DNA from: Aplectana chamaeleonis
Lineage: Eukaryota > Nematoda > Chromadorea > Rhabditida > Cosmocercidae
Assembly: GCA_029168955.1 (NCBI GenBank)
Contig: JAPDOI010001702.1
Span: forward strand, 1 to 64,000
Length of the DNA: 64,000 nt
Direction: 5' to 3'
Below, piece by piece: positions 1 through 64,000 of the stretch. Every line of letters starts with the position of its first letter. The first letter of the stretch is position 1. A program made the translations under genes and the position numbers. The notes beneath the pieces are model-generated. The model made no database searches. It saw only the letters and a list, made by a program, of their open reading frames with translations, and was not told where the DNA came from.

Positions 1-1481
1 AATTCGAAAGTGTGTTTCAAGAGGGCTTAGGCACATGTGCGAAAGAAAAGGCAGATTCAAGAATTGTTGCCAAATGCTAAGCCGATTTTCAGAATGAAAA
101 GGTCTGTCGCGCATGCACCGTTGGGCATACGGTTGAAAAGAGATTGAAAGGCGCCTGGAAGAAATGGATGTGATCGAACCGATAACCCATGGTGAATGGG
201 CCGCTCCGAATCAATCACTATGGGTTAGTTGCGTTCTAGTAAAGCCCGAATGGTAAAATGAGGGTCTGCGCCGATTTTTCAACTGGTTTGAACAACGCCT
301 TGGAGGCATATAATTATCCTATTCCCATTCCGGAGAATATTTTCGAATCTCTGAATGGTGGAACGATGTTTTCACAGAATTGATTTTTCGGATGCTTACC
401 TTCAAGTACAACTGACGGATGGGGCCCAAAAGCTGGTAGTGATCAATACACACAAGGGTCTATATCGTTACAAAAGGTTGCCTTTTGGTATCAAGACAGA
501 AACCGGAATTTTCAAAGCATCATGAATAAAATGATATAGGGTTTGGAAGGAGTAGCAGAAAACACGGACGATATTCTGATAATCGGAAAAACACCTGAAG
601 AGCATAGAAAAACATTAATGCTTTATTTGAACAGAAGAAAGAATACGGGTTTTCGTGTAAGACTCGAAAAATGCTCGTTTGCAAAACCAGAAATCCGTTT
701 TTCTCTCAAATTCGTTTTAGACCGAGATGGATATCGTCCTAATCCAGAGAAGGTGGCTGCCATCGCCAAAATGCCAGCTTCACAGAATGTGGCTTATATT
801 GCGCGCATTCCTAGGTATGGTTACGTATTACTTCGTCCTTTATACCGAACATGATGGAGATGTGCGCGGACCACTGGATGCTTTGGCTGAAAAAAAGGCG
901 TTAAGTGGAAATGGAAGCACCACATGAAACAGCGTTCGAAAAACTGAAGAGAGTGTTGATGTCAGATTCGAATTTGACACACTACGATCCTACAAACAAA
1001 CTAATCGTAGCTGCTGACGCGTGCGATTATGGGATCGGATACGTGATTTCGCACAAAATGCCTGATGGAACAGAAAAGCCGATCGCCCACGGCTCGAGAT
1101 CACTAGCAGTCGTAGAAAATAACTATGCCCAGATCGAAAAGGAGGCTTTGGGTCTTGCGGAGGCAATGAAAAAGTACCACAAACTTGTTAACGGGAGGTG
1201 TTTTACGCTCCGAACTGACCATAAGCCGCTGCTGGCCATATTTGGTAGCAAAAAGGGCATACCGGTCCATTCACACAACCGTCTCGTTGAGCAACAATGC
1301 TGATAGACTATGACTTCGAAATCGAGTCCATCAAGACGGACTCGTTTGGACAAGATGATGGTTTGTCAAGGCTGATACAGAGGCATCCTCTTGTTGAGGA
1401 GGATCGCGTAGTCGCCTCAGTGTAGGTTGACGTGAATGTAGTGCTTGCAGACGCTATTCGTAGGTTGCCCGTCACGGCAAA
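1..1481 (+). pseudogene. Ty3/gypsy RT-RNase H fragment, tandem copy 1 (degraded)
   Basis: Reverse transcriptase and RNase H part of a gypsy-like pol, entering from the window edge. It parallels 2641-4104 base for base apart from many one-base insertions, densest in the first 900 bases, which break the frame repeatedly. The YxDD-box region near 555-575 reads TDDIL. The stop after NKMI near 535 is shared with copy 2. RNase H is the best-kept part (905-1303: DACDYGIGYVISHK, EKEALGL, TDHKPL). Similarity to pol ends near 1481, where the 43-bp satellite begins. It cannot make a functional enzyme. The indel-rich start may be old decay or poor base calling near a contig end. Confidence 0.9.
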
Positions 1482-1485
1482 TTCG

Positions 1486-1716
1486 AGAAAGCTTCAATCG
1501 AATATTCGAAAAAGGGCAATATCCGACTATAGTCGAAAAGTCGAATATTCAAAAAAGTGCGATATCCGAATATAGTCGAAAAGTTGGGTATTCAAAGAAG
1601 GGCGATATCCGGCTTCAGTCGAATATTCGAATATTCGAAAAAGGGCGATATCCGACTATAGTCGAATATTCGAAAAAGTGCAAAAAAGTGTTATATCCGA
1701 CTATAGTCGAAAAGTC
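1486..1716. repeat. 43-bp palindromic satellite block 1
   Basis: About five imperfect copies of a ~43-bp unit built from small palindromes: TCGAATATTCGA, GATATC and CGACTATAGTCG. Two units are shortened. The block is joined directly to truncated gypsy RNase H sequence. The same unit recurs at 4111-4345 and in a clean array at 63424-63840. Confidence 0.9.
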
Positions 1717-2012
1717 TTCAGGACAACTAGCGAGTAAAAAGTATGCAAAGAGACTATACAAAAACCTTTACACTGATAAACTTGCCACTTGGTCATCTCA
1801 CTTGAGCACGCCCATTTTTCCACACCGCAACGACTCTTCCGATCTCGGAAGGAGGGGAAAACCCTGGGTTGAAGTATTAAATAGAAGGAGGCACGGAAAA
1901 ATGGGCGTGGCTAAGTGCGATTTTTAGTACCGCGGCAGTTCCGTGTTGGAGCCCCCCCCCCCCTTCGAGAGGATGCAACAGCTAAGCCGCTTCGACTACG
2001 ATTCATAGTTAT
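1717..2012. other. Unassigned spacer with imperfect inverted repeat
   Basis: No recognisable gene. ACGCCCATTTTTCC near 1789 and GGAAAAATGGGCGT near 1897 form an imperfect stem around ~95 bases, suggesting a MITE remnant. A run of about a dozen C lies near 1954-1966. Confidence 0.4.
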
Positions 2013-2046
2013 ACAGTGCGTCGCATAAGTATATATAGTATATTCA
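2013..2046. mobile_element. Orphan Tc1-like terminal repeat
   Basis: CAGTGCGTCGCATAAGTATA follows a TA here. The same end in reverse closes the Tc1-like remnant near 35246. Only the tip is present; the sequence changes to gypsy gag at about 2047, so it is a truncated or abortive insertion end. Confidence 0.6.
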
Positions 2047-2340
2047 GCTGATGTTAGAGAGGTCAGAAAAGGGCCATTCCGGAAGGAAAAAGAAAGAACA
2101 TCAGAATGTTGGAACTGTGGTAGAACTGGTCACACAAGCCGTGAGTGCCGAAGCAAATCATGGGTGTGCAACTCATGTAAAGGTAATGGGCACAAAGATA
2201 AGCAGGTCCAAATCGAGGACTGCCACAAAGCCTCACAAGAAACGCTGCGGGCGAGTAGTTCTCGCAGGAAGTGCTGAAGCTGAGGTAAATGCGGTTCGAC
2301 AATGCGTCACCACTGAAGTCAATGGGCACTAAATAGAGTT
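2047..2340 (+). pseudogene. Gypsy gag nucleocapsid fragment
   Basis: Matches the C-terminal gag of the 28-kb gypsy element (minus strand, 26.3-25.98 kb). The zinc-knuckle region is recognisable but out of frame: the knuckle residues lie in a different frame from the basic tail SRSKSRTATKPHKKR. It ends at the TAA after VNGH that the other gypsy copy also carries. Confidence 0.8.
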
Positions 2341-2620
2341 AAAGTTGGACACGCTGTTGAGTGTGGATGAGTGGAAGAAAACGGGCAGTCCTGAACTCAA
2401 AAACACTAGCCTGATTGTGAAAGACGCTAGTGGGAACCGAATGAAGGTTCATGGTAAGCCGAAATGTCAGTTCAAACTGAGAGGCGCTAATGGTGAGGGA
2501 TGTTGTTACGTAACCCCTCATAGAAGTCTAGTCGGCCTCGACTGGATAAAACAGAACGCTGAAACGGCATCACATGGAAAGAATGGTAGCTCGTGTGAGT
2601 ACCGTAGATGATGCCAACCT
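2333..2620 (+). pseudogene. Gypsy aspartic protease fragment
   Basis: Encodes LLSVDEWKK, SLIVKDASGNRMKVHG and LVGLDWIKQNAE, as in the protease of the 28-kb gypsy. The active-site triad is damaged: the bases for the segment between KLDT and TLLS have been deleted relative to the other copy (DTGSDI there). The open frame runs 2345-2611 and ends at the same shifted stop as the minus-strand element. Confidence 0.8.
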
Positions 2621-3571
2621 GGTGAATAATTTGAAACGGAAATTCGAAAGTGTGTTTCAAGAGGGCTTAGGCACATGTACGAAAGAAAAGGCAGATTTGA
2701 AATTGTTGCCAAATGCTAAGCCGATTTTCAGAATGAAAAGGTCTGTCGCGCATGCACCGTTAGATACGGTTGAAAAGGAGATTGAGCGCCTGGAAGAAAT
2801 GGATGTGATCGAACCGATAACCCATGGTGAATGGGCCGCTCCGAATCAATCACTATGGGTTAGTTTGCGTTCGTAAAGCGAATGGCAAAATGAGGGTCTG
2901 CGCCGATTTTTCAACTGGTTTGAACAACGCCTTGGAGGCATATGAGTATCCTATTCCCATTCCGGAGAATATTTTCGAATCTCTGAATGGTGGAACGATG
3001 TTTTCACAAATTGATTTTTCGGATGCTTACCTTCAAGTACAACTGACGGATGGGGCCCAAAAGCTGGTAGTGATCAATACACACAAGGGTCTATATCGTT
3101 ACAAAAGGTTGCCTTTTGGTATCAAGACAGAGCCAGGAATTTTTCAAAGCATCGTGAATAAAATGATATAGGGTTTGGAAGGAGTAGCAGCTTACCTGGA
3201 CGATATTCTGATAGTCGGAAAAACACCTGAAGAGCATAGAAAAAACATTAATGCTTTATTTGAACGAAGAAAAGAATACGGGTTTTGTGTAAGACTCGAA
3301 AAATGCTCGTTTGCAAAACCAGAAATCCGTTTTCTCAAATTCGTTTTAGACCGAGATGGATATCGTCCTAATCCAGAGAAGGTGGCTGCCATCGCCAAAA
3401 TGCCAGCTTCACAGAATGTGGCTATATTGCGCGCATTCCTAGGTATGGTTACGTATTACTCGTCCTTTATACCGAACATGATGGAGATGCGCGGACCACT
3501 GGATGCTTTGCTGAAAAAAGGCGTTAAGTGGAAATGGAAGCACCACATGAAACAGCGTTCGAAAAACTGAA
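2620..3571 (+). pseudogene. Gypsy reverse transcriptase, tandem copy 2
   Basis: Ty3/gypsy RT palm and fingers: KANGKMRVCADFS, FSQIDFSDAYLQVQL, RYKRLPFGIKT and the catalytic AYLDDILIVG near 3190-3215, followed by the thumb/connection segment FLGMVTYYSSFIPNM. It is interrupted by a frameshift near 2875 and by a TAG at 3169-3171 just before GLEGVAAYLDD. Domain order and spacing match the minus-strand gypsy. Inactive relic. Confidence 0.9.
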
Positions 3572-4104
3572 GAGAGTGTTGATGTCAGATTCGAATTTGA
3601 CACACTACGATCCTACAAAGAAACTAATCGTAGCTGCTGACGCGTGCGATTATGGGATCGGATACGTGATTTCGCACAAAATGCCTGATGGAACAGAAAA
3701 GCCGATCGCCCACGGCTCGAGATCACTAGCAGTCGTAGAAAATAACTATGCCCAGATCGAAAAAGAGGCTTTGGGTCTTGCGGAGGCAATGAAAAAGTAC
3801 CACAAACTTGTTAATGGGAGGTGTTTTACGCTCCGAACTGACCATAAGCCGCTGCTGGCCATATTTGGTAGCAAAAAGGGCATACCGGTCCATTCACACA
3901 ACCGTCTCGTTGAACAACAATGCTGATAGACTATGACTTCGAAATCGAGTCCATCAAGACGGACTCGTTTGGACAAGATGATGGTTTGTCAAGGCTGATA
4001 CAGAGGCATCCTCTTGTTGAGGAGGATCGCGTAGTCGCCTCAGTGTAGGTTGACGTGAATGTAGTGCTTGCAGACGCTATTCGTAGGTTGCCCGTCACGG
4101 CAAA
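3528..4104 (+). pseudogene. Gypsy RNase H, tandem copy 2
   Basis: RNase H with the first Asp in AADACDYGIGYVISHK, the Glu in QIEKEALGL and the Asp in RTDHKPLLAIFG, then a frameshift near 3920 and FGQDDGLSRLIQ carrying the last Asp. It stops inside the linker to integrase near 4104, where the satellite begins. No integrase follows, so this element was cut at that point before or during the tandem duplication. Confidence 0.88.
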
Positions 4105-4110
4105 TTCGAG

Positions 4111-4345
4111 AAAGCTTCAATCGAATATTCGAAAAAGGGCAATATCCGACTATGGTCGAAAAGTCGAATATTTAAAAAAGTGCGATATCCCACTATAGTC
4201 GAAAAGTTGGGTATTCGAAGAAGGGCGATATCCGGCTTCAGTCGAATATTCGAATATTCGAAAAAGGGCGATATCCGACTATAGTCGAATATTCGAAAAA
4301 GTGCAAAAAAGTCTTATATCCGACTATAGTCGAAAAGTCTTCAGG
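4111..4345. repeat. 43-bp palindromic satellite block 2
   Basis: Near-copy of the block at 1486-1716, with the same joint to truncated RNase H and the same pattern of shortened units. The unit contains CGAATATTCGA and CGACTATAGTCG palindromes. Confidence 0.9.
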
Positions 4346-4389
4346 ACAACTAGCGAGTAAAAAGTATGCAAAGAGACTATACAAAAAAA

Positions 4390-4632
4390 AGGAGCCGGCT
4401 TTCTTCAGCCGCAGGAACTTTGGCGGAGGAAACGTGATGGTTTGGGCAGCCTTCACAGCAACTGGGAAGGTCGGAATCGCATTCGTATCGAATCGTATGG
4501 ATTCACTTGAGTACCAGGAAGTGTTGGCTTTGCATAATCTTCCGTATTTTCGTCGTCGGAGACGTCAGGGCTTCCGTTATGTCCAAGATAATGCCACTAT
4601 ACACGTCAGCCGATCTACTCTGGGCCCGTAGC
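4390..4632 (+). pseudogene. Tc1-like transposase fragment (middle of DDE domain)
   Basis: The frame from 4392 reads FGGGNVMVWAAFTATGKVGI, then YVQDNATIHVSR. FGGGxVMVWAAF and QDNAxIHxS are the blocks around the second catalytic Asp of Tc1/Tc3-type transposases. The N-terminal helix-turn-helix and the last part (PDLxPIENLW) are absent. The frame ends at a stop near 4629. It sits directly beside the duplicated satellite, so it was fused there by rearrangement. It could belong to the same family as the C-terminal fragment at 34660-34986, but the two do not overlap. Confidence 0.82.
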
Positions 4633-4633
4633 A

Positions 4634-5756
4634 AACCCCCTAATGTCACGAACTCACCGCTGCCTCCGCGCCATCAGCATGTGGCTCACGTCCAGGCAGC
4701 AAAACCTGAGCGCCTTCCTATCTTAATGCATATGGGCAGCCATAGATAGTGACAGCGGAGGCAGCCATTTGCCCGCCGTATGTGAGCCACCCATGGACGT
4801 GAGGTAGGCGCTGAGGTCGATGTTGGCGGCAAGATGTGCGAGACAGTGAGCGAAATAGCGCGCAAGGACACGAGAGGCACCGGCTGCGATCTAGGTCATG
4901 GGTGGGGTATGACCGAGATGGTGGCGGCGCGGAAAAGACAATACGCTCCAGTGACAAACAGTATTGAGATTTGACCACCTCTATTGAGATGTAAGGGCAG
5001 ATCCAACTTATGCAATGATTGTTCAAAGCCTTGATACAAGGACAGCCATTTTGGTGCTGGGCCACTCTTCAGATGAGAAAGGTGATAAAGTAGAGAATCT
5101 TGTAAAACTCTGACGCTAGGATTGGAGGCATAGATCACTGTTGATGTGTGTTCGCTGTCTGCTACGATGGTCGAAATCAATCGCCTCATCAGCTGTTGAT
5201 TTCTCCCCGAATGTTGGTATTTTGTTTTCCTTCTCTTTTCCGTCCCTATATTCCGGCTACAGGTTAGTTTTGTAATGATAAACCATTTCACGTATGTGGG
5301 CTCCGTTGTGATTCTGAACGTTTCATCACTTGCTCGTGTTTCCAAGGCTTTTTTCTTGAATTTTTAATTAGAAAGGTGAAGAAAAATTGAAACGTGTACT
5401 TTTTTCAAGAGATTTGGGATTTTATTAGCGTTAATTTCTGGTTTGGCATCACTATAGGCGTCTCTGAGAAACTTCTTTTCGGTGAAAAACACTAGGTTGT
5501 GTTCACATCCAACTATCTTCTCCGTTTTTTTTTTCGGCACCACTTGAATATTCTCCCGTTCGTTACCAGAGGAGTACCATCGATAGCCCCTTATTATTGG
5601 TGAGGGTCCGCGTTGGCACTTTATCCGGTGCACTAGTGGAGACGCTCTTAATTGCTACAATTCGTTTTTCGTTGGTAGGAAATCGCTTCTCTGCATGATA
5701 TATCTACAGGTACATTATTTCCCAAATTAAAGGTAAACAATTTGAACTATTCGTAT
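4634..5756. other. Unassigned sequence with an inverted duplication
   Basis: 4656-4820 holds related sequences in opposite orientation (GCTGCCTCCGC near 4661 against GCGGAGGCAGC near 4754; ATGTGGCTCACGTCC against GTGAGCCACCCATGGACGT). The longest frame is 149 codons on the minus strand (4896-5345). Its product is not recognised and has no signal peptide or membrane segment I can see. It is probably non-coding. Confidence 0.3.
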
Positions 5757-5761
5757 GTAAC
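5757..5761. repeat. Gypsy target-site duplication, left copy (GTAAC)
   Basis: GTAAC directly precedes the left LTR and recurs at 33970-33974 directly after the right LTR. A 5-bp duplication is usual for Ty3/gypsy integrase. Confidence 0.92.
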
Positions 5762-5842
5762 TGTTGTGTACGGGACACAATCGGCGTGCAAAAAGGTTTA
5801 TTCCAAAAGGGTGCCACACGGTGGGTGGCAGTGTAAAGGGTA
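5762..5842 (-). repeat. Gypsy 3' LTR, distal part (U5/R side)
   Basis: Eighty-one bases matching the start of the right-hand LTR at 33632, including the minus-strand AATAAA signal near 5792. The LTR is broken here by foldback A and continues at 11332. Confidence 0.93.
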
Positions 5843-8427
5843 CAATACCGCCCGCGACTTCGGGAAAAACAGCGTTTTCGGCCCTTTTTTCCGCCGAAAA
5901 GCGCCGCTCTGTCATAACTTTGTTCAAAATGGTCCGTTTCGGTTGCTAGGGGCATATTTAGAAGCAGCATCGAGAGCTCTTCATTTTGAGCTCACACATG
6001 TCTTACCCTGCAAACAAGGCATATAGGGTTAACAGAATTAATCGAGTGTACGAAAACTGAAGCTAGATGTCTAATTAGTGTTAATATCTGCCTTCATGTC
6101 AACCGTACAGATTAAGGACGAGTTATATGCAAGTATGTGAGACCAATTTATAGACGTGGCGAAGTGAAAATTAATGTTAATTATCCGTTTCTTCACCCCT
6201 GCAGACACAATCATCGTTATTCGGTCGGGCTCAAAATTTTCGTGGTCGCCACTGCACTCAGTGTACGCTCTTTCAAGAGCAGAAACAACCTGTCTGGAGG
6301 CATTTCCCGCCGAGCGCCACCCCGATGATTTAGCCTTCGAAAAACGATGACAGTCCACCGAAGTCCCGTTCTCGGCTTAAACGCGACCAATCGACCTGAA
6401 GCTCGGCCTACAACTTTACTTTCTGATCCTCTTTCGAACAAGCGCTGCGACAGCCCAATCCAGGAAAACTTTATTTTTTACCTCTTTGGAATGTGGTAAA
6501 ACAGCGTTTTCTCGCCGGTTCGACGCTCCGGCAGACCCAGTCATCGTCCTTCCCTCGGGCTCAAAATGCCTGTGATCCCACTTGCGCTGAATCTGGACTT
6601 CTCTAAAACAAAAATAACACGTCTGGAGGCTATTTCCGCATAGTGGCACCCCGGTGGTTTTGGCTGAAAACTACCCCAAATCCTTTCAACCCGTACGGGC
6701 TCCTGGCAACGCCTTATCCATTTCTCGACTAAAACGGGCCTCATCCAAAACATGATTTTTTCGACTTTGAAACCCGGCACTGCTGAGCGGTGCGGTCCAG
6801 TAGGTGGTATCGAGATCAAAATTTCAAGTTTCTCTTGGCATTGTTTTCAACTGATCTTTTGTTTCTGGGCACACGTTTAGGTCAATCTTGAGCGTGATGC
6901 CAATCTGAAGTTGTTCGGATTACCCAATCTCGACGACTTTTTTTCGTAGCTGCGGCCTTTTTTTCAGGCCATAGTATTTCGGCATGACCTGCAAGAAACT
7001 TTTTCTTTTGCAAAAATGCTTCTCAAAATACATATTTTGGAAACTTGCTCAGATCTTAGCGTTCCACGCAAATCAAGAGTCAAAGTTATATTGCAAGAAG
7101 CTGCCGTATTCGATTTTCGATTATTATCAACCCCATATTAAACTTCGATTTTTCGAGACCCGCTATGGCAGGCCAAGGCACTAAGACAGTGCTACGTCGA
7201 GAGAACGAGCGCTCTCGCTCCCAAACGGTGCTGAACGGACTCTTATCAACGACCGTCACTTGTGGAGTTTCAATTTTCATCCTCAGTACGACTTGGCGAC
7301 CCTTCTCGTCTCGAGGTAGAGACAGGGTAGAGATGCAGGGCGCAGAGAAGAGGAGCACATCGAGAGCAAGCCAGCATGCCGCCTCATTTATCGATTCGTC
7401 GTAGCGAGGCATGGGGAGAGTGAACGGCGTAAGTTGAATCGTGCAGCCCAATTTGGCATTGAATTTTGAATTCATAAGGAGCCACTTACCGGCGGCTCTG
7501 TTGCTGGTCCCAGAGGACCTTGGATTGAACACATTCCGAATTTCGAAACTATGCGAAAAAATGTAAAGCATATGTGAACTTCATCTGAAAACGGCTTTGG
7601 ATCAATACTTTTGAACTGTATACAAAAACTCGTAATTTCAATTAGTATGCACTATGCTAACACACGCATCACTGTTATATATTGCATTCAAGTGTCCTCG
7701 AGTGAAAATGCAGTATCACGCTCGAAATCAACTCCACTGCGTTCTTAACGGTGCGCTTGTCAAACGCGCTCCGATGTGAATGGCTGGTTGGCCGGCTGCC
7801 GGGCGAGAGACGCCATACACGTTGCGAAATCTCCAGTAATGAGTCACCGGTGTGAGACGGGGGCGAGATGCTCGTTTCCGGTCTCAGGTTAAAACACAAG
7901 TGAACATGCGTCGCTCGGCATTTCCTCACCGTTGTCGCGCACTCTCCTCGCCGCATGCTTCTCGCCCAGCGCCCAGCCAGCGCGCTAGAGCGCAGAGAAA
8001 CGAGGCACACTCTTAGGTGGGGTTGCAGCCCCCGAACTGACATAACGGAGGTATCCAAGGTTACGGGGTAGGCCACAAGTGAACACGGCTGTTCCTTCAG
8101 TCTGTGCCCGCAGCGAGACGAGCAGAGTATTACGCTGTCCGGCCATCAATGAGATGGCTCGACATGAATTCGCTTACACTGTGTGCACTCTCACTCAGAG
8201 ATCTGGCTGGCAGCATCCGTCAATGATTTCGAGTTTCAGCCTGCGTTTGGCTTCACTGTAGGAAGTCGAGAACGAGTGTAAATGTTCCTAGTAGCGCAAA
8301 CAATGAAGCAGAAGTGAGAAAATATGCGTTCTCGCGGAAAAGTCGTAAAACAGAAACGAATAATGAAGAAAATCTATAAATATACTAATTTTCATAAGTG
8401 TCAGCATTCCTTCAGTACTTATTCTCA

Positions 8428-8493
8428 TTACATCAACCCTTATAATTGTGGTGCGCGCGAAGCGCTTACCACAATTATAAAGGATTGATGTAA
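8428..8493. repeat. Central hairpin of foldback A
   Basis: TTACATCAACCCTTATAATT and its near complement flank a short GC loop (GCGCGCGAAGCGC), a ~25-bp stem. It lies near the symmetry centre of element A and may be the fold-back point. Confidence 0.75.
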
Positions 8494-9265
8494 TAAGATC
8501 TAATCCATACCGCGCTTGATTTTCCTTTGTTAACTTTAACGGAGAAGCTTGAAAAATCCGATCCCTCTGTCTTTACTCATCGCTGGTTAGTTTATTATTG
8601 ACCGCCAAATCGTATTTTTAGTTATTTCATTTCATTTCCTAGCTATTTTTATTAGTTCAGGCTATTTTATGCCAAATCATTTTTTGAGATATTTCAAGAT
8701 ATTTTTGAAACTTTTTTGTCATTACCAAATCGTTACTTTTGCCAGGAAGCTAGATTTTCAGAAATTTTGCCTTTGAATCTGATTCGACTTCTCGTTTCTA
8801 CTTTATTCCAATTTGTCTGCTTCTTTCCATGCCGTTAAAAACCCGATTCACCTTTGAGCTTTTGGTGATAAACTTTACTACGTGAAGAAGAATGTCAAAT
8901 GCATCTCACTGTTTAACAAAATCAGTTCCTATAACCACAATATCATTGATGGCAATGGTAGGATACATCCGTTATGTCACTTCGGGGCTGCAACCCCACC
9001 TAAGAATGTGCCTCGTTTCTCTGCGCTCATGGCGCGCTGGCTGGCCGCTCGGCGAGAAGCATGCGGCGAGGAGAGAGCGCGACAACGGTGAGAAAATGCC
9101 GAGCGACGCATGTTCACATGTGTTTTATCCCGAGACCGGAAAGTGGCATCTCGCCCCGTCTCACCCCTGTGACTCATTCCCGCAAGATTTCGCAACGTGT
9201 ATAGCGTCTCTCGCCTGGCAGCCGGCCAGCCAGCCATTCACACCGGAGCGCGTTTGACAAGCGCA

Positions 9266-10164
9266 CCTATTACAATAGCTCAAACGACAAATCGAACTGA
9301 AAACCGTTTTCTGCATTCACCATTGACGTGATAGGCCCTTTAGCTGTCCTGCTTTTGCCAGAGGAGGGAAGTCCGGGTCGGTTAGAACATTGTGGGGTGT
9401 GAAAAAACACGGTGTATGCATAGATATCGTTTCAGGAGTTTATACATGAACTTCTTCGCTGATTTTTCCTAGGGTGGAGTTATGAATGGATTTTCACTAC
9501 TAAGAATTCCGATTGTTCTTGTTTTCGTGGCAATCTCTGCAACGAAAAATTTTCCAGGAGAATTTTTTTTGGGCGCCAGTTCTACTCAGAAGGCCTACTG
9601 AAAATTTTCTCCAAAATTGGCTACAAGTATTCCAAGCAACAGCTCATCGGTGTAAAGGGCACTGTGTGATTGGTGTGATTCACATGCCTTGCCCAGTTTA
9701 TAATTCTGCTTCTACATCTCGGTGTCACACATTCGGAAAAGAAAACTCTGGACTCCGGAGTTAGCTTTAACGGACAAGTAAAAAAATGCCCCATCCAGAA
9801 ATGATTAATTCATCTTGGAATATCGAAAAATCGTATTCACAAAAAAATCGACGAGTGCTGCGATGTTGACCGCAAATTGAAATGGATGAAGAAAATGTTT
9901 TTTTCAAGGGGTACTGAAGTGGTCAAACTAATCATCTGAACAACTCTTCAGGCCCAGTTTGAAATGTTTTTGACATTATCCGAAGAGCTTCCCCAGAAAC
10001 TTCATATTTCAATGGTGACGAGAAGGTTAGAAAAGCTAATCGACAGCATTATGAATAATGAGTGGAACAGGACGATCTAAAGGGGCGAAGGGACGGAGCA
10101 CAATTGGGTCCTGAAGCGATTGCCGGATTACGGTAAATATGCCGAAGTTCTACCATTAAAGGCT
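9266..10164. other. Unpaired interior of foldback A, possible captured exon
   Basis: This part has no inverted partner in the left half. An ATG at 9482 opens a short frame starting MNGFSLLRIPIVLVFVAI, a hydrophobic stretch that resembles a signal peptide, followed by about twenty codons to a stop. No domain is recognised and later frames are broken. It may be a fragment of a host secreted-protein gene or chance. Confidence 0.25.
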
Positions 10165-11331
10165 TTAGCGCCGCTCACACTGCCCGTGCCTCGCTATGAC
10201 GAATCGATAGGAGAGGCGACATGATGGCTTAGGCCTCTTTCAAAGTTCGATCGCCGCGCGACGCGACGGGATGATTACCTTGAGCATCGATCAAGATTGC
10301 GTTGTACGTCGATTCGTATACAAAACATGCCATCGCGGCGATTAGCGATGGAGGTGTGAAATAGGCCTCACTCTCGGTCTGCTCCTCTTCTTCTCTGCGC
10401 CCTGCATATCTACATCTCAAGTTTTGGACGAGGCCCGTTTTAGTCGAGAAATGGATAAGGCGTTGCCAGGAGCCCGTACGGGTTGAAAGGAATTGGGGTC
10501 GTTACCAGCCAAAATCACCGGGGTGCCGCTGGGCGGGAATAGCCTCCAGACGCGTTATTTTTGTTTTGAAGAAGTCTCGACTCAGCGCAAGTGTGATCGC
10601 AGGCATTTTGAGTCCGGGGGAAGGACGATAACTGTGTCTGCCGGGGCGTCAAACCGGCGAGAAAACGCTGTTTTACCACATTCCAAAGAGGTAAAAAATA
10701 AAGTTTCCCTGGATTGGGCAGTCGCAACGCTTATTCGAAAGAGGATCAGAAAGTAAAGTTGTAGGCCGAGCCTCAGGTCGATTGGTCCGTTTAAGCCGAG
10801 AGCGGGACGTCGGTGAACTGTGGTCGTTTTTCGAAGACTGAATCATCGGGGTGACGCTCGGCGGGAAATGCCTCCAGACAGGTTGTTTCTGCTCTTGAAA
10901 GAGCGTACACTGAGTGCAAAGGCGACCACGGGCATTTTGAGCCCGACCGAATAACGATGATTGTGTCTGCAGGGGTGAGGAAACGGAAAATTAACATTAA
11001 TTTTCACTTTCGCCACGTCAATAAATAGGTCTCACATACTTGCATATAACTCGTCCTTAATCTGTACGGTTGACATGAAAACAAATATTAACACTAATTA
11101 GACATCTAGCTTCAGTTTTCGTACACTCTATTGATTCTGTTAACCCTATATGCCTTGTTTGCAGGGTAAGACATGTAAGAGCTCAAAATGAAGCGCTCTC
11201 AATGGTGATTCTAAATATGCCCCTAGCAACCGGAACGGACCATTTTGAACAAAGTTATGACAAAGCGGCGCTTTTCGGCGGATAAAAGCGCCGAAAACGC
11301 CGTTTTCCCCGAAGTCGCGGGCGGTATTGTA

Positions 11332-11602
11332 CAGCGAGAATAACAGTGAGTAGTGGTGAGGCGAGTGGTTGGCTGCTCGGCGTCGTCGTGGTGGGTTGGC
11401 GTCGAGGCGTCGTGTAGTGGTGGTGCACAAACGGAGTGGCAGTGGTAGGCGATTCCAATATGATCCGTAACAGTGCGACGGCAGGGGTTTATATAGCGCG
11501 GTGGGTGGTCTGTGATTGGCCGGTTTTTGCGCCTAGGTCAAACGGCCACCCACATGGTGATCAGTCGATAAATCAACTGATATTTGATCTCCCATCACAA
11601 CA
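11332..11602 (-). repeat. Gypsy 3' LTR, proximal part (U3 side)
   Basis: Continues the LTR after foldback A and ends at CACAACA. A minus-strand TATATAAAC promoter motif lies at about 11487-11495, as in the other LTR. It differs from the right LTR by several small indels, for example an extra GTCGTGTAGTGGT-like stretch near 11410. Confidence 0.93.
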
Positions 11603-12064
11603 CCTCCCCTTTTAAGAGGCTTTCTACGGTGAGGAGAACCATTTCGTTATCAACCGACTTAAGTTCGTAGCGCTTTGGTTTGCGGCGCTTTCGGGTTGAT
11701 CTTCGTAACGTAACTGGAGCAAACCCAACCGTTTGCGGTTTTCGAGCTCGCCTTTCAACTACCCCTGGAGTTGTGCGACTCGTACTTGGTTGCTCATCGT
11801 TACTCTGCGTATTGGCATCGGAGGGATCATCACTGGGTATGACCACAGTCTCATGCTCTTGATCCGGCCCATCTTGACTAGCTTCTGGCACTCTTTCAGT
11901 GCTGAGCGGAGTGGTTTTAAACAAATCCCAGAGCAGATCTCGCGAGTAGGCATTGTCTTACTTATGACTCAATATGCTACCTCGCATTTGATTTGCATGT
12001 TTGCGAACTGTTCTGCCTCCAATGTCGACTTCGTACATGACTTTTCCAATGGTCTTTACAACTG
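11595..12064 (-). pseudogene. Gypsy pol C-terminal tail
   Basis: Minus-strand continuation of pol after integrase. Near 12060-11985 a frame reads TVVKTIGKVMYEVDIGGRT and then HANQMR, matching the conserved post-integrase segment of nematode gypsy polyproteins. From 11924 another frame gives a Ser/Thr-rich acidic stretch, then a basic tail (RRSTRKRRKPKRYELKSV), ending in the LTR. At least one stop and one frameshift separate the pieces from integrase, so the tail is broken. Confidence 0.82.
11603..11613 (-). promoter_or_regulatory. Gypsy polypurine tract
   Basis: Minus strand AAAAGGGGAGG abuts the 3' LTR, the expected primer for plus-strand DNA synthesis. It is also in the pol reading frame: the last codons run through it and the TGA stop falls inside the LTR (11595-11597). 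Confidence 0.88.
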
Positions 12065-12759
12065 TCACTTGAGTCCATTAAAATTGGATGCTCCATTGTA
12101 ATCCTTTACTAGGACAATGTCTCCGGGTAAAAAGTCTCGGCGTTTCGTATCATTTTTCCGATTAAATTGTTCTTCAGTCCTTTTCCAATGGTCAGCGGCA
12201 CTGTCTGCTTCTGTCTGCGCTTTCGACGGTCTTAGCATACTCAACCGGGTTCTTAGCTTTCTTCCCAAAAAAACTTCGGCTGGGCATTCGCCCTGCAGAA
12301 CAGAATTAGGTGTTGTGCGGTAAGCCAGCAACACGGCGTTTAGACAGTCACTTTCTGGGCGAGCGGACAACCTCCCCTCCCCTTTTAGCTTCTTAATCCC
12401 TCTTTTCAGGATATCCACAAATCTTTCTGCTTGACAATTTGACTGAGGATTGTACGGTGGTGTTCTTACATGGTTAACACCTCGTTCTTCGCACATCTGC
12501 TTGAAAAGCTCGGATGTGAATTGTGTTGCTTTATCGCGCACTAGCGTCTTTGGATTTCCATAGCGTGCGAAAAGCTCTTTCAACAGCTTCACCGTTGTGC
12601 CAGCTGTGATATTTTTCATTTCAAACATCTCGGGCCATTTACTCAAGGCCATGTAGTACACACCCATTGAGCCAGCAAATTCAACATGAATTCGCTCCCA
12701 TACATTTTCTGGTGTCTTCCAGGTTTGCAGAGGTACTTTAGTCGGAGATTTTGATTGTA
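12062..12759 (-). pseudogene. Gypsy integrase catalytic core (3' part)
   Basis: Minus-strand frame open from the edge of palindrome B to a TGA at 12062-12064. It contains the integrase core: a segment HVEFAGS where the family normally has an Asp (here Glu), SKWPEMFEM, LVRDKATQFTSELF with the second Asp, and PPYNPQSNCQAERFV with the catalytic Glu. The stretch between HVEFAGS and SKWPE is a few residues shorter than usual. The loss of the first Asp and this deletion suggest a dead enzyme. The zinc-binding half lies 11 kb away at 23891 onward. Confidence 0.92.
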
Positions 12760-13244
12760 CTCAGACATAAGGGCGGACCTATCGCGCACAGAACTTGCCG
12801 AATAGTACTTACCGCGCTCAGGAACCGTTTTGACCGCGATCGAAAGCCCAATAAGGACTTACCGCGAATAAACTCGCGATCAGAGCGATTGCATTCTGGT
12901 GCTCGCGATACAGCCGCTTCGCCATCCGGTCGGATCGCGCGCAAACGCAGTAATAGGACTGATGTCGCACAAAATCGGACTGACCGCGTTCAACCGTGAG
13001 GTGTGTGTGGTGTGTTCTGGGCTGATTTGCGTCTCAGTTTACGCGCAAAGCTGAAATTCGAATTTGCGCGCTTCTTCACGGTGGAGTCCATTGTTTTGTA
13101 TCTATCTGTACTTCATCACGGTTCTTTCTTATTGGTTCATGTTGATCTCGTATTCATTCATGGATGTTGTTTTTGTTGTTTGTTCTCGGAAGGAACAACA
13201 ACAACATTGTTGTTCTTTCTGATTTTCCATAAATTTCTCGCTGA

Positions 13245-13700
13245 CGAATCGTGGGACCACCATAGCTGTTCTGTTTTGCTTCCTTTGAAGTTTCCCCGTT
13301 GCGAGTCGTGGTGGGACCACCACAGCCGTTGCATATTGCATCATTCAAACTTTCTCAGTGATAAATCGTGGTGGGACCACCGGGGGTGTTGCATATTGAA
13401 TCCTTTGAGCTTTCTTCTTTTCGGATCGTTGTGGGACCACCTCATTTGTTGCGTATTTGGCCCTTTCAAGCTTCTCCGTCACGAATCGTGGTGGGAAGAC
13501 CATAATAGTTGCGAATTGCGTCCTTTAAAGTTTCTCGGTTACGAATCGTAGTGAGACCATCGTAGTAGTTGCATATTGTGTCCTTTAAAGTTTCTCTGTT
13601 ACCAATCGTGGTGAGACCTCCGTAGCCGTTGCATATTGCGTCCTTTAAACTTTCTAAATTTTCTTCGTTGCCACTCGTGGTGGGACCCCCGCAGCTGTTG
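13245..13700. repeat. 60-bp tandem array, left arm of B
   Basis: Eight units at exactly 60-base pitch (the last slightly longer), each with a palindrome-like GTGGTGGGACCACC core followed by GTTGCATATTG and CCTTTAAAGTTTCTC. Degenerate units keep the spacing. Possible protein-binding array of the element. Confidence 0.93.
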
Positions 13701-14241
13701 CCTATGGCGAAGAATACTACGTGGCCTTGAGCTGTGGCCCACTACGCGCCGCGGTCGCATTGCGGCGTCGCAATTAGAGCACGCTTAGCTCTGTTTCAGT
13801 GGGATGTCAGAGTGGGAGCCGAATGCGTAATCATTCACACGCTCTGGTTTCCTTCCATCATTTGAGGTGGTGTAACAAACACAAGAAATCATTTCACCTC
13901 AAGTATTGGCAACTGATTATGATTCAGGGCAGCGTGCATTTCGAGTATAGAGTAAATCAACTAGGTACTATTTTCAGGATAATAATAATATTACAATTTT
14001 GTTGTGTTATCTTCACATATAGTGTTACTATCTCTTTGTTTCATATAACTTTGATTATCACCGCATTTTCCTTTGAAATCTAATACCTAATCTGAACCCT
14101 CTTCGCACTTTGATACATCGCGTCCAGGAACCTTTGTAATTCGGAAGATACCAAATTTTTAGTCAAGAACTAATTCTCTTTCATTGCCCAAAGGTCATCC
14201 CGATCATTTTTTCACCCAAATATTTATACGAAATGTTTATA

Positions 14242-14446
14242 GTGGAGTCCACCAAAAAGTGTCTCATTTACTTATCAATAAGAAGCGGTCGGCTGGGGGA
14301 TCAATGTGCATGATTCCCATACCAGCACAGCTCGATACCGATTGAGCGAGAGCGGTTGTGCTACAACGAGTTTCATGTTCATTGATCCTCCAATCTGACC
14401 CGCTTCTCATTGATAAGTAAATGAGACACTCTTGATAGAACTTCAC
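14242..14446. mobile_element. 205-bp MITE in left arm only, TA duplication
   Basis: Terminal repeats GTGGAGTCCACCAAAAAGTG and GTGAAGTTCTATCAAGAGTG share GTGTCTCATTTACTTATCAA. Flanking TA at 14240-14241 and 14447-14448. The right arm near 22477 retains the empty site TTTATATATGTG (reverse strand), exactly the sequence expected before insertion. Confidence 0.95.
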
Positions 14447-15592
14447 TATATGTGATCTTGTGGAGAGTGCTATTCTGCCAACCGGCTGCGATTCTTCTTT
14501 GACACGTGGTGTTTTCTTTGCCATATTTCATCTCGAGGACGGTAGTGGAGTAGTTTCGGCCTCAGTTCGCCGTAACGTGGGAACTGGAGCATTTGCAATT
14601 TTTGAAACAAACTCCTCCGTCTTTTAGACCGCTTGCTGAATGATAGGTTTTTCTCGCAAGTATTACAGGAAATGTATTGCAGTCCTTGAATTTAGCCATT
14701 TAAGCATCATTTTCGCCTGCTACACACTGTGCGTCCTGAGCACTCGTGAACCATATGTGCCTATACAGGTTCTTGAATGCAAAAGGCTTTAGCTTGCACA
14801 AGGGGCAAAAAAGTTGATGTGTTCTCCGTGCCTGAATGATTTCCGTAAGGAAGTTTTCTGAGACCGATCCTCTGTTGGCAGTCTTGTGAGAGATAACTGA
14901 TAAGCCCAGATGTTAATCCTAGGAAATACGGAAGAAGAAGATGTCTCACAATAAGAAATTATTTAAAGTATAGAAGAAGAGAGTATAGTTGTACTTACGA
15001 ACGAAATTTTCAGAAATTTTTTCAGTTCGTCTTCTTTCCTTCGAAACACTTCGTCGAACTTAAAGTTTTTCCAAATTCCGTTCGTTCGAAATTTTGTCCG
15101 AACGAATTTTTTCATTTTTCGTTTGTTCGGAATTTTTTCCAGAAATTGTAAAACTATAGAAAAGTGATAACTGTTAGAAACCAGGACACCATTAACATGA
15201 TGACGAGTGATGGGTTTGACCTCCGTCTGACAGTTTTACCACTGACATTTAACTTTTACCCATGCTCCATCACTGGAAGTAGGAACCATTGTTGATTGCC
15301 AATAATGGCTTTGGTAGACAGCGGTTTTCCATGCCGCCTGAACACCCTCAATACATTGTTGTCTGTCATGTTCTTCTTCGTCCCACCACAACCCCATCTA
15401 AAGGCGTTGGCGACGTATGAGCGTGCTCTAATTGCAACGCCGCGACGCGACCCGCGGCGCGTAGTGAGCCATAAGCAGCTCAAAGGCCACGTAGCAGTAT
15501 TCTTCGCCTATGGCGTCCCTATAAAGTTTCTCGCTATCCAGGCGTGCTATTGAATGAGGTAACATCAACAGCGCGAGACTCCGAGGAGCCGG

Positions 15593-15802
15593 ATGCATCA
15601 ACGCGCCGGGTTGGGGCAGGGCAGTCGGCATCTTTGACGATCGCAGTGCGAGGGCAGTAGATCATCTAATCAATGGTGCCAGTACCAGCGATGTTTTTGC
15701 TGCATAACTGCTTCAGCCCCTAGCTGGGTTTTTGAATAACAGAGATGCTTCAAAGGCGCGAGACTGCCCTGCCCCTGCCCCAACCCGGCCCTGTTGATGC
15801 AT
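15593..15802. mobile_element. GC-rich MITE in left arm of B
   Basis: ATGCATCAACGCGCCGGGTT is mirrored by AACCCGGCCCTGTTGATGCAT; the arms run ~40 bases and include GGGGCAGGGCAGTC. Present in both arms of B (partner 21172-21370), so it predates the inverted duplication. Confidence 0.85.
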
Positions 15803-17863
15803 TCGGCCTTCCGATCCTACAGTGGAACGACGGTGTTCCCAGACGTTTATAACTACAATAAAGCGCTCCGTATTGGCTAGCCGAAAGGTTACGGTAGCAC
15901 AAGATCCGAAAGGTGCTTAAAATCTCTACGTGCTACTGCTTCACGATGCCGTTTCACCCTGTCCCTACGAGTTTGTTGATCTACTACGATGTCCAGTACG
16001 CTGGATTTCATCCCGTAATAAAGCAATTACTAATTTTTCCTGTCAATTACGTCATTTGTTACCCGTTTTCATCCCGAGTTTGTGATTTTTCGCTTCCCCA
16101 GAATGCGCACGTTGGGTCGTGGTCTCTTGATTTATATTAGCCACAATATACTCAGCTTTCTATCGTTCCGGCCTGGCTCAGTTAATTTCCTGTGAAGCTC
16201 ACGGTTAGTTTTAACCCAGTAGTTTTGTGAGTTTCTGATGAAAGCTCTTTTTCATGAGTTCAGAGCGATTTTTAATGCCGTATGCTGAATCATTTGGATA
16301 GAGATCGATCTAGTAATTGCCTGGCTGAAATTCATGCCATTTTTACGGCACGAGAATTGCCACGCTCTCACGACCACGAGTTTCTACATTTGGTGAAGTG
16401 CTTATAAATGTCCCTCTATTGGTCTGTGGGATGGTAGTCTTTTACTGTAAAAATCGGAATTCCCTTTATTCACAGCGCAAGCCACGCTCGCCAGGCTACT
16501 AATGTCTTCGCTTCTCCTCCTCTCGCTGTCTCACTTACCTCTTGCTACCGACTCCGCTCATTCGTAGGAAGCATGGGAATTTCTCTGTGATGACACAGTC
16601 TGCATCCGCCTGACACTGCAGATGTTGTTCCTACAGTTGGTTGGCGCCGAATTGTCCTCGAAAGGGTAGGATTGGGTTCATTACCACACTTTAGCCCATG
16701 CCGCTTTCACCTATGACATCATTTCGTTGAAATGCTGCAGGAATTGAAAAATTCAAGAGTTCATCCATGTCCCTTGTTCAATAACCTTTGGAGATGAGAT
16801 GTTCGCATCTGTCTTTATAGTTTTGTATGTATCCTATAAGCAACACCACACTGAGCTGTGCTTTATCTTTGATAATCTATTTCGGAATGCTCTTTTTTTC
16901 ATTCGATCGCTTATGCATGGCAATTTTGTCGTTAATCATCAAATGTATTTCCATTTCTTGTTAGTGTTAAATTTTGTTTTCTGTTGTACTGTTGTTTTGG
17001 TGCGCAATGTCTCTTTTCTATCATGCTCTTGTATGCTCACATTCATTTGCGGGCCCTGGAATTCACAATACTAGCATTCCGTTTATGCCATCCTTCCGCA
17101 TCTCGAGTCTACTTCTCTAAAATTGTTTTCATTTTCTCTGAAGATGCACACAATGCGTGTCTGTTCGGTACATGCTTATGGTTTCCGGTATTCGATTTGA
17201 AGTCTGACGCATGGACCAGGCGGCTGTGGTCGTTCGCGGTGTTGCGGCCTCTTTGGCCAACGGGATTTCTAAATTCGCGCGCGGCGATCTACCGTCGCAG
17301 CCCCGTCCATTCCTCCAGATCAAATTTATTACGTTAACTCTATGTATCGATTATCCACGGCGGTATTAAATATCCAATATCCACTAGGCATTATTCGAAT
17401 TTTTCTTTAATGATTCACATAACTGTGCGTCCAGTACATTTAAAGTGCCTTTGCGATTTGTTCAAGATGCGAATTGGAAATGAAATTATATCTATTATTT
17501 GATGTTAAGACTGAGAATTAGTGAAAATGGCCTGGAACCATATTCACCACGGACGCGATACAGAGTTTAATTTCAATCGTCCATGGATGCATATAGATTT
17601 TTTGGTCGATAAGGATTGTAGCACAGCTTTACTGCTTCATTTGTCGCTGATAAGTATGGAATCCGGCCCGTGGCGAGTGAAAATTGAGTCTTGTCTCGAT
17701 TATGTAGACCGATTTCCATAAACACATTGTAGGCCATCAAGTCATTCTTGGGTGACCTCTAAGTGAAGCGCCATAGTTGAGAATAACAAGCGACCTCTGT
17801 CGTTACGGGAGGTACGGTTGAGAATGATATAATGATTGTATCCTTGACGATTGTGGCTATCTG

Positions 17864-18153
17864 CTGTGCTTATCTGGGCCAAATTCCGGTCCGCAATTGC
17901 GATCTCGACACGCTTTTGCGGCCGCAGCTCAAGTCAAGAAGAGCTTACCAGCCGCCGCCGCCGATCTGCTAACTCTGGGTGGGTTTGGAAACTGGAGAAC
18001 TGAGAAAGCCTGGAGAAAATTTTTCAAAAAAAGCCTCATCTAGCCGGCACGGCGCTCAGGAACCTCGACTGAATCCGAGCACGTGCGGCGGCAAAGGGAA
18101 GTGTCGGTTTACCATTGGTGCAGGACCGGAATTTAGCCCCAGATACAGCACAG
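17864..18153. mobile_element. MITE near the inner end of the left arm
   Basis: CTGTGCTTATCTGGGCCAAA pairs with its decayed complement near 18125-18153. The partner copy at 19010-19280 has better-preserved 50-bp arms. Shared by both halves of B. Confidence 0.8.
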
Positions 18154-19009
18154 TATACATCTCACCTCGCTCTGTTGAGCTGTAGATAGCCGCGGTAGCT
18201 CAGATACAATCAATAATAAATTTTACAGCCGCACCTCCCTAGCGACGGTGATCTTTATGTGTTTGTGGCTCCTTGGGCGCTCCATAGAACCCCATACTGT
18301 TTTACACTTTCGAGGGCCACCCGTGGAAAAAGGCTTGTATGGCCCTGTGAGGTTGATGACAGCACGCCGGGCCTACGGCTACATTCTGAAGTTTGTGTGC
18401 GCGGTAGCATGTCCTATTATGCAGTGAAAGTGTACTGATCGCCTGCTCTTTTAGTGTGTTGACCGCTCTAAAGACAGGTTGATCGCTCTCAATTGCCAGT
18501 TTGATCGCCCTCAAATACCGGTTTTGATCACGCCGTCTGATCACGCGATCGTTCCTATTATGCGTCGCGATAAAGTCCGCTCCTATGTCTGAGCAACTAC
18601 TCAGACATAGGAGCCAGACTTATCGCGACGCATAATGGAACAATCGCGTGATCGACGGCGATCAAACCGGTATTCGAGGGCGATCAAACCGGCAATTGGG
18701 CGATCAACCTGTCTTTAGAGCGCGATCAACACCTAAAACAGACGATCAGTACACTTTCATCATAATAGGACATACCGCGCACAAACCTTCAGAACGCTGG
18801 CCGTAGGCCTGCGTGCTATCAACCCTACAGGGCCAAACAGATTTTTCCACGGGTGACCCTCAAAGTAAACAGTATGGGGTTACTATGGAGCGCCCATAGC
18901 CACAAACACAAAGATCACCGTCGCTAGGGAGATGCGGCTAAAATTTATTATTGATTGTATCTTGAGCTACCGCGGCTATCTACAGCTCAACAGAGCGAGG
19001 CATGTATAC

Positions 19010-19280
19010 TGTGCTTATCTGGGCCAAATTCCGGTCCGCAATTGCGTCTCGACACGCTTTGCCGACGCACGTGCTCATTCAGTCGGGTTTCCAGCGCCAA
19101 AGCCGGCTAGATGAGGCTTTTTTTAATTTTCTCCAGGTTCTCTTGGTTTCCAGTTTAAGGCCCACCTAGAGTTAGCAGATCGGCGGCTGCGGCGCTGGAA
19201 GCTCTTCTGACTCGGGCGATGCGACCGCAAAGCGTGTCGAGACGCAATTGCAGACCGGAATTTGGCCCAGATAAGCACAG
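19010..19280. mobile_element. MITE near the inner end of the right arm
   Basis: Terminal inverted repeats GTGCTTATCTGGGCCAAATT and its complement, continuing through CCGGTCCGCAATTGCGTCTCGACACGC-like sequence. It is the better-preserved partner of 17864-18153. Confidence 0.85.
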
Positions 19281-21171
19281 TGGATAGCCACAATCGTCAA
19301 GGATACAATCATTATATCATTCTCAACCGTACCTCCCATAACGACAGAGAGTCGCTTATTATTCTCGGCTATGGGCGCTCGCTTAGAGTGTCACCCAAGA
19401 ATGACTTGGATGGCCTACAATACCGGAAATCGGTCTACAAATCGAGACAAGACTCAATTTTCACTCGCTACGGGCCGGATTCATACTTATCGCGACAAAT
19501 GAAGAGAAGCTGTACTTACAATCGCAGTTATCGACCAAAAATCTATATGCATCCATGGACGATTGAAATAAACTCTGTATCGCGTCGGTGGTGAATATGG
19601 TTCCAGGCCATTTTCACTAATTCTCAGTCTTAACATCAAAATAGAAATAATTTCATTTTCGTTCGCATCTTGAACAAATCGCAAAGGCACTTAAATGTAC
19701 TGGACGCACAGTTATGTGAATCATTAAAGAAAAATTTGAATAACCCTAGTGGATATTGGATATTTAATACTACTGTGGATAATCGATACATAGAGTTAAC
19801 GTAATAAATTTAATCTGAGGAATGGACGGGAATGCGACGATAGATCGCCGCGCGCGAATCGAAATCCCGTTGGCCAAAGAGGCCGCCAACACCGCACGAC
19901 CAGCCGCCTGGTCCATGCGTCAGACTAAATCGAATACCGAAACCATACATGTACCGAACAGACACGCATTGTGTGCATCTTCAGAGAAAAATGAAAACAA
20001 TTCTTAGAGAAGTAGACTCGAGATGCGGAAGGATCATAAACGGGATGCAAACAAATTCCAGGGCCCGCAAATGAATGAGCATACAAGAGCATGATAGAAG
20101 AGACATTGCGCACCAAAACAACAGTACAACAGAAAACAAAAACAAAATTCCGAAATAGATTATCAAATATAAAGCACAGCTCGTGCGTGGTGTTGCTTAT
20201 AGGATACATACAAAACTATAAGACAGATGCGAACATCTCATCTCCAAAGGTTATTAAACAAGCGGGACATGGATGAACTCTGAATTTTTCAATTTCGCAG
20301 CATTTCAACGAAATGATGTCATAGTAAAAGTATGGCTAAAGCGGGTAATGAACCCAATCCTACCCTTTCGAGACAATTCGGCGCCAACCAAGTGTACGAA
20401 CACCAGCGTCAGGCGGATACAGACTGTGTCACAGAGAAATTCCCATGCTTCCTACGAATGCGAGTCGGTAGCAGAGTGGGTAGAGACAGCGAGTGGAGGA
20501 GAAGCGAAGACAGTAGCCTCGCGAGCGTGGCTTGCGCTGTGAATAAAGGGAATTCCGATTTTTTACAAAAGATACCATCCCACAGACCAATAGAGGACAT
20601 TTATACGCATTCACCAAATGTAGAAACTCGTGGTCGTGAGAGCGTAACAATTTCGTGCCAAAATGGCGAATTTCGTGCCAGGCAATTACAGACTGATCTC
20701 TATCCAAATGATTCACATACGGCATAAAATCGCTCTGAAATCATGAAAAAGAGTTTTTATCAGAAACTCAGAAAACTACTAGGTTAAACTAACCGTGAGC
20801 TTCACAGGAAATTAACTGGAGCCAGGTCGGAACGATAGAAAGCTGAGCATATTGTGGCTAATATAAATCAAGAGACCACGACCCAACGCATTCTGAAGCG
20901 AAAAATCCACAAACTCAGGATGAAAACGGCACAAATGACGCAATTGACAGGAAAATTGTAATTGCTTATTACAGGATGAACCAGCGTAATGACATCGTAG
21001 TAGATCAACAAACTCGTAGGGACAGGGTGTAACGACATCGTGAAGCAGTAGCACGTAGAGGTTTTAGCACTCGGGATCTTGTGCTACCGTAACCTTCGGC
21101 TAGCCACGGGCGCTTTATTGTATCATAAACGTCAACACCGTGTTCCGCGTAGGATTTGAAGCTGGGCCAAA

Positions 21172-21370
21172 TGCATCAACAGGCCGGGTTGGGCAGGGCA
21201 GGGCAGTCTGCGCCTTTGAAGATCTCTGTTATTCAAAAAACCCAGCTAGGGGCTGAAGCAGCTAGCGCAGCAAAAACACTGGCACTATTGGTTAGATGAT
21301 CTACTGCTCTCGCACTGCGATCGTCAAAGATGCCGACTGCCCTGCCCCAACCCGGCGCGTTGATGCATCC
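21172..21370. mobile_element. GC-rich MITE in right arm of B
   Basis: Inverted partner of 15593-15802 with ATGCATCAACAGGCCGGGTT and AACCCGGCGCGTTGATGCAT ends. Confidence 0.85.
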
Positions 21371-23019
21371 GGCCCCTGGAGTCTAGCGCTGTTGATGTTA
21401 CCTCATTCAATAGCACGCCTGGATAGCGAGAAACTTTATAGGACGCCATAGGCGAAGAATAGTACGTGGCCTTGAGCTGTGGCTCACTACGCGCCGCGGT
21501 CGCGTCGCGGCGTTGCAATTAGAGCACGCTCATACGTCGCCAACGCCTTTAGATGGGGTTGTGGTGGGACGAAGAAGAACATGACAGACAACAATGTACA
21601 GGTGTTCAGGCGGCATGAAGACCGCTGTCTACAAAGCCATTATTGGCAATCAACAATGGTTCCTACTTCCAGTGATGGAGCATGGGTGTTAAATGTCAGG
21701 TAAAACTGACGGAGGCCAAACTCCATCACTCGTCATCATGTTAATGGTGTCTGGTTTCTAACAGTTATCACTCTCTTCTATAGTTTTACAATTTCGAAAA
21801 AAATCCCGAACAAACGAAAAATGAAAAAAAATTCGTTCGACAAAATTTCGAACGAACGGAATTTGAAAAAACTTAGTTCGACGAAGTTTCGAAGGAAAGA
21901 AGACGAACGAAAAAAATTTCGAAAATTTCGTTCGTGTACAACTATACTCTCTTCTTCTATACTTTAAATAATTTCTTATTGTGAGACATTCTTCTTCCGT
22001 ATTTCCTAGGATTAACACCTGGGCTTATCAGTTATCTCTCACAAGACTGCCAACAGAGGATCGGTCTCAGAAACCCTTACGGAAATCATTCAGGCACGGA
22101 GAACACATCAACTTTTTGCCCCTTGTGCAAGCTAAAGCCTTTTGCATTCAAGAACCTGTATAGGCACATAAGGGGGTTCACGAGTGCTCAGACGCACAGG
22201 TGTGGCAGGCGAAAAATGATGTTAAAATGGCTAAATTCAAGGACTGCAATACATTTCCCTGTAATACTTGCGAGAAAACCTATCATTCAGCAAGCGGTCT
22301 AAAAAAGACGGAGGAGTTTGTTTCAAAAATTGCAATGCTCCAGTTCCCACGTTAATGGCGAACTGAGGCCGAAACTACTCCACTACCGTCCTCGAGATGA
22401 AATATGGCAAAGAAACACCACGTGTCAAAGAAGAATCGCAGCCGGTTGGCAGAATACACTCTCCACAAGATCACATATATAAACATTTCGTATAAATATT
22501 TGGGTGAAAAAAATGATCGGGATGACCTTTGGGCAATGAAAGAGGATTAGTTCTGACTAAAAATTTGGTATCTTCCGAATTATAAAGGTTCTGACGCTGA
22601 TGTATCAAAGTGCGAAGAGGGTTCAGATTAGGTATATCAGGAAATGCGGTGATAATCAGTTATATGAAACAAAGAGATAGTAACACTATAGTGAAGATAA
22701 CACAACAAAATTGTAATATTATCATTATCCTGAAAATAGTACCTAGTTGATTTACTCTATACTCGAAATGCACGCTGCCCTGAATCATAATCAGTTGCCA
22801 ATACTTGAGGTGAAATGATTTCTTGTGTTTGTTACACCACCTCAAATGATGGAAGGAAACCAGAGCATGTGAATGATTACGCATTCGGCTCCCACTCTGA
22901 CATCCCACTGAAACAGAGCTAAGCGTGCTCTAATTGCGACGCCGCAATGCGACCGCGGCGCGTAGTGAGCCACAGCTCAAGGCCACGTAGTATTCTTCGC
23001 CATAGGCAACAGCTGCGGG

Positions 23020-23400
23020 GGTCCCACCACGAGTGGCAACGAAGAAAATTTAGAAAGTTTAAAGGACGCAATATGCAACGGCTACGGAGGTCTCACTACG
23101 ATTCGTAACCGAGAAACTTTAAAGGACGCAATTCGCAACTATTATGGTCTTCCCATCACGATTCGTGACGGAGAAGCTTGAAAGGGCCCAATACGCAACA
23201 AATGAGGTGGTCCCACCACGATCCGAAAAGAAGAAAGCTCAAAGGATTCAATATGCAACCCCCACGGTGGTCCCACCACGATTTATCACTGAGAAAGTTT
23301 GAATGATGCAATATGCAACGGCTGTGGTGGTCCCACCACGACTCGCAACGGGAAACTTCAAAGGAAGCAATACAGAACAGCTATGGTGGTCCCACGATTC
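23020..23400. repeat. 60-bp tandem array, right arm of B
   Basis: Seven units at 60-base pitch with GGTGGTCCCACCACG cores, the mirror of 13245-13700 less one unit. Confidence 0.92.
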
Positions 23401-23890
23401 GTCAGCGAGAATTTTATGGAAAATCAGAAAGAACAACAATGTTGTTGTTGTTCCTTCCGAGAACAAACAACAAAAACAACATCCATGAATGAATACGAGA
23501 TCAACATGAACCAATAAGAAAGAACCGTGATGAAGTACAGATAGATACAAAACAATGGACTCCACCATGAAGAAGCGCGCAAATTCGAATTTCAGCTTTG
23601 CGCGTGAACTGAGACGCAAATCAGCCCAGAACACCACACACACACCACCTCACGGTTGGACGCGGTCAGTCCGATTTTTGTGCGACATCAGTCCTATTAC
23701 TGCGTTTGCGCGCGATCCGACCGGATGGCGAAGCGGTTGTATCGCGAGCACCGGAATGCAATCGCTCTGACCGCGAGTTTATTCGCGGTAAGTCCTAATT
23801 GGGCTTTCGATCGCGGTCAAAACGGTTCCTGAGCGCGGTAAGTACTATTCGGCAAGTTCTGTGCGCGATAGGTCCGCCCTTATATCTGAG

Positions 23891-24330
23891 TGGCAATCAG
23901 CGCAACTTCTCACAACCTTTTCGCAGTCTTCATCGATATTTGGCCAGTAGACATAGCTTCGCGCTAGTCCTCTTATCCTGACGATCCCAGGATGGCCATA
24001 GTACAGCTCTAGGAGAACGTCTTTTCTCAGCGTCTCTGACACGACAACTCTATCGCTTACCATCACGCAGCCTTGCACTATCGATAACGATTCACGTTTA
24101 CTGTGAAACTGCTTCAAATCAGCTTTTACAACTTTTGGCCACTTTCCAGTATCAATGAAACCTTTCAGCTTTCGCAGCAGAACATCCTTTTCAGTGTGCT
24201 CACGAATCATATTTGCCGTGACGAGCAACCTACGAATAGCCTTTGCAAGCACTACATTCACGTCAACCTCCACTGAGGCGACTACGCGATCCTCCTCAAC
24301 AAGAGGATGCCTCTGTATCAGCCTTGACAA
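23891..24330 (-). pseudogene. Gypsy integrase zinc-binding domain (5' part)
   Basis: Minus-strand frame (open from 24675) ends in the integrase N-terminal zinc domain: GHPGIVRIRGLARSYVYWP, then CEKVVRSCADC with the Cys pair. Palindrome B interrupts it directly after the Cys pair; the core continues at 12759. Upstream (24330-24100) is the RNase H-integrase linker, with IREHTEKDVLLRKLKGFIDT. The domain itself looks intact. Confidence 0.93.
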
Positions 24331-24800
24331 ACCATTTGCCTGTCCAAACGAATCCGTCTTGATGTACTCGATTTCGAAATCATAGCCTATTAGCATTGTT
24401 GCCCAACGCATCAGACGGTTGGCTGAGTGGATCGGTATGCCCTTTTTGCTACCAAATATGGCCATCAGTGGCTTATGGTCCGTTCGGAGCGTAAAACGCC
24501 TTCCGTAAACAAATTTGTGGAACTTTTTGATTGCCTCCACAAGACCCAAAGCCTCCTTTTCGATTTGGGCATAATTCTTTTCTGCGACTGTTGTGATCTC
24601 GAGCCGTGGGCGATCGGCTTTTCTGTTCCATCCGGCATTTTGTGCGAGATCACGTATCCGATCCCATAATCGCACGCGTCAGCAGCTACGATTAGCTTCT
24701 TTTTAGGATCGTAGTGTGTCAGGTTCAAATCTGACATCGACACTCTCTTCAGTTTTTTGAACGCTGTTTCATGTGGTGCTTCCATATCCATTTAACGTCT
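24270..24800 (-). pseudogene. Gypsy RNase H
   Basis: Minus-strand RNase H in two frames. The first part (24791 down) has AADACDYGIGYVISHKMPDG. A one-base deletion near 24598, relative to the fragment at 3720, shifts the frame. The second part has QIEKEALGLVEAIKKFH, TDHKPLMAIFGSKKG and then ANGLSRL, where the last catalytic Asp of the family (ADGLSR) is Asn. The shift and the substitution indicate loss of activity. Confidence 0.9.
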
Positions 24801-25670
24801 TTTTTCAGCAAAGCATCCAGTGGTCCACGCATCTCCTTCATGTTCGGTATGAAAGACGAGTAATACATAACCATGCCTAGGAATGCGCGCAACTGTGCCA
24901 CATTCTGTGGTGCTGGCATTTTAGCGATGGCAGCCACCTTCTCTGGAATAGGACGACGTCCATCTCGGTCTACAACGAACCGGAGAAAACGGATTTCTGG
25001 TTTTGCAAACGAGCATATTTCCAGTCTTGCACGAGACCCGTATTCTTTTATTCGTTCGAGCAAAGCATGAATGTTTTTTTCTATGCTCTTCAGTTGTTTT
25101 TCCAATAACCAGAATATCGTCCAGGTAGGCTGCTACTCCTTCCAGACCAGATATCATTTTGTTCATGATGCTTTGAAAAATTCCTGGCGCTGTCTTGATA
25201 CCAAAAGGCAACCTTTTGTATCGATCTAGACCCTTGTGTGTATTGATTACCACCAACTTTTGGGCCTCATCTGTTAGTTGCACTTGAAAGTAAGCATCCG
25301 AAAAGTCAATCTGTGAGAAGACCGTTCCACCATTCAAAGATGCGAAAATATCATCCGGATTGACAATAGGATACTCATATGCCTCCAAGGCATTATTCAA
25401 ACCAGTTGAAAAATCGGCGCAGACCCTCATTTTGCCATTCGCTTTACGAACGCAAACTATCGGAGCTGCCCATTCACTGTGGGTTATCGGTTCGATCACA
25501 CCCATTTCTTCCAGGCGCTCAATCTCTTTTCCAACTGCATGCGCGACAGGTCTTTTCTTTCTGAAAATCGGTTTGGCGTTTGGCAACAATTTCAGAGCTG
25601 CTTTTTCTTTCGTACATGTGCCTAAGCCCTCTTGAAACACACTCTCGAATTTCCGTTTCAAATCCCTAAC
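24800..25670 (-). pseudogene. Gypsy reverse transcriptase
   Basis: Minus-strand RT with KANGKMRVCADFSTG, FSQIDFSDAYFQVQL, RYKRLPFGIKTAPGIFQS and the catalytic AYLDDILVIG, then the connection region FLGMVMYYSSFIPNMKEMRG. A seven-A run near 25073-25081 (six in the plus-strand copy) creates a frameshift after KTTEEHRKK. A TAG lies upstream between the protease and RT near 25672. This is the most complete RT in the window, but still broken. Confidence 0.93.
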
Positions 25671-25680
25671 CTAGTTGGCA

Positions 25681-25974
25681 TCATCTACGGTACTCACACG
25701 AGCTGCCATTCTTTCCATGTGATGCCGTTTCAGCGTTCTGTTTTATCCAGTCGAGGCCGACTAGACTTCTATGAGGGGTTACGTAACAACATCCCTCACC
25801 ATTAGCACCTCTCAGTTTGAACTGACATTTCAGCTTACCATGAACCTTCATTCGGTTCCCACTAGCGTCTTTCACAATCAGGCTAGTGTTTTTGAGTTCA
25901 TGACTGCCCATTTTCTTCCACTCATCCACACTCAACAGCGTGATGTCTGAGCCTGTGTCCAACTTAAACTCTAT
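25681..25974 (-). pseudogene. Gypsy aspartic protease
   Basis: Minus-strand frame with the retropepsin active site KLDTGSDITLLSVDEW and the C-terminal LVGLDWIKQN. It follows gag after an in-frame TAA (25975-25977) and goes out of frame with RT near 25720. The plus-strand gypsy fragment has the same TAA and the same shift, so these came from a shared ancestor, or are translational recoding sites (less likely for both). Confidence 0.88.
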
Positions 25975-26548
25975 TTAGTGCCCATTGACTCCAGCGGTGA
26001 CACATTGTCGAACCGCATTTACCTCAGCTTCAGCACTTCCTGCGAGAACTACTCGCCCGCAGCGTTTCTTGTGAGGTTTTGTGGCAGTCCTCGATTTGGA
26101 CCTGCTTCGATATTGCGACTTTTTCTCACAATATTTATCTTTGTGCTCCTTACCCCTACATGAGTTGCACACCCATGATTTGCTTCGGCACTCACGGCTT
26201 GTGTGACCAGTTCTACCACAGTTCCAACATTTTGATGTTCTTTCTTTTTCCTTCCGGAACGCCCCTTTTCTGACCTCTCTAACATCAGCTGAATCCTGTT
26301 CAATCATCTTTGACGCCTTCAATAACGTCATCATTCGGTCACATTCCTTATACATCTGATGAAACGTAGGCTTCCGTGGTTCCTTTGCTTCCTTATCCAA
26401 GAAGGCAAGAAATCTTTGTCGAATTTCGCGGTCTCTATGCGACTTGAGACCATAAATCCACAATAATGCCTTCAACCCTTCACTATCCAGCTCGTAAAAG
26501 TGAGCGTGTTCACACATTTCATTTACACGACCAGTGTACTGCATATAA
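25975..26548 (-). pseudogene. Gypsy gag, C-terminal part with nucleocapsid
   Basis: Open minus-strand frame from the edge of C1 to the TAA at 25975. The capsid part includes LKALLWIYGLKSHRDREIRQ and TFHQMYKECDRMM. The nucleocapsid has two CX2CX4HX4C knuckles (CWNCGRTGHTSREC and CNSCRGKEHKDKYC) and a basic tail. It packages genomic RNA in an intact element. The N-terminal part lies at 32743-33241, beyond C1. Confidence 0.94.
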
Positions 26549-27283
26549 CTCAGGTAAAACTAGTTGTCCAGAATCGTACGAATAGTTGTTGAGAATCGGT
26601 CGACAATCGAGAAGTTGTCCAGAAAGTTGATAAAGTTGTCGAGAATTCTGAGATTCGCAGTATTTGTCGAGAATTGCGGCCGATTTGCTCAGAATTTCAG
26701 AGAGAGTTGCCGAGAATCCGGGGGAGCGAGTGTTTGCCGAGAATTCGGACAGATTTCTCGATACCTCCTTCCGAAATTGAGAATATGTTTCGAATATGTC
26801 GAAAATTTCGCAAGAATTCAGAACATCACTTCACAACCCTCTTTACACCACTTTCTTCAATTATTGCGACTGCGGTTTTTGTTCTTCTCTTTTCATGTGG
26901 GCCCTCTGTGGTTTTTTTCTTTTTTCTCCATTCTTCTAGCTGGTTATCAATTATAATATATTTCACCGACTTCTTAAACATCAAACTCGCTTCTTTTTTG
27001 AATTTTCATCTTCTCAAAATATCGAACTTACCAAAACATGGGATTTTCTAGTTAAAGAGTTTTGAAAGTTTACGAGCTTACAAGTACTGATCTTTTTTTC
27101 CATGACCGGTAGTTGCGGCAGTCGGATTTAAGATATAATATTCGAGAAGTTACCCAAGAAGTATCAGCACAACGTTTAAATTAAGATAGTTAATTCTAAT
27201 AAATCTCGAATGATTCAGTTCTGACCGAAATTTGCAACTCTAAACCTTGCAATGGTTGTTTATCATTACATTAATGTACAATA

Positions 27284-30200
27284 CAGTACTCGCCCTAATT
27301 TACTCAAAGAAGTCGCGAAAGTCGCGAAACCGCGACTTTTCGCCATAAATCGTTTCTTTCTCACTTTTTCCCTATAGTGTGTGGTACCATTCGAACGTAC
27401 ACGTCGCCCTCTATCCGATTCGATAGAGAAGTTCTGAGAAAGTCCATTTTCGTACTGCTCCCCTACTCGAAGTACCTGAGGTGAGCCATAAACGGGCGCT
27501 CCCGAGATAATTACTCTCCTCTCGGCGAACGCATGCATGCTCACGAGAAGTCGCCAGAGTCAGTCACGTTTTTTCGTAGAAACATTGTAAATAGAGATTG
27601 GCAGAGTAGTTGTTTCACTGAATAAAATTCAATTCACTGGCGCTGAGGTTTAAACTTTGAAATGTAATGGCTTTTTCTAAATTCAATTGAGGGGCTGCAG
27701 ACTTGTCACCGCACACATTCCGCTAAATCGGAGAATTTTCGCAAACTTCCCATTTCATTCTCAATGCAAACTTCGTGACCTTTTGAATAGCTATTTACAC
27801 TTATGTATGCAAAATAATTAACCGAATATAATTTTAATTTTTTCGTTTTTTTTTGAAAATTTTCAATTTCTTTCAGATTTTGAGAATTCGAGTTCAATTC
27901 AAAAATTCTGCATCTGATTCAATTTTTAGCATTGAAAACTTATTCAAAGTTCGGAATTTCTGACTTTTATTTGAAATCAATCGTGATTTTGAACTTCCCA
28001 TTTTTTTCAAACTTTCGATTTGATTTTTTTGGGAAACTCTTGCTTATTAAAAGTTTTGGGAGCTCGGTAATATGTTCAACTTTTTAATATTACAAATTCA
28101 ATCAATTTCAATAATTCAGAATGTGATTCAACTTATTTCTGATTTTCGAATTCGATTCTTTTTTGATTTTCTAGTTCATTTCGAGTTTCGAAACGCACTC
28201 CACGCAGGCAACAACAGTCTGTATCCACTTCAGTAGAATCTGCGTAATAATCAATTGAATTTAACAACAAGTTTTTCAGGTTTTTTTCTGCGACTTGTCT
28301 CAGATTTTGTTAATTTGAATTTAAAACGAAAACCGCAATTAATTCGATTTTTTTACATTAGAAAACTAGTCGAATTTTGAAAATTCTGAATTTAATTCAA
28401 ATTCAATTCTGATTTTTGAAATCCATTTTCTTTCAAGTATATTTCAAATTTATTTCTAACCTCGAAATCCAAATTTATTTATGATTTAAAAATTCTCTTT
28501 TTTTCGGATTTTCAAATATATATTTCAGGTTTTTTATAGGTCTCTTGACTGCTTCATGTTTTGAAAAGTCGGCAGATGATTCAAATCTTTAATACCGCAA
28601 ATCTATTCGAATCTTGAAACTCTGAATTCAATTCAAATTTATTTCTGATTATTAATTCTGATTTTTATTTGCGAATTTATGAATTTGTTTCAGATTTTGA
28701 AATTATATATTTATAAAATTTTGATAAAATGAGTTTGATTAAAATTTTGAAACTTAAAAATTAAAGCGAACTTTAAAGTTCCGAACTGTCCAAATTTTTG
28801 AATTTAATCAAAATTTCGGATGTAGTTCAAATTTTGAGAGTGAGACAAACTTTTCAGCATTTGTAAACATTGTAGAAGAATAAAATAGCGAATCCTGTCA
28901 AATTTATCACTGTTCATCGCGATATTAATTCATACTAAATGTATTTGATATTTAGTTTTGTTTCATTTCATTATAATTTCAAAATTTTCAATTTTACCTA
29001 TTTATTGATTTTATCATTTTTATGTATTGAATACAATTTTCTTAAATACCTATTTATAACTTCATTCAAGCAACTTATAGATCCAAAATGCATCTAGAAT
29101 CGCAGAAGTCCCAAGATTTCAAAAGTTCTAGGGCTTCTACGAGTGGTGGTGTAAAGATCTGGAGCCTTGCCAACGCTAAAACCCTGTGCGTGACCCTTCA
29201 CCCCTCGAATGCCGGCCGATTTATCCACGCAGGATGGCCTTCTCCGCCACCACTGACCAACACATATCGACTGGACGGCCCACACGAGACCGAAATATGG
29301 AAGAATCTTCAATAAATATGCGTTCCCGTACACTCCGCGGTCAAAATATAGATTTCAGGAAATTGTGGAACTTTTTTTTTGAAATTTAGAATGAATATTT
29401 TTACACTATATATAAATACAAGATCTATTTCAATTTTCCAGGCCATACAAAATTTTTTTAGCAAATCAGGATTGAAAAATAGTGAAGATCGGACCCACCT
29501 TGCATTTAGATTATCCTTAGTGAAAATGGGAATATATAGCACCATACTGCTGATCAGAAAAAAGGTTTCATATGTTCATCGAAACATGAAAATTCTCATG
29601 GATAAGCAAATCAGTGCATCTGGGAGAAGTTTCATTGTAGTTACCAAGTTATCAGGTTTGACAGAAAACTCACGATACCATGCATTGATTGATTTTCAAA
29701 ATCAAAATCACGAATATTGTCGAAATGTTTGATAAAAAAAGACTCGCTCACAACCAGTCCCGATTTTTAAACTTTGAATTGAAATCAAAATTTGACATGA
29801 AATTGAAATTTAATGCAAATGCGGAGTTTAAAAATTCAGATGGATTTCTTGATTTCTGACACTTGTATAATATTCAGAATTTGGATTAATTTCACAATTT
29901 TTAAATGCTTGCACAAAATTCGTATAATGAAGAGTGAAGTCGGACATGGACCTTATAAAGAGTAAAACAAATTTTTTAAGAAATTAGTAAATAATACCTG
30001 AAAATATTTAAAACATTTAAAATGGAACACATTTTGATAAAATTTCCATGAATTCTAAAAAAAATTAAAATTTGAATTAAGAAAAGGGTTTGAAAATTCT
30101 CTGAAGTCGTCTATATTTTGACCGCGGAGTGTACGGGAATGCATATTTATTGAAGATTCTTCCATATTTCGGTCTCGTGTGGGCCGTCCAGTCGATATGT

Positions 30201-31780
30201 GTTGGTCAGTGGCGGCGGAGAAGGCCAGCCCGTGTTGGTAAATGGGCCGGCATTCGAGGGGTGAAGGGTCACGCACAGGGCTAGCGTTGGCAAGGCTCCA
30301 AATCTGTAAACCACCACTCGTAGAAGCCCTAGAACTTCTGAAATCTTGGAACTTCTGCAATTTTGGGTGCTTCTTAGATCGATCAGTGGCTTGAATAAAG
30401 TTATAAATAGGTATTCAAGAAAATTTTATTCAATACATAAAAATGATAAAATCAATAAATAAGTGAAATTGAAAATTTTTAAATTATAAAGAAATGAAAC
30501 AAAACAAAATATTAAATACATTTAGTATGAATTAATATCGCGATGAAAAATGATAAATTCGATAGGATTCGCTCTTTTTATTCTTCAACAATGTTTACAA
30601 ATGCTGAAAAGTTTGTCTCACTCTCAAAATTTGAACTACATTCGAAATTTTGATTAAATTCAAAATTTTGGACATTTCGGAATTTTAAAGTTCGCTTTAA
30701 ATTTTAAGTTTCAAAATTTTAATCAAACTCGGTTTATCAAAATTAAAAAAAATATATATATATTTTCAAAATCTGAAATAAATTCAGAATTTCGCAAATA
30801 AAAAATCAGAATTCAATAATCAGAAATAAATTCGAATAGATTTGCGGTGTTAAAAATTTGAATCAACTGCCGACTAGAAAATCAGAAAAGAATCGAATTC
30901 GAAAATCAGAAATAAGTTGAATCACATTCTGAATTATTGAAATTGATTGAATTTGTAATATTAAAAAGTTGAACATATTACCGAGCTCCCAAAACTTTTA
31001 ATAAGCAAGAGTTTCCCAAAAAAATCAAATCGAAAGTTTGAAAAAAAAATGCGAAGTTCAAAATCACGATTAATTATAAATAAAACTCAGAAATTCCAAA
31101 CTTTGAATAAGTTTTCAATGTTAAAAATTGAATCAGATGCAAAGTTTTTGAATTGAACTCGAATTCTCAAAATCTGAAAGAAATTGAAAATTTTCAAAAA
31201 AAAAACGAAAAAATTAAAATTATATTCGGTTAATTATTTTACACACATAAGTGTAAATAGCTATTCAAAAGGTCATGAAGTTCGCATTGAGAATGAAGTG
31301 GGAAGTTTGCGAAAATTCTACGATTTAGCGGAATGTGTGCGGTGACAAGTCTGCAGCCCCTCAATTGAATTTAGAAAAAGCCATTACATTTCAAAGTTTA
31401 AACCTCAATGCCAGTGAATTGATTTTTATTCCGTGAAACAACTACTCTGCCAATCTCTATTTACAATGTTTCTACGAAAGAACGTGAGTGACTGACTCTG
31501 GCGACTTCTCGTGAGCATGCATGCGTTCGCCGAGAGGAGAGTAATTATCTCGGGAGCGCCCGTTTATGGCTCACCTCAGGTACTTCGAGTAGGGGAGCAG
31601 AACGAAAATGGACTTTCTCAGAACTTCTTTATCGAATCGGATAGAGGGCGACGTGTACGTTCGAATGGTACCACACACTATAGGGAAAAATGGAGAAAGA
31701 AACGAGTTATGGCGAAAAGTCGCAAAAGTCGCGATTTCGCGACTTTCGCGACTTCTTTGAGTAAATTAGGGCGAGTATTG
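27284..31780. mobile_element. Foldback element E, 4.50 kb, TA duplication, nested in C1
   Basis: Ends CAGTACTCGCCCTAATTTAC and its complement (CAATACTCGCCC at the right end), with TA at 27282-27283 and 31781-31782. The C2 copy near 56612 is uninterrupted at the same place (GTACAATATGTATGTGGACT), proving the insertion. Left arm 27284 to ~29368, loop to ~30098, right arm to 31780. The outer arms carry nested TCGCGA/AAGTCGCG words. Most of each arm is AT-rich short-period sequence (AAATTTTGAA, AATTCAAATT). The inner 270 bases of each arm are GC-balanced. The right arm lacks ~400 bases present at 28171-28570. Confidence 0.95.
29369..30098. other. Loop of foldback E
   Basis: Unpaired ~730-base centre. 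A 117-codon plus-strand frame (29379-29732) is present but matches nothing I recognise and has AT-driven composition. No transposase motif. Confidence 0.5.
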
Positions 31781-31782
31781 TA

Positions 31783-31845
31783 TGTGGACTTCCGGCGGGT
31801 CCACACCTGAAGCCAGCGGTTTGGCCCGCTGAAAGTCCACATTTT
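31783..31845. repeat. Partial hairpin in C1
   Basis: TGTGGACTTCCGGCGGGTCC followed by a shortened, imperfect complement ending GAAAGTCCACA. In C2 (56517-56610) the full hairpin is kept, so C1 has lost part of it. Confidence 0.75.
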
Positions 31846-32742
31846 GCAAAGTATGGGTCACGAGAGTAGAATATTTGGGGATAGGGGCTCTCTACATACA
31901 AAGGGAGGAGTTGTACCATTTTTTTCAGTTCGACATGTCGTGCGACTCAATGCAAGCGAAGTTGTCCCGAGTGGAATTAGGGCCGCGAAACGCGAAACAA
32001 CTCCTCCCTCGGTATGTAGAGAGCCCCTGTCCCGGAATTTTGAGATTATCGGGGTCTATTTACCTTCCATACAAACTTTCACCACCTAAGATGACGGCTG
32101 AACCCCGCTACAGTATAATGGTTCACACCTTTCTCAGGTGAAGTCCGGCCGGAAGTCGACTATTTTGAAAACTAGGAGCCACGAGAGTAGAGTATTTGAG
32201 TCCAGCGGGGTCGATTGTCGACAATTTTGAAAACTAGGAGCCACGAGAGTAGGATAGCTGAGTCCAGCGTGGTCAATTTACTCTCTACTCAAACTTTCAC
32301 CGTCTTAGAGTACTTTCGAAGACCACTACACTGATGGCGCACTGGTGCTGGGCAAGCGGCCCATGTTGAACGATTTTGTAGACCCACAGCATATACGATG
32401 CACAGTTTGCCTCTGCCAGTCGTCGAGTTGCCAAATTAGGAATCCGGCAAACTGAGAGAGGTGAAACCATCTTCGTAAGCTTCGCCGACCGCTGTAATCA
32501 TCGGTTGAGCAGGAGCTCCAATTTTTGGTTAAGTGCACACGATTGCACATGTGTAAAAATGCTGGCTAACTGTCGAGAGTCGGGCAAGGAGTTGTCGGGA
32601 ATTGGTCGAGATGTAGTCGGGCATTGTCGAGAATTTGGCGAAAAGTTGTCCAGAAATCTCTAAAGTCTGCGAAAGTTGTCCTGCATTCGTACGCCTACAG
32701 GACAACTTTTCGTCCGATTCCCGACAACTAGTTTCACCTGAG

Positions 32743-33241
32743 AATCCTCTGTGTCCAGTTTTTCTACTTTCATACACTGATATCGCAATGTGAATAAAGA
32801 TTTCTTTACATCGAACATGTCTTCAAGGGCTGAAATCGTTCCGCTGAACGAAACGTCTGACGGTGCTTTCAGGAGAATTTGACGCTTATATCTCTCGAAG
32901 ACTTCATTGTCAAGCTTCACTAGCAACAATCTCAACCTTGCATCTTCAGCAAGGGATGCACCATCTTTCATTAGTGTGTCTTCATGTCTTTCATACCACC
33001 GAGAGGAACACCTATCAATCTCGGGGTCAAACTCGAACGTTGTGAACCGACCGTTCAATTCCGACATCAATGTCGATTGATGCGGCACCACCTCAATTTC
33101 TGGCTTCGCCTCACTTTTTGTAGCCATTAATTTCATCATTTGCTGTACCAACTCCATTTGGTTTTGAGCATTTTCTTGCATCATCAGCCTCATTTGCTGA
33201 GCGTTCTGATCTAACAGCTTTTGGACGGTTTCCTGGTCCAT
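32743..33241 (-). pseudogene. Gypsy gag, N-terminal part
   Basis: Starts at an ATG at 33241-33239 (MDQETVQKLLDQNAQQMRLM), giving a Gln/Met-rich helical N-terminus that is probably a coiled coil, then RFTTFEFDPE, WYERHEDTL and ARLRLLLVKLDNEVFERYKR, the matrix/capsid-like region of nematode gypsy Gag. The frame is open up to the C1 insertion at 32742. Gag forms the particle in active relatives. The remaining capsid and nucleocapsid are at 26548-25975. Confidence 0.93.
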
Positions 33242-33631
33242 GATCAATCAAGGGCGGTAATCTCAAATCAAGCCCAATATGCTCTTTTGCTCAGAAACTT
33301 TGCTCCAGCGTCTTGAACGCTAGATCAATTGCCTTTTGGATCAAGCACAATCAATCAAAATGTGCGATCTCTCAACCGAGTTCAAGCCCAGAGGCGACTA
33401 TTGGTCTATTCAGGTGCTCAAGCGCAATAGCGCGACTTCCCTGATCTTAGCAACTCCAGAAAATCAACCGCCGGGGCGGGATTCCGGTCTATTCTCAGGT
33501 ATTGAACCGCAGGGCGGGCACCTGGTATTTCGAAAGCAATTCAACCGCAGGGCGGGCTGCTATCGACTTTCTTTGTTCTTTTAGTTGTTTTGCAGGTAAT
33601 CGACCGCGAGGCGGGAGACCTGATCGCCAGT
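33242..33631 (-). promoter_or_regulatory. Gypsy leader with PBS-like site and four repeated motifs
   Basis: Two bases inside the LTR, the minus strand reads TGGCGATCAGG (33629-33619), with the TGG expected of a tRNA primer site; the tRNA is not assigned. The leader holds four copies of CCGC..GGCGGG on the plus strand (about 33472, 33508, 33545, 33604), each preceded by TCAA/TGAA/CGA. Confidence 0.65.
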
Positions 33632-33969
33632 TGTTGTGTACGGGACACAATCGGCGAGCAAAAAGGTTTATTCCAAAAGGGTGCCGCATGCAGGTGGCAG
33701 TGCAAAAGGTACAGCGAGAATAACAGTGAGTAGTAGTTAGGCCAGTGGTTGGCTTCTCGGCGTCGTCGTGGTGGCTTGGCGTCGAGGTGGTGCAGGAACG
33801 GAGTGGCAGTGGTAGGGGATTCCAATCGGATCCGTAACAGTGCGACGGCAGGGGTTTATATAGCGCGGTGGGTGGTCTGTGATTGGCCGGTTTTCGCGCC
33901 TAGATCAAACCGCCACCCACATGGTGATCAGTCGATAAATCAACTGATATTTGATCTCCCATCACAACA
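33632..33969 (-). repeat. Gypsy 5' LTR
   Basis: 338-bp LTR with TGTTGTG...CACAACA ends. On the minus strand a TATATAAA box lies at about 33855-33862 and an AATAAA signal at about 33667-33672, marking U3 and R. The GTAAC duplication follows at 33970-33974. Confidence 0.95.
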
Positions 33970-33974
33970 GTAAC

Positions 33975-34659
33975 CATGAAGAAATGTGCGATTTTAGACC
34001 AAGATTGAAGTGTTCCAGTGTCGGATATTCGCAAAAGTAGCTGGGAAAAGTGTGTTTTTAACTTGGGACTGCAGATGTTGTATACTTAGAACATAGTATC
34101 AATACAAGCAGAAGCATTGAAACAGTTCGCACATTGCAGTGTTCGATTATTCGAAAAGTTCGGGAAACCTACTTTTTGGTTTCAATTATACTTGCTGTTC
34201 TTGGTTCATAGATTGTAAGGGCTTCTTTCTTGAGTAACCCTATAATTGCAAGAATATTCGTCAATTTTCGCTCGAATAAAATGGAGAACAGGTGTTAAAT
34301 ATTGACGTATTCGCTCAGGGAAAGTGAAGGTTTCTGTTCGTGTTAATTCGTGCGTCGGAAAGTTTCCGGCAGCCCATATTCTAGTAATTCATATTCATTC
34401 AAAAGCTAACATCAATGAATCGGATGCACGCGTTCCAATAAATTTCGTTGATCCATCTCTTTGCGACCTTTTTTCGCATGTCGTAGCTATCAGTGGGCAA
34501 TATTTCCCACTTGTCAACTGCAGTCATGGCGCAGAGAATGTGTGCGCCGCCGTCGCGAATACGATCCTGGTTCGGCAACACCCTGTTACAGGGTTTTGCG
34601 GAAAAGTTTATGCTGGCAAAAGGTCCCTCCAAGTTTGTTGTCATAGGTGGCACATGAGA
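33975..34659. other. Unassigned sequence before the Tc1-like remnant
   Basis: No recognisable gene. A 94-codon minus-strand frame at 34399-34683 (KKVAKRWINEIYW near its end) is not identified. It may be internal sequence of the Tc1-like remnant. Confidence 0.3.
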
Positions 34660-34986
34660 GGATGTACCTGAGGTTGGTTCCATCTTTATGTGGTGACGGC
34701 GGAGGGTTTGCTACGGGCCCTGGAGTGGCTCCGGTGCAACAACGTCGATACTCTGCCTTGGTCAGCGATCAGCCCGGATCTGATTCCTATCGAGAACCTT
34801 TGGGGAATCATTGTTCGCAAGATCTACAAGGATGGGAGGCAATACGTAACTGTGGAGTCACTCAAGGAGGCCATCGTGGACGCATGGAACGAAATTAACC
34901 AAGGGACCCTCCAGAACCTCAGTGATAGCATAACAGATAGACTGTTTGAACTTATTTCGCGTAACGGTGGTGTAGCATCATACTGA
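34660..34986 (+). pseudogene. Tc1/Tc3-like transposase, C-terminal fragment
   Basis: The frame ending at a TGA near 34984 reads LPWSAISPDLIPIENLWGII, then VESLKEAIVDAWNEI. SPDLxPIENLWG holds the last catalytic Glu of the Tc1 DDE domain, followed by the usual C-terminal helices. The first two catalytic Asp residues and the DNA-binding domain are missing upstream. The terminal repeat of the element lies 260 bases downstream. Dead remnant. Confidence 0.88.
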
Positions 34987-35039
34987 AGACTTTTTCCATA
35001 TGAATTGTTTGAAATTATTCGATAAAATTATGAATTCCC

Positions 35040-35248
35040 CAAGTGTTTGTATACTTATGCGACGGCTAAAAAATGAATTTCTGTATGTAAAAATGGAAAA
35101 AGTGTACGATTTTCCTTCCTACAATGTGACCTATCGTTTTCGACATAGCGGAAAACATAGAAACCGGTGCCGATGCTTGAAACGTCGTTCGAATGGTCCA
35201 ACCATGAAATTTCAGGGTGTTCGTATACTTATGCGACGCACTGTATAT
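35040..35248. mobile_element. 3' end and terminal repeat of the Tc1-like remnant
   Basis: GTGTTCGTATACTTATGCGA continues to CGCACTG, followed by TA at about 35247. Its reverse complement CAGTGCGTCGCATAAGTATA matches the orphan end at 2013. A related internal copy (GTGTTTGTATACTTATGCGA) sits near 35042. Confidence 0.75.
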
Positions 35249-38200
35249 GGTAGAACGAGATTGTTGCTGGTTTAATAGCCCAAATTTGACGTACATCCCG
35301 GGTATCCTAGTTCGCAATAACGGGAATACACTCTGTTCCTAGCAAGCAGAGGACGTAAGCACCGCAGGTGTGTATTTTTGTTCGTAGGCCCACCCAGTTG
35401 TATTATGACTCATTTTATATAAGCTCCTCGCAGTCCTGTTTTGTCAGAGCCCAGCCACCAATCGCGGACCCACAGCCGCACCACTGCGGCGCCGCAGCGT
35501 CATCACCGCGGAGCCGCAGCGGCACTACCGCGGAGCCGCAGCGGCACGACGGCGGGGCAGCAGCGACACTCGTGCTGCGCCGCCACGAGATTGGCTTCCT
35601 CGCGAGGCCGCAGCGGCGATTCCTTTGACTTCAATGAGGTCTTACATATCTTGTTTTTGTTCATATAATGCCTTGAAATGGAACTACTCCCTTGAATTGG
35701 AATTATTAAAGTGTTGACATAAGTATTGGAAAAAAAGAAAAACAAGTAGAGCGGCATGTGTGGATAACTTTTAGATCAATCTGAGGGATGAGGTTTTTGC
35801 CCTTCGCCGATTGCCGTTTGCCGGCCGTTTTTGGGATTTTCTTGCCGACTGCCGTTTGCCGAAATCTCAAAATCGTTTGCCGCACATCCCTGATGGCAGT
35901 GCTTCAAAAAGTTTTGAGGTATCTCTGAACTCTGTTGTGAACCACGAGAAAACAGTGCGACTACGAAAAGTCACGGGTTCAAAACAACTAGCTATCGTGG
36001 TCTTCATGGCTAATGGAGTGGAAATTACACAGCCAACTCGATGCTCAACCTCTCAGAAGCAGTGGAAAATTAAGGAGCGCACAAAACCATATCTAGTTGA
36101 TTTTCAAAGCTCGGATTATGTAGAGCCCCTCTCATTATCATTCATTGCTTCTTCCCAGCGCTGTAGAGCCGGTAGGGTGATGGGCAGCTCACCAGGTGAG
36201 AACAGCGAACCGCTCGCTGTGAGCTCTTAGACGGTAACTGTAATTGCCTGTAATTGATATCTCGCAGTTCATATAATAAATATTTTACGTCGACAACTTC
36301 GTTGTCTAGCAAAATATAACATTCTTGTTGAATATTATATTCGAGTTCGATACCAAAATGGGTTGTTTGGTGGCCAGCTATCAAATAGTGAAGAAACAGC
36401 GAAGGAAAGCGCTTAGAGTAAAGTGAAATAGCGGTTTCCAACGTACGTACAGGTTTTGGGCGCGGACGAGCTTACGCGCCCTGCTAGTTTCCGCAAGCGC
36501 ACGCTAAAGGCAAAATGTGCGCGAATCGATCAGGTTGGACGTGGCTGAGTTGCTTGGCGATTTTTCACCGAGTGCTTCCGTTTCACCACAAGCTCTTCAG
36601 AACGGGGGGGGGAGGGGCGGGCTAAGCAGACGTACTGGTCTAACAGAATCTTCACTTTGCGACCATTTTTATGGGTTTCTAGCCCTTTTTCGCTGCTTTC
36701 TTCCATCCTATCGCCTCCAGCAGCGTAGCGTTTCATACTGAAAACTCAAAAACGAGATTCATCCTGAACACTGCCTTTAACATCATGAACTCAACACTGT
36801 GAATGTTCACAATATCTGTATCACAATACTTTTACAGAAAACATTCGGAAAAATATGTTCAAGATTCTCTAAAAGGCAAAATATGAGATTAGGAAATTCA
36901 AAATAGGCACCCTTTGCAAGATCAGAGTGAACTGTTATTTCAAGAAGCAAGTAATACTAATAAGGCGATAACAAGCGGATTCCTACTAATCTAAACGAAA
37001 AGCTCCTCCATGAAGTACATCCCACTGCTGCCGATCTCTTTGCGAATCCTTAGCAGCCCTATAGCTTGCGCCGTATGAATTGCGACTATTATCGCCCCAC
37101 TTGGTAGAAGCGCTGACTGATGAGTGGTCCGCAGCGAGATCAGTGGCTGTAAGTGGAGGAAATCGCGAGAGATTTTTAATTTCGCAGAATGGTAAGTATG
37201 TAAAACAATCACGGAGCATCTATGATATAGTATAGACAGGCAGAAAGTTGAATCAGGGATACTTTTCAATAATATCAGGGAAAACGCCTCGCAGCTACCA
37301 GTTAGGCGTTGCTCTGTAGAGAAAGTAAATACAGATTAGAAATCTATGTGCTACAGTTTGGTGATAATTGTTTACACTGATAACTACAAAACCTTTCTTC
37401 GTAACTGATGATTTGTTAACTTCTAACAACGAAGGAAAGAGAAGGCGTTGAGAAGATGAGACTATAAATTAAACTAGCAACTCTTGTTGATACAGTTTTG
37501 GCGATAGACGAGTTCCACGTTGCTTGAAGCCATCTCATTGCACCATGTTAATACGTGGCAGACGACTTCATCGAACTGAATGAGCACATCAGCGGTCCTC
37601 TGTTTGCGCAGCACTGCAATAATCAGTAATCCACACCACAATTCCGGCTCCATGACATTACTGACTCGCGCGCGTACGCGTCACGGTCCGGTAAGTGCTG
37701 CGAATGCGAAAAACATATCATCCATGGAAGAGTATTCAGCACATTATGCGAGAAAATATCTATCGTTAGCGGCATGAAATGAACACAGGAAAGTTAATAG
37801 TGCTCTAGGAAATGCCAATCCACTTGATTTCACCGAAATCCGGAGATGTCGTCATTTCGCTTCGCGCGACGATTACCGACCGCTGCGCAGCACGCACGGG
37901 TGAGCAATGTCCGCTCACCCACAAATACAGTAAATCGAAACTGTTGGCAGTTCATTGCGACACTCCGTTGTGGCTGGGGATAAGACTTTCTTTCTTTATT
38001 GCGCATGCTTGCCATTGCTGCCGTAGCTATAGTTTTGCCTCATCGTTTTGGAACGCAGCGCAGAACGAACTGCTTCACAAATTGGGAATAGGCCAAAGCG
38101 CCGAAAGCATAATAATATGTAATCATAATTAGACTCTGGCAAACTCCTGTGACCTGTGGATTTCAATTATCACCACCAGCGGGGCGGTGAGCTTCGGTGA

Positions 38201-38491
38201 AGTATAACTAGTGATAAGGAGGTTCCGACGAAAAAGTCACCGCTCCGCGCCGTGATAAACAAAAACATGAGTTCACTTGAAATAAACCAGAGTCTACCTG
38301 AACTCAGCGTGATTGTGAATCTTCAGTGATCACTTCCATTTTCTTTTCGAAAGAAAACTCTTGTTCAGCGCGTTCCTTCGATGGACTTTTCGATGGTGTC
38401 CACGGTTCGCCCATGGACATGCGCACCTAAAACCATCTAGGTATCTTTTTTCACTAGAGCATTACATGATAATTTTACTACGTTTGAAGTG
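35249..38491. other. Unassigned region, no gene recognised
   Basis: 35450-35630 is GC-rich low-complexity sequence repeating GCCGCAGCGGCAC. 35783-35893 ends in TTTGCCGCACATCCCTG, whose complement CAGGGATGTGCGGCAAA resembles a hAT terminus, with several TTGCCGA words inside: a possible tiny hAT remnant. 36605-36620 is a G run. The rest (35.9-38.49 kb) has only short unidentified frames. Confidence 0.4.
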
Positions 38492-38544
38492 TTGAAGGCA
38501 GTGTTTACGATAATATTCAATATTGAGATTATTCGCTATATTGA

Positions 38545-39001
38545 TTAAAGGGATCGTACGCGCTGAGAACCACTCACCGTTTTTTCGAGTTTGAATCATT
38601 GGTTGAGCCCCCTGAGACGTGGGTAGAGTTTGTCGGGTCACCGACGCATTATTGGGAAGATATCGGTGATCGAATGCCTCGAATTCCACCAAAAGAGGCT
38701 GGCCTTCTGAAAACCATGTGGCACAAATGAAAAAGAATGAAGGTTTTCAACAAGGGATATCGCGCAAATGAGTGGAAGTTGATGTAACATTTGTTGAAAA
38801 GCTACCCTCTTTTCTCATTTGAGGCCACATGACTGTCGGAAGGCCGGCCTCTTTTGGTGGAATTTGAGGCATTCAATCTCCCATATCTTTCCAACGATGC
38901 GTCGGTGACCCGACAAACTCTTCCCACGTTCTCAGGGGGCTCAACCAATGATTCAAACTCAAAAAACGGTGAGTGGTTTTCAGCGCGTACGATGCCTTTA
39001 A
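38545..39001. mobile_element. 457-bp palindromic MITE (family 3)
   Basis: TTAAAGGGATCGTACGCGCT and AGCGCGTACGATGCCTTTAA form the ends. The arms extend ~165 bases each (CACTCACCGTTTTTTCGAGT, CCAAAAGAGGCTGGCC) around a ~130-base centre. Coordinates include TTAA at both ends. Inserted inside the family 1 MITE. Confidence 0.9.
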
Positions 39002-39530
39002 GTGGTTCCCGGGTAGAACTAAAATGACGTAAAAATTATACATTGGATTCGACTCATTTCAGAAAACTGCGAAAACTGTTTTTCTCTTCACCATCAACCT
39101 AATGCTTGAAGAAAAGGTTGTTTTCCAATCGAAATTCATCATATCATTCATGCGAGGTTAAAATTGTCGTCGACTTCGCATTAGTGCTCATAAAATGAAG
39201 GTTATTTGAAATGATTCGGATATCCGAAAAAAATCGGATGTTTTAGAATTTCTTGTCACAGTAACTCCTAGTCACCTAAAAAATAAGGTCATTAAGCCTT
39301 TTCAGTCCTGATAGATCCAAACGTGAAGCTTTCAGTCAAAGCTGAAGCCCAGAAAAGCGATTTTTGCAATTAATCTCAATGAGTCGGATCCATTGTATAG
39401 TAGAAATTAAGAAAAACGCACTAGAAGGGCACGAAATCCTTAGGTACCAGGCCGTCCAATAATTCCTGTCCGAAATTTTTCAAAATTCTATAATTTTCCT
39501 TATAAGTGTTATAATATCAGGCAAGTGTAA

Positions 39531-39548
39531 GAACCTTCTAGAAGGTTC
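39531..39548. promoter_or_regulatory. Perfect four-unit heat-shock element
   Basis: GAACCTTCTAGAAGGTTC is four alternating GAA/TTC pentamers, the consensus site for trimeric HSF, with the TTCTAGAA core typical of nematode hsp-16 promoters (family knowledge). It lies ~22 bases upstream of the TATA box. Confidence 0.85.
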
Positions 39549-39569
39549 TCCAAAGTTCTACGCTAGGGG

Positions 39570-39577
39570 TATATAAG
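39570..39577 (+). promoter_or_regulatory. TATA box of the mariner transposase
   Basis: TATATAAG, ~38 bases before the ATG and ~22 bases after the heat-shock element, a spacing suited to a short heat-shock promoter. Confidence 0.75.
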
Positions 39578-39614
39578 GCGCAGTCGCCGCGTCTAGCTAC
39601 CAGTACAAGCTAAA

Positions 39615-40628
39615 ATGGACCAAGGTCGAATTCGTACGTTCGTGTACTACGAGTGGCTGCTGGGCAACGACACGGGCACCGCGGTCGCCAACAGCTGCAG
39701 AGCGTGCAAGGAGGATGCAGTGTCCCAACGCACAGTCAGCCGCTGGTTCAATCGTTCCGGGAGCGGCGACACGAGCCTCGAGGACAGCGAACACAGCGGG
39801 AGGCCCTCTACGGTGGATGATGACGAAGTCCGTCGCTGTATCAAGCAGAAGCCGGAAGCCACCACCCGTGAACTGGCGACGACGCTCGGCTGCAGCAAGT
39901 CCACCATCCACAATCGACTCAACTTACTCGGCTACCACAAAGTTTTGACTCGTTGGATCCCCCACCGTCTGACGGACGCCAACAAGCAGAGCCGCGTGGC
40001 TGTCTGCCAGTCCCTCCTCCTTCGTCCGCATCGCAAGGAGTTTCTCGAGGAACTGGTCACTGGGGATGAGAGTTGGGTCCTCTACGACAACGTCGCCCGC
40101 CGTGCCGTCTGGATCCCGCGCGGAGAAGAGCCGCCGACGACGCCGAAAGCGGACCTGCACCCGCTGAAGATCATGCTCTGTTGCTGGTAGGACACCAAGG
40201 GCATGCTGTGCTTCGAGCTGCTCCCGCAAGGCAGGACGGTCACCGCCTCCATCTACACCGATCAGCTCGAGAAACTAGCCGCCGCCATCCGAGAAAAGCG
40301 TCCCCGACGGGCCTCGGTCCACCTGCTGCACGACAACGCGCGCCCCCAAGTGGCGGAGGAGACCCAGCAGATGTTGGCGACGCTCGGCTGGGAGACGGTT
40401 GCCCATCCGCCGTATTCCCCGGACCTCGTCCCTTCCGACTACCACTTGTTCCGCCCGCTGAAGCACCATTTGGCCGGAAGAAAATTCACCAACTACGACA
40501 ACCTCGAATCCGACATCGCAGACTTCTTCGAGTCGCAGCCCCAGGAGTTCTGGGCGAAGGGCATCGGCGACCTGCCCAATCGATGGGCCACTGTTGTGGA
40601 TAACTGTGGTGATTATATTGTTAATTAG
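39615..40628 (+). pseudogene. mariner transposase with one internal TAG
   Basis: Would be 337 residues, a normal mariner length. The N-terminal helix-turn-helix region (QRTVSRWFNRSGSGDTS, then CSKSTIHNRLNLLGYHK) binds the terminal repeats. The WIPHRLTD linker corresponds to the family's WVPHELT. Catalytic D34D triad: Asp in TGDESWVLYDN, Asp in LLHDNARPQ, and Asp in PSDYHLF exactly 34 residues later, with YSPDL between. A TAG at 40188-40190 replaces the Trp of the conserved W-D-x-KG block; reading continues in frame to the stop near 40626. AATAAA follows near 40640. I see no other lesion. The start is the first ATG after the TATA box. The high third-position GC differs from its neighbours and may reflect recent or horizontal arrival. 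Confidence 0.95.
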
Positions 40629-41168
40629 ACTTGTTTTTCAATAAAGTTGAAAAAAATTAAAAATGGTGAAATTTTCGGACAAGAATTATTGGACAACCTG
40701 GTATCACCCCGCCTCTTAAGTATCACAGGAAGTGTTTGTTGTGACAATAAAATCTTTTGTGGACGCGTCCTTTGCAATTCTCTACTCTCTATTGCTCCGT
40801 TCTTTCCTTAGGGCCCGAACTAATCCTGTTTTGCGTAAAATATTCTTCTATTTTCGATTGAACCAATTTTCCACCGGTGACATCCACCATGAACATGTTC
40901 ATCCAGCCGGACAACTAGTCCATGTTGTAGAATAATGTCTCTGAAATACGACGTTTTAATGCATTTTTTGCCGTTTCTTCGTAATTTCGGTAACACTTGG
41001 AGGCCAACGCACTATTCTGAGTGGAGAACTCGGGAACGAAAATCATCGTGAACACTGCATTTAAGTACGCAAGCGTACTGAGAGAAAAAAATTCAAAGGT
41101 ACAATGGTGCAAAGAGTCCAGTTGAAGTTTGCCTTTGAATCTAGCGCAGTCTCGTAAAGCTGAAGGTA

Positions 41169-42385
41169 CAATGCCGCCCGCGACTTTGGAAAAAACGGCG
41201 TTTCGTCACTTTTTTCCGACGCAAAATGCCGCTTTCTCATAACTTGGTTCAAGGTGGTCGGTTTGGGTTGTCAGGGGCATTAGTAAAATCAGCATCGAGA
41301 GCTCTTCCTTTTGAGCTCACACATGTCTTATCCGGCAGACAAGGCATATAGGGTTAACAGAATCAATCGAGTGTACGAAAACCCAAGCTAGATATTAAAC
41401 TGGTGTAAATATCTGACTTCATATCAACCGTGCAGGTCAATGACGAGTTATACACAAGTATGATGGACCAATTTATGGAGGTGGCGGAAGTGAAAATTAA
41501 TGATTTATTCAGCCGTTTCGACGCCCCGGCAGACACAGTCATCGTCTTTCGCTCCGGCTCAAAATGGCCGCTATCAGAACCACGCTAAATATTGACTCTC
41601 TTACAACAGTTACAACCTGTCTGGAGGCATTTCCCGCCTAGCGCCACCCCCTTGATTTTGGCTTTGAGAAACGACCCTCGACCACCGACGTCCCGTTCTC
41701 GGCTCAAACGAGACCACTCTACCTGAGACTCGACCAACAGCTCTGTTTTCTGATCCTCTTCCGAATAAGCACTGCGCCACCCAAATCCTGGAAACTTGAT
41801 TTTCACCCCTTCAGGATGTGCCAAGACAGCGTTTTTTTTTGAGTGTCTTTTTGTCGATTTTCGAGATCCGCTATGGCCAGCCAGTGCACTGAGACAGACA
41901 GTTACATTGAGAGAACGAGCACCCTCGCTGTTCCTGGCTCTCAAACGCTACTGAACGTACGTTTCACAACGCCCCTCATTCGTCGAGTTTCAGTTCTTAC
42001 CCCCAAAGCGACTTGTCGGCCGTTCTCGCAACCCTGCGGAGACAGTGGCAGAGATACAGATCTGCACCTCCATAAATTGGTCTATCATACTTGTCTCTAA
42101 TTCGTTCTTGACCTGCACGGTTGACATGAAGTCAAATATTTACACCAATTTAATATCTAGCTTCAGTTTTTGTACATTCGATTGATTCTGTTAACCCTAT
42201 ATGCCTTGTTTGCCGGGTAAGACATGTGTGAGCTCAAAATGAAGATCTCTAGGTGCTGATTTTAAATATGCCCCTGGCAACCCAAACGGACCACTTTGAA
42301 CGAAGGTACATATGAGAAAGCGGCGCTTTGCAGCGGAAAAAAAGCGCCGAAAACGCGGTTTTTCTCAAAGTCGCGGGCGGTATTG
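41169..42385. mobile_element. Foldback A, short member (A2), 1.22 kb
   Basis: Ends CAATGCCGCCCGCGACTT and its complement (CAATACCGCCCGCGACTT), with TA at 41167-41168 and 42386-42387. The left part matches 5843-6480 of element A. 41860-42060 matches 7150-7340, and the last ~270 bases mirror the start. The right arm is shortened, so this is an internal-deletion derivative or a smaller ancestral form. Confidence 0.93.
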
Positions 42386-42387
42386 TA

Positions 42388-42709
42388 ATTTCACTCTAAC
42401 TAGGGAAAGTCTCGAAAGACTTCTTCTAAAGAGACGTTTCGGGAAACGTCCCACTAGAAGTTTTGAAGGATGAAAATAGTAACAAACGTGTATGCTGCAT
42501 TTTCCCAACGGACCATTCGGTAGGTCAAAAAAGACGAAAAACGACGAAAAATAGGGTGCAGCTTTTTTACCAGTGGCCACCATGGCTACATTTTTTATTT
42601 TCTGCTAACGAATTATGGCTGCTATGTGCAGCTAGCAGCCCTTCTTGGAAAACCATCATACCGGAAAAAATCTGGAAAAATTTTTTTTCGAGTTTTTTTT
42701 TTCACCATG
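42388..42709. other. Spacer between foldbacks A2 and D
   Basis: About 320 bases with small inverted words (GTCTCGAAAGACTTC, GACGTTTCGGGAAACGTCCC). No gene seen. Confidence 0.5.
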
Positions 42710-42949
42710 TACAATACCGCTCATAGGATTTGGTCAGAAGTCGTGCGAGACCGGGTTTTAGCGTCTTTTTCGTCTTTTTCCTTTAACTCGCTACAAAGTC
42801 AACCTTGAGCGAAACTAGAGCGGTATTCGTGATCCTGGCGTTGGGAGCTATCCAATGGTATAGGTACTGATGGGGTTTCGTTTTGAACTAACAAAATTTC
42901 GCAGGCAGCGGATATGTACACCACAGTTTCATGGAGAGGGGCTCGGCGT

Positions 42950-44436
42950 CAGGGCTGTGCGGAAATCATTTTCAAGATTTTCGGAAACTTAAACGGAAGA
43001 AACTGGCTGAAAATCGCCGGAAACGGAAATCCGGAAACGGAAGTGAGCTAAAAATTATAGTATGATTAAATGGTAGGTTTCGTCGCTGCTCATGGCATGC
43101 AGATGTACTTCTGTAGCCTGTGATCTCAATCTATTCCCTCAAGCACCAGTGGGGCTACGATCTAAAACTGCAAGCGAGCCGAGTACAAATAGATTTGCGG
43201 CATGAAAGGAAGACGTGCTGCTGCTGCAGGTTCTCCTAAGGAGCTGCAAATAAGTCTTCTTGAGCAACTCCTACTCGAGTGCTGCTGATCTCTGTGATGT
43301 AGAGTTCTTCAGTTCGACTGATTTTTCCAGTGCGATTGATGTTCTACGACGGCTGCGGGTACATACATATGGCACCCACCATTGTTGAGAGAGCAGTTGT
43401 CCGTTTGAGGCCGATCCCAGAAGGTGATCTCAAGTACTCAATTTTCCGGATATCAATTTTGGACGCTGAAAGGGTGGTCCTTACTGCGCATCACGAGGAA
43501 AGGTTTCTCATAGTCGACCGAGGCGAGGATGATGCTTTTGTTGCGTACCTTGGCGAGGATGATGCTTTTGTTGCGTACCTTGGCGAGGTTGGCGTCCTTG
43601 ATGCGAGCCATTACAAGGATCGCAACTCTAGCTCCGGTAGGAAGAGGTGGTGGCTCAAAGACTCTCTATATTTGAATAACGTGCGGCTGCTAGCAACACA
43701 TTTAATGAGGGGTCGCACTCCGGGCCGAGATCGAGTTGAACCCCTCGTCGGCAGCAACAGGTGTTACTAGCTGCAGCACAAGCTGCCGATGAGAAGCGGT
43801 CAAAACCCGTTGGCAGCACGTGCTGCTGAAAACGAGAAGTTGGAGGCTATGGCGTGCAAATTCTATGGCGCTGAATTTCAACCCCGCGAGTGCGTCAGTA
43901 GCTAGAGAGACAAAGAGGAAAAGTTTCTACCTCTCTGGTCCTTCAATCGGAGGACTCGATTGTAACAAAGTGCTCAGCGCCAACAGTTCAGCGCTTCGAA
44001 AAAATTGTGTTGAAGAGTTTTAAAGGCAAACTGTGATGGTTTTGAACTGAGATGAGACTGATAACCACGGTTCGACTGCAAGATAACACCACTTACTCAC
44101 TCGTGCAACAGTACCCAAAGTATGCCTTCTGTAGCCGTCAAAGTCAAGCCCACGTTGGAATCGTCCTGTGCGTTGATGGAGTGGGGGGGGGGGGTGGCGT
44201 ATATCGAGTGACGGTTGGAAGGAGGTGGACACCGATCCAAGCGATCAGGATTACACTAAGCTGTGATGATCGGAGAGGTACCGCGGCTTTGTGTGCTGGG
44301 GAGGCGTGACCAATCACCTTGTAGTGCTATTTTCTTCCGTTTCCGGGCTTAAAAACCCGGAAACGGAAACGGAACGGAACAGCTCAAAAGTATCGGAAAT
44401 ACGGAATCGGAAACGGAACAGTTCCGCACGGCCCTG
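42950..44436. mobile_element. hAT element, 1.49 kb, 8-bp duplication
   Basis: Terminal repeats CAGGGCTGTGCGGAA and TTCCGCACGGCCCTG, flanked by CTCGGCGT at 42942-42949 and 44437-44444. The other arm of D (near 50160) has the site once. Subterminal zones repeat GGAAACGGAA. The 146-codon frame 43330-43770 includes a duplicated GEDDAFVAYL and is not recognisable as transposase. Non-autonomous. A G run lies near 44184. Confidence 0.95.
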
Positions 44437-45390
44437 CTCGGCGTCCACTGTCTGCGTCCCCACCATGCGGCTGCTCTCTGCGCTCTCCGCGTCATACGCA
44501 CTCTTTCTTCATGCAGTTTCCAGGGGCAGCAGTCCACTGATTTCCGCTGGTCCCTCACCCCCGTCTCATTTATGACGCCCTCCGTCTTCGACGACCCTCA
44601 GCCATCAACCCATCAAATCAGCGGCTAGCGACGGGGAATTGGCTCATGTAAATACGCGCTGGCTTTCCGAACTAACCCATCGGCCCTCTAGGGCCACAAT
44701 TGATAATAATCAGTGAATTGAGTCAAATCTAAAGTTTCCATTGCATGTGATTAAATGAAAATAAATGTCTATAGTGATTGTTGCGAGTATATATGCATTT
44801 CATTATGAGACCCTACGCAAAGACCACGGTGAATTCATTGATGAAATTCGAAGTGTAATATAAAGAACATAAAATTTTCAGGTACGAAGGCTTGAATTTC
44901 GGAGAAAACGTCCAGTTTCCCGAGGAGCTCAAGGGATTCAGCAATAATTGTTAACACCGCTCGTAACATTTCGTTACCATAGTTTTTTTTACCATAATTC
45001 GAACACTGATAACCTTCCCAGATCCGATAACAACGCTGTTTTTCAGGGCATTACGTCATTTCGCTCTTGAAAAAATCGAAATGTGCCAGAAAATAAGTTA
45101 TCTGAAAATGCTTAATTCCCTTGAGATAAAAAACGATTTTTCGAGGGAGGATGCAATTTTCAGGAATTTACAACGCCGCTCGATTGAGGAAGGTCACAGG
45201 TGGGACTGAGATTTCGTTCTGAACCGGGATTATCGCTGTTTTCGATAGAAAAAACTGTTTTTACGAACCTGACACTTCGAATTTTCGATGTCAGATAACC
45301 TGATTCTACATGCTTTTTTTCCGGCTGCATTCAAAATTTGTCTTTTTCTGGGATGAATTTCGCGCGTTTGCGCATAGATAAGAACATTCC

Positions 45391-46015
45391 TTTATTCTCG
45401 GAAAAACGGGTGGTGGACGATCTGTCCCAAGAAGGGTGGAGCCTAGGCGAGGTGCGAGCGAGGTGTGAATTACGGGAGTCGTCGACTCGGACTAATTACC
45501 GCTTTTTACTCACTGCCCCCCCCCATTGTTATACGAGACGCTATCCAACAATGCAAACACAGGTAAAAGTGTCGTTGCGTGCTAGTGTCAAAGATATCAT
45601 TCGGGTGTCTTCGAGCATTGTGCGACATTAGTGTGAACGATCTTCCTTTGGCAACTTGTGCCTATCTGTGATGACCGAGGTCGAACCTCCCATACACGTA
45701 ATTTTATTCTCGGAAAAACGGGTGGTGGACGTTCTGTCCCAAGAAGGGTGGAGCCTAGGCGAGGTGCGTGCGAGGTGTGAATTACGGGAGTCGTCGACTC
45801 GGACTAATTACCGCACTTTACTCACTGCCCCCCCCCATTGTTATACGAGACGCTATCCAACAATGCAAACACAGGTGAAAGTGTCGTTGCGTGCTAGTGT
45901 CAAAGATATCATTCGGGTGTCTTCGAGCATTGTGCGATATTAGTGTGAACGATCTTCCTTTGGCAACTTGTGCCTATCTGTGATGACCGAGGTCGAACCT
46001 CCCATACACGTAATT
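45391..46015. repeat. Two direct copies of a 312-bp unit in foldback D centre
   Basis: TTTATTCTCGGAAAAACGGG begins at 45391 and again at 45703. The units are nearly identical through GTCGACTCGGACTAATTACC and the C run before ATTGTTATACGAGACG. Parts of the unit recur in reverse near 46800-46875 (GTAATTAGTCCGAGTCGACG) and in decayed form near 48420-48510. Confidence 0.92.
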
Positions 46016-49000
46016 TTTTAGGAGGCTTCCACATCTTCATTTGAATTGAATGAAAAACAGGTTTTCAGAAGCATTCATCTGGAAAATATTGAGAAGTCCA
46101 AGCCGAATTTATTCTACAATTCGAGAATATCACAACGTCATTATTTGAAACCATTTAGTCATAAAAAAATCCAAACACAGTATTTTCTCTATTAGAAGAA
46201 CCTCCCATTTGAAATACAAAAAAAGAGAGAAGACTGAATAATAGAAGTAAACCCTCTTTCCGAAGTACACCTCTATTACTAGCACATTTCGGAACAGGAT
46301 GGGGAATGAACATTTTGACTGCGAAACAAGGCTTAGAAGAAGATGATAAAATTTATGAGTAGGGAAACAATCACTCAATCTAACTTGGTGGTTGTTGATG
46401 GCGAATTTCATAGTTTAGTTGTGATAATGTCCACTGTATTTCCACCATGGGCTTTTCGGAAAATGAGGCTGAAAAATAGAAGTACACCTGTATTAGGAGT
46501 TCACCCCAAAATTAGATATGAAAAATGGAAGTACATGCATCTCTCTGAAAACATGGTAGGTTTTTCGATTTATTCATTGATTCGAGATGTTCCGAAAATG
46601 CAATACTATAATTATTTAATCATTCCGTACTAAAGTCGAGTGCCCATGTCTATATGTCACTTCTCTTATCAATAATATTAATATTATCATCACTCTAATC
46701 ATCAGATTGAGTTTTTTCAACAATCCTGATATGCACTGCTTAAACACGAAGTATTATTTATTTCGCTCAAAATGGTCTTTCGTTAGAGAATAGCGTCTCG
46801 TTTGACAGTGTCTGGCCCTAGCAGTGAGTAAAGTGCGGTAATTAGTCCGAGTCGACGACTCCCGTAATTCACGGTTGCGATACCATTGACAACCAAGCAT
46901 GCCTCGCCCACTTTCCCTCGCGCTTGCTGCGCCCTCCACCCTGGCTCTCGCGACGGAGACACAAAGAAAAAGACGCTACTGTTGTGTCGTCGACTGGCAT
47001 CTGACAGATGAGCGAGGTTTTGCTGCATAATCTGGCAAACATCGGCCACGACCGCTTCGTCTTTAGAGATGCTGAGATTGAAATCACAAACTGAGAATGC
47101 ATTTCCTGCAGTACAAATTCTTCGAGTTTACCCGTATTTATATTCCCTAAAAATCGGGAAGAGTTCTAACGACCACTCTCTTTATAACACTTCAGTTCGC
47201 TTAAGAAAATTACGGGATGCAATACTAACCTGCTGATTAAACATATGATAAAGAAGAAAAGGCAAGGCAAACTCTATAAAAATGAGTACTTTCAAGCAAA
47301 AGTGGCTTGACGCTGACAAACACGTTCCTACAAAAAGAAACAATAGGAAAGTGGAGTGGGCGAGCTTACGAAAATTTAACAATGCTTCTTGAGAGCCAAT
47401 TCTCGTAGCTGAAATTTCGAATTCACGTAATCAAGTCGTGTCATTCTTCAGAGAAGAGCTTTGTGGTTCAGGAAATGAGCTTACTCCGGTTATTCTAGTA
47501 CCGGTGGAAATATTTTATACCTATTATCGACAAGAAGACATAAAGTCTGACCCACAGAACCGGATTCTTTTCGTTGATCAGAGAAGTGAACTGGTGAAAG
47601 TACAGAAGCAACTGAACCTTTCCAAACAAAAGAGTCTTTTATAGAGAGGCATCAGGCTGTTTCATGCGAAATATGTAGATCAACGGCTTGTTATTGAAAA
47701 TTGAAAGTTTTTGCCATGTGAAGTTTTTTTTTTTTTTTTTTTTTTTTGCCATCAGTTCCCAAAAAATTTTGTTAATTTTTTGAAGACTCCTTCATCCTGT
47801 TTTACTGTTGCTCCCTTTTTGGAACGTTTCTGTCTGCCCGAAACCACCTCTGCCTGAAACAGCTCCTTTTTGATAGAATTACTCACTTATTTGAAAATAC
47901 GTGGTGACCCACGAGAAATCTCCAAGATTTTCCGATTTGTACCGATTGATTTTATAACAGTAAGTAGCTTCTTTGTTGACCAGTTCCTCTGTACCACCTC
48001 ATTAAAAAAATTGCAGCCTATTACAGCCTACAACGTTTTTCACCGATTCGATCGAAGAAAAATATCGATAATTTTAGTGATACCTTCCTAGTTTCAAACC
48101 TTGTTGTGGGGGAACCCAAGATTCATCCATGAAAATAAGAATTTCTTTCAATACCAGATACATGATATCGTTATACGCGAGTGTTTTCTGGAGACTTCAT
48201 GGGAATGCTCTGATTTCTGAAAGCGCTAGCTTTCGCTCTTCTCTGGGATTCCGAGTGCTCCCCTCAAACTAGGTTTGCACTCATCCCTGTAGTGTACAGC
48301 CAAAGCTATAAATGGGTCCACCCCGCGGAGACGCAGAGATAGACAGTTTGCACTTTAGCCGGGAGGAGAGTGCCGGGCCGGCTGGCAGCGCCTTTCTTTT
48401 CGTCCTCTGCGCTCATCATACTGACTCGGACACCCCGCGTGCCGAGTTGTCAATACTCCGGAGACCGTAATTCACACCTCGCTCGCACCTCGCGTAGACA
48501 CCGCCCTCCTTGGGACAAAACGTCCCGCTGCCCGGAAAAACATCAAGTTCCAAGAAAAACATAGATTTCAAGAATTTTGAACGGGATTTTGAATTCCAAG
48601 TGCGTAGAAATCGTATTTTGTTTTCAAGAATTCCAGTTCTTGGCAAAATGATAGCGGTTTCTCTAAAAAAAATCCGAGTCTTCGAATATTGGAGTTCTTC
48701 TTCTACGAATTTTAGAGAAGAAAATTCGTATACAAAACCTCAGCTTCCTATAAATCATGTGTCCCAGGAAATCACAATTTTTTCGACTTTCGACGAATTT
48801 CCATCTTCAGATACCAGAAAGCAGAAATATTTTTCCCGAGATATAGATTTATCTCAATGGTCGATCAATTTCTAATTTTCAATTTTCTGTGAAGGCAGGA
48901 TTTTTCCAATTTTGCTGAAACTCGAAAAATTTTTTGAAGCAATAATTTTTCTGATTTAGGGCCCAACTCCCACTCCCGGAGCTTCTGAAAAAAAGGGGAG

Positions 49001-49167
49001 TTATCCGAATCCGCGCGCTTGAAGCAGATTACAGATGAATTTTTCTAGTTTCGCCGACGGCTTTTTTTGTTGCATGAAATTTTGCGTCTTGTATTCAAAC
49101 TGAAAAGCTATAAAATACCGAAAAAAAAATAGAAATTCGTCAGAAAGAACAGGAATACCCCCCGGAG
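46016..49167. other. Central region of foldback D, no gene recognised
   Basis: AT-rich with scattered decayed copies of the 312-bp unit and a 25-base T run at about 47727-47751. Short frames only, none identifiable. 48541-48640 repeats TTCCAAGAAAAAC/TTTCAAGAATTTT-like words. Confidence 0.45.
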
Positions 49168-49594
49168 ACCTCCCTCAATCAAACGGCGTTCCTGAAAATT
49201 GCATCCTCTCTTGTAAAATCATTTTTTATCTCAAGGGAATTAAGAGTTTTCAAATAACTTGTCTTCTAGCACATTTCGACTTTTTCAGGAGCGAAATGGC
49301 GTAATGCCCTGAAAAAGCGCTATTATCGGATTTGGGAAGAGTATCAGTGTTCAAATTATGGTAAAAAACTATGGTAACGAAATGCCGAGTTGCGAGTGGT
49401 GTTAACAATTATTGCTGAATCCCTTGAGCTCCTCGGGAAACTGGACTCTTTCTTCGAAATTCAAACCTTCGTTCCTGAAAATTTTGAGTTCTTTATAATA
49501 CACTTCAAATTTCATCATTGAATTCACCCTGGTCTTTGCGTAGGGACTCATAATGAAATGCATATATACTCGCAACAATCACTATAGACATTTA

Positions 49595-49841
49595 CAGGCC
49601 ATAAAACGGCCAATGTCTCACCGTCGACTGCGGACCACGCGCTGCGCGACCGCACGTGCGTCGGAAGCAGACGAGTTTTGGCCGCCGCGCGATGAGTTTT
49701 AGCCGCCGCACGACGAGTTTCGGCCGCCGCGGCATCACGAACAACGCGCGGCGGCCAAAACCCGTCTGCTTCCGACGCGCCTGCGGTCGCGCAGCGCGTC
49801 GTACGCAGTCGACGGTGAGACATTGGCCGTTTTATGGCCTG
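49595..49841. mobile_element. GC-rich palindromic MITE, 247 bp, TA duplication
   Basis: CAGGCCATAAAACGGCCAAT and its complement, flanked by TA (49593-49594; 49842-49843). The left arm of D near 44755 has the empty site (AAATGAAAATAAATGTC). The inside holds three ~27-bp units of CGACGAGTTTTGGCCGCCGC. Far richer in GC than its surroundings. Confidence 0.95.
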
Positions 49842-50563
49842 TATTTTCATTTAATCACATGCAATGGAAACTTTAGATTTGACTCGATTCACTGATTATT
49901 ATCATTTGTGGCCCTAGAGGGCCGATGGGTTAGTTCGGAAAGCCATCGCGTGTTTACATGAGCCAATTCCCCGTCGCTAGCCGCTGATTTGATGGGTTGA
50001 TGGCTGAGGGTCGTCGAAGACGGAGGGCGCTACAAATGAGACGGGGGTGAGGGACCAGCGGAAATCAGTGGACTGCTGCCCCTGGAAACTGCATGAAGAA
50101 AAAGTGCGTATGACGCGGAGGGCGCAGAGAGCAGCCGCATGGTGGGGACGCAGACAGTGGACGCCGAGCCCCCCTCTCCATGAAACTGTGGTATACATAT
50201 TCGCTGCCTGCGAAATTTTGTTAGTTCAAAACGAAACCCCATCAGTACCTATACCATTGGATAGCCCTCAACACCAGGATCACGAATATCGCTCCAGTTT
50301 CGATCAAGGTTGACATTGAAGCGAGTTATACGAAAAAGACGCTAAAACCCGACCTCGCACGACTTCTGACCAAAATAATATGAGCGGTGTTGTACCTCCA
50401 TGGGATATGATGTATGATGCCCAGAGAATCAAAAAAAAATTATTCGATTGAAGTATGTTTAATGGTTTTAGATAAAGGGTAGACAGGCATGTTAGTACGC
50501 ATACGAGTGCTCCAATCCTCAACAATTCTTTATAGAGCGAAATGAATTCTTAATGAGATAATA

Positions 50564-50564
<1 letters not shown>

Positions 50565-50647
<83 letters not shown>
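50565..50647. repeat. (TA)n microsatellite 1
   Basis: About 41 uninterrupted TA units. Confidence 0.98.
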
Positions 50648-50988
<341 letters not shown>

Positions 50989-51144
50989 TACTTCATCATC
51001 AACCGAAAAGGCTAGCGATTGTGACTGCGTTCTATGAAGCAACCGAAGCAGAGGCGATACAATCGCCACTGCCTCGGCTGCTTCATAGAACACAGTTACA
51101 GCTGCTATGTAGTGTTTTCAGTAGATGATAAAGTGCATATTATA
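50989..51144. repeat. Second long hairpin beside the TA array
   Basis: GTTCTATGAAGCAACCGAAG pairs with its near complement at 51075-51095 (CTGCCTCGGCTGCTTCATAG). The stem is ~75 bp with some mismatches and a loop of only a few bases. Unrelated in sequence to the first hairpin. Confidence 0.88.
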
Positions 51145-52842
51145 TAGTCATCACTATCTCATTCTAAATTTGTTTCGTTCCTCGAAACGATATTCAGCAG
51201 TTTTCTACCATTACAAGGCACATGTCAGTCATTGAGCACAATGCCTAGGTAAGCACAAAAAACATGAATGCTCGAAAAATGAAACGGATTGTGGAAAACA
51301 GGCATATTAGATTAACGAGTAAACAGAGGAAAATGAAAAAGTGCGGAATTTTCATTGCTGGATTCGAACCTATCATACCGCTCCATTCTCGCTGCTTAGT
51401 AATCCACTTCGTTATCTTTTCGGCTATCGCTGCTGATAACACTATGCTGCTTTACTCGAGTGAAAGAAGAATGCAAATCATGAGATGATTTCGGAAACGG
51501 CTCATATCTCAAGAATGAGCCAGAGTCGAGGCGCCAAACTTTATAAATGCTAATTTCGTCATACCATAAGGCGCAGTTGTTTTCAGTGCATTTGCTTTGA
51601 CTAAGAAATTTTAGTAAATTTTAATCAGCTTTTGTCATTTTTTTACCTACCAAAAAGTCCGTTGATGAAATCCTGCATACATTTTTGTTCCCTTATTCAT
51701 CCCTCACAACTTCCACTGGGACGTTTTCCAAAACGTCGCGGGTCTGAAATCCAGTCCCTAGTAAGAGACACCTCTCTGTGTTTCTAGGAGAGAATCGTAG
51801 AATTACACAATTCTTCCTCTATCAAACATTTCTTGCAAATTTCCGTCAAGCCCAGTCTCCTGAACTTCTGTGTGAGGCATCTTTCATAGTCCTCACCGCA
51901 AGCGCGGTAAGCGCGGCGGGCTATGCGAATTCTCACCGCGCTACACGCGCGGAGCGCGCCCATAGCGGTACCGCCTAAACCGCCATGGCGGTTTCACCAT
52001 TTTAATCAATACTCGCTTCTCAAATTGAGTCCACTGCAACATGAACTTCTTGGGACTATCCTACGCTACCGAAAAGGCAAGACAGGAACTCCTGTGCATG
52101 TCACAGTTGAGGCCCAACTTTAGCCCGCACCGCACTGGCGGAGCCGTCGGAGATTGCGTAGTTGCTTTCACCGCGTGCCACTCGGTGTTTCATAGTCCAC
52201 CGCTAATCCTGCGCGTCCCGCGCGTGCCCCTCTTGCCGTAAGGACTAGAAAGATGCCTAAGGCGAAATCCCCGCCCACTCCCTCAACGGTCTCTGATCGA
52301 AACAGTCAACTGAAAAATCGACTCCGAGAAGAAAATAGTGTTCAAATGTGGTGAATTTTTTAATCTCTGCAACATGGGATTGGTTTGATCAGTTGATAAT
52401 CGTATGTTTTGTTGAAATCAATTTTGCCGTCGTTTGCTTTGATCAATAGCTGTTGAGAGAAAAGAGCGGGGATTGCGCTTCACACAGAATCTCAGGGCCT
52501 TGTAGGGATGTTTGGAGCTCTTTTTAGCCGCTTTTCAGACACTGTTGTTACCATAAGCCTTGGACACTTCGAATTTCGGTGAAAATTCGGAAACGGTTTT
52601 TATTGTAAGCACTGCCTCTAAGTTATCTTTCGGTAGAACAGTCACCGTTCATTTGCAGAACTGCTTTTCCATTTGTTTGGCAGACGATCGGCCCCACGGG
52701 CCAAGGAGAAGCGGTGCTTAGATGTAATCCCTCGCTTTCACATTGGTCACTGGCAAAGGAATGTCACTAGGAGAAGGTGGTCATTCCGAGCGAAATGTGT
52801 CTTTGTAACATCAATTTTTGACGAGAAAGTCGAATTTGATCT
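51145..52842. other. Unassigned, with a dispersed repeat at 51985-52100
   Basis: 51985-52100 (CATGGCGGTTTCACC...CAATACTCGCTTCTCA) recurs at 60414-60530, and the GCGGTACCGCC-type GC words recur near 54540-54610. The remainder has no recognisable gene; several short frames overlap GC-rich repeat sequence. Confidence 0.5.
51345..51432 (-). pseudogene. Possible degenerate tRNA-like sequence
   Basis: The minus strand contains GGTTCGAATCC (a perfect B box) about 55 bases after an AGTGG word, with a Ser-like layout. The T-arm pairs only two of five positions and there is no acceptor stem, so it is at most a pseudogene or tRNA-derived repeat. Confidence 0.3.
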
Positions 52843-52846
52843 TTAG

Positions 52847-53304
52847 ACGCACTGGACACCCAAAAAATTATATTTCAGATTTCATGCTTATCTCGGAGAG
52901 AGCCATTCTCTGATCATAATGGTATTTCTGGAATCGTCCCAGATCCCCGACAAACGGAGATATGGCTCCTTGAAAACGCCTGCATTTTGAGGGTCAAAAT
53001 TCCGTGTACGAGTTGTCTCAGGCCTGTATTTCTCTTCGTTCGAATTCGCTGCACGATAGCAATACAGGATGAGGAGATAGACCGGAATTGGACCAAAGAA
53101 CGACGACACGTTGAGAATTCATTCATCCATTTAGCCGCTATCGAGTTCGTAAATCTGGTAGGGGGCCGGGCCAGTGGTGGTCGTCCATATCTCGCTTATT
53201 TGAAGGAACTGAGATCTCGCATTTGGCACGTGTTACGCAGGAGGGGTCTTCTACACAATTACATGAAAATCTCAAAAATTCATATCTGAGGGTATACTGT
53301 GCCT
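52847..53304. mobile_element. MITE family 2, copy 1
   Basis: Left end ACGCACTGGACACCC, right end GGGTATACTGTGCCT before TTAA. The interior (GGAGATATGGCTCCTTGAAA, GAGTTGTCTCAGGCCTGT) matches 53967-54440 in reverse. Confidence 0.85.
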
Positions 53305-53308
53305 TTAA

Positions 53309-53960
53309 GGCAGTGTTCACGATGGAATATGGTTGTCGATTTCTCCGTTGAATATGGGAGGTCAGAGGCCCACTGAGACAATCGTGCCAGAAAAAGCAGT
53401 GAAAAATGCCCAGAAACCGCTTTTCTTTACCAAAACATGATCGCTTTTGCGACGTTTCAATTCTGACATTGGAAGAATTGATCGTTCCGGAGGAGTGAAC
53501 TGTTCAATGTAATAAACGTGATAAACCGAATCGACTTTGACATCTTAGTGTTAATTCTTTTGAAACCGGTTGTTTTCCTTTCTTCCTTGTAACGAAGGAT
53601 TGGACCAAAGACCGACCTCTGAACCGAGGAAGCCTTTTATAGGCTGCGAAAACTTCATTCGGAGGCAATTTCAGAATTCCAAAGTTTGTGAATGACTCTG
53701 CGAAGACCCACTAGTCCGATTAAACGCAAAAACTGAAACAGTTTTTACCGCGCACGATGTCTTCAAAGCTGCCCTCCGTTTCTCTGAACGCAGTTACGAA
53801 GTTAATAATGGATTGCCGTACTTAGTTTTCATTATGACCCCTTTGACCTATCTTAATCTTTTCTGAAATAAACTGAGCTCTGTATTCGTGTTCAGCGCCC
53901 AAAATAACCACTCTGGACAAACTTTTCGAGGAAAAATTCGGATTCCGGCGCCGCAAAAGT
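53309..53960. mobile_element. Family 1 MITE end and unassigned sequence
   Basis: GGCAGTGTTCACGATGG follows directly on the TTAA that ends the family 2 copy. No matching opposite end is found; a weak candidate (GCGCACGATGTCTTCAAAG) is near 53755. Confidence 0.5.
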
Positions 53961-53966
53961 CCTTGA

Positions 53967-54440
53967 AGGCACAGTACACCCTCAGATATGAATTTTGAGA
54001 TTTTCGTGTAATTGTGTAGAAGACCCCTCCTGCATAACACATGCCAAATGCGAGATCTCATTTTCTCCAAATAAGCTAGAAGCGACCACCACAGGCCCGA
54101 CCCCCTCCAGCCTCCACCAAAGGCCCGGCACCCTTCCTGATTTTCGATCTCAACAGATGGATGGATGATTTTCAACCGAGTCGTCGTTCTTCACTCCCTT
54201 TCCAATCTATCTCCTCATCCTTGGTTGCTCTCGCGCCGGAGACTGCGAATCAAGAGAAAAACAGGCCTGAGACAACTCTTCCATCAAATTTTTGCCTTCA
54301 GAAGACAGGCGTTTTCAGAGAGCCATGTCTCCGTTCATAGGGGTCTTGGACGATTTCAGAAATAGCATTGTGATCAGAGTGTGACCCTCTCCAAGATAAG
54401 GATGAAACCTAGAAAATAATTTTCTGGGTGTCCTGTGCCT
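53967..54440. mobile_element. MITE family 2, copy 2 (inverted)
   Basis: AGGCACAGTACACCCTCAGA to GGGTGTCCTGTGCCT, with TTGA on the left and TTAA on the right. Opposite orientation to copy 1. Confidence 0.88.
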
Positions 54441-54444
54441 TTAA

Positions 54445-55060
54445 GGTCTCCCTCACTCTATGAGTCTCCGGAAGTCGAAACAAGTTCCCGGCTCAAACAT
54501 CGTTCAGAGAGGTTATTTATGCATCTCTCATAGCCCTCGCCGCCAGCGCGGCACGCTCGTGACGCGCACCGCCATAGCGGCAGAGCCCAAACCGCCATGG
54601 CGGCATAGGTTCGTTGGGGTGGAGACAGAGGCCCGAGAGGTGAAGGTTGATAAGAATACCTGAGTGGGAAATGGTGAGGGTCCCCTATTGGCTTGCTACT
54701 TCAAAATTTGACGTTTTTTTTAATCCTCTTTTTGTTGCATTCAATAAATTTTTATATTAATCATTAATTTTGAAGCATTTTTTCGTTAGATGGCCTTCTT
54801 TTGAAATTCATTAATTTTAACGAAATGATCTGCCTAGGTCATAAAAAGTTTCCTTTGAGCTGTCTTGGAGTCACAACTTACCGGGAAATTTTTCCAAGCG
54901 ATTCTTGAAAAACTACCCGTTCCTCGCTCATAAAATTTTTGCCCTTTGAAATGGATCTTTTAACGGAGCTGTTTCCAAAATCTTCATTGAACTTTGCGTC
55001 GAATTATGTTTTCAAAATGAGGAAAATACGTTTCTCACTCTCAGCCAATTTCAATTTATA
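54445..55060. other. Unassigned, GC-rich then AT-rich
   Basis: 54520-54620 holds GCGGCACGC/ACCGCCATAGCGGC words shared with 51900-51990. The rest is AT-rich without a gene. Confidence 0.45.
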
Positions 55061-55156
55061 CTCAGGTAAAACTAGTTGTCGAGAATCGGACGAAAAGTTG
55101 TCCTGCAGGCGTACGAATGCAGGACAACTTTCGCAGACTCTAGAGAATTCTGGGGC

Positions 55157-55426
55157 GGCATGCACGTACGCGGCGGGTTAGGTTGGGGTTAGGCAGGGTT
55201 TGGAGCGTCGGCGCGTTTGATGATAGCAGGGCCAGGGCTAAAAGGGGGTTACGCTAGCACTGAAAAATCGTTCCCTCGCAAACCCTACGTAGGAAGGTGG
55301 GGCAGCCGAAACCCCGTTGAGACCGCAACTAATGATTATTTCCAGCACTCGCACAGCAATGATCAGACGCGCCGACGCCCCAAACCCTGGCTAACCCCAA
55401 CCTAACCAGCCGCGTACGTGCATGCC
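55157..55426. mobile_element. G-rich palindromic MITE in C2, 270 bp
   Basis: GGCATGCACGTACGCGGCGG and its complement; the arms continue with GGTTAGGTTGGGGTTAGGCAG. C1 is uninterrupted at this point (near 32660). The arms contain a telomere-like GGGGTTAGGC. Confidence 0.88.
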
Positions 55427-55949
55427 ACCCTTGGAAAACCTTTCGCCCAATTCTCGACAATGCCCCACAACTTCTCGACCAATTCCCGTCAACTCCTTGA
55501 CCGATTCTCGACAGTTAACACATGGTCATACACATGTACAACTGTATGTGCTTACCAAAAACTTCGGCTCCTACCCTACAGTTGATTACAAAGTTTGTTG
55601 AAGCCTACTGTGATGACTTCATAACAAATTGTTTGCCGAATTCCCAACTTGGTTCGTTCCATCGACGTTCGGCAGAGGCAAACTGTGCATCGTATATGCT
55701 GTGGGTTTACAAAATCGTTCAACATGGGCCGCTATTGGCCTTGCCCAGCACCAGTGCGCTATCAGTGTAGCGGTCTTCGGAATTACTCTAAGACGGTGAA
55801 AGTTTGAGAAGAGAGTAAATCGACCACGCTGGACTCAAATTTCGTGCTCTTCTCCTCTCCTAGTTTCTAAATTTGTTGACTCCTGGAGGGACCACACCTG
55901 AAAAAGGTGTAAGCCAGTGTACTGTAGCGGTGTTCAGCCTCCATTTTAA

Positions 55950-56433
55950 AGGCAGTGTTCACGATGATTCTCGTTTCCAAGTTTTCCGCTCAAAACAACG
56001 CTTTGGCAACCAAGTGTTACCAAAATCACGAAGAAACGGCGAGAAACGCACTAATTCGTCTTATTTCAGTGACATTATTCTATGGCCTGGACTAGTTGTC
56101 CAGTTGTATGAACATGTTCACGGTGGTTGTCACCGGTAAAAAATGGGACCAATCGAAAATGGAAGAATATTTTGGGCAAAACAGTATTAGTTAGGGCCCG
56201 AAGGAAAGAACGGAGCAACACAGAATGGAGAATCGCAAAAGGCGGGTCCACATAAGATTTCATTGTTACAACGAACAGTTCCATTGATACTTAAGAGGCG
56301 GGCTGATACTTGAGGATTTCGTGCCCTTCTGGTGCGTTTTTCTCGGTTTCTTCGTCATTTCAGTTCTACTCGGGTGCCAAACAGTCGATTTAGCGATTAA
56401 TCTCAAAATCGAAGATTATCGTGAACACTGCCT
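55950..56433. mobile_element. MITE family 1, 484 bp, TTAA duplication
   Basis: AGGCAGTGTTCACGATG to CGTGAACACTGCCT, with TTAA at 55946-55949 and 56434-56437. C1 has the unoccupied site near 32088 (CATCTTAGGTGG in reverse). This copy supplies the empty site for the mariner. Confidence 0.93.
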
Positions 56434-56516
56434 TTAAGCGGTGAAAGTTTGCATAAAAGGTGAATCGACCCCGGTAGATTCAAATATCCTACTTTCGCGA
56501 CCCATACTCTGCAAAA

Positions 56517-56612
56517 TGTGGACTTCCGGCGGGTCCACACCTGCAGCCAGCGGCCAAACCGCTGGCTGGCCGAACTGCTGGCTCCAGGTGTGGACCCGCC
56601 GGAAGTCCACAT
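56517..56612. repeat. Hairpin of C elements
   Basis: TGTGGACTTCCGGCGGGTCC mirrored by GGACCCGCCGGAAGTCCACA, ~45-bp arms with CCAGCGG/CCGCTGG inside. Confidence 0.93.
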
Positions 56613-57611
56613 ACATATTGTACATCAATATAATGCTAAACAACCATTGCAAAGTTCAGATTTGCATATTTCGGTCAGAACTGAATCACTCGAGATTTAT
56701 TCGAATGAACATTCTTAATTTCGAACGTTGTTCTGATACTTTTTGGGTAACTTCTTGAATAATATATTTTATATCCGACTGCTGCAAATTCAATCGGAAA
56801 AATGATCAGTACTTGAAAGCTAGAAATCCTTCAAAATTCACTAACTTGAAAATCTCATGTTTTGACATGTTCGCTATTTACAGGAGATGAAAATTTAAAA
56901 AGAAAACGAGTTTGATATTCAAGAATGTGGTGTAGAGAGGGTTCTGAAGTGATGTGCCGAATTCTTGGAAAAATTTCGACATCTTCTAGACATAATCTCA
57001 ATTTCGGAAGGAGTTGTCGAGAAATCTGTCTGATTTCTCGGCAAGCACTCGTTCCCCCGAATTCTCGGCAACTTTCTCTGGAATTCTGAACAAATCGGCC
57101 GCAATTCTCGACAAATATGTACTAACTTTGCTTGCCCCGTAAGCCAGCCACTCAGATGATAGCAGGCCCTGAGCCCACCCCGAATGCACCCCGAGCCGCG
57201 TCTATGTTGCGATCATGGTGACAAATTTGGCAATTTCCGGGCCACTTATGTTGCGACCCAGGCCGCATGCGTTGCGCTCCGGGTGCTACCGAAGAGATTG
57301 ATTCTTGCAGCGCCCTGAGCGCAACTGTCGGCTGATGACGTCACAGTATATCATGCAGCGTACATGGTTGCGCCCGGGCGCTTTCTATAAAACGGTTTTA
57401 GCAACACAGTTGCAAAAATCGATACATCGACTTGGTTAAGATGCTTCGCTGATTGATTATCGCACCCATTTAAGCTAATCGATTTTTCAAGGAAGAATCC
57501 AACGATTCCCACACGTTCACCGAATTCCCCCACCCTACTGAATTTCCTTGGATTTATGTGACCCTTAATTGTCCCTTTTTTAAGCTAGAGCTGATTATGA
57601 AATACCTTTAA

Positions 57612-58097
57612 AGGCAGTGTTCACGATGAAAAACGTTTTCGAAATTCCACTAGGAATGGGTAGTGGAGGGGCACACTGCAACGTTAACGTCGAAAGAACG
57701 CATGAAAACGAGCCAGGAAGAGCCCCAAAAGAGCCCGAAGTTGCAACTTCGAGCGCATTGAAAACCCCAAAAGCGCATCACACGCCCACCGACGTGAACA
57801 AATGAATGCTCGAGATCGTGAGATGAGCGATGATTTTCAATCGTTAGCCCCGTTCTTCCCTTCATTCTCAGCTTCTCTCTTTACTCAGGTCAACTCGCAT
57901 AGATCGGCTGCAAAAGACGGAAGTTACAAGCCTCGGACAACTCGTCCACCATGTTTCCATAGCTCAATCTTTGAGGGACCATACCTGCGTTCACAGAAGG
58001 TCTTGTATGATTTCAGAGACACCATTGGAATCAGCATGGGGCCGTTTTCAAGATAGGCGAAAAAACAGAAAAACGATTTTCATCGTGAACACTGCCT
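57612..58097. mobile_element. Chimeric MITE: family 1 ends, family 2-like interior
   Basis: AGGCAGTGTTCACGATG and CATCGTGAACACTGCCT ends with TTAA at 57608-57611 and 58098-58101. The right interior (GGACAACTCGTCCACCATGT, TTTCAGAGACACCATTGGAA) matches family 2, not the other family 1 copy. Confidence 0.88.
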
Positions 58098-58988
58098 TTA
58101 AGCTAAATACACTTTCCTCTGCTTAGAAATTTGATTCCGTCACAACTTCGCTCACAACTTCACCCATTAATCTTCTGATTTCACCTGATTTTCTCCGACT
58201 ATTAGGTATATTTCCCTGAAATTATTAGGTATTCATAACAACCGCCCTTTCTCAGAGTCCTTCTAATGATCTCGTTGAACGACTCAAAGGTAACAATGGA
58301 AAGTATGCATGACACATATTTATTCCAAACATTGAAATTTAAGTATAAATTTAAATATACATAAAAATAAATTCAAATATCCGAGCGATTTGTTCTTCTC
58401 ATTTTTTCCCTCCATGAATGTTTGCAAACTGTGCTCGGAAAGTCATGTCAACGTTTCATTTTTCGAATACAAATATTGCGCAAAAATGAAGAATATAGTG
58501 AATTCTAGGAAGGTCGAATATTGAGCGCAAATGGAGCAGAGGAAATCAATTACAATCCGTACAAGAGAAATAGTGAGAATCCCGCTCGAAAATCGCAGGA
58601 AGCCCAGATGCTCTTCCTTGTTCCGATTGATTCATCCGATTTCGAAATGCGCTCGTCAGTCAACACATGTGGCCTGGAGAGCAACCTGAACGCACTGCAA
58701 ATTGCAATCACAACCGAAACGCACCGCAAGTTCAAATATCAACTGCTCTACGTTTCGGTCGCAGTGGGCGGGGAGGGGCGGGATCGGTTGCGCTCCGGGC
58801 CTGGTACTGTCTGAGCAGGTCGGTGGAGCCGAGCTCCATAGTTATTTCCATAGGGTGCTCGCGGAATTCTCGACAACTCCTATCAACTTTTTGGACAAGT
58901 TCTCGATTGTCGACCGATTCTCGACAACTATTCTTCCGATTGTGTACAACTAGTTTTACCTGTGTAAAAGGCATTTTTTTGCCTGAAA

Positions 58989-60246
58989 TTATCGGTTTTT
59001 CGTCTATAACTTTTCTGTACTTAGAGATAGACCTTTGCAAAGGTTGATTTTGGAGTCCCCATGAAATGTCGAATAGTGTTTCCAGGTTGAAAAAATATTT
59101 CTTGATCCTTCAGCCTGATTCATTTCACGAAACACCGGTTTTTTGCCTATAACTCTTTAACCATAAAGGAAGGGCTCTGTTGAGCAATGTTTGTGAAATC
59201 TACGTAGAATTCTGCGTCGAACGATATATCGGGCTCCTAACTTTGCTTGCCCCATGAGCCAGCCAGATCGGTGGAGCCGAGCTCCATAGTTATCTCCATA
59301 GGGTGCTCTCGCCTCAATGGTTTAAATGAGAGACGCAGAGTTCTGCTGGAGCCAACAACAGGGCTCGGCTCCACCGACCTGGCTGGCTTATGGAGCTAGC
59401 AAAGTTAGGAACCCTATATATCATTCGACGCAGAATTTTACGTAGATTTTACGTAGTTTACGTGAATTTGAAAAACAACCTTCATCAGACCCTATCTTCA
59501 ACGGTTAAAGGCAGCGTCCGCGCAGAAAACCACATTTGGGTTTTTCTTCTCAATCCAATGTTTGGACAAAGTGAAGATAGTTGGCAAAGCTTGAGACCTC
59601 AATGTTGTGTATTCATAACGCTATAGGCTCGTGAAAACTGCTCCGTGGTCTGAAAAGGCGTTTTCCCGGTCGATCATCTAACACGAGGAACAGAAGCGCC
59701 ACGACAGGCCGCGGAAATCCAAAATTCTATATTCTTTATTCTGTGAGATCCTCCAGTTCAGACTTGTGTATTGAAACCTTCCTGTTTTTAGAGAACTTTT
59801 GACAGCAGAAAGGCGAAACGAATTGCGGAACCTAAAAGCTAAAGGGGCTAAACCAATTTAGCCGTTCAAATTTCCGAAATTTGTGCATTACACAAGACAC
59901 ACCAGACAGACGTGAACAAAAGGGAGCTGAATGCTTCTGGATTTTCGAACGAGCTTTTCTCCAAAACTTGACTGTTTTGGGTGCCCTTTTTGCGATATAT
60001 CACAACCTGATGGGTCCACCTCTACAAAATTGTAAAAAAAATGTTCACGGTTTTTTGCGCGTACGCTGCCTTTAAAGAGTTATAGGCGAAAAAACGGTTT
60101 TCCATAAAACGATTTAGGCTGAAGGATCGAGAAAATATTTTTCCAACTTGGAAACACTAATCTACGCAAAATTCTATAGAGATCCGAAAACAACCTTCAC
60201 CTAAGGTCTATCTCCAAGCACAAAAAAGTTATGGACGAAAAACCGG
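58989..60246. repeat. Palindrome F
   Basis: ATCGGTTTTTCGTCTATAAC at the left pairs with GTTATGGACGAAAAACCG at the right; further pairing through AGAGATAGACCTT and CGTAGAATTCTGCGTCGAA. The centre (59262-59390) is itself a hairpin with GGTGGAGCCGAGCTCC. The right arm contains MITE 59509-60071. Confidence 0.85.
59509..60071. mobile_element. MITE family 4, 563 bp, exact TTAA duplication
   Basis: AGGCAGCGTCCGCGCAGAAA to GCGCGTACGCTGCCT, TTAA at 59505-59508 and 60072-60075. The other arm of palindrome F (59156-59170 in reverse) reads GGTTAAAGAG, exactly the rejoined flanks with one TTAA. Confidence 0.95.
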
Positions 60247-61735
60247 CAGTGACATCCATCCAATTTTAAAACTGACTTGCATGAGTGTTGGGTCACTTCA
60301 CTTTTCCGGAGTGTTTCACCGGATGTCACCCATTTCCCAATGGTGAAGGTTCCCCACTTCACCTGCCCAGGGGTGAAGGTTGGTGGAGTACATGGCTCCA
60401 CCCAACGAAGCTATGCATGGCGGTTTCATCCTTTTAAGCAATACTCGCTTCTCAGTTTAGGTCCACCACAACATAAATTTTTTGAGACTATTCTACGCTA
60501 CCGTATAGGCAAATGTAAGCCAGGAACTGCGTATTTCACAGGGGGCGGGGCGGGGCTTAAGTAACAGGCATTCTGAGCTTGGTTTTGGTGGCACGCGGCA
60601 ACGTCCCGTGCTGTAATCTATTTCAATAAATCTTACTGAACCACCCTGCATTCTTTCCGGGCATTACATTCCCGAAGAGCCTCACCATACGGTGAACAAA
60701 CTTGGTTGAAAGAAGACGGCAATAATTATGCAGCAAACATTAAATCGATTGCTCTGTACGATTTTGATACAAAAAATCGAATATGATTGGGTTTAACGGA
60801 AATCCACTAGTAGAGTTTATTAGAGAAGAAATGCTCCTTCGAGAGCCATATCGCGCTTTACCAAAAGGACTCTGATGGAGAAAGAAAACACGTTTCAAAA
60901 AAAGCCGCGATAACTGTCCATCAACCCAATAGTACCGATGATTCATAGGCATTCGGAACCAGGTTTTGAATAAGTGAAAAATTCGAATATCGTCATTTTG
61001 GAACACCTCAAATCATTGACTATGAAATTCGGATAAACCCTTTTGAGAAATCTTGAATGAATTTTTCGAAAATGACCTTTCCAAAAATACCGAATGAATG
61101 AACGAATGAATATCTCAAATATAAATCCTTCAATGTTATTCGAAACAACTAATAAATTCCAAAACTTGTTTTCCGTTTGATTCAAATGAATATTGGGGAA
61201 ATATATATCCTACAAGCAGAGGAGGTCGAATTTTTGAATGATTTCCGAGTGACGCATGAATATTTTTGAACATTTTCCCTCAGAGGCTGAACATTCGAAT
61301 GCCGTCAACTAAAGATTGCCGATTATTGGGAAAGTCGCATATTTCAGTTTTCCAAGTAAAACGATTATTTGAAAAAACGAAAAATTAAAACTTCCGAAGT
61401 AATAGAATTCTCGAAAAAACGAACATATTAAGTTCCTGAATGATTCACGTATTAATTGTGGTAGTAATCAAGAATAGACCGAAAATCGAAATTTCCGAAA
61501 TACTCAAATATCTGAAAGGATCAGAAATTCAACTTACCGAATGAATAGAATATTCAAATACTCGAATTATCCAAATATTATTCGAATAACTATTATATCC
61601 CAAGTCCGGTACCAATCTTGAACAGGTATAGTTTCTAGGAAGTTTTTGAGAGTTCTGCTGTTACGAGAGACAAAACAGATAAACCAAATCAAAGCCCCTT
61701 ACAATCAGAGGAACTGAGGTTTAACGATGCCATAA
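60247..61735. other. Unassigned, dispersed repeat then AT-rich sequence
   Basis: 60414-60530 repeats the 51985-52100 sequence. 60290-60400 has tandem CCCATTTCCCAATGGTGAAGG-like words. 60.7-61.7 kb is AT-rich with many TCGAATAT/GAATATTC words. No gene seen. Confidence 0.45.
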
Positions 61736-62130
61736 AGGCACAGCCTAACCTTAGAATCGTTTTCGAGCTCTCCTGCTTGTCTTTGGGAGAACTTCGCGCT
61801 GATCACAGTGGTGTCTCTAGAGTTGCACAGTACCCCCTACGAACGGAGATATGACCCATCAAAAATTGCATAAACTTGAGAGGCAAAAAATTGGTGGACG
61901 AGTTGTTGTCCGAGGCCTGTGTCTTGTAACACACAAAAGATTCACGGGGTAATACTTGGACAAGGAGAGGGGCTGAGAATGAAAGGAAGAACGAGACTTT
62001 CGCTTGGAATATAAATATATTGAAATATACTCGCTATTACTGCAATACACCGCGGCGGCCCTCTCTCATCCGTTTTCTCCCATTCGTGCCAGCCATCGAA
62101 ATTCGCATGACCACCCTTAATTTTCCGCAT
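61736..62130. mobile_element. MITE family 2 fragment
   Basis: AAAGGCACAGCC start, then ACGGAGATATGACCC and GACGAGTTGTTGTCCGAGGC, matching the interior of 52847-53304 in the same orientation. No right end. Confidence 0.7.
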
Positions 62131-62347
62131 GGCCGGCGATCATTCTCGGCGACGGTGAGTCTTTTCATGTTTGTGCACTCTTTAATTGCTTGATGTTCAT
62201 GCAAGTGTCATCGTGTTAGGAAGAGGTTAGGGAGTATTTGAAGCTCGGCACAATCCTTTGCGCAACCGAGAAATCTGGGAAACATTTTTTCTCTGCTAAT
62301 ATTGGAAAAATCAATCTCTTTTTACATATATACTCTGTTTTAGGGAT

Positions 62348-62520
62348 TGTTTATACTCCCGCGGCCGAGCGGCGCGGCACAGTGCATTTCTGTAATATTG
62401 ATTACCCGGCGCGGCACGATCGATGTTATAGGATTGCACTTCGCCGCGCCGCTCAGCGGTTGAAGTATAAACGACCTCTAAAATTGATCACGCGGCGCGG
62501 CACGATCGATATTATGCCTG
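62348..62520. repeat. GC-rich hairpin with repeated GCGGCGCGGCACG motif
   Basis: TATACTCCCGCGGCCGAGCG pairs with CGCCGCTCAGCGGTTGAAGTATA. GGCGCGGCACGATCGAT occurs twice (62408, 62493) and a variant once (62370). Confidence 0.8.
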
Positions 62521-62756
62521 CCTTTTTTCCCTCTCTAAACCCTTTTCTGGATTCAGAGTAGTAGGACCTATGAAAAAATTGCGAAGAAACTTCTTCGCAA
62601 TTTGCGAAGTTGCGAGGAACAAAGTTCAGGCCTTGACTTTCCTGTCCCTTTATGTTGAAAGACGCCACCCCCATCATCAACAGCGATGATCTCCAATATC
62701 GTGAATATCAGCTGGTTCGAAACTGGAATTCAATCACTGAACAATATTCTTCGGAC

Positions 62757-62885
62757 CAGGGCTGTGCGGAACTGCTCCGTTTCCGATTCCGTTTCCACAT
62801 TTCCGGTGTTTTTCGGGCTGTTCCGTTCCGCCTCCGTTTCACACTTTTTGAGGCCGGAAACGGAAGAAAATAGTGCTGTATGTGT
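62757..62885. mobile_element. hAT end, second copy (truncated)
   Basis: CAGGGCTGTGCGGAACTG and GGAAACGGAAGAAAATAGTG match the right end of the hAT element at 44436-44310 in reverse. No opposite end or 8-bp duplication is found. Confidence 0.85.
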
Positions 62886-63423
62886 GATGGTAGTTGGTCT
62901 AGGCAAGGAGGTTTGGAGGCCCTATGAGGGGTTGACATTTTCTTTCATACTATTGTGCTCCATCGAATACGTATCCAAGCCTAGCTGAGATCCTCGACAA
63001 AGTTCGGGGTTCTGAAATTGCCCCCCCCCTAGAAGAATGATGACACAAAATAGGCGTTTCATAAATCTGACCACTTTTTGGGGGATTTTTTTTTCAAACA
63101 GCTTTTTCTCCAAGATTGCACGATTTTTCTGGAGCTTTCCACTGAAGCCTTTTCCTTTGTTTGCCAACCTCCACAACAGCAATAGCAATCGAGATACGTT
63201 TTCTCGCACGTACAGCCTCTTCTCTAGGAAGAAGTCTGGACGGAGGCAGGTGGAGGAGGCCCCGGGCACTGCGCGTTCGATACAGATCACAGGGCAATTT
63301 TCCTGTACTTGCCGGGGAGTTCTCTTTCACTTTTCAAATTTAATTGTGGGCATTAGCTCTTTTAGAAAATTGAGGTTAAAAATAAAATCTAAGCAGTATA
63401 CTTGTTCCAAATGAAATTCATTT
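62886..63423. other. Unassigned, no gene recognised
   Basis: Overlapping short frames near 62922-63414 on both strands are not identified. A C run lies near 63021. Confidence 0.4.
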
Positions 63424-63840
63424 CGGATATCCGACTTTTCGACTATAGTCGGATATCGCCCTTTTTCGAATATTCGACTTTTCGACTATAGTCGGATATC
63501 GTACTTTTTCGAATATTCGACTTTTCGACTGTAGTCGGATATCGCCCTTTTTCGAATATTCGACTTTTCGACTATAGTCGGATATCGTACTTTTTCGAAT
63601 ATTCGACTTTTCGACTATAGTCGGATATCGCACTTTTTCGAATATTCGACTTTTCGACTGTAGTCGGATATCGCACTTTTTCGAATATTCGACTTTTCGA
63701 CTATAGTCGGATATCGCACTTTTTCGAATATTCGACTTTTCGACTGTAGTCGGATATCGCCCTTTTCGAATATTCGACTTTTCGACAGTAGTCGGATATG
63801 AGACTTTTCGAATATTCGACTTTTCGAATAAAAGTCGACT
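63424..63840. repeat. 43-bp palindromic satellite array, about 9.5 units
   Basis: Nine full units of CGACTTTTCGACTATAGTCG... ending TTTTTCGAATATT, then a partial. Variation is concentrated at TATA/TGTA in the central palindrome and at CCC/TAC/CAC after GATATCG. The last units lose one T. Same unit as near 1.5 and 4.1 kb, there in reverse orientation. Confidence 0.97.
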
Positions 63841-64000
63841 TTTTTATCCGACTATGAAAATAATTGAGGTGCAAGTAACTGTTTTTTCACATGAAAACAC
63901 GTCGATTTCTCACTCATCCACTCGCGGGCGTTCTGACAGATCAAAGCATCACTTTTCAAACCAAAATCAGACCGATACTCAGACACGCTGACGGTTGTTC
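63841..64000. other. Window edge, nothing recognised
   Basis: AT-rich sequence after the satellite; no feature seen. Confidence 0.5.

Follow-up and report, generated by a model that had tools for sequence, protein, structure and literature searches.

The motif in the leader of a mariner transposon within the window (the whole stretch of 64,000 nucleotides that was analysed) is a textbook heat-shock element (HSE) array, and it is placed like a promoter element. The exact 18-bp core of the array was found at 1181 places in the window's own assembly, and all of the 40 places sampled lay inside copies of the same mariner, at the identical position in the leader. With a probability of roughly two in three, the source mariner had a compact heat-shock-type promoter, its transposase was driven by HSF-1, and its HSE was spread by insertion. 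Taken as a whole, the sequences make the element a strong candidate for a mariner with a heat-shock switch. The element has the following features:

39445..39446, no strand: left TA target-site duplication, from the sequence.
39447..40701, plus strand: mariner element of 1255 bp (CCAGG...CCTGG), recognised by its inverted ends and TA flanks.
39447..39479, plus strand: 5' terminal inverted repeat, 33 bp.
39530..39549, no strand: perfect palindrome of 20 bp with four perfect HSE units (GAA TTC GAA TTC, in 5-bp steps).
39551..39558, plus strand: HSE unit 5 (CAA, one mismatch) and unit 6 (TTC), in phase.
39570..39577, plus strand: TATA-box-like TATATAAG, from the sequence; putative function.
39615..40628, plus strand: mariner transposase frame, 337 codons and stop, DD34D, broken at codon 192.
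40640..40645, plus strand: AATAAA, likely poly(A) signal, from the sequence; putative function.
40669..40701, minus strand: 3' terminal inverted repeat, 33 bp.
40702..40703, no strand: right TA target-site duplication, from the sequence.

The two terminal inverted repeats differ from each other by 4 mismatches, and TA is present on both sides of the element. The transposase starts at the ATG at 39615 and ends with the stop codon at 40626–40628. When the halves on either side of the internal stop were searched apart, HTH_48 and Transposase_1 were found above the Pfam cut-offs, and DDE_3 fell just below its own (28.5 versus 28.6 bits). The first 191 residues matched the Mos1 chain 4u7b of the PDB (E=4.1e-28), and the catalytic triad consists of D151, D240 and D275, with 34 residues between the second and the third D (DD34D). 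The two domains found above the cut-offs, the DD34D triad and the TA target are shared with Mos1, which has a length of about 1.3 kb, comparable to the element here. The earlier note had called the element a mariner, and this was confirmed by the Pfam domains, the Mos1 match and the triad: it is a mariner of the mauritiana type, the subfamily of Mos1. One in-frame stop was found in the window copy, at codon 192 (40188–40190), and the copy therefore lacks the intact transposase of an autonomous element, which is a state of the copy and not a requirement for membership in the mariners. The third codon positions of the transposase (39615–40628) are 78% G+C, against 40–45% in the leader and the 1-kb flanks; this contrast hints at an origin in, or a long codon adaptation to, another base-composition setting.

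Within the leader, GAACCTTCTAGAAGGTTC at 39531–39548 is a perfect four-unit HSE (GAA-CC-TTC-TA-GAA-GG-TTC), and the sequence from 39531 to 39560 reads GAACC TTCTA GAAGG TTCTC CAAAG TTCTA. Six units run in 5-bp phase to 39558, with 17 of the 18 positions matching; with at least three alternating GAA/TTC units in 5-bp steps taken as the definition of an HSE, the leader array is one. The stretch 39541–39558 also scored alone as a four-unit match with one mismatch, and a weak look-alike with 2 mismatches to the four-unit pattern lies in the leader at 39481–39498. The palindrome was seen by matching the mariner against its own reverse. TATATAAG starts 21 bp past the 18-mer, and the ATG lies 37 bases beyond TATATAAG. 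Four alternating GAA/TTC units, TATATAAG and the ATG, all inside the terminal repeats, had been described in the earlier note, and both the sequence and the coordinates agree with that description; the motif had also been called the HSF consensus, which holds for the four perfect units, and the array proved longer than claimed.

The motif had further been likened to heat-shock gene promoters, and ttctagaa is indeed printed in the hsp-16.2 and hsp-70 probes of PMC9148306, in the part of that paper that was available. The promoters of these two C. elegans genes resemble the window in their GAA/TTC arrays centred on TTCTAGAA (across the first four units, hsp-16.2a and the window have 4 differences in 20 bases), but the arrays belong to host genes, whereas the window array belongs to a mariner. 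Over four units, the window (12/12) scored above hsp-16.2a and hsp-70 (11/12 each), and F44E5.4 (12/12) was its sole equal among the eight C. elegans probes scored. Over five units, F44E5.4 reached 15/15 versus 14/15 for the window, and over six units the window reached 17/18, with hsp-16.2a, hsp-70 and F44E5.4 at 15/18 each; these scores apply to the probe sequences as printed in PMC9148306, one of which, here labelled 'dnj-12?', is of uncertain name. In the available text of the same paper, it is the tetrameric and pentameric sites among the probes that are called heat-inducible, and dnj-13, with a tetrameric site, is among the non-induced genes, so that a strong array alone is no proof of induction.

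To estimate the chance of such an array, the window was described by a first-order Markov model. By exact calculation, the model predicts 0.037 arrays of four perfect units per 64 kb and about 1e-4 per 168-bp leader; for six units at 17/18 or better, the expectation is 0.0008 per 64 kb and 2e-6 per leader. Simulated sequence totalling 3.84 Mb contained 3 four-unit hits, where about 2 were expected, and 1 six-unit hit at 17/18, where the expectation was about 0.05; given this excess, the frequency of the six-unit class may lie somewhat above the exact figure. The odds for the window array are also odds after the fact, because the motif was chosen in the earlier note. When up to 2 mismatches were allowed, the four-unit pattern gave 25 matches in the window against a shuffle mean of 7; one of these had 0 mismatches and two had 1, and many of the 25 fall in a 43-bp tandem repeat. 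This repeat family is present at 1498–1716, 4121–4339 and 63421–63827, the third array being oppositely oriented as judged by eye, and many of its units contain GAATATTC (two GAA/TTC units) together with the palindrome CGACTATAGTCG. The genome count is a stronger test than the window odds.

Several other repeats were observed in the window. A Gypsy-like frame with the 43-bp array behind it is present in two copies, at 905–1927 and at 3528–4631, the second of which by eye continues into a Tc1-like transposase fragment. Among the matches listed for the Gypsy-like frame (best 120 of 474), the best were from Teladorsagia (62% over 84%), Ancylostoma and others were lower, and none was near identity over the length. 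These matches indicate strongylid relatives, and they go no further than to place the worm among nematodes of the Rhabditina side, probably strongylid-like ones. Arrays of a 60-bp tandem repeat lie near Gypsy-like frames at 13251–13655 and 23052–23373, and by eye they are related and in opposite orientation. A 312-bp unit is present at 45391–46017 in two tandem copies that are 98% alike. At 38545–39001, a large imperfect inverted repeat of foldback-like form (arms of 178 bp in three pieces, about 100 bp apart) ends about 445 bp 5' of the mariner. A search of the whole window against Rfam at gathering scores found nothing.

Contig C873, on which the window lies, belongs to an assembly with 1,036,593,504 bases (1.04 Gb) in 2087 contigs. 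About 0.015 occurrences of the 18-mer would be expected in this assembly at equal base frequencies, and the reversed-pattern control gave 0 places; because the 18-mer is its own reverse complement, both strands give the same places. The figure of 1181 counts the exact 18-mer. The sampled copies were 40 of 50 listed places (of the 1181), all on contigs C1 and C2, and did not form a random sample; had it been random, 40/40 would correspond to a share above about 93%. By the 1181 places and the 40/40 sampled, the HSE lies inside the element and is copied with it. The family-copy check proposed in the earlier note was thus passed by the same mariner at the same position, and the claim that the motif spread with the element stands for the places examined. 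All 40 copies had been picked by the motif, so that the sample covers only members of the family that keep it. Elsewhere in the element, 18-base stretches were intact in 54% of copies (leader) and 63% (coding part, in 35 copies, with L128 and four other deletion copies excluded). Combining this intactness with the 1181 exact places, we infer that about 1900–2200 copies in all would have carried the motif when they inserted; both this estimate and the count of 1181 could be too high if haplotypes remain uncollapsed in the assembly. The motif density on contig C1 was about 5 per Mb (40 in 8.08 Mb) versus 1.1 per Mb genome-wide.

In most of the 40 copies the element boundaries were the same or nearly the same, and TA was found directly 5' of the element in 37. 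Divergence from the column majority had a median of 2.6% across copies and was 2.3% in the window copy, no coding variant was present in 5 or more of the 41 rows, and the substitution rates at codon positions 1, 2 and 3 were 3.2, 3.5 and 3.9%, values that are slightly too high because L128 and four other deletion copies were kept in them. From this alignment, the examined copies, which lie on three contigs, look like the products of a burst from one source that was followed by neutral decay. The six-unit array was kept at 17/18 or better in 31/40 copies, and the exact TATATAAG was present within 52 bp downstream of the motif in 32/40, in 27 of them at the same 21-bp gap. The off-majority rates by region, likewise slightly too high through the same deletion copies, were 3.8% in units 5–6, 2.2% in the TATA box, 2.7–5.7% in the remaining leader and 3.5% in the coding part. 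Units 5–6 and the TATA box thus decay like the remaining leader and show no sign of post-insertion selection. Selection preserving the HSE in individual copies was set aside, as the coding part decays evenly. The motif itself had 0 of 820 mismatching cells, mostly by construction because the copies were motif-picked; the two outer bases of the palindrome were kept in 41/41 rows, and non-motif leader columns were likewise kept in 41/41. The occurrence of the motif in many copies therefore reflects descent from one source, not later selection for the motif.

In 7/40 copies, the leader ATG opens a frame of 330 aa or more, which means that potentially active copies exist. The transposase had been described in the earlier note as 'driven' by the HSE; owing to the in-frame stop, this fails for the window copy and is applicable only to other copies or to the past. 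Two of the 40 copies, L131 and L133, have a common internal deletion (about element positions 368–743) and keep both ends and the HSE, the exact TATATAAG being kept in one and absent in the other; the shared deletion suggests a non-autonomous form that has been copied in its own right. Both are open for 211 codons from the leader ATG, and their short HTH-bearing product might act as a repressor. L128 carries a large deletion and is misaligned in the fixed-length alignment, with a 'divergence' of 40%, and in L142 an insertion lies between the first 86 bp and the motif-bearing remainder of the element.

In the source element, the promoter would have been located between the 5' end and the transposase gene, and would have consisted of the six-unit HSE array and the TATA box 21 bp past the 18-mer. 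Transcription generally starts about 25–30 bp past a TATA box; the presumed start is near 39600, and the ATG is at 39615. In a worm under proteotoxic stress, such as heat, the array would be occupied by trimers of HSF-1, which would then drive expression of the transposase. The transposase would then move the element by cut-and-paste into TA sites, the HSE travelling with each insertion, and heat induction may have aided the burst. The case for function is made by the improbability of the array in one ancestor and by its placement at a TATA promoter.

It is possible, though on balance doubtful, that the HSE has long been kept in a lineage of nematode mariners (Nippostrongylus, Heligmosomoides, Caenorhabditis auriculariae) and perhaps moved between species with the element; this is compatible with a heat-shock promoter and would make the promoter older. 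The closest protein among the matches listed (best 120 of 497, in a collection of 5.8 billion) was from Nippostrongylus brasiliensis, with 87% identity over the whole length, and its transposase differed from that of the window at 44 of 337 positions, the stop counted. Among the same best 120 of 497, pieces from Heligmosomoides polygyrus had 89–92% identity over 28–35% of the query, and proteins from C. auriculariae had 57–80% identity over 40–100%. The matches in N. brasiliensis and H. polygyrus argue for a widespread lineage. The DNA of relatives was also sought: with alignment A1, 9 stretches of viral_contigs matched the pattern and 0 were relatives, and with query P0001 none was found in viral_contigs. 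In genome_contigs, 45 stretches matched alignment A1, of which 2 encode distant relatives (39% and 31% identity); these two came from contigs filed as bacterial MAGs and were left unused. A degenerate HSE scan of viral_contigs returned at least 120 stretches, with the exact 18-mer in 0/122 loci, and these were taken as chance matches.

It is unlikely that the array was an accident of one source element, with HSF-1 binding weak or absent in vivo in silenced chromatin, a spread unrelated to heat, and copies that are mere hitch-hikers. One burst and neutral decay leave one ancestral motif to explain, not 1181, which is in keeping with such an accident, but the array directly precedes the TATA box, and the six-unit array at 17/18 in the leader has a chance of about 2e-6 by the exact model, a figure that, as the simulation hints, may be too low. 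Very unlikely is a site for another factor, either a dimeric host regulator or a second, subterminal transposase site: the perfect 20-bp palindrome includes spacer bases unneeded by HSF and, being more regular than an HSE requires, could point to another dimeric binding protein, but the GAA/TTC units keep their 5-bp phase past the end of the palindrome, through units 5 and 6, and a dimer site would not account for this. In addition, just one end of the element has the palindrome, and no second copy turned up when the element was compared with the window by blast. Glucocorticoid-type and STAT-type palindromes were considered and rejected, as their half-site spacing does not fit.

The preferred reading, a heat-shock promoter in the source mariner, has parallels in known systems. 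Like the Caenorhabditis Helitrons, the element would be a DNA transposon whose HSEs drive its own transposase and are spread by it through a nematode genome. For the Helitrons, HSF-1-bound HSEs and heat-responsive genes beside insertions are described in the available parts of Garrigues et al. (2019, PMC6927752), and HSF-1-dependent heat induction of Helitron1_CE RNA in those of Schreiner et al. (2019, PMC6765114), so that HSF-1 dependence has been demonstrated there. Helitrons are rolling-circle elements, often with many HSEs each, whereas the present element is a mariner, of the cut-and-paste type, whose single array lies at a TATA promoter. Neither 'mariner' nor 'Tc1' occurs in the main text of PMC6927752, whose cross-species survey (section 9) covered, as far as the available text goes, annotated Helitrons. 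PMC8896005 surveys the motifs of transcription factors across the mobile elements of C. elegans; in its accessible portion, HSEs are associated with Helitrons, and Tc1/mariner elements are linked to other factors, e.g. LSL-1 and LSY-2. Heat-shock elements are mentioned with Helitrons only in the portion of PMC9226531 that was available.

Outside nematodes, ONSEN/COPIA78 of Arabidopsis (PMC3907296, available in part) is likewise a mobile element whose promoter has a heat-responsive element for the host heat factor; unlike this mariner, it is a plant LTR retrotransposon, and its heat activation was shown by experiment. Putative HSEs are also reported for LTR elements of Cryptococcus in the available text of PMC12810828. 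Two Drosophila Tc1-like promoters and the others tested were 'blurry', AT-rich and with weak core motifs, according to the available part of PMC6446368, in contrast to the HSE array and TATA box found here; 'heat' and 'HSF' are absent from the main text of that paper. No report of a mariner with a heat-shock element was found among the papers listed, as judged by titles, the opening of abstracts and the available text, in literature in which few subscription journals are covered, so that this is weak evidence of absence. HSF-controlled mobile elements are thus already known, and the mariner version, outside Caenorhabditis according to its relatives and at such a copy number, appears to be new.

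A wider scenario is speculative and, as a whole, probably too strong: a mariner, independently of the Caenorhabditis Helitrons, would have gained a true promoter of the heat-shock type, multiplied in a burst to some two thousand copies and seeded more than 1000 strong HSF-1 sites that are now in the heat-shock network of the worm. The nearest protein relatives hint at a strongylid parasite of warm-blooded hosts; should the worm be one, the warming that it undergoes on entering the host would be the recurrent trigger of transposition. The case bears on whether stress-inducible elements repeatedly rewire stress networks or do so only exceptionally, as the Caenorhabditis Helitrons do. It concerns a different transposon class, in a nematode genome of 1.04 Gb (that of C. 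elegans is about 0.1 Gb), with a strong HSE array whose exact core is present at 1181 places, and every insertion, having a gene of its own nearby, can serve as a natural reporter.
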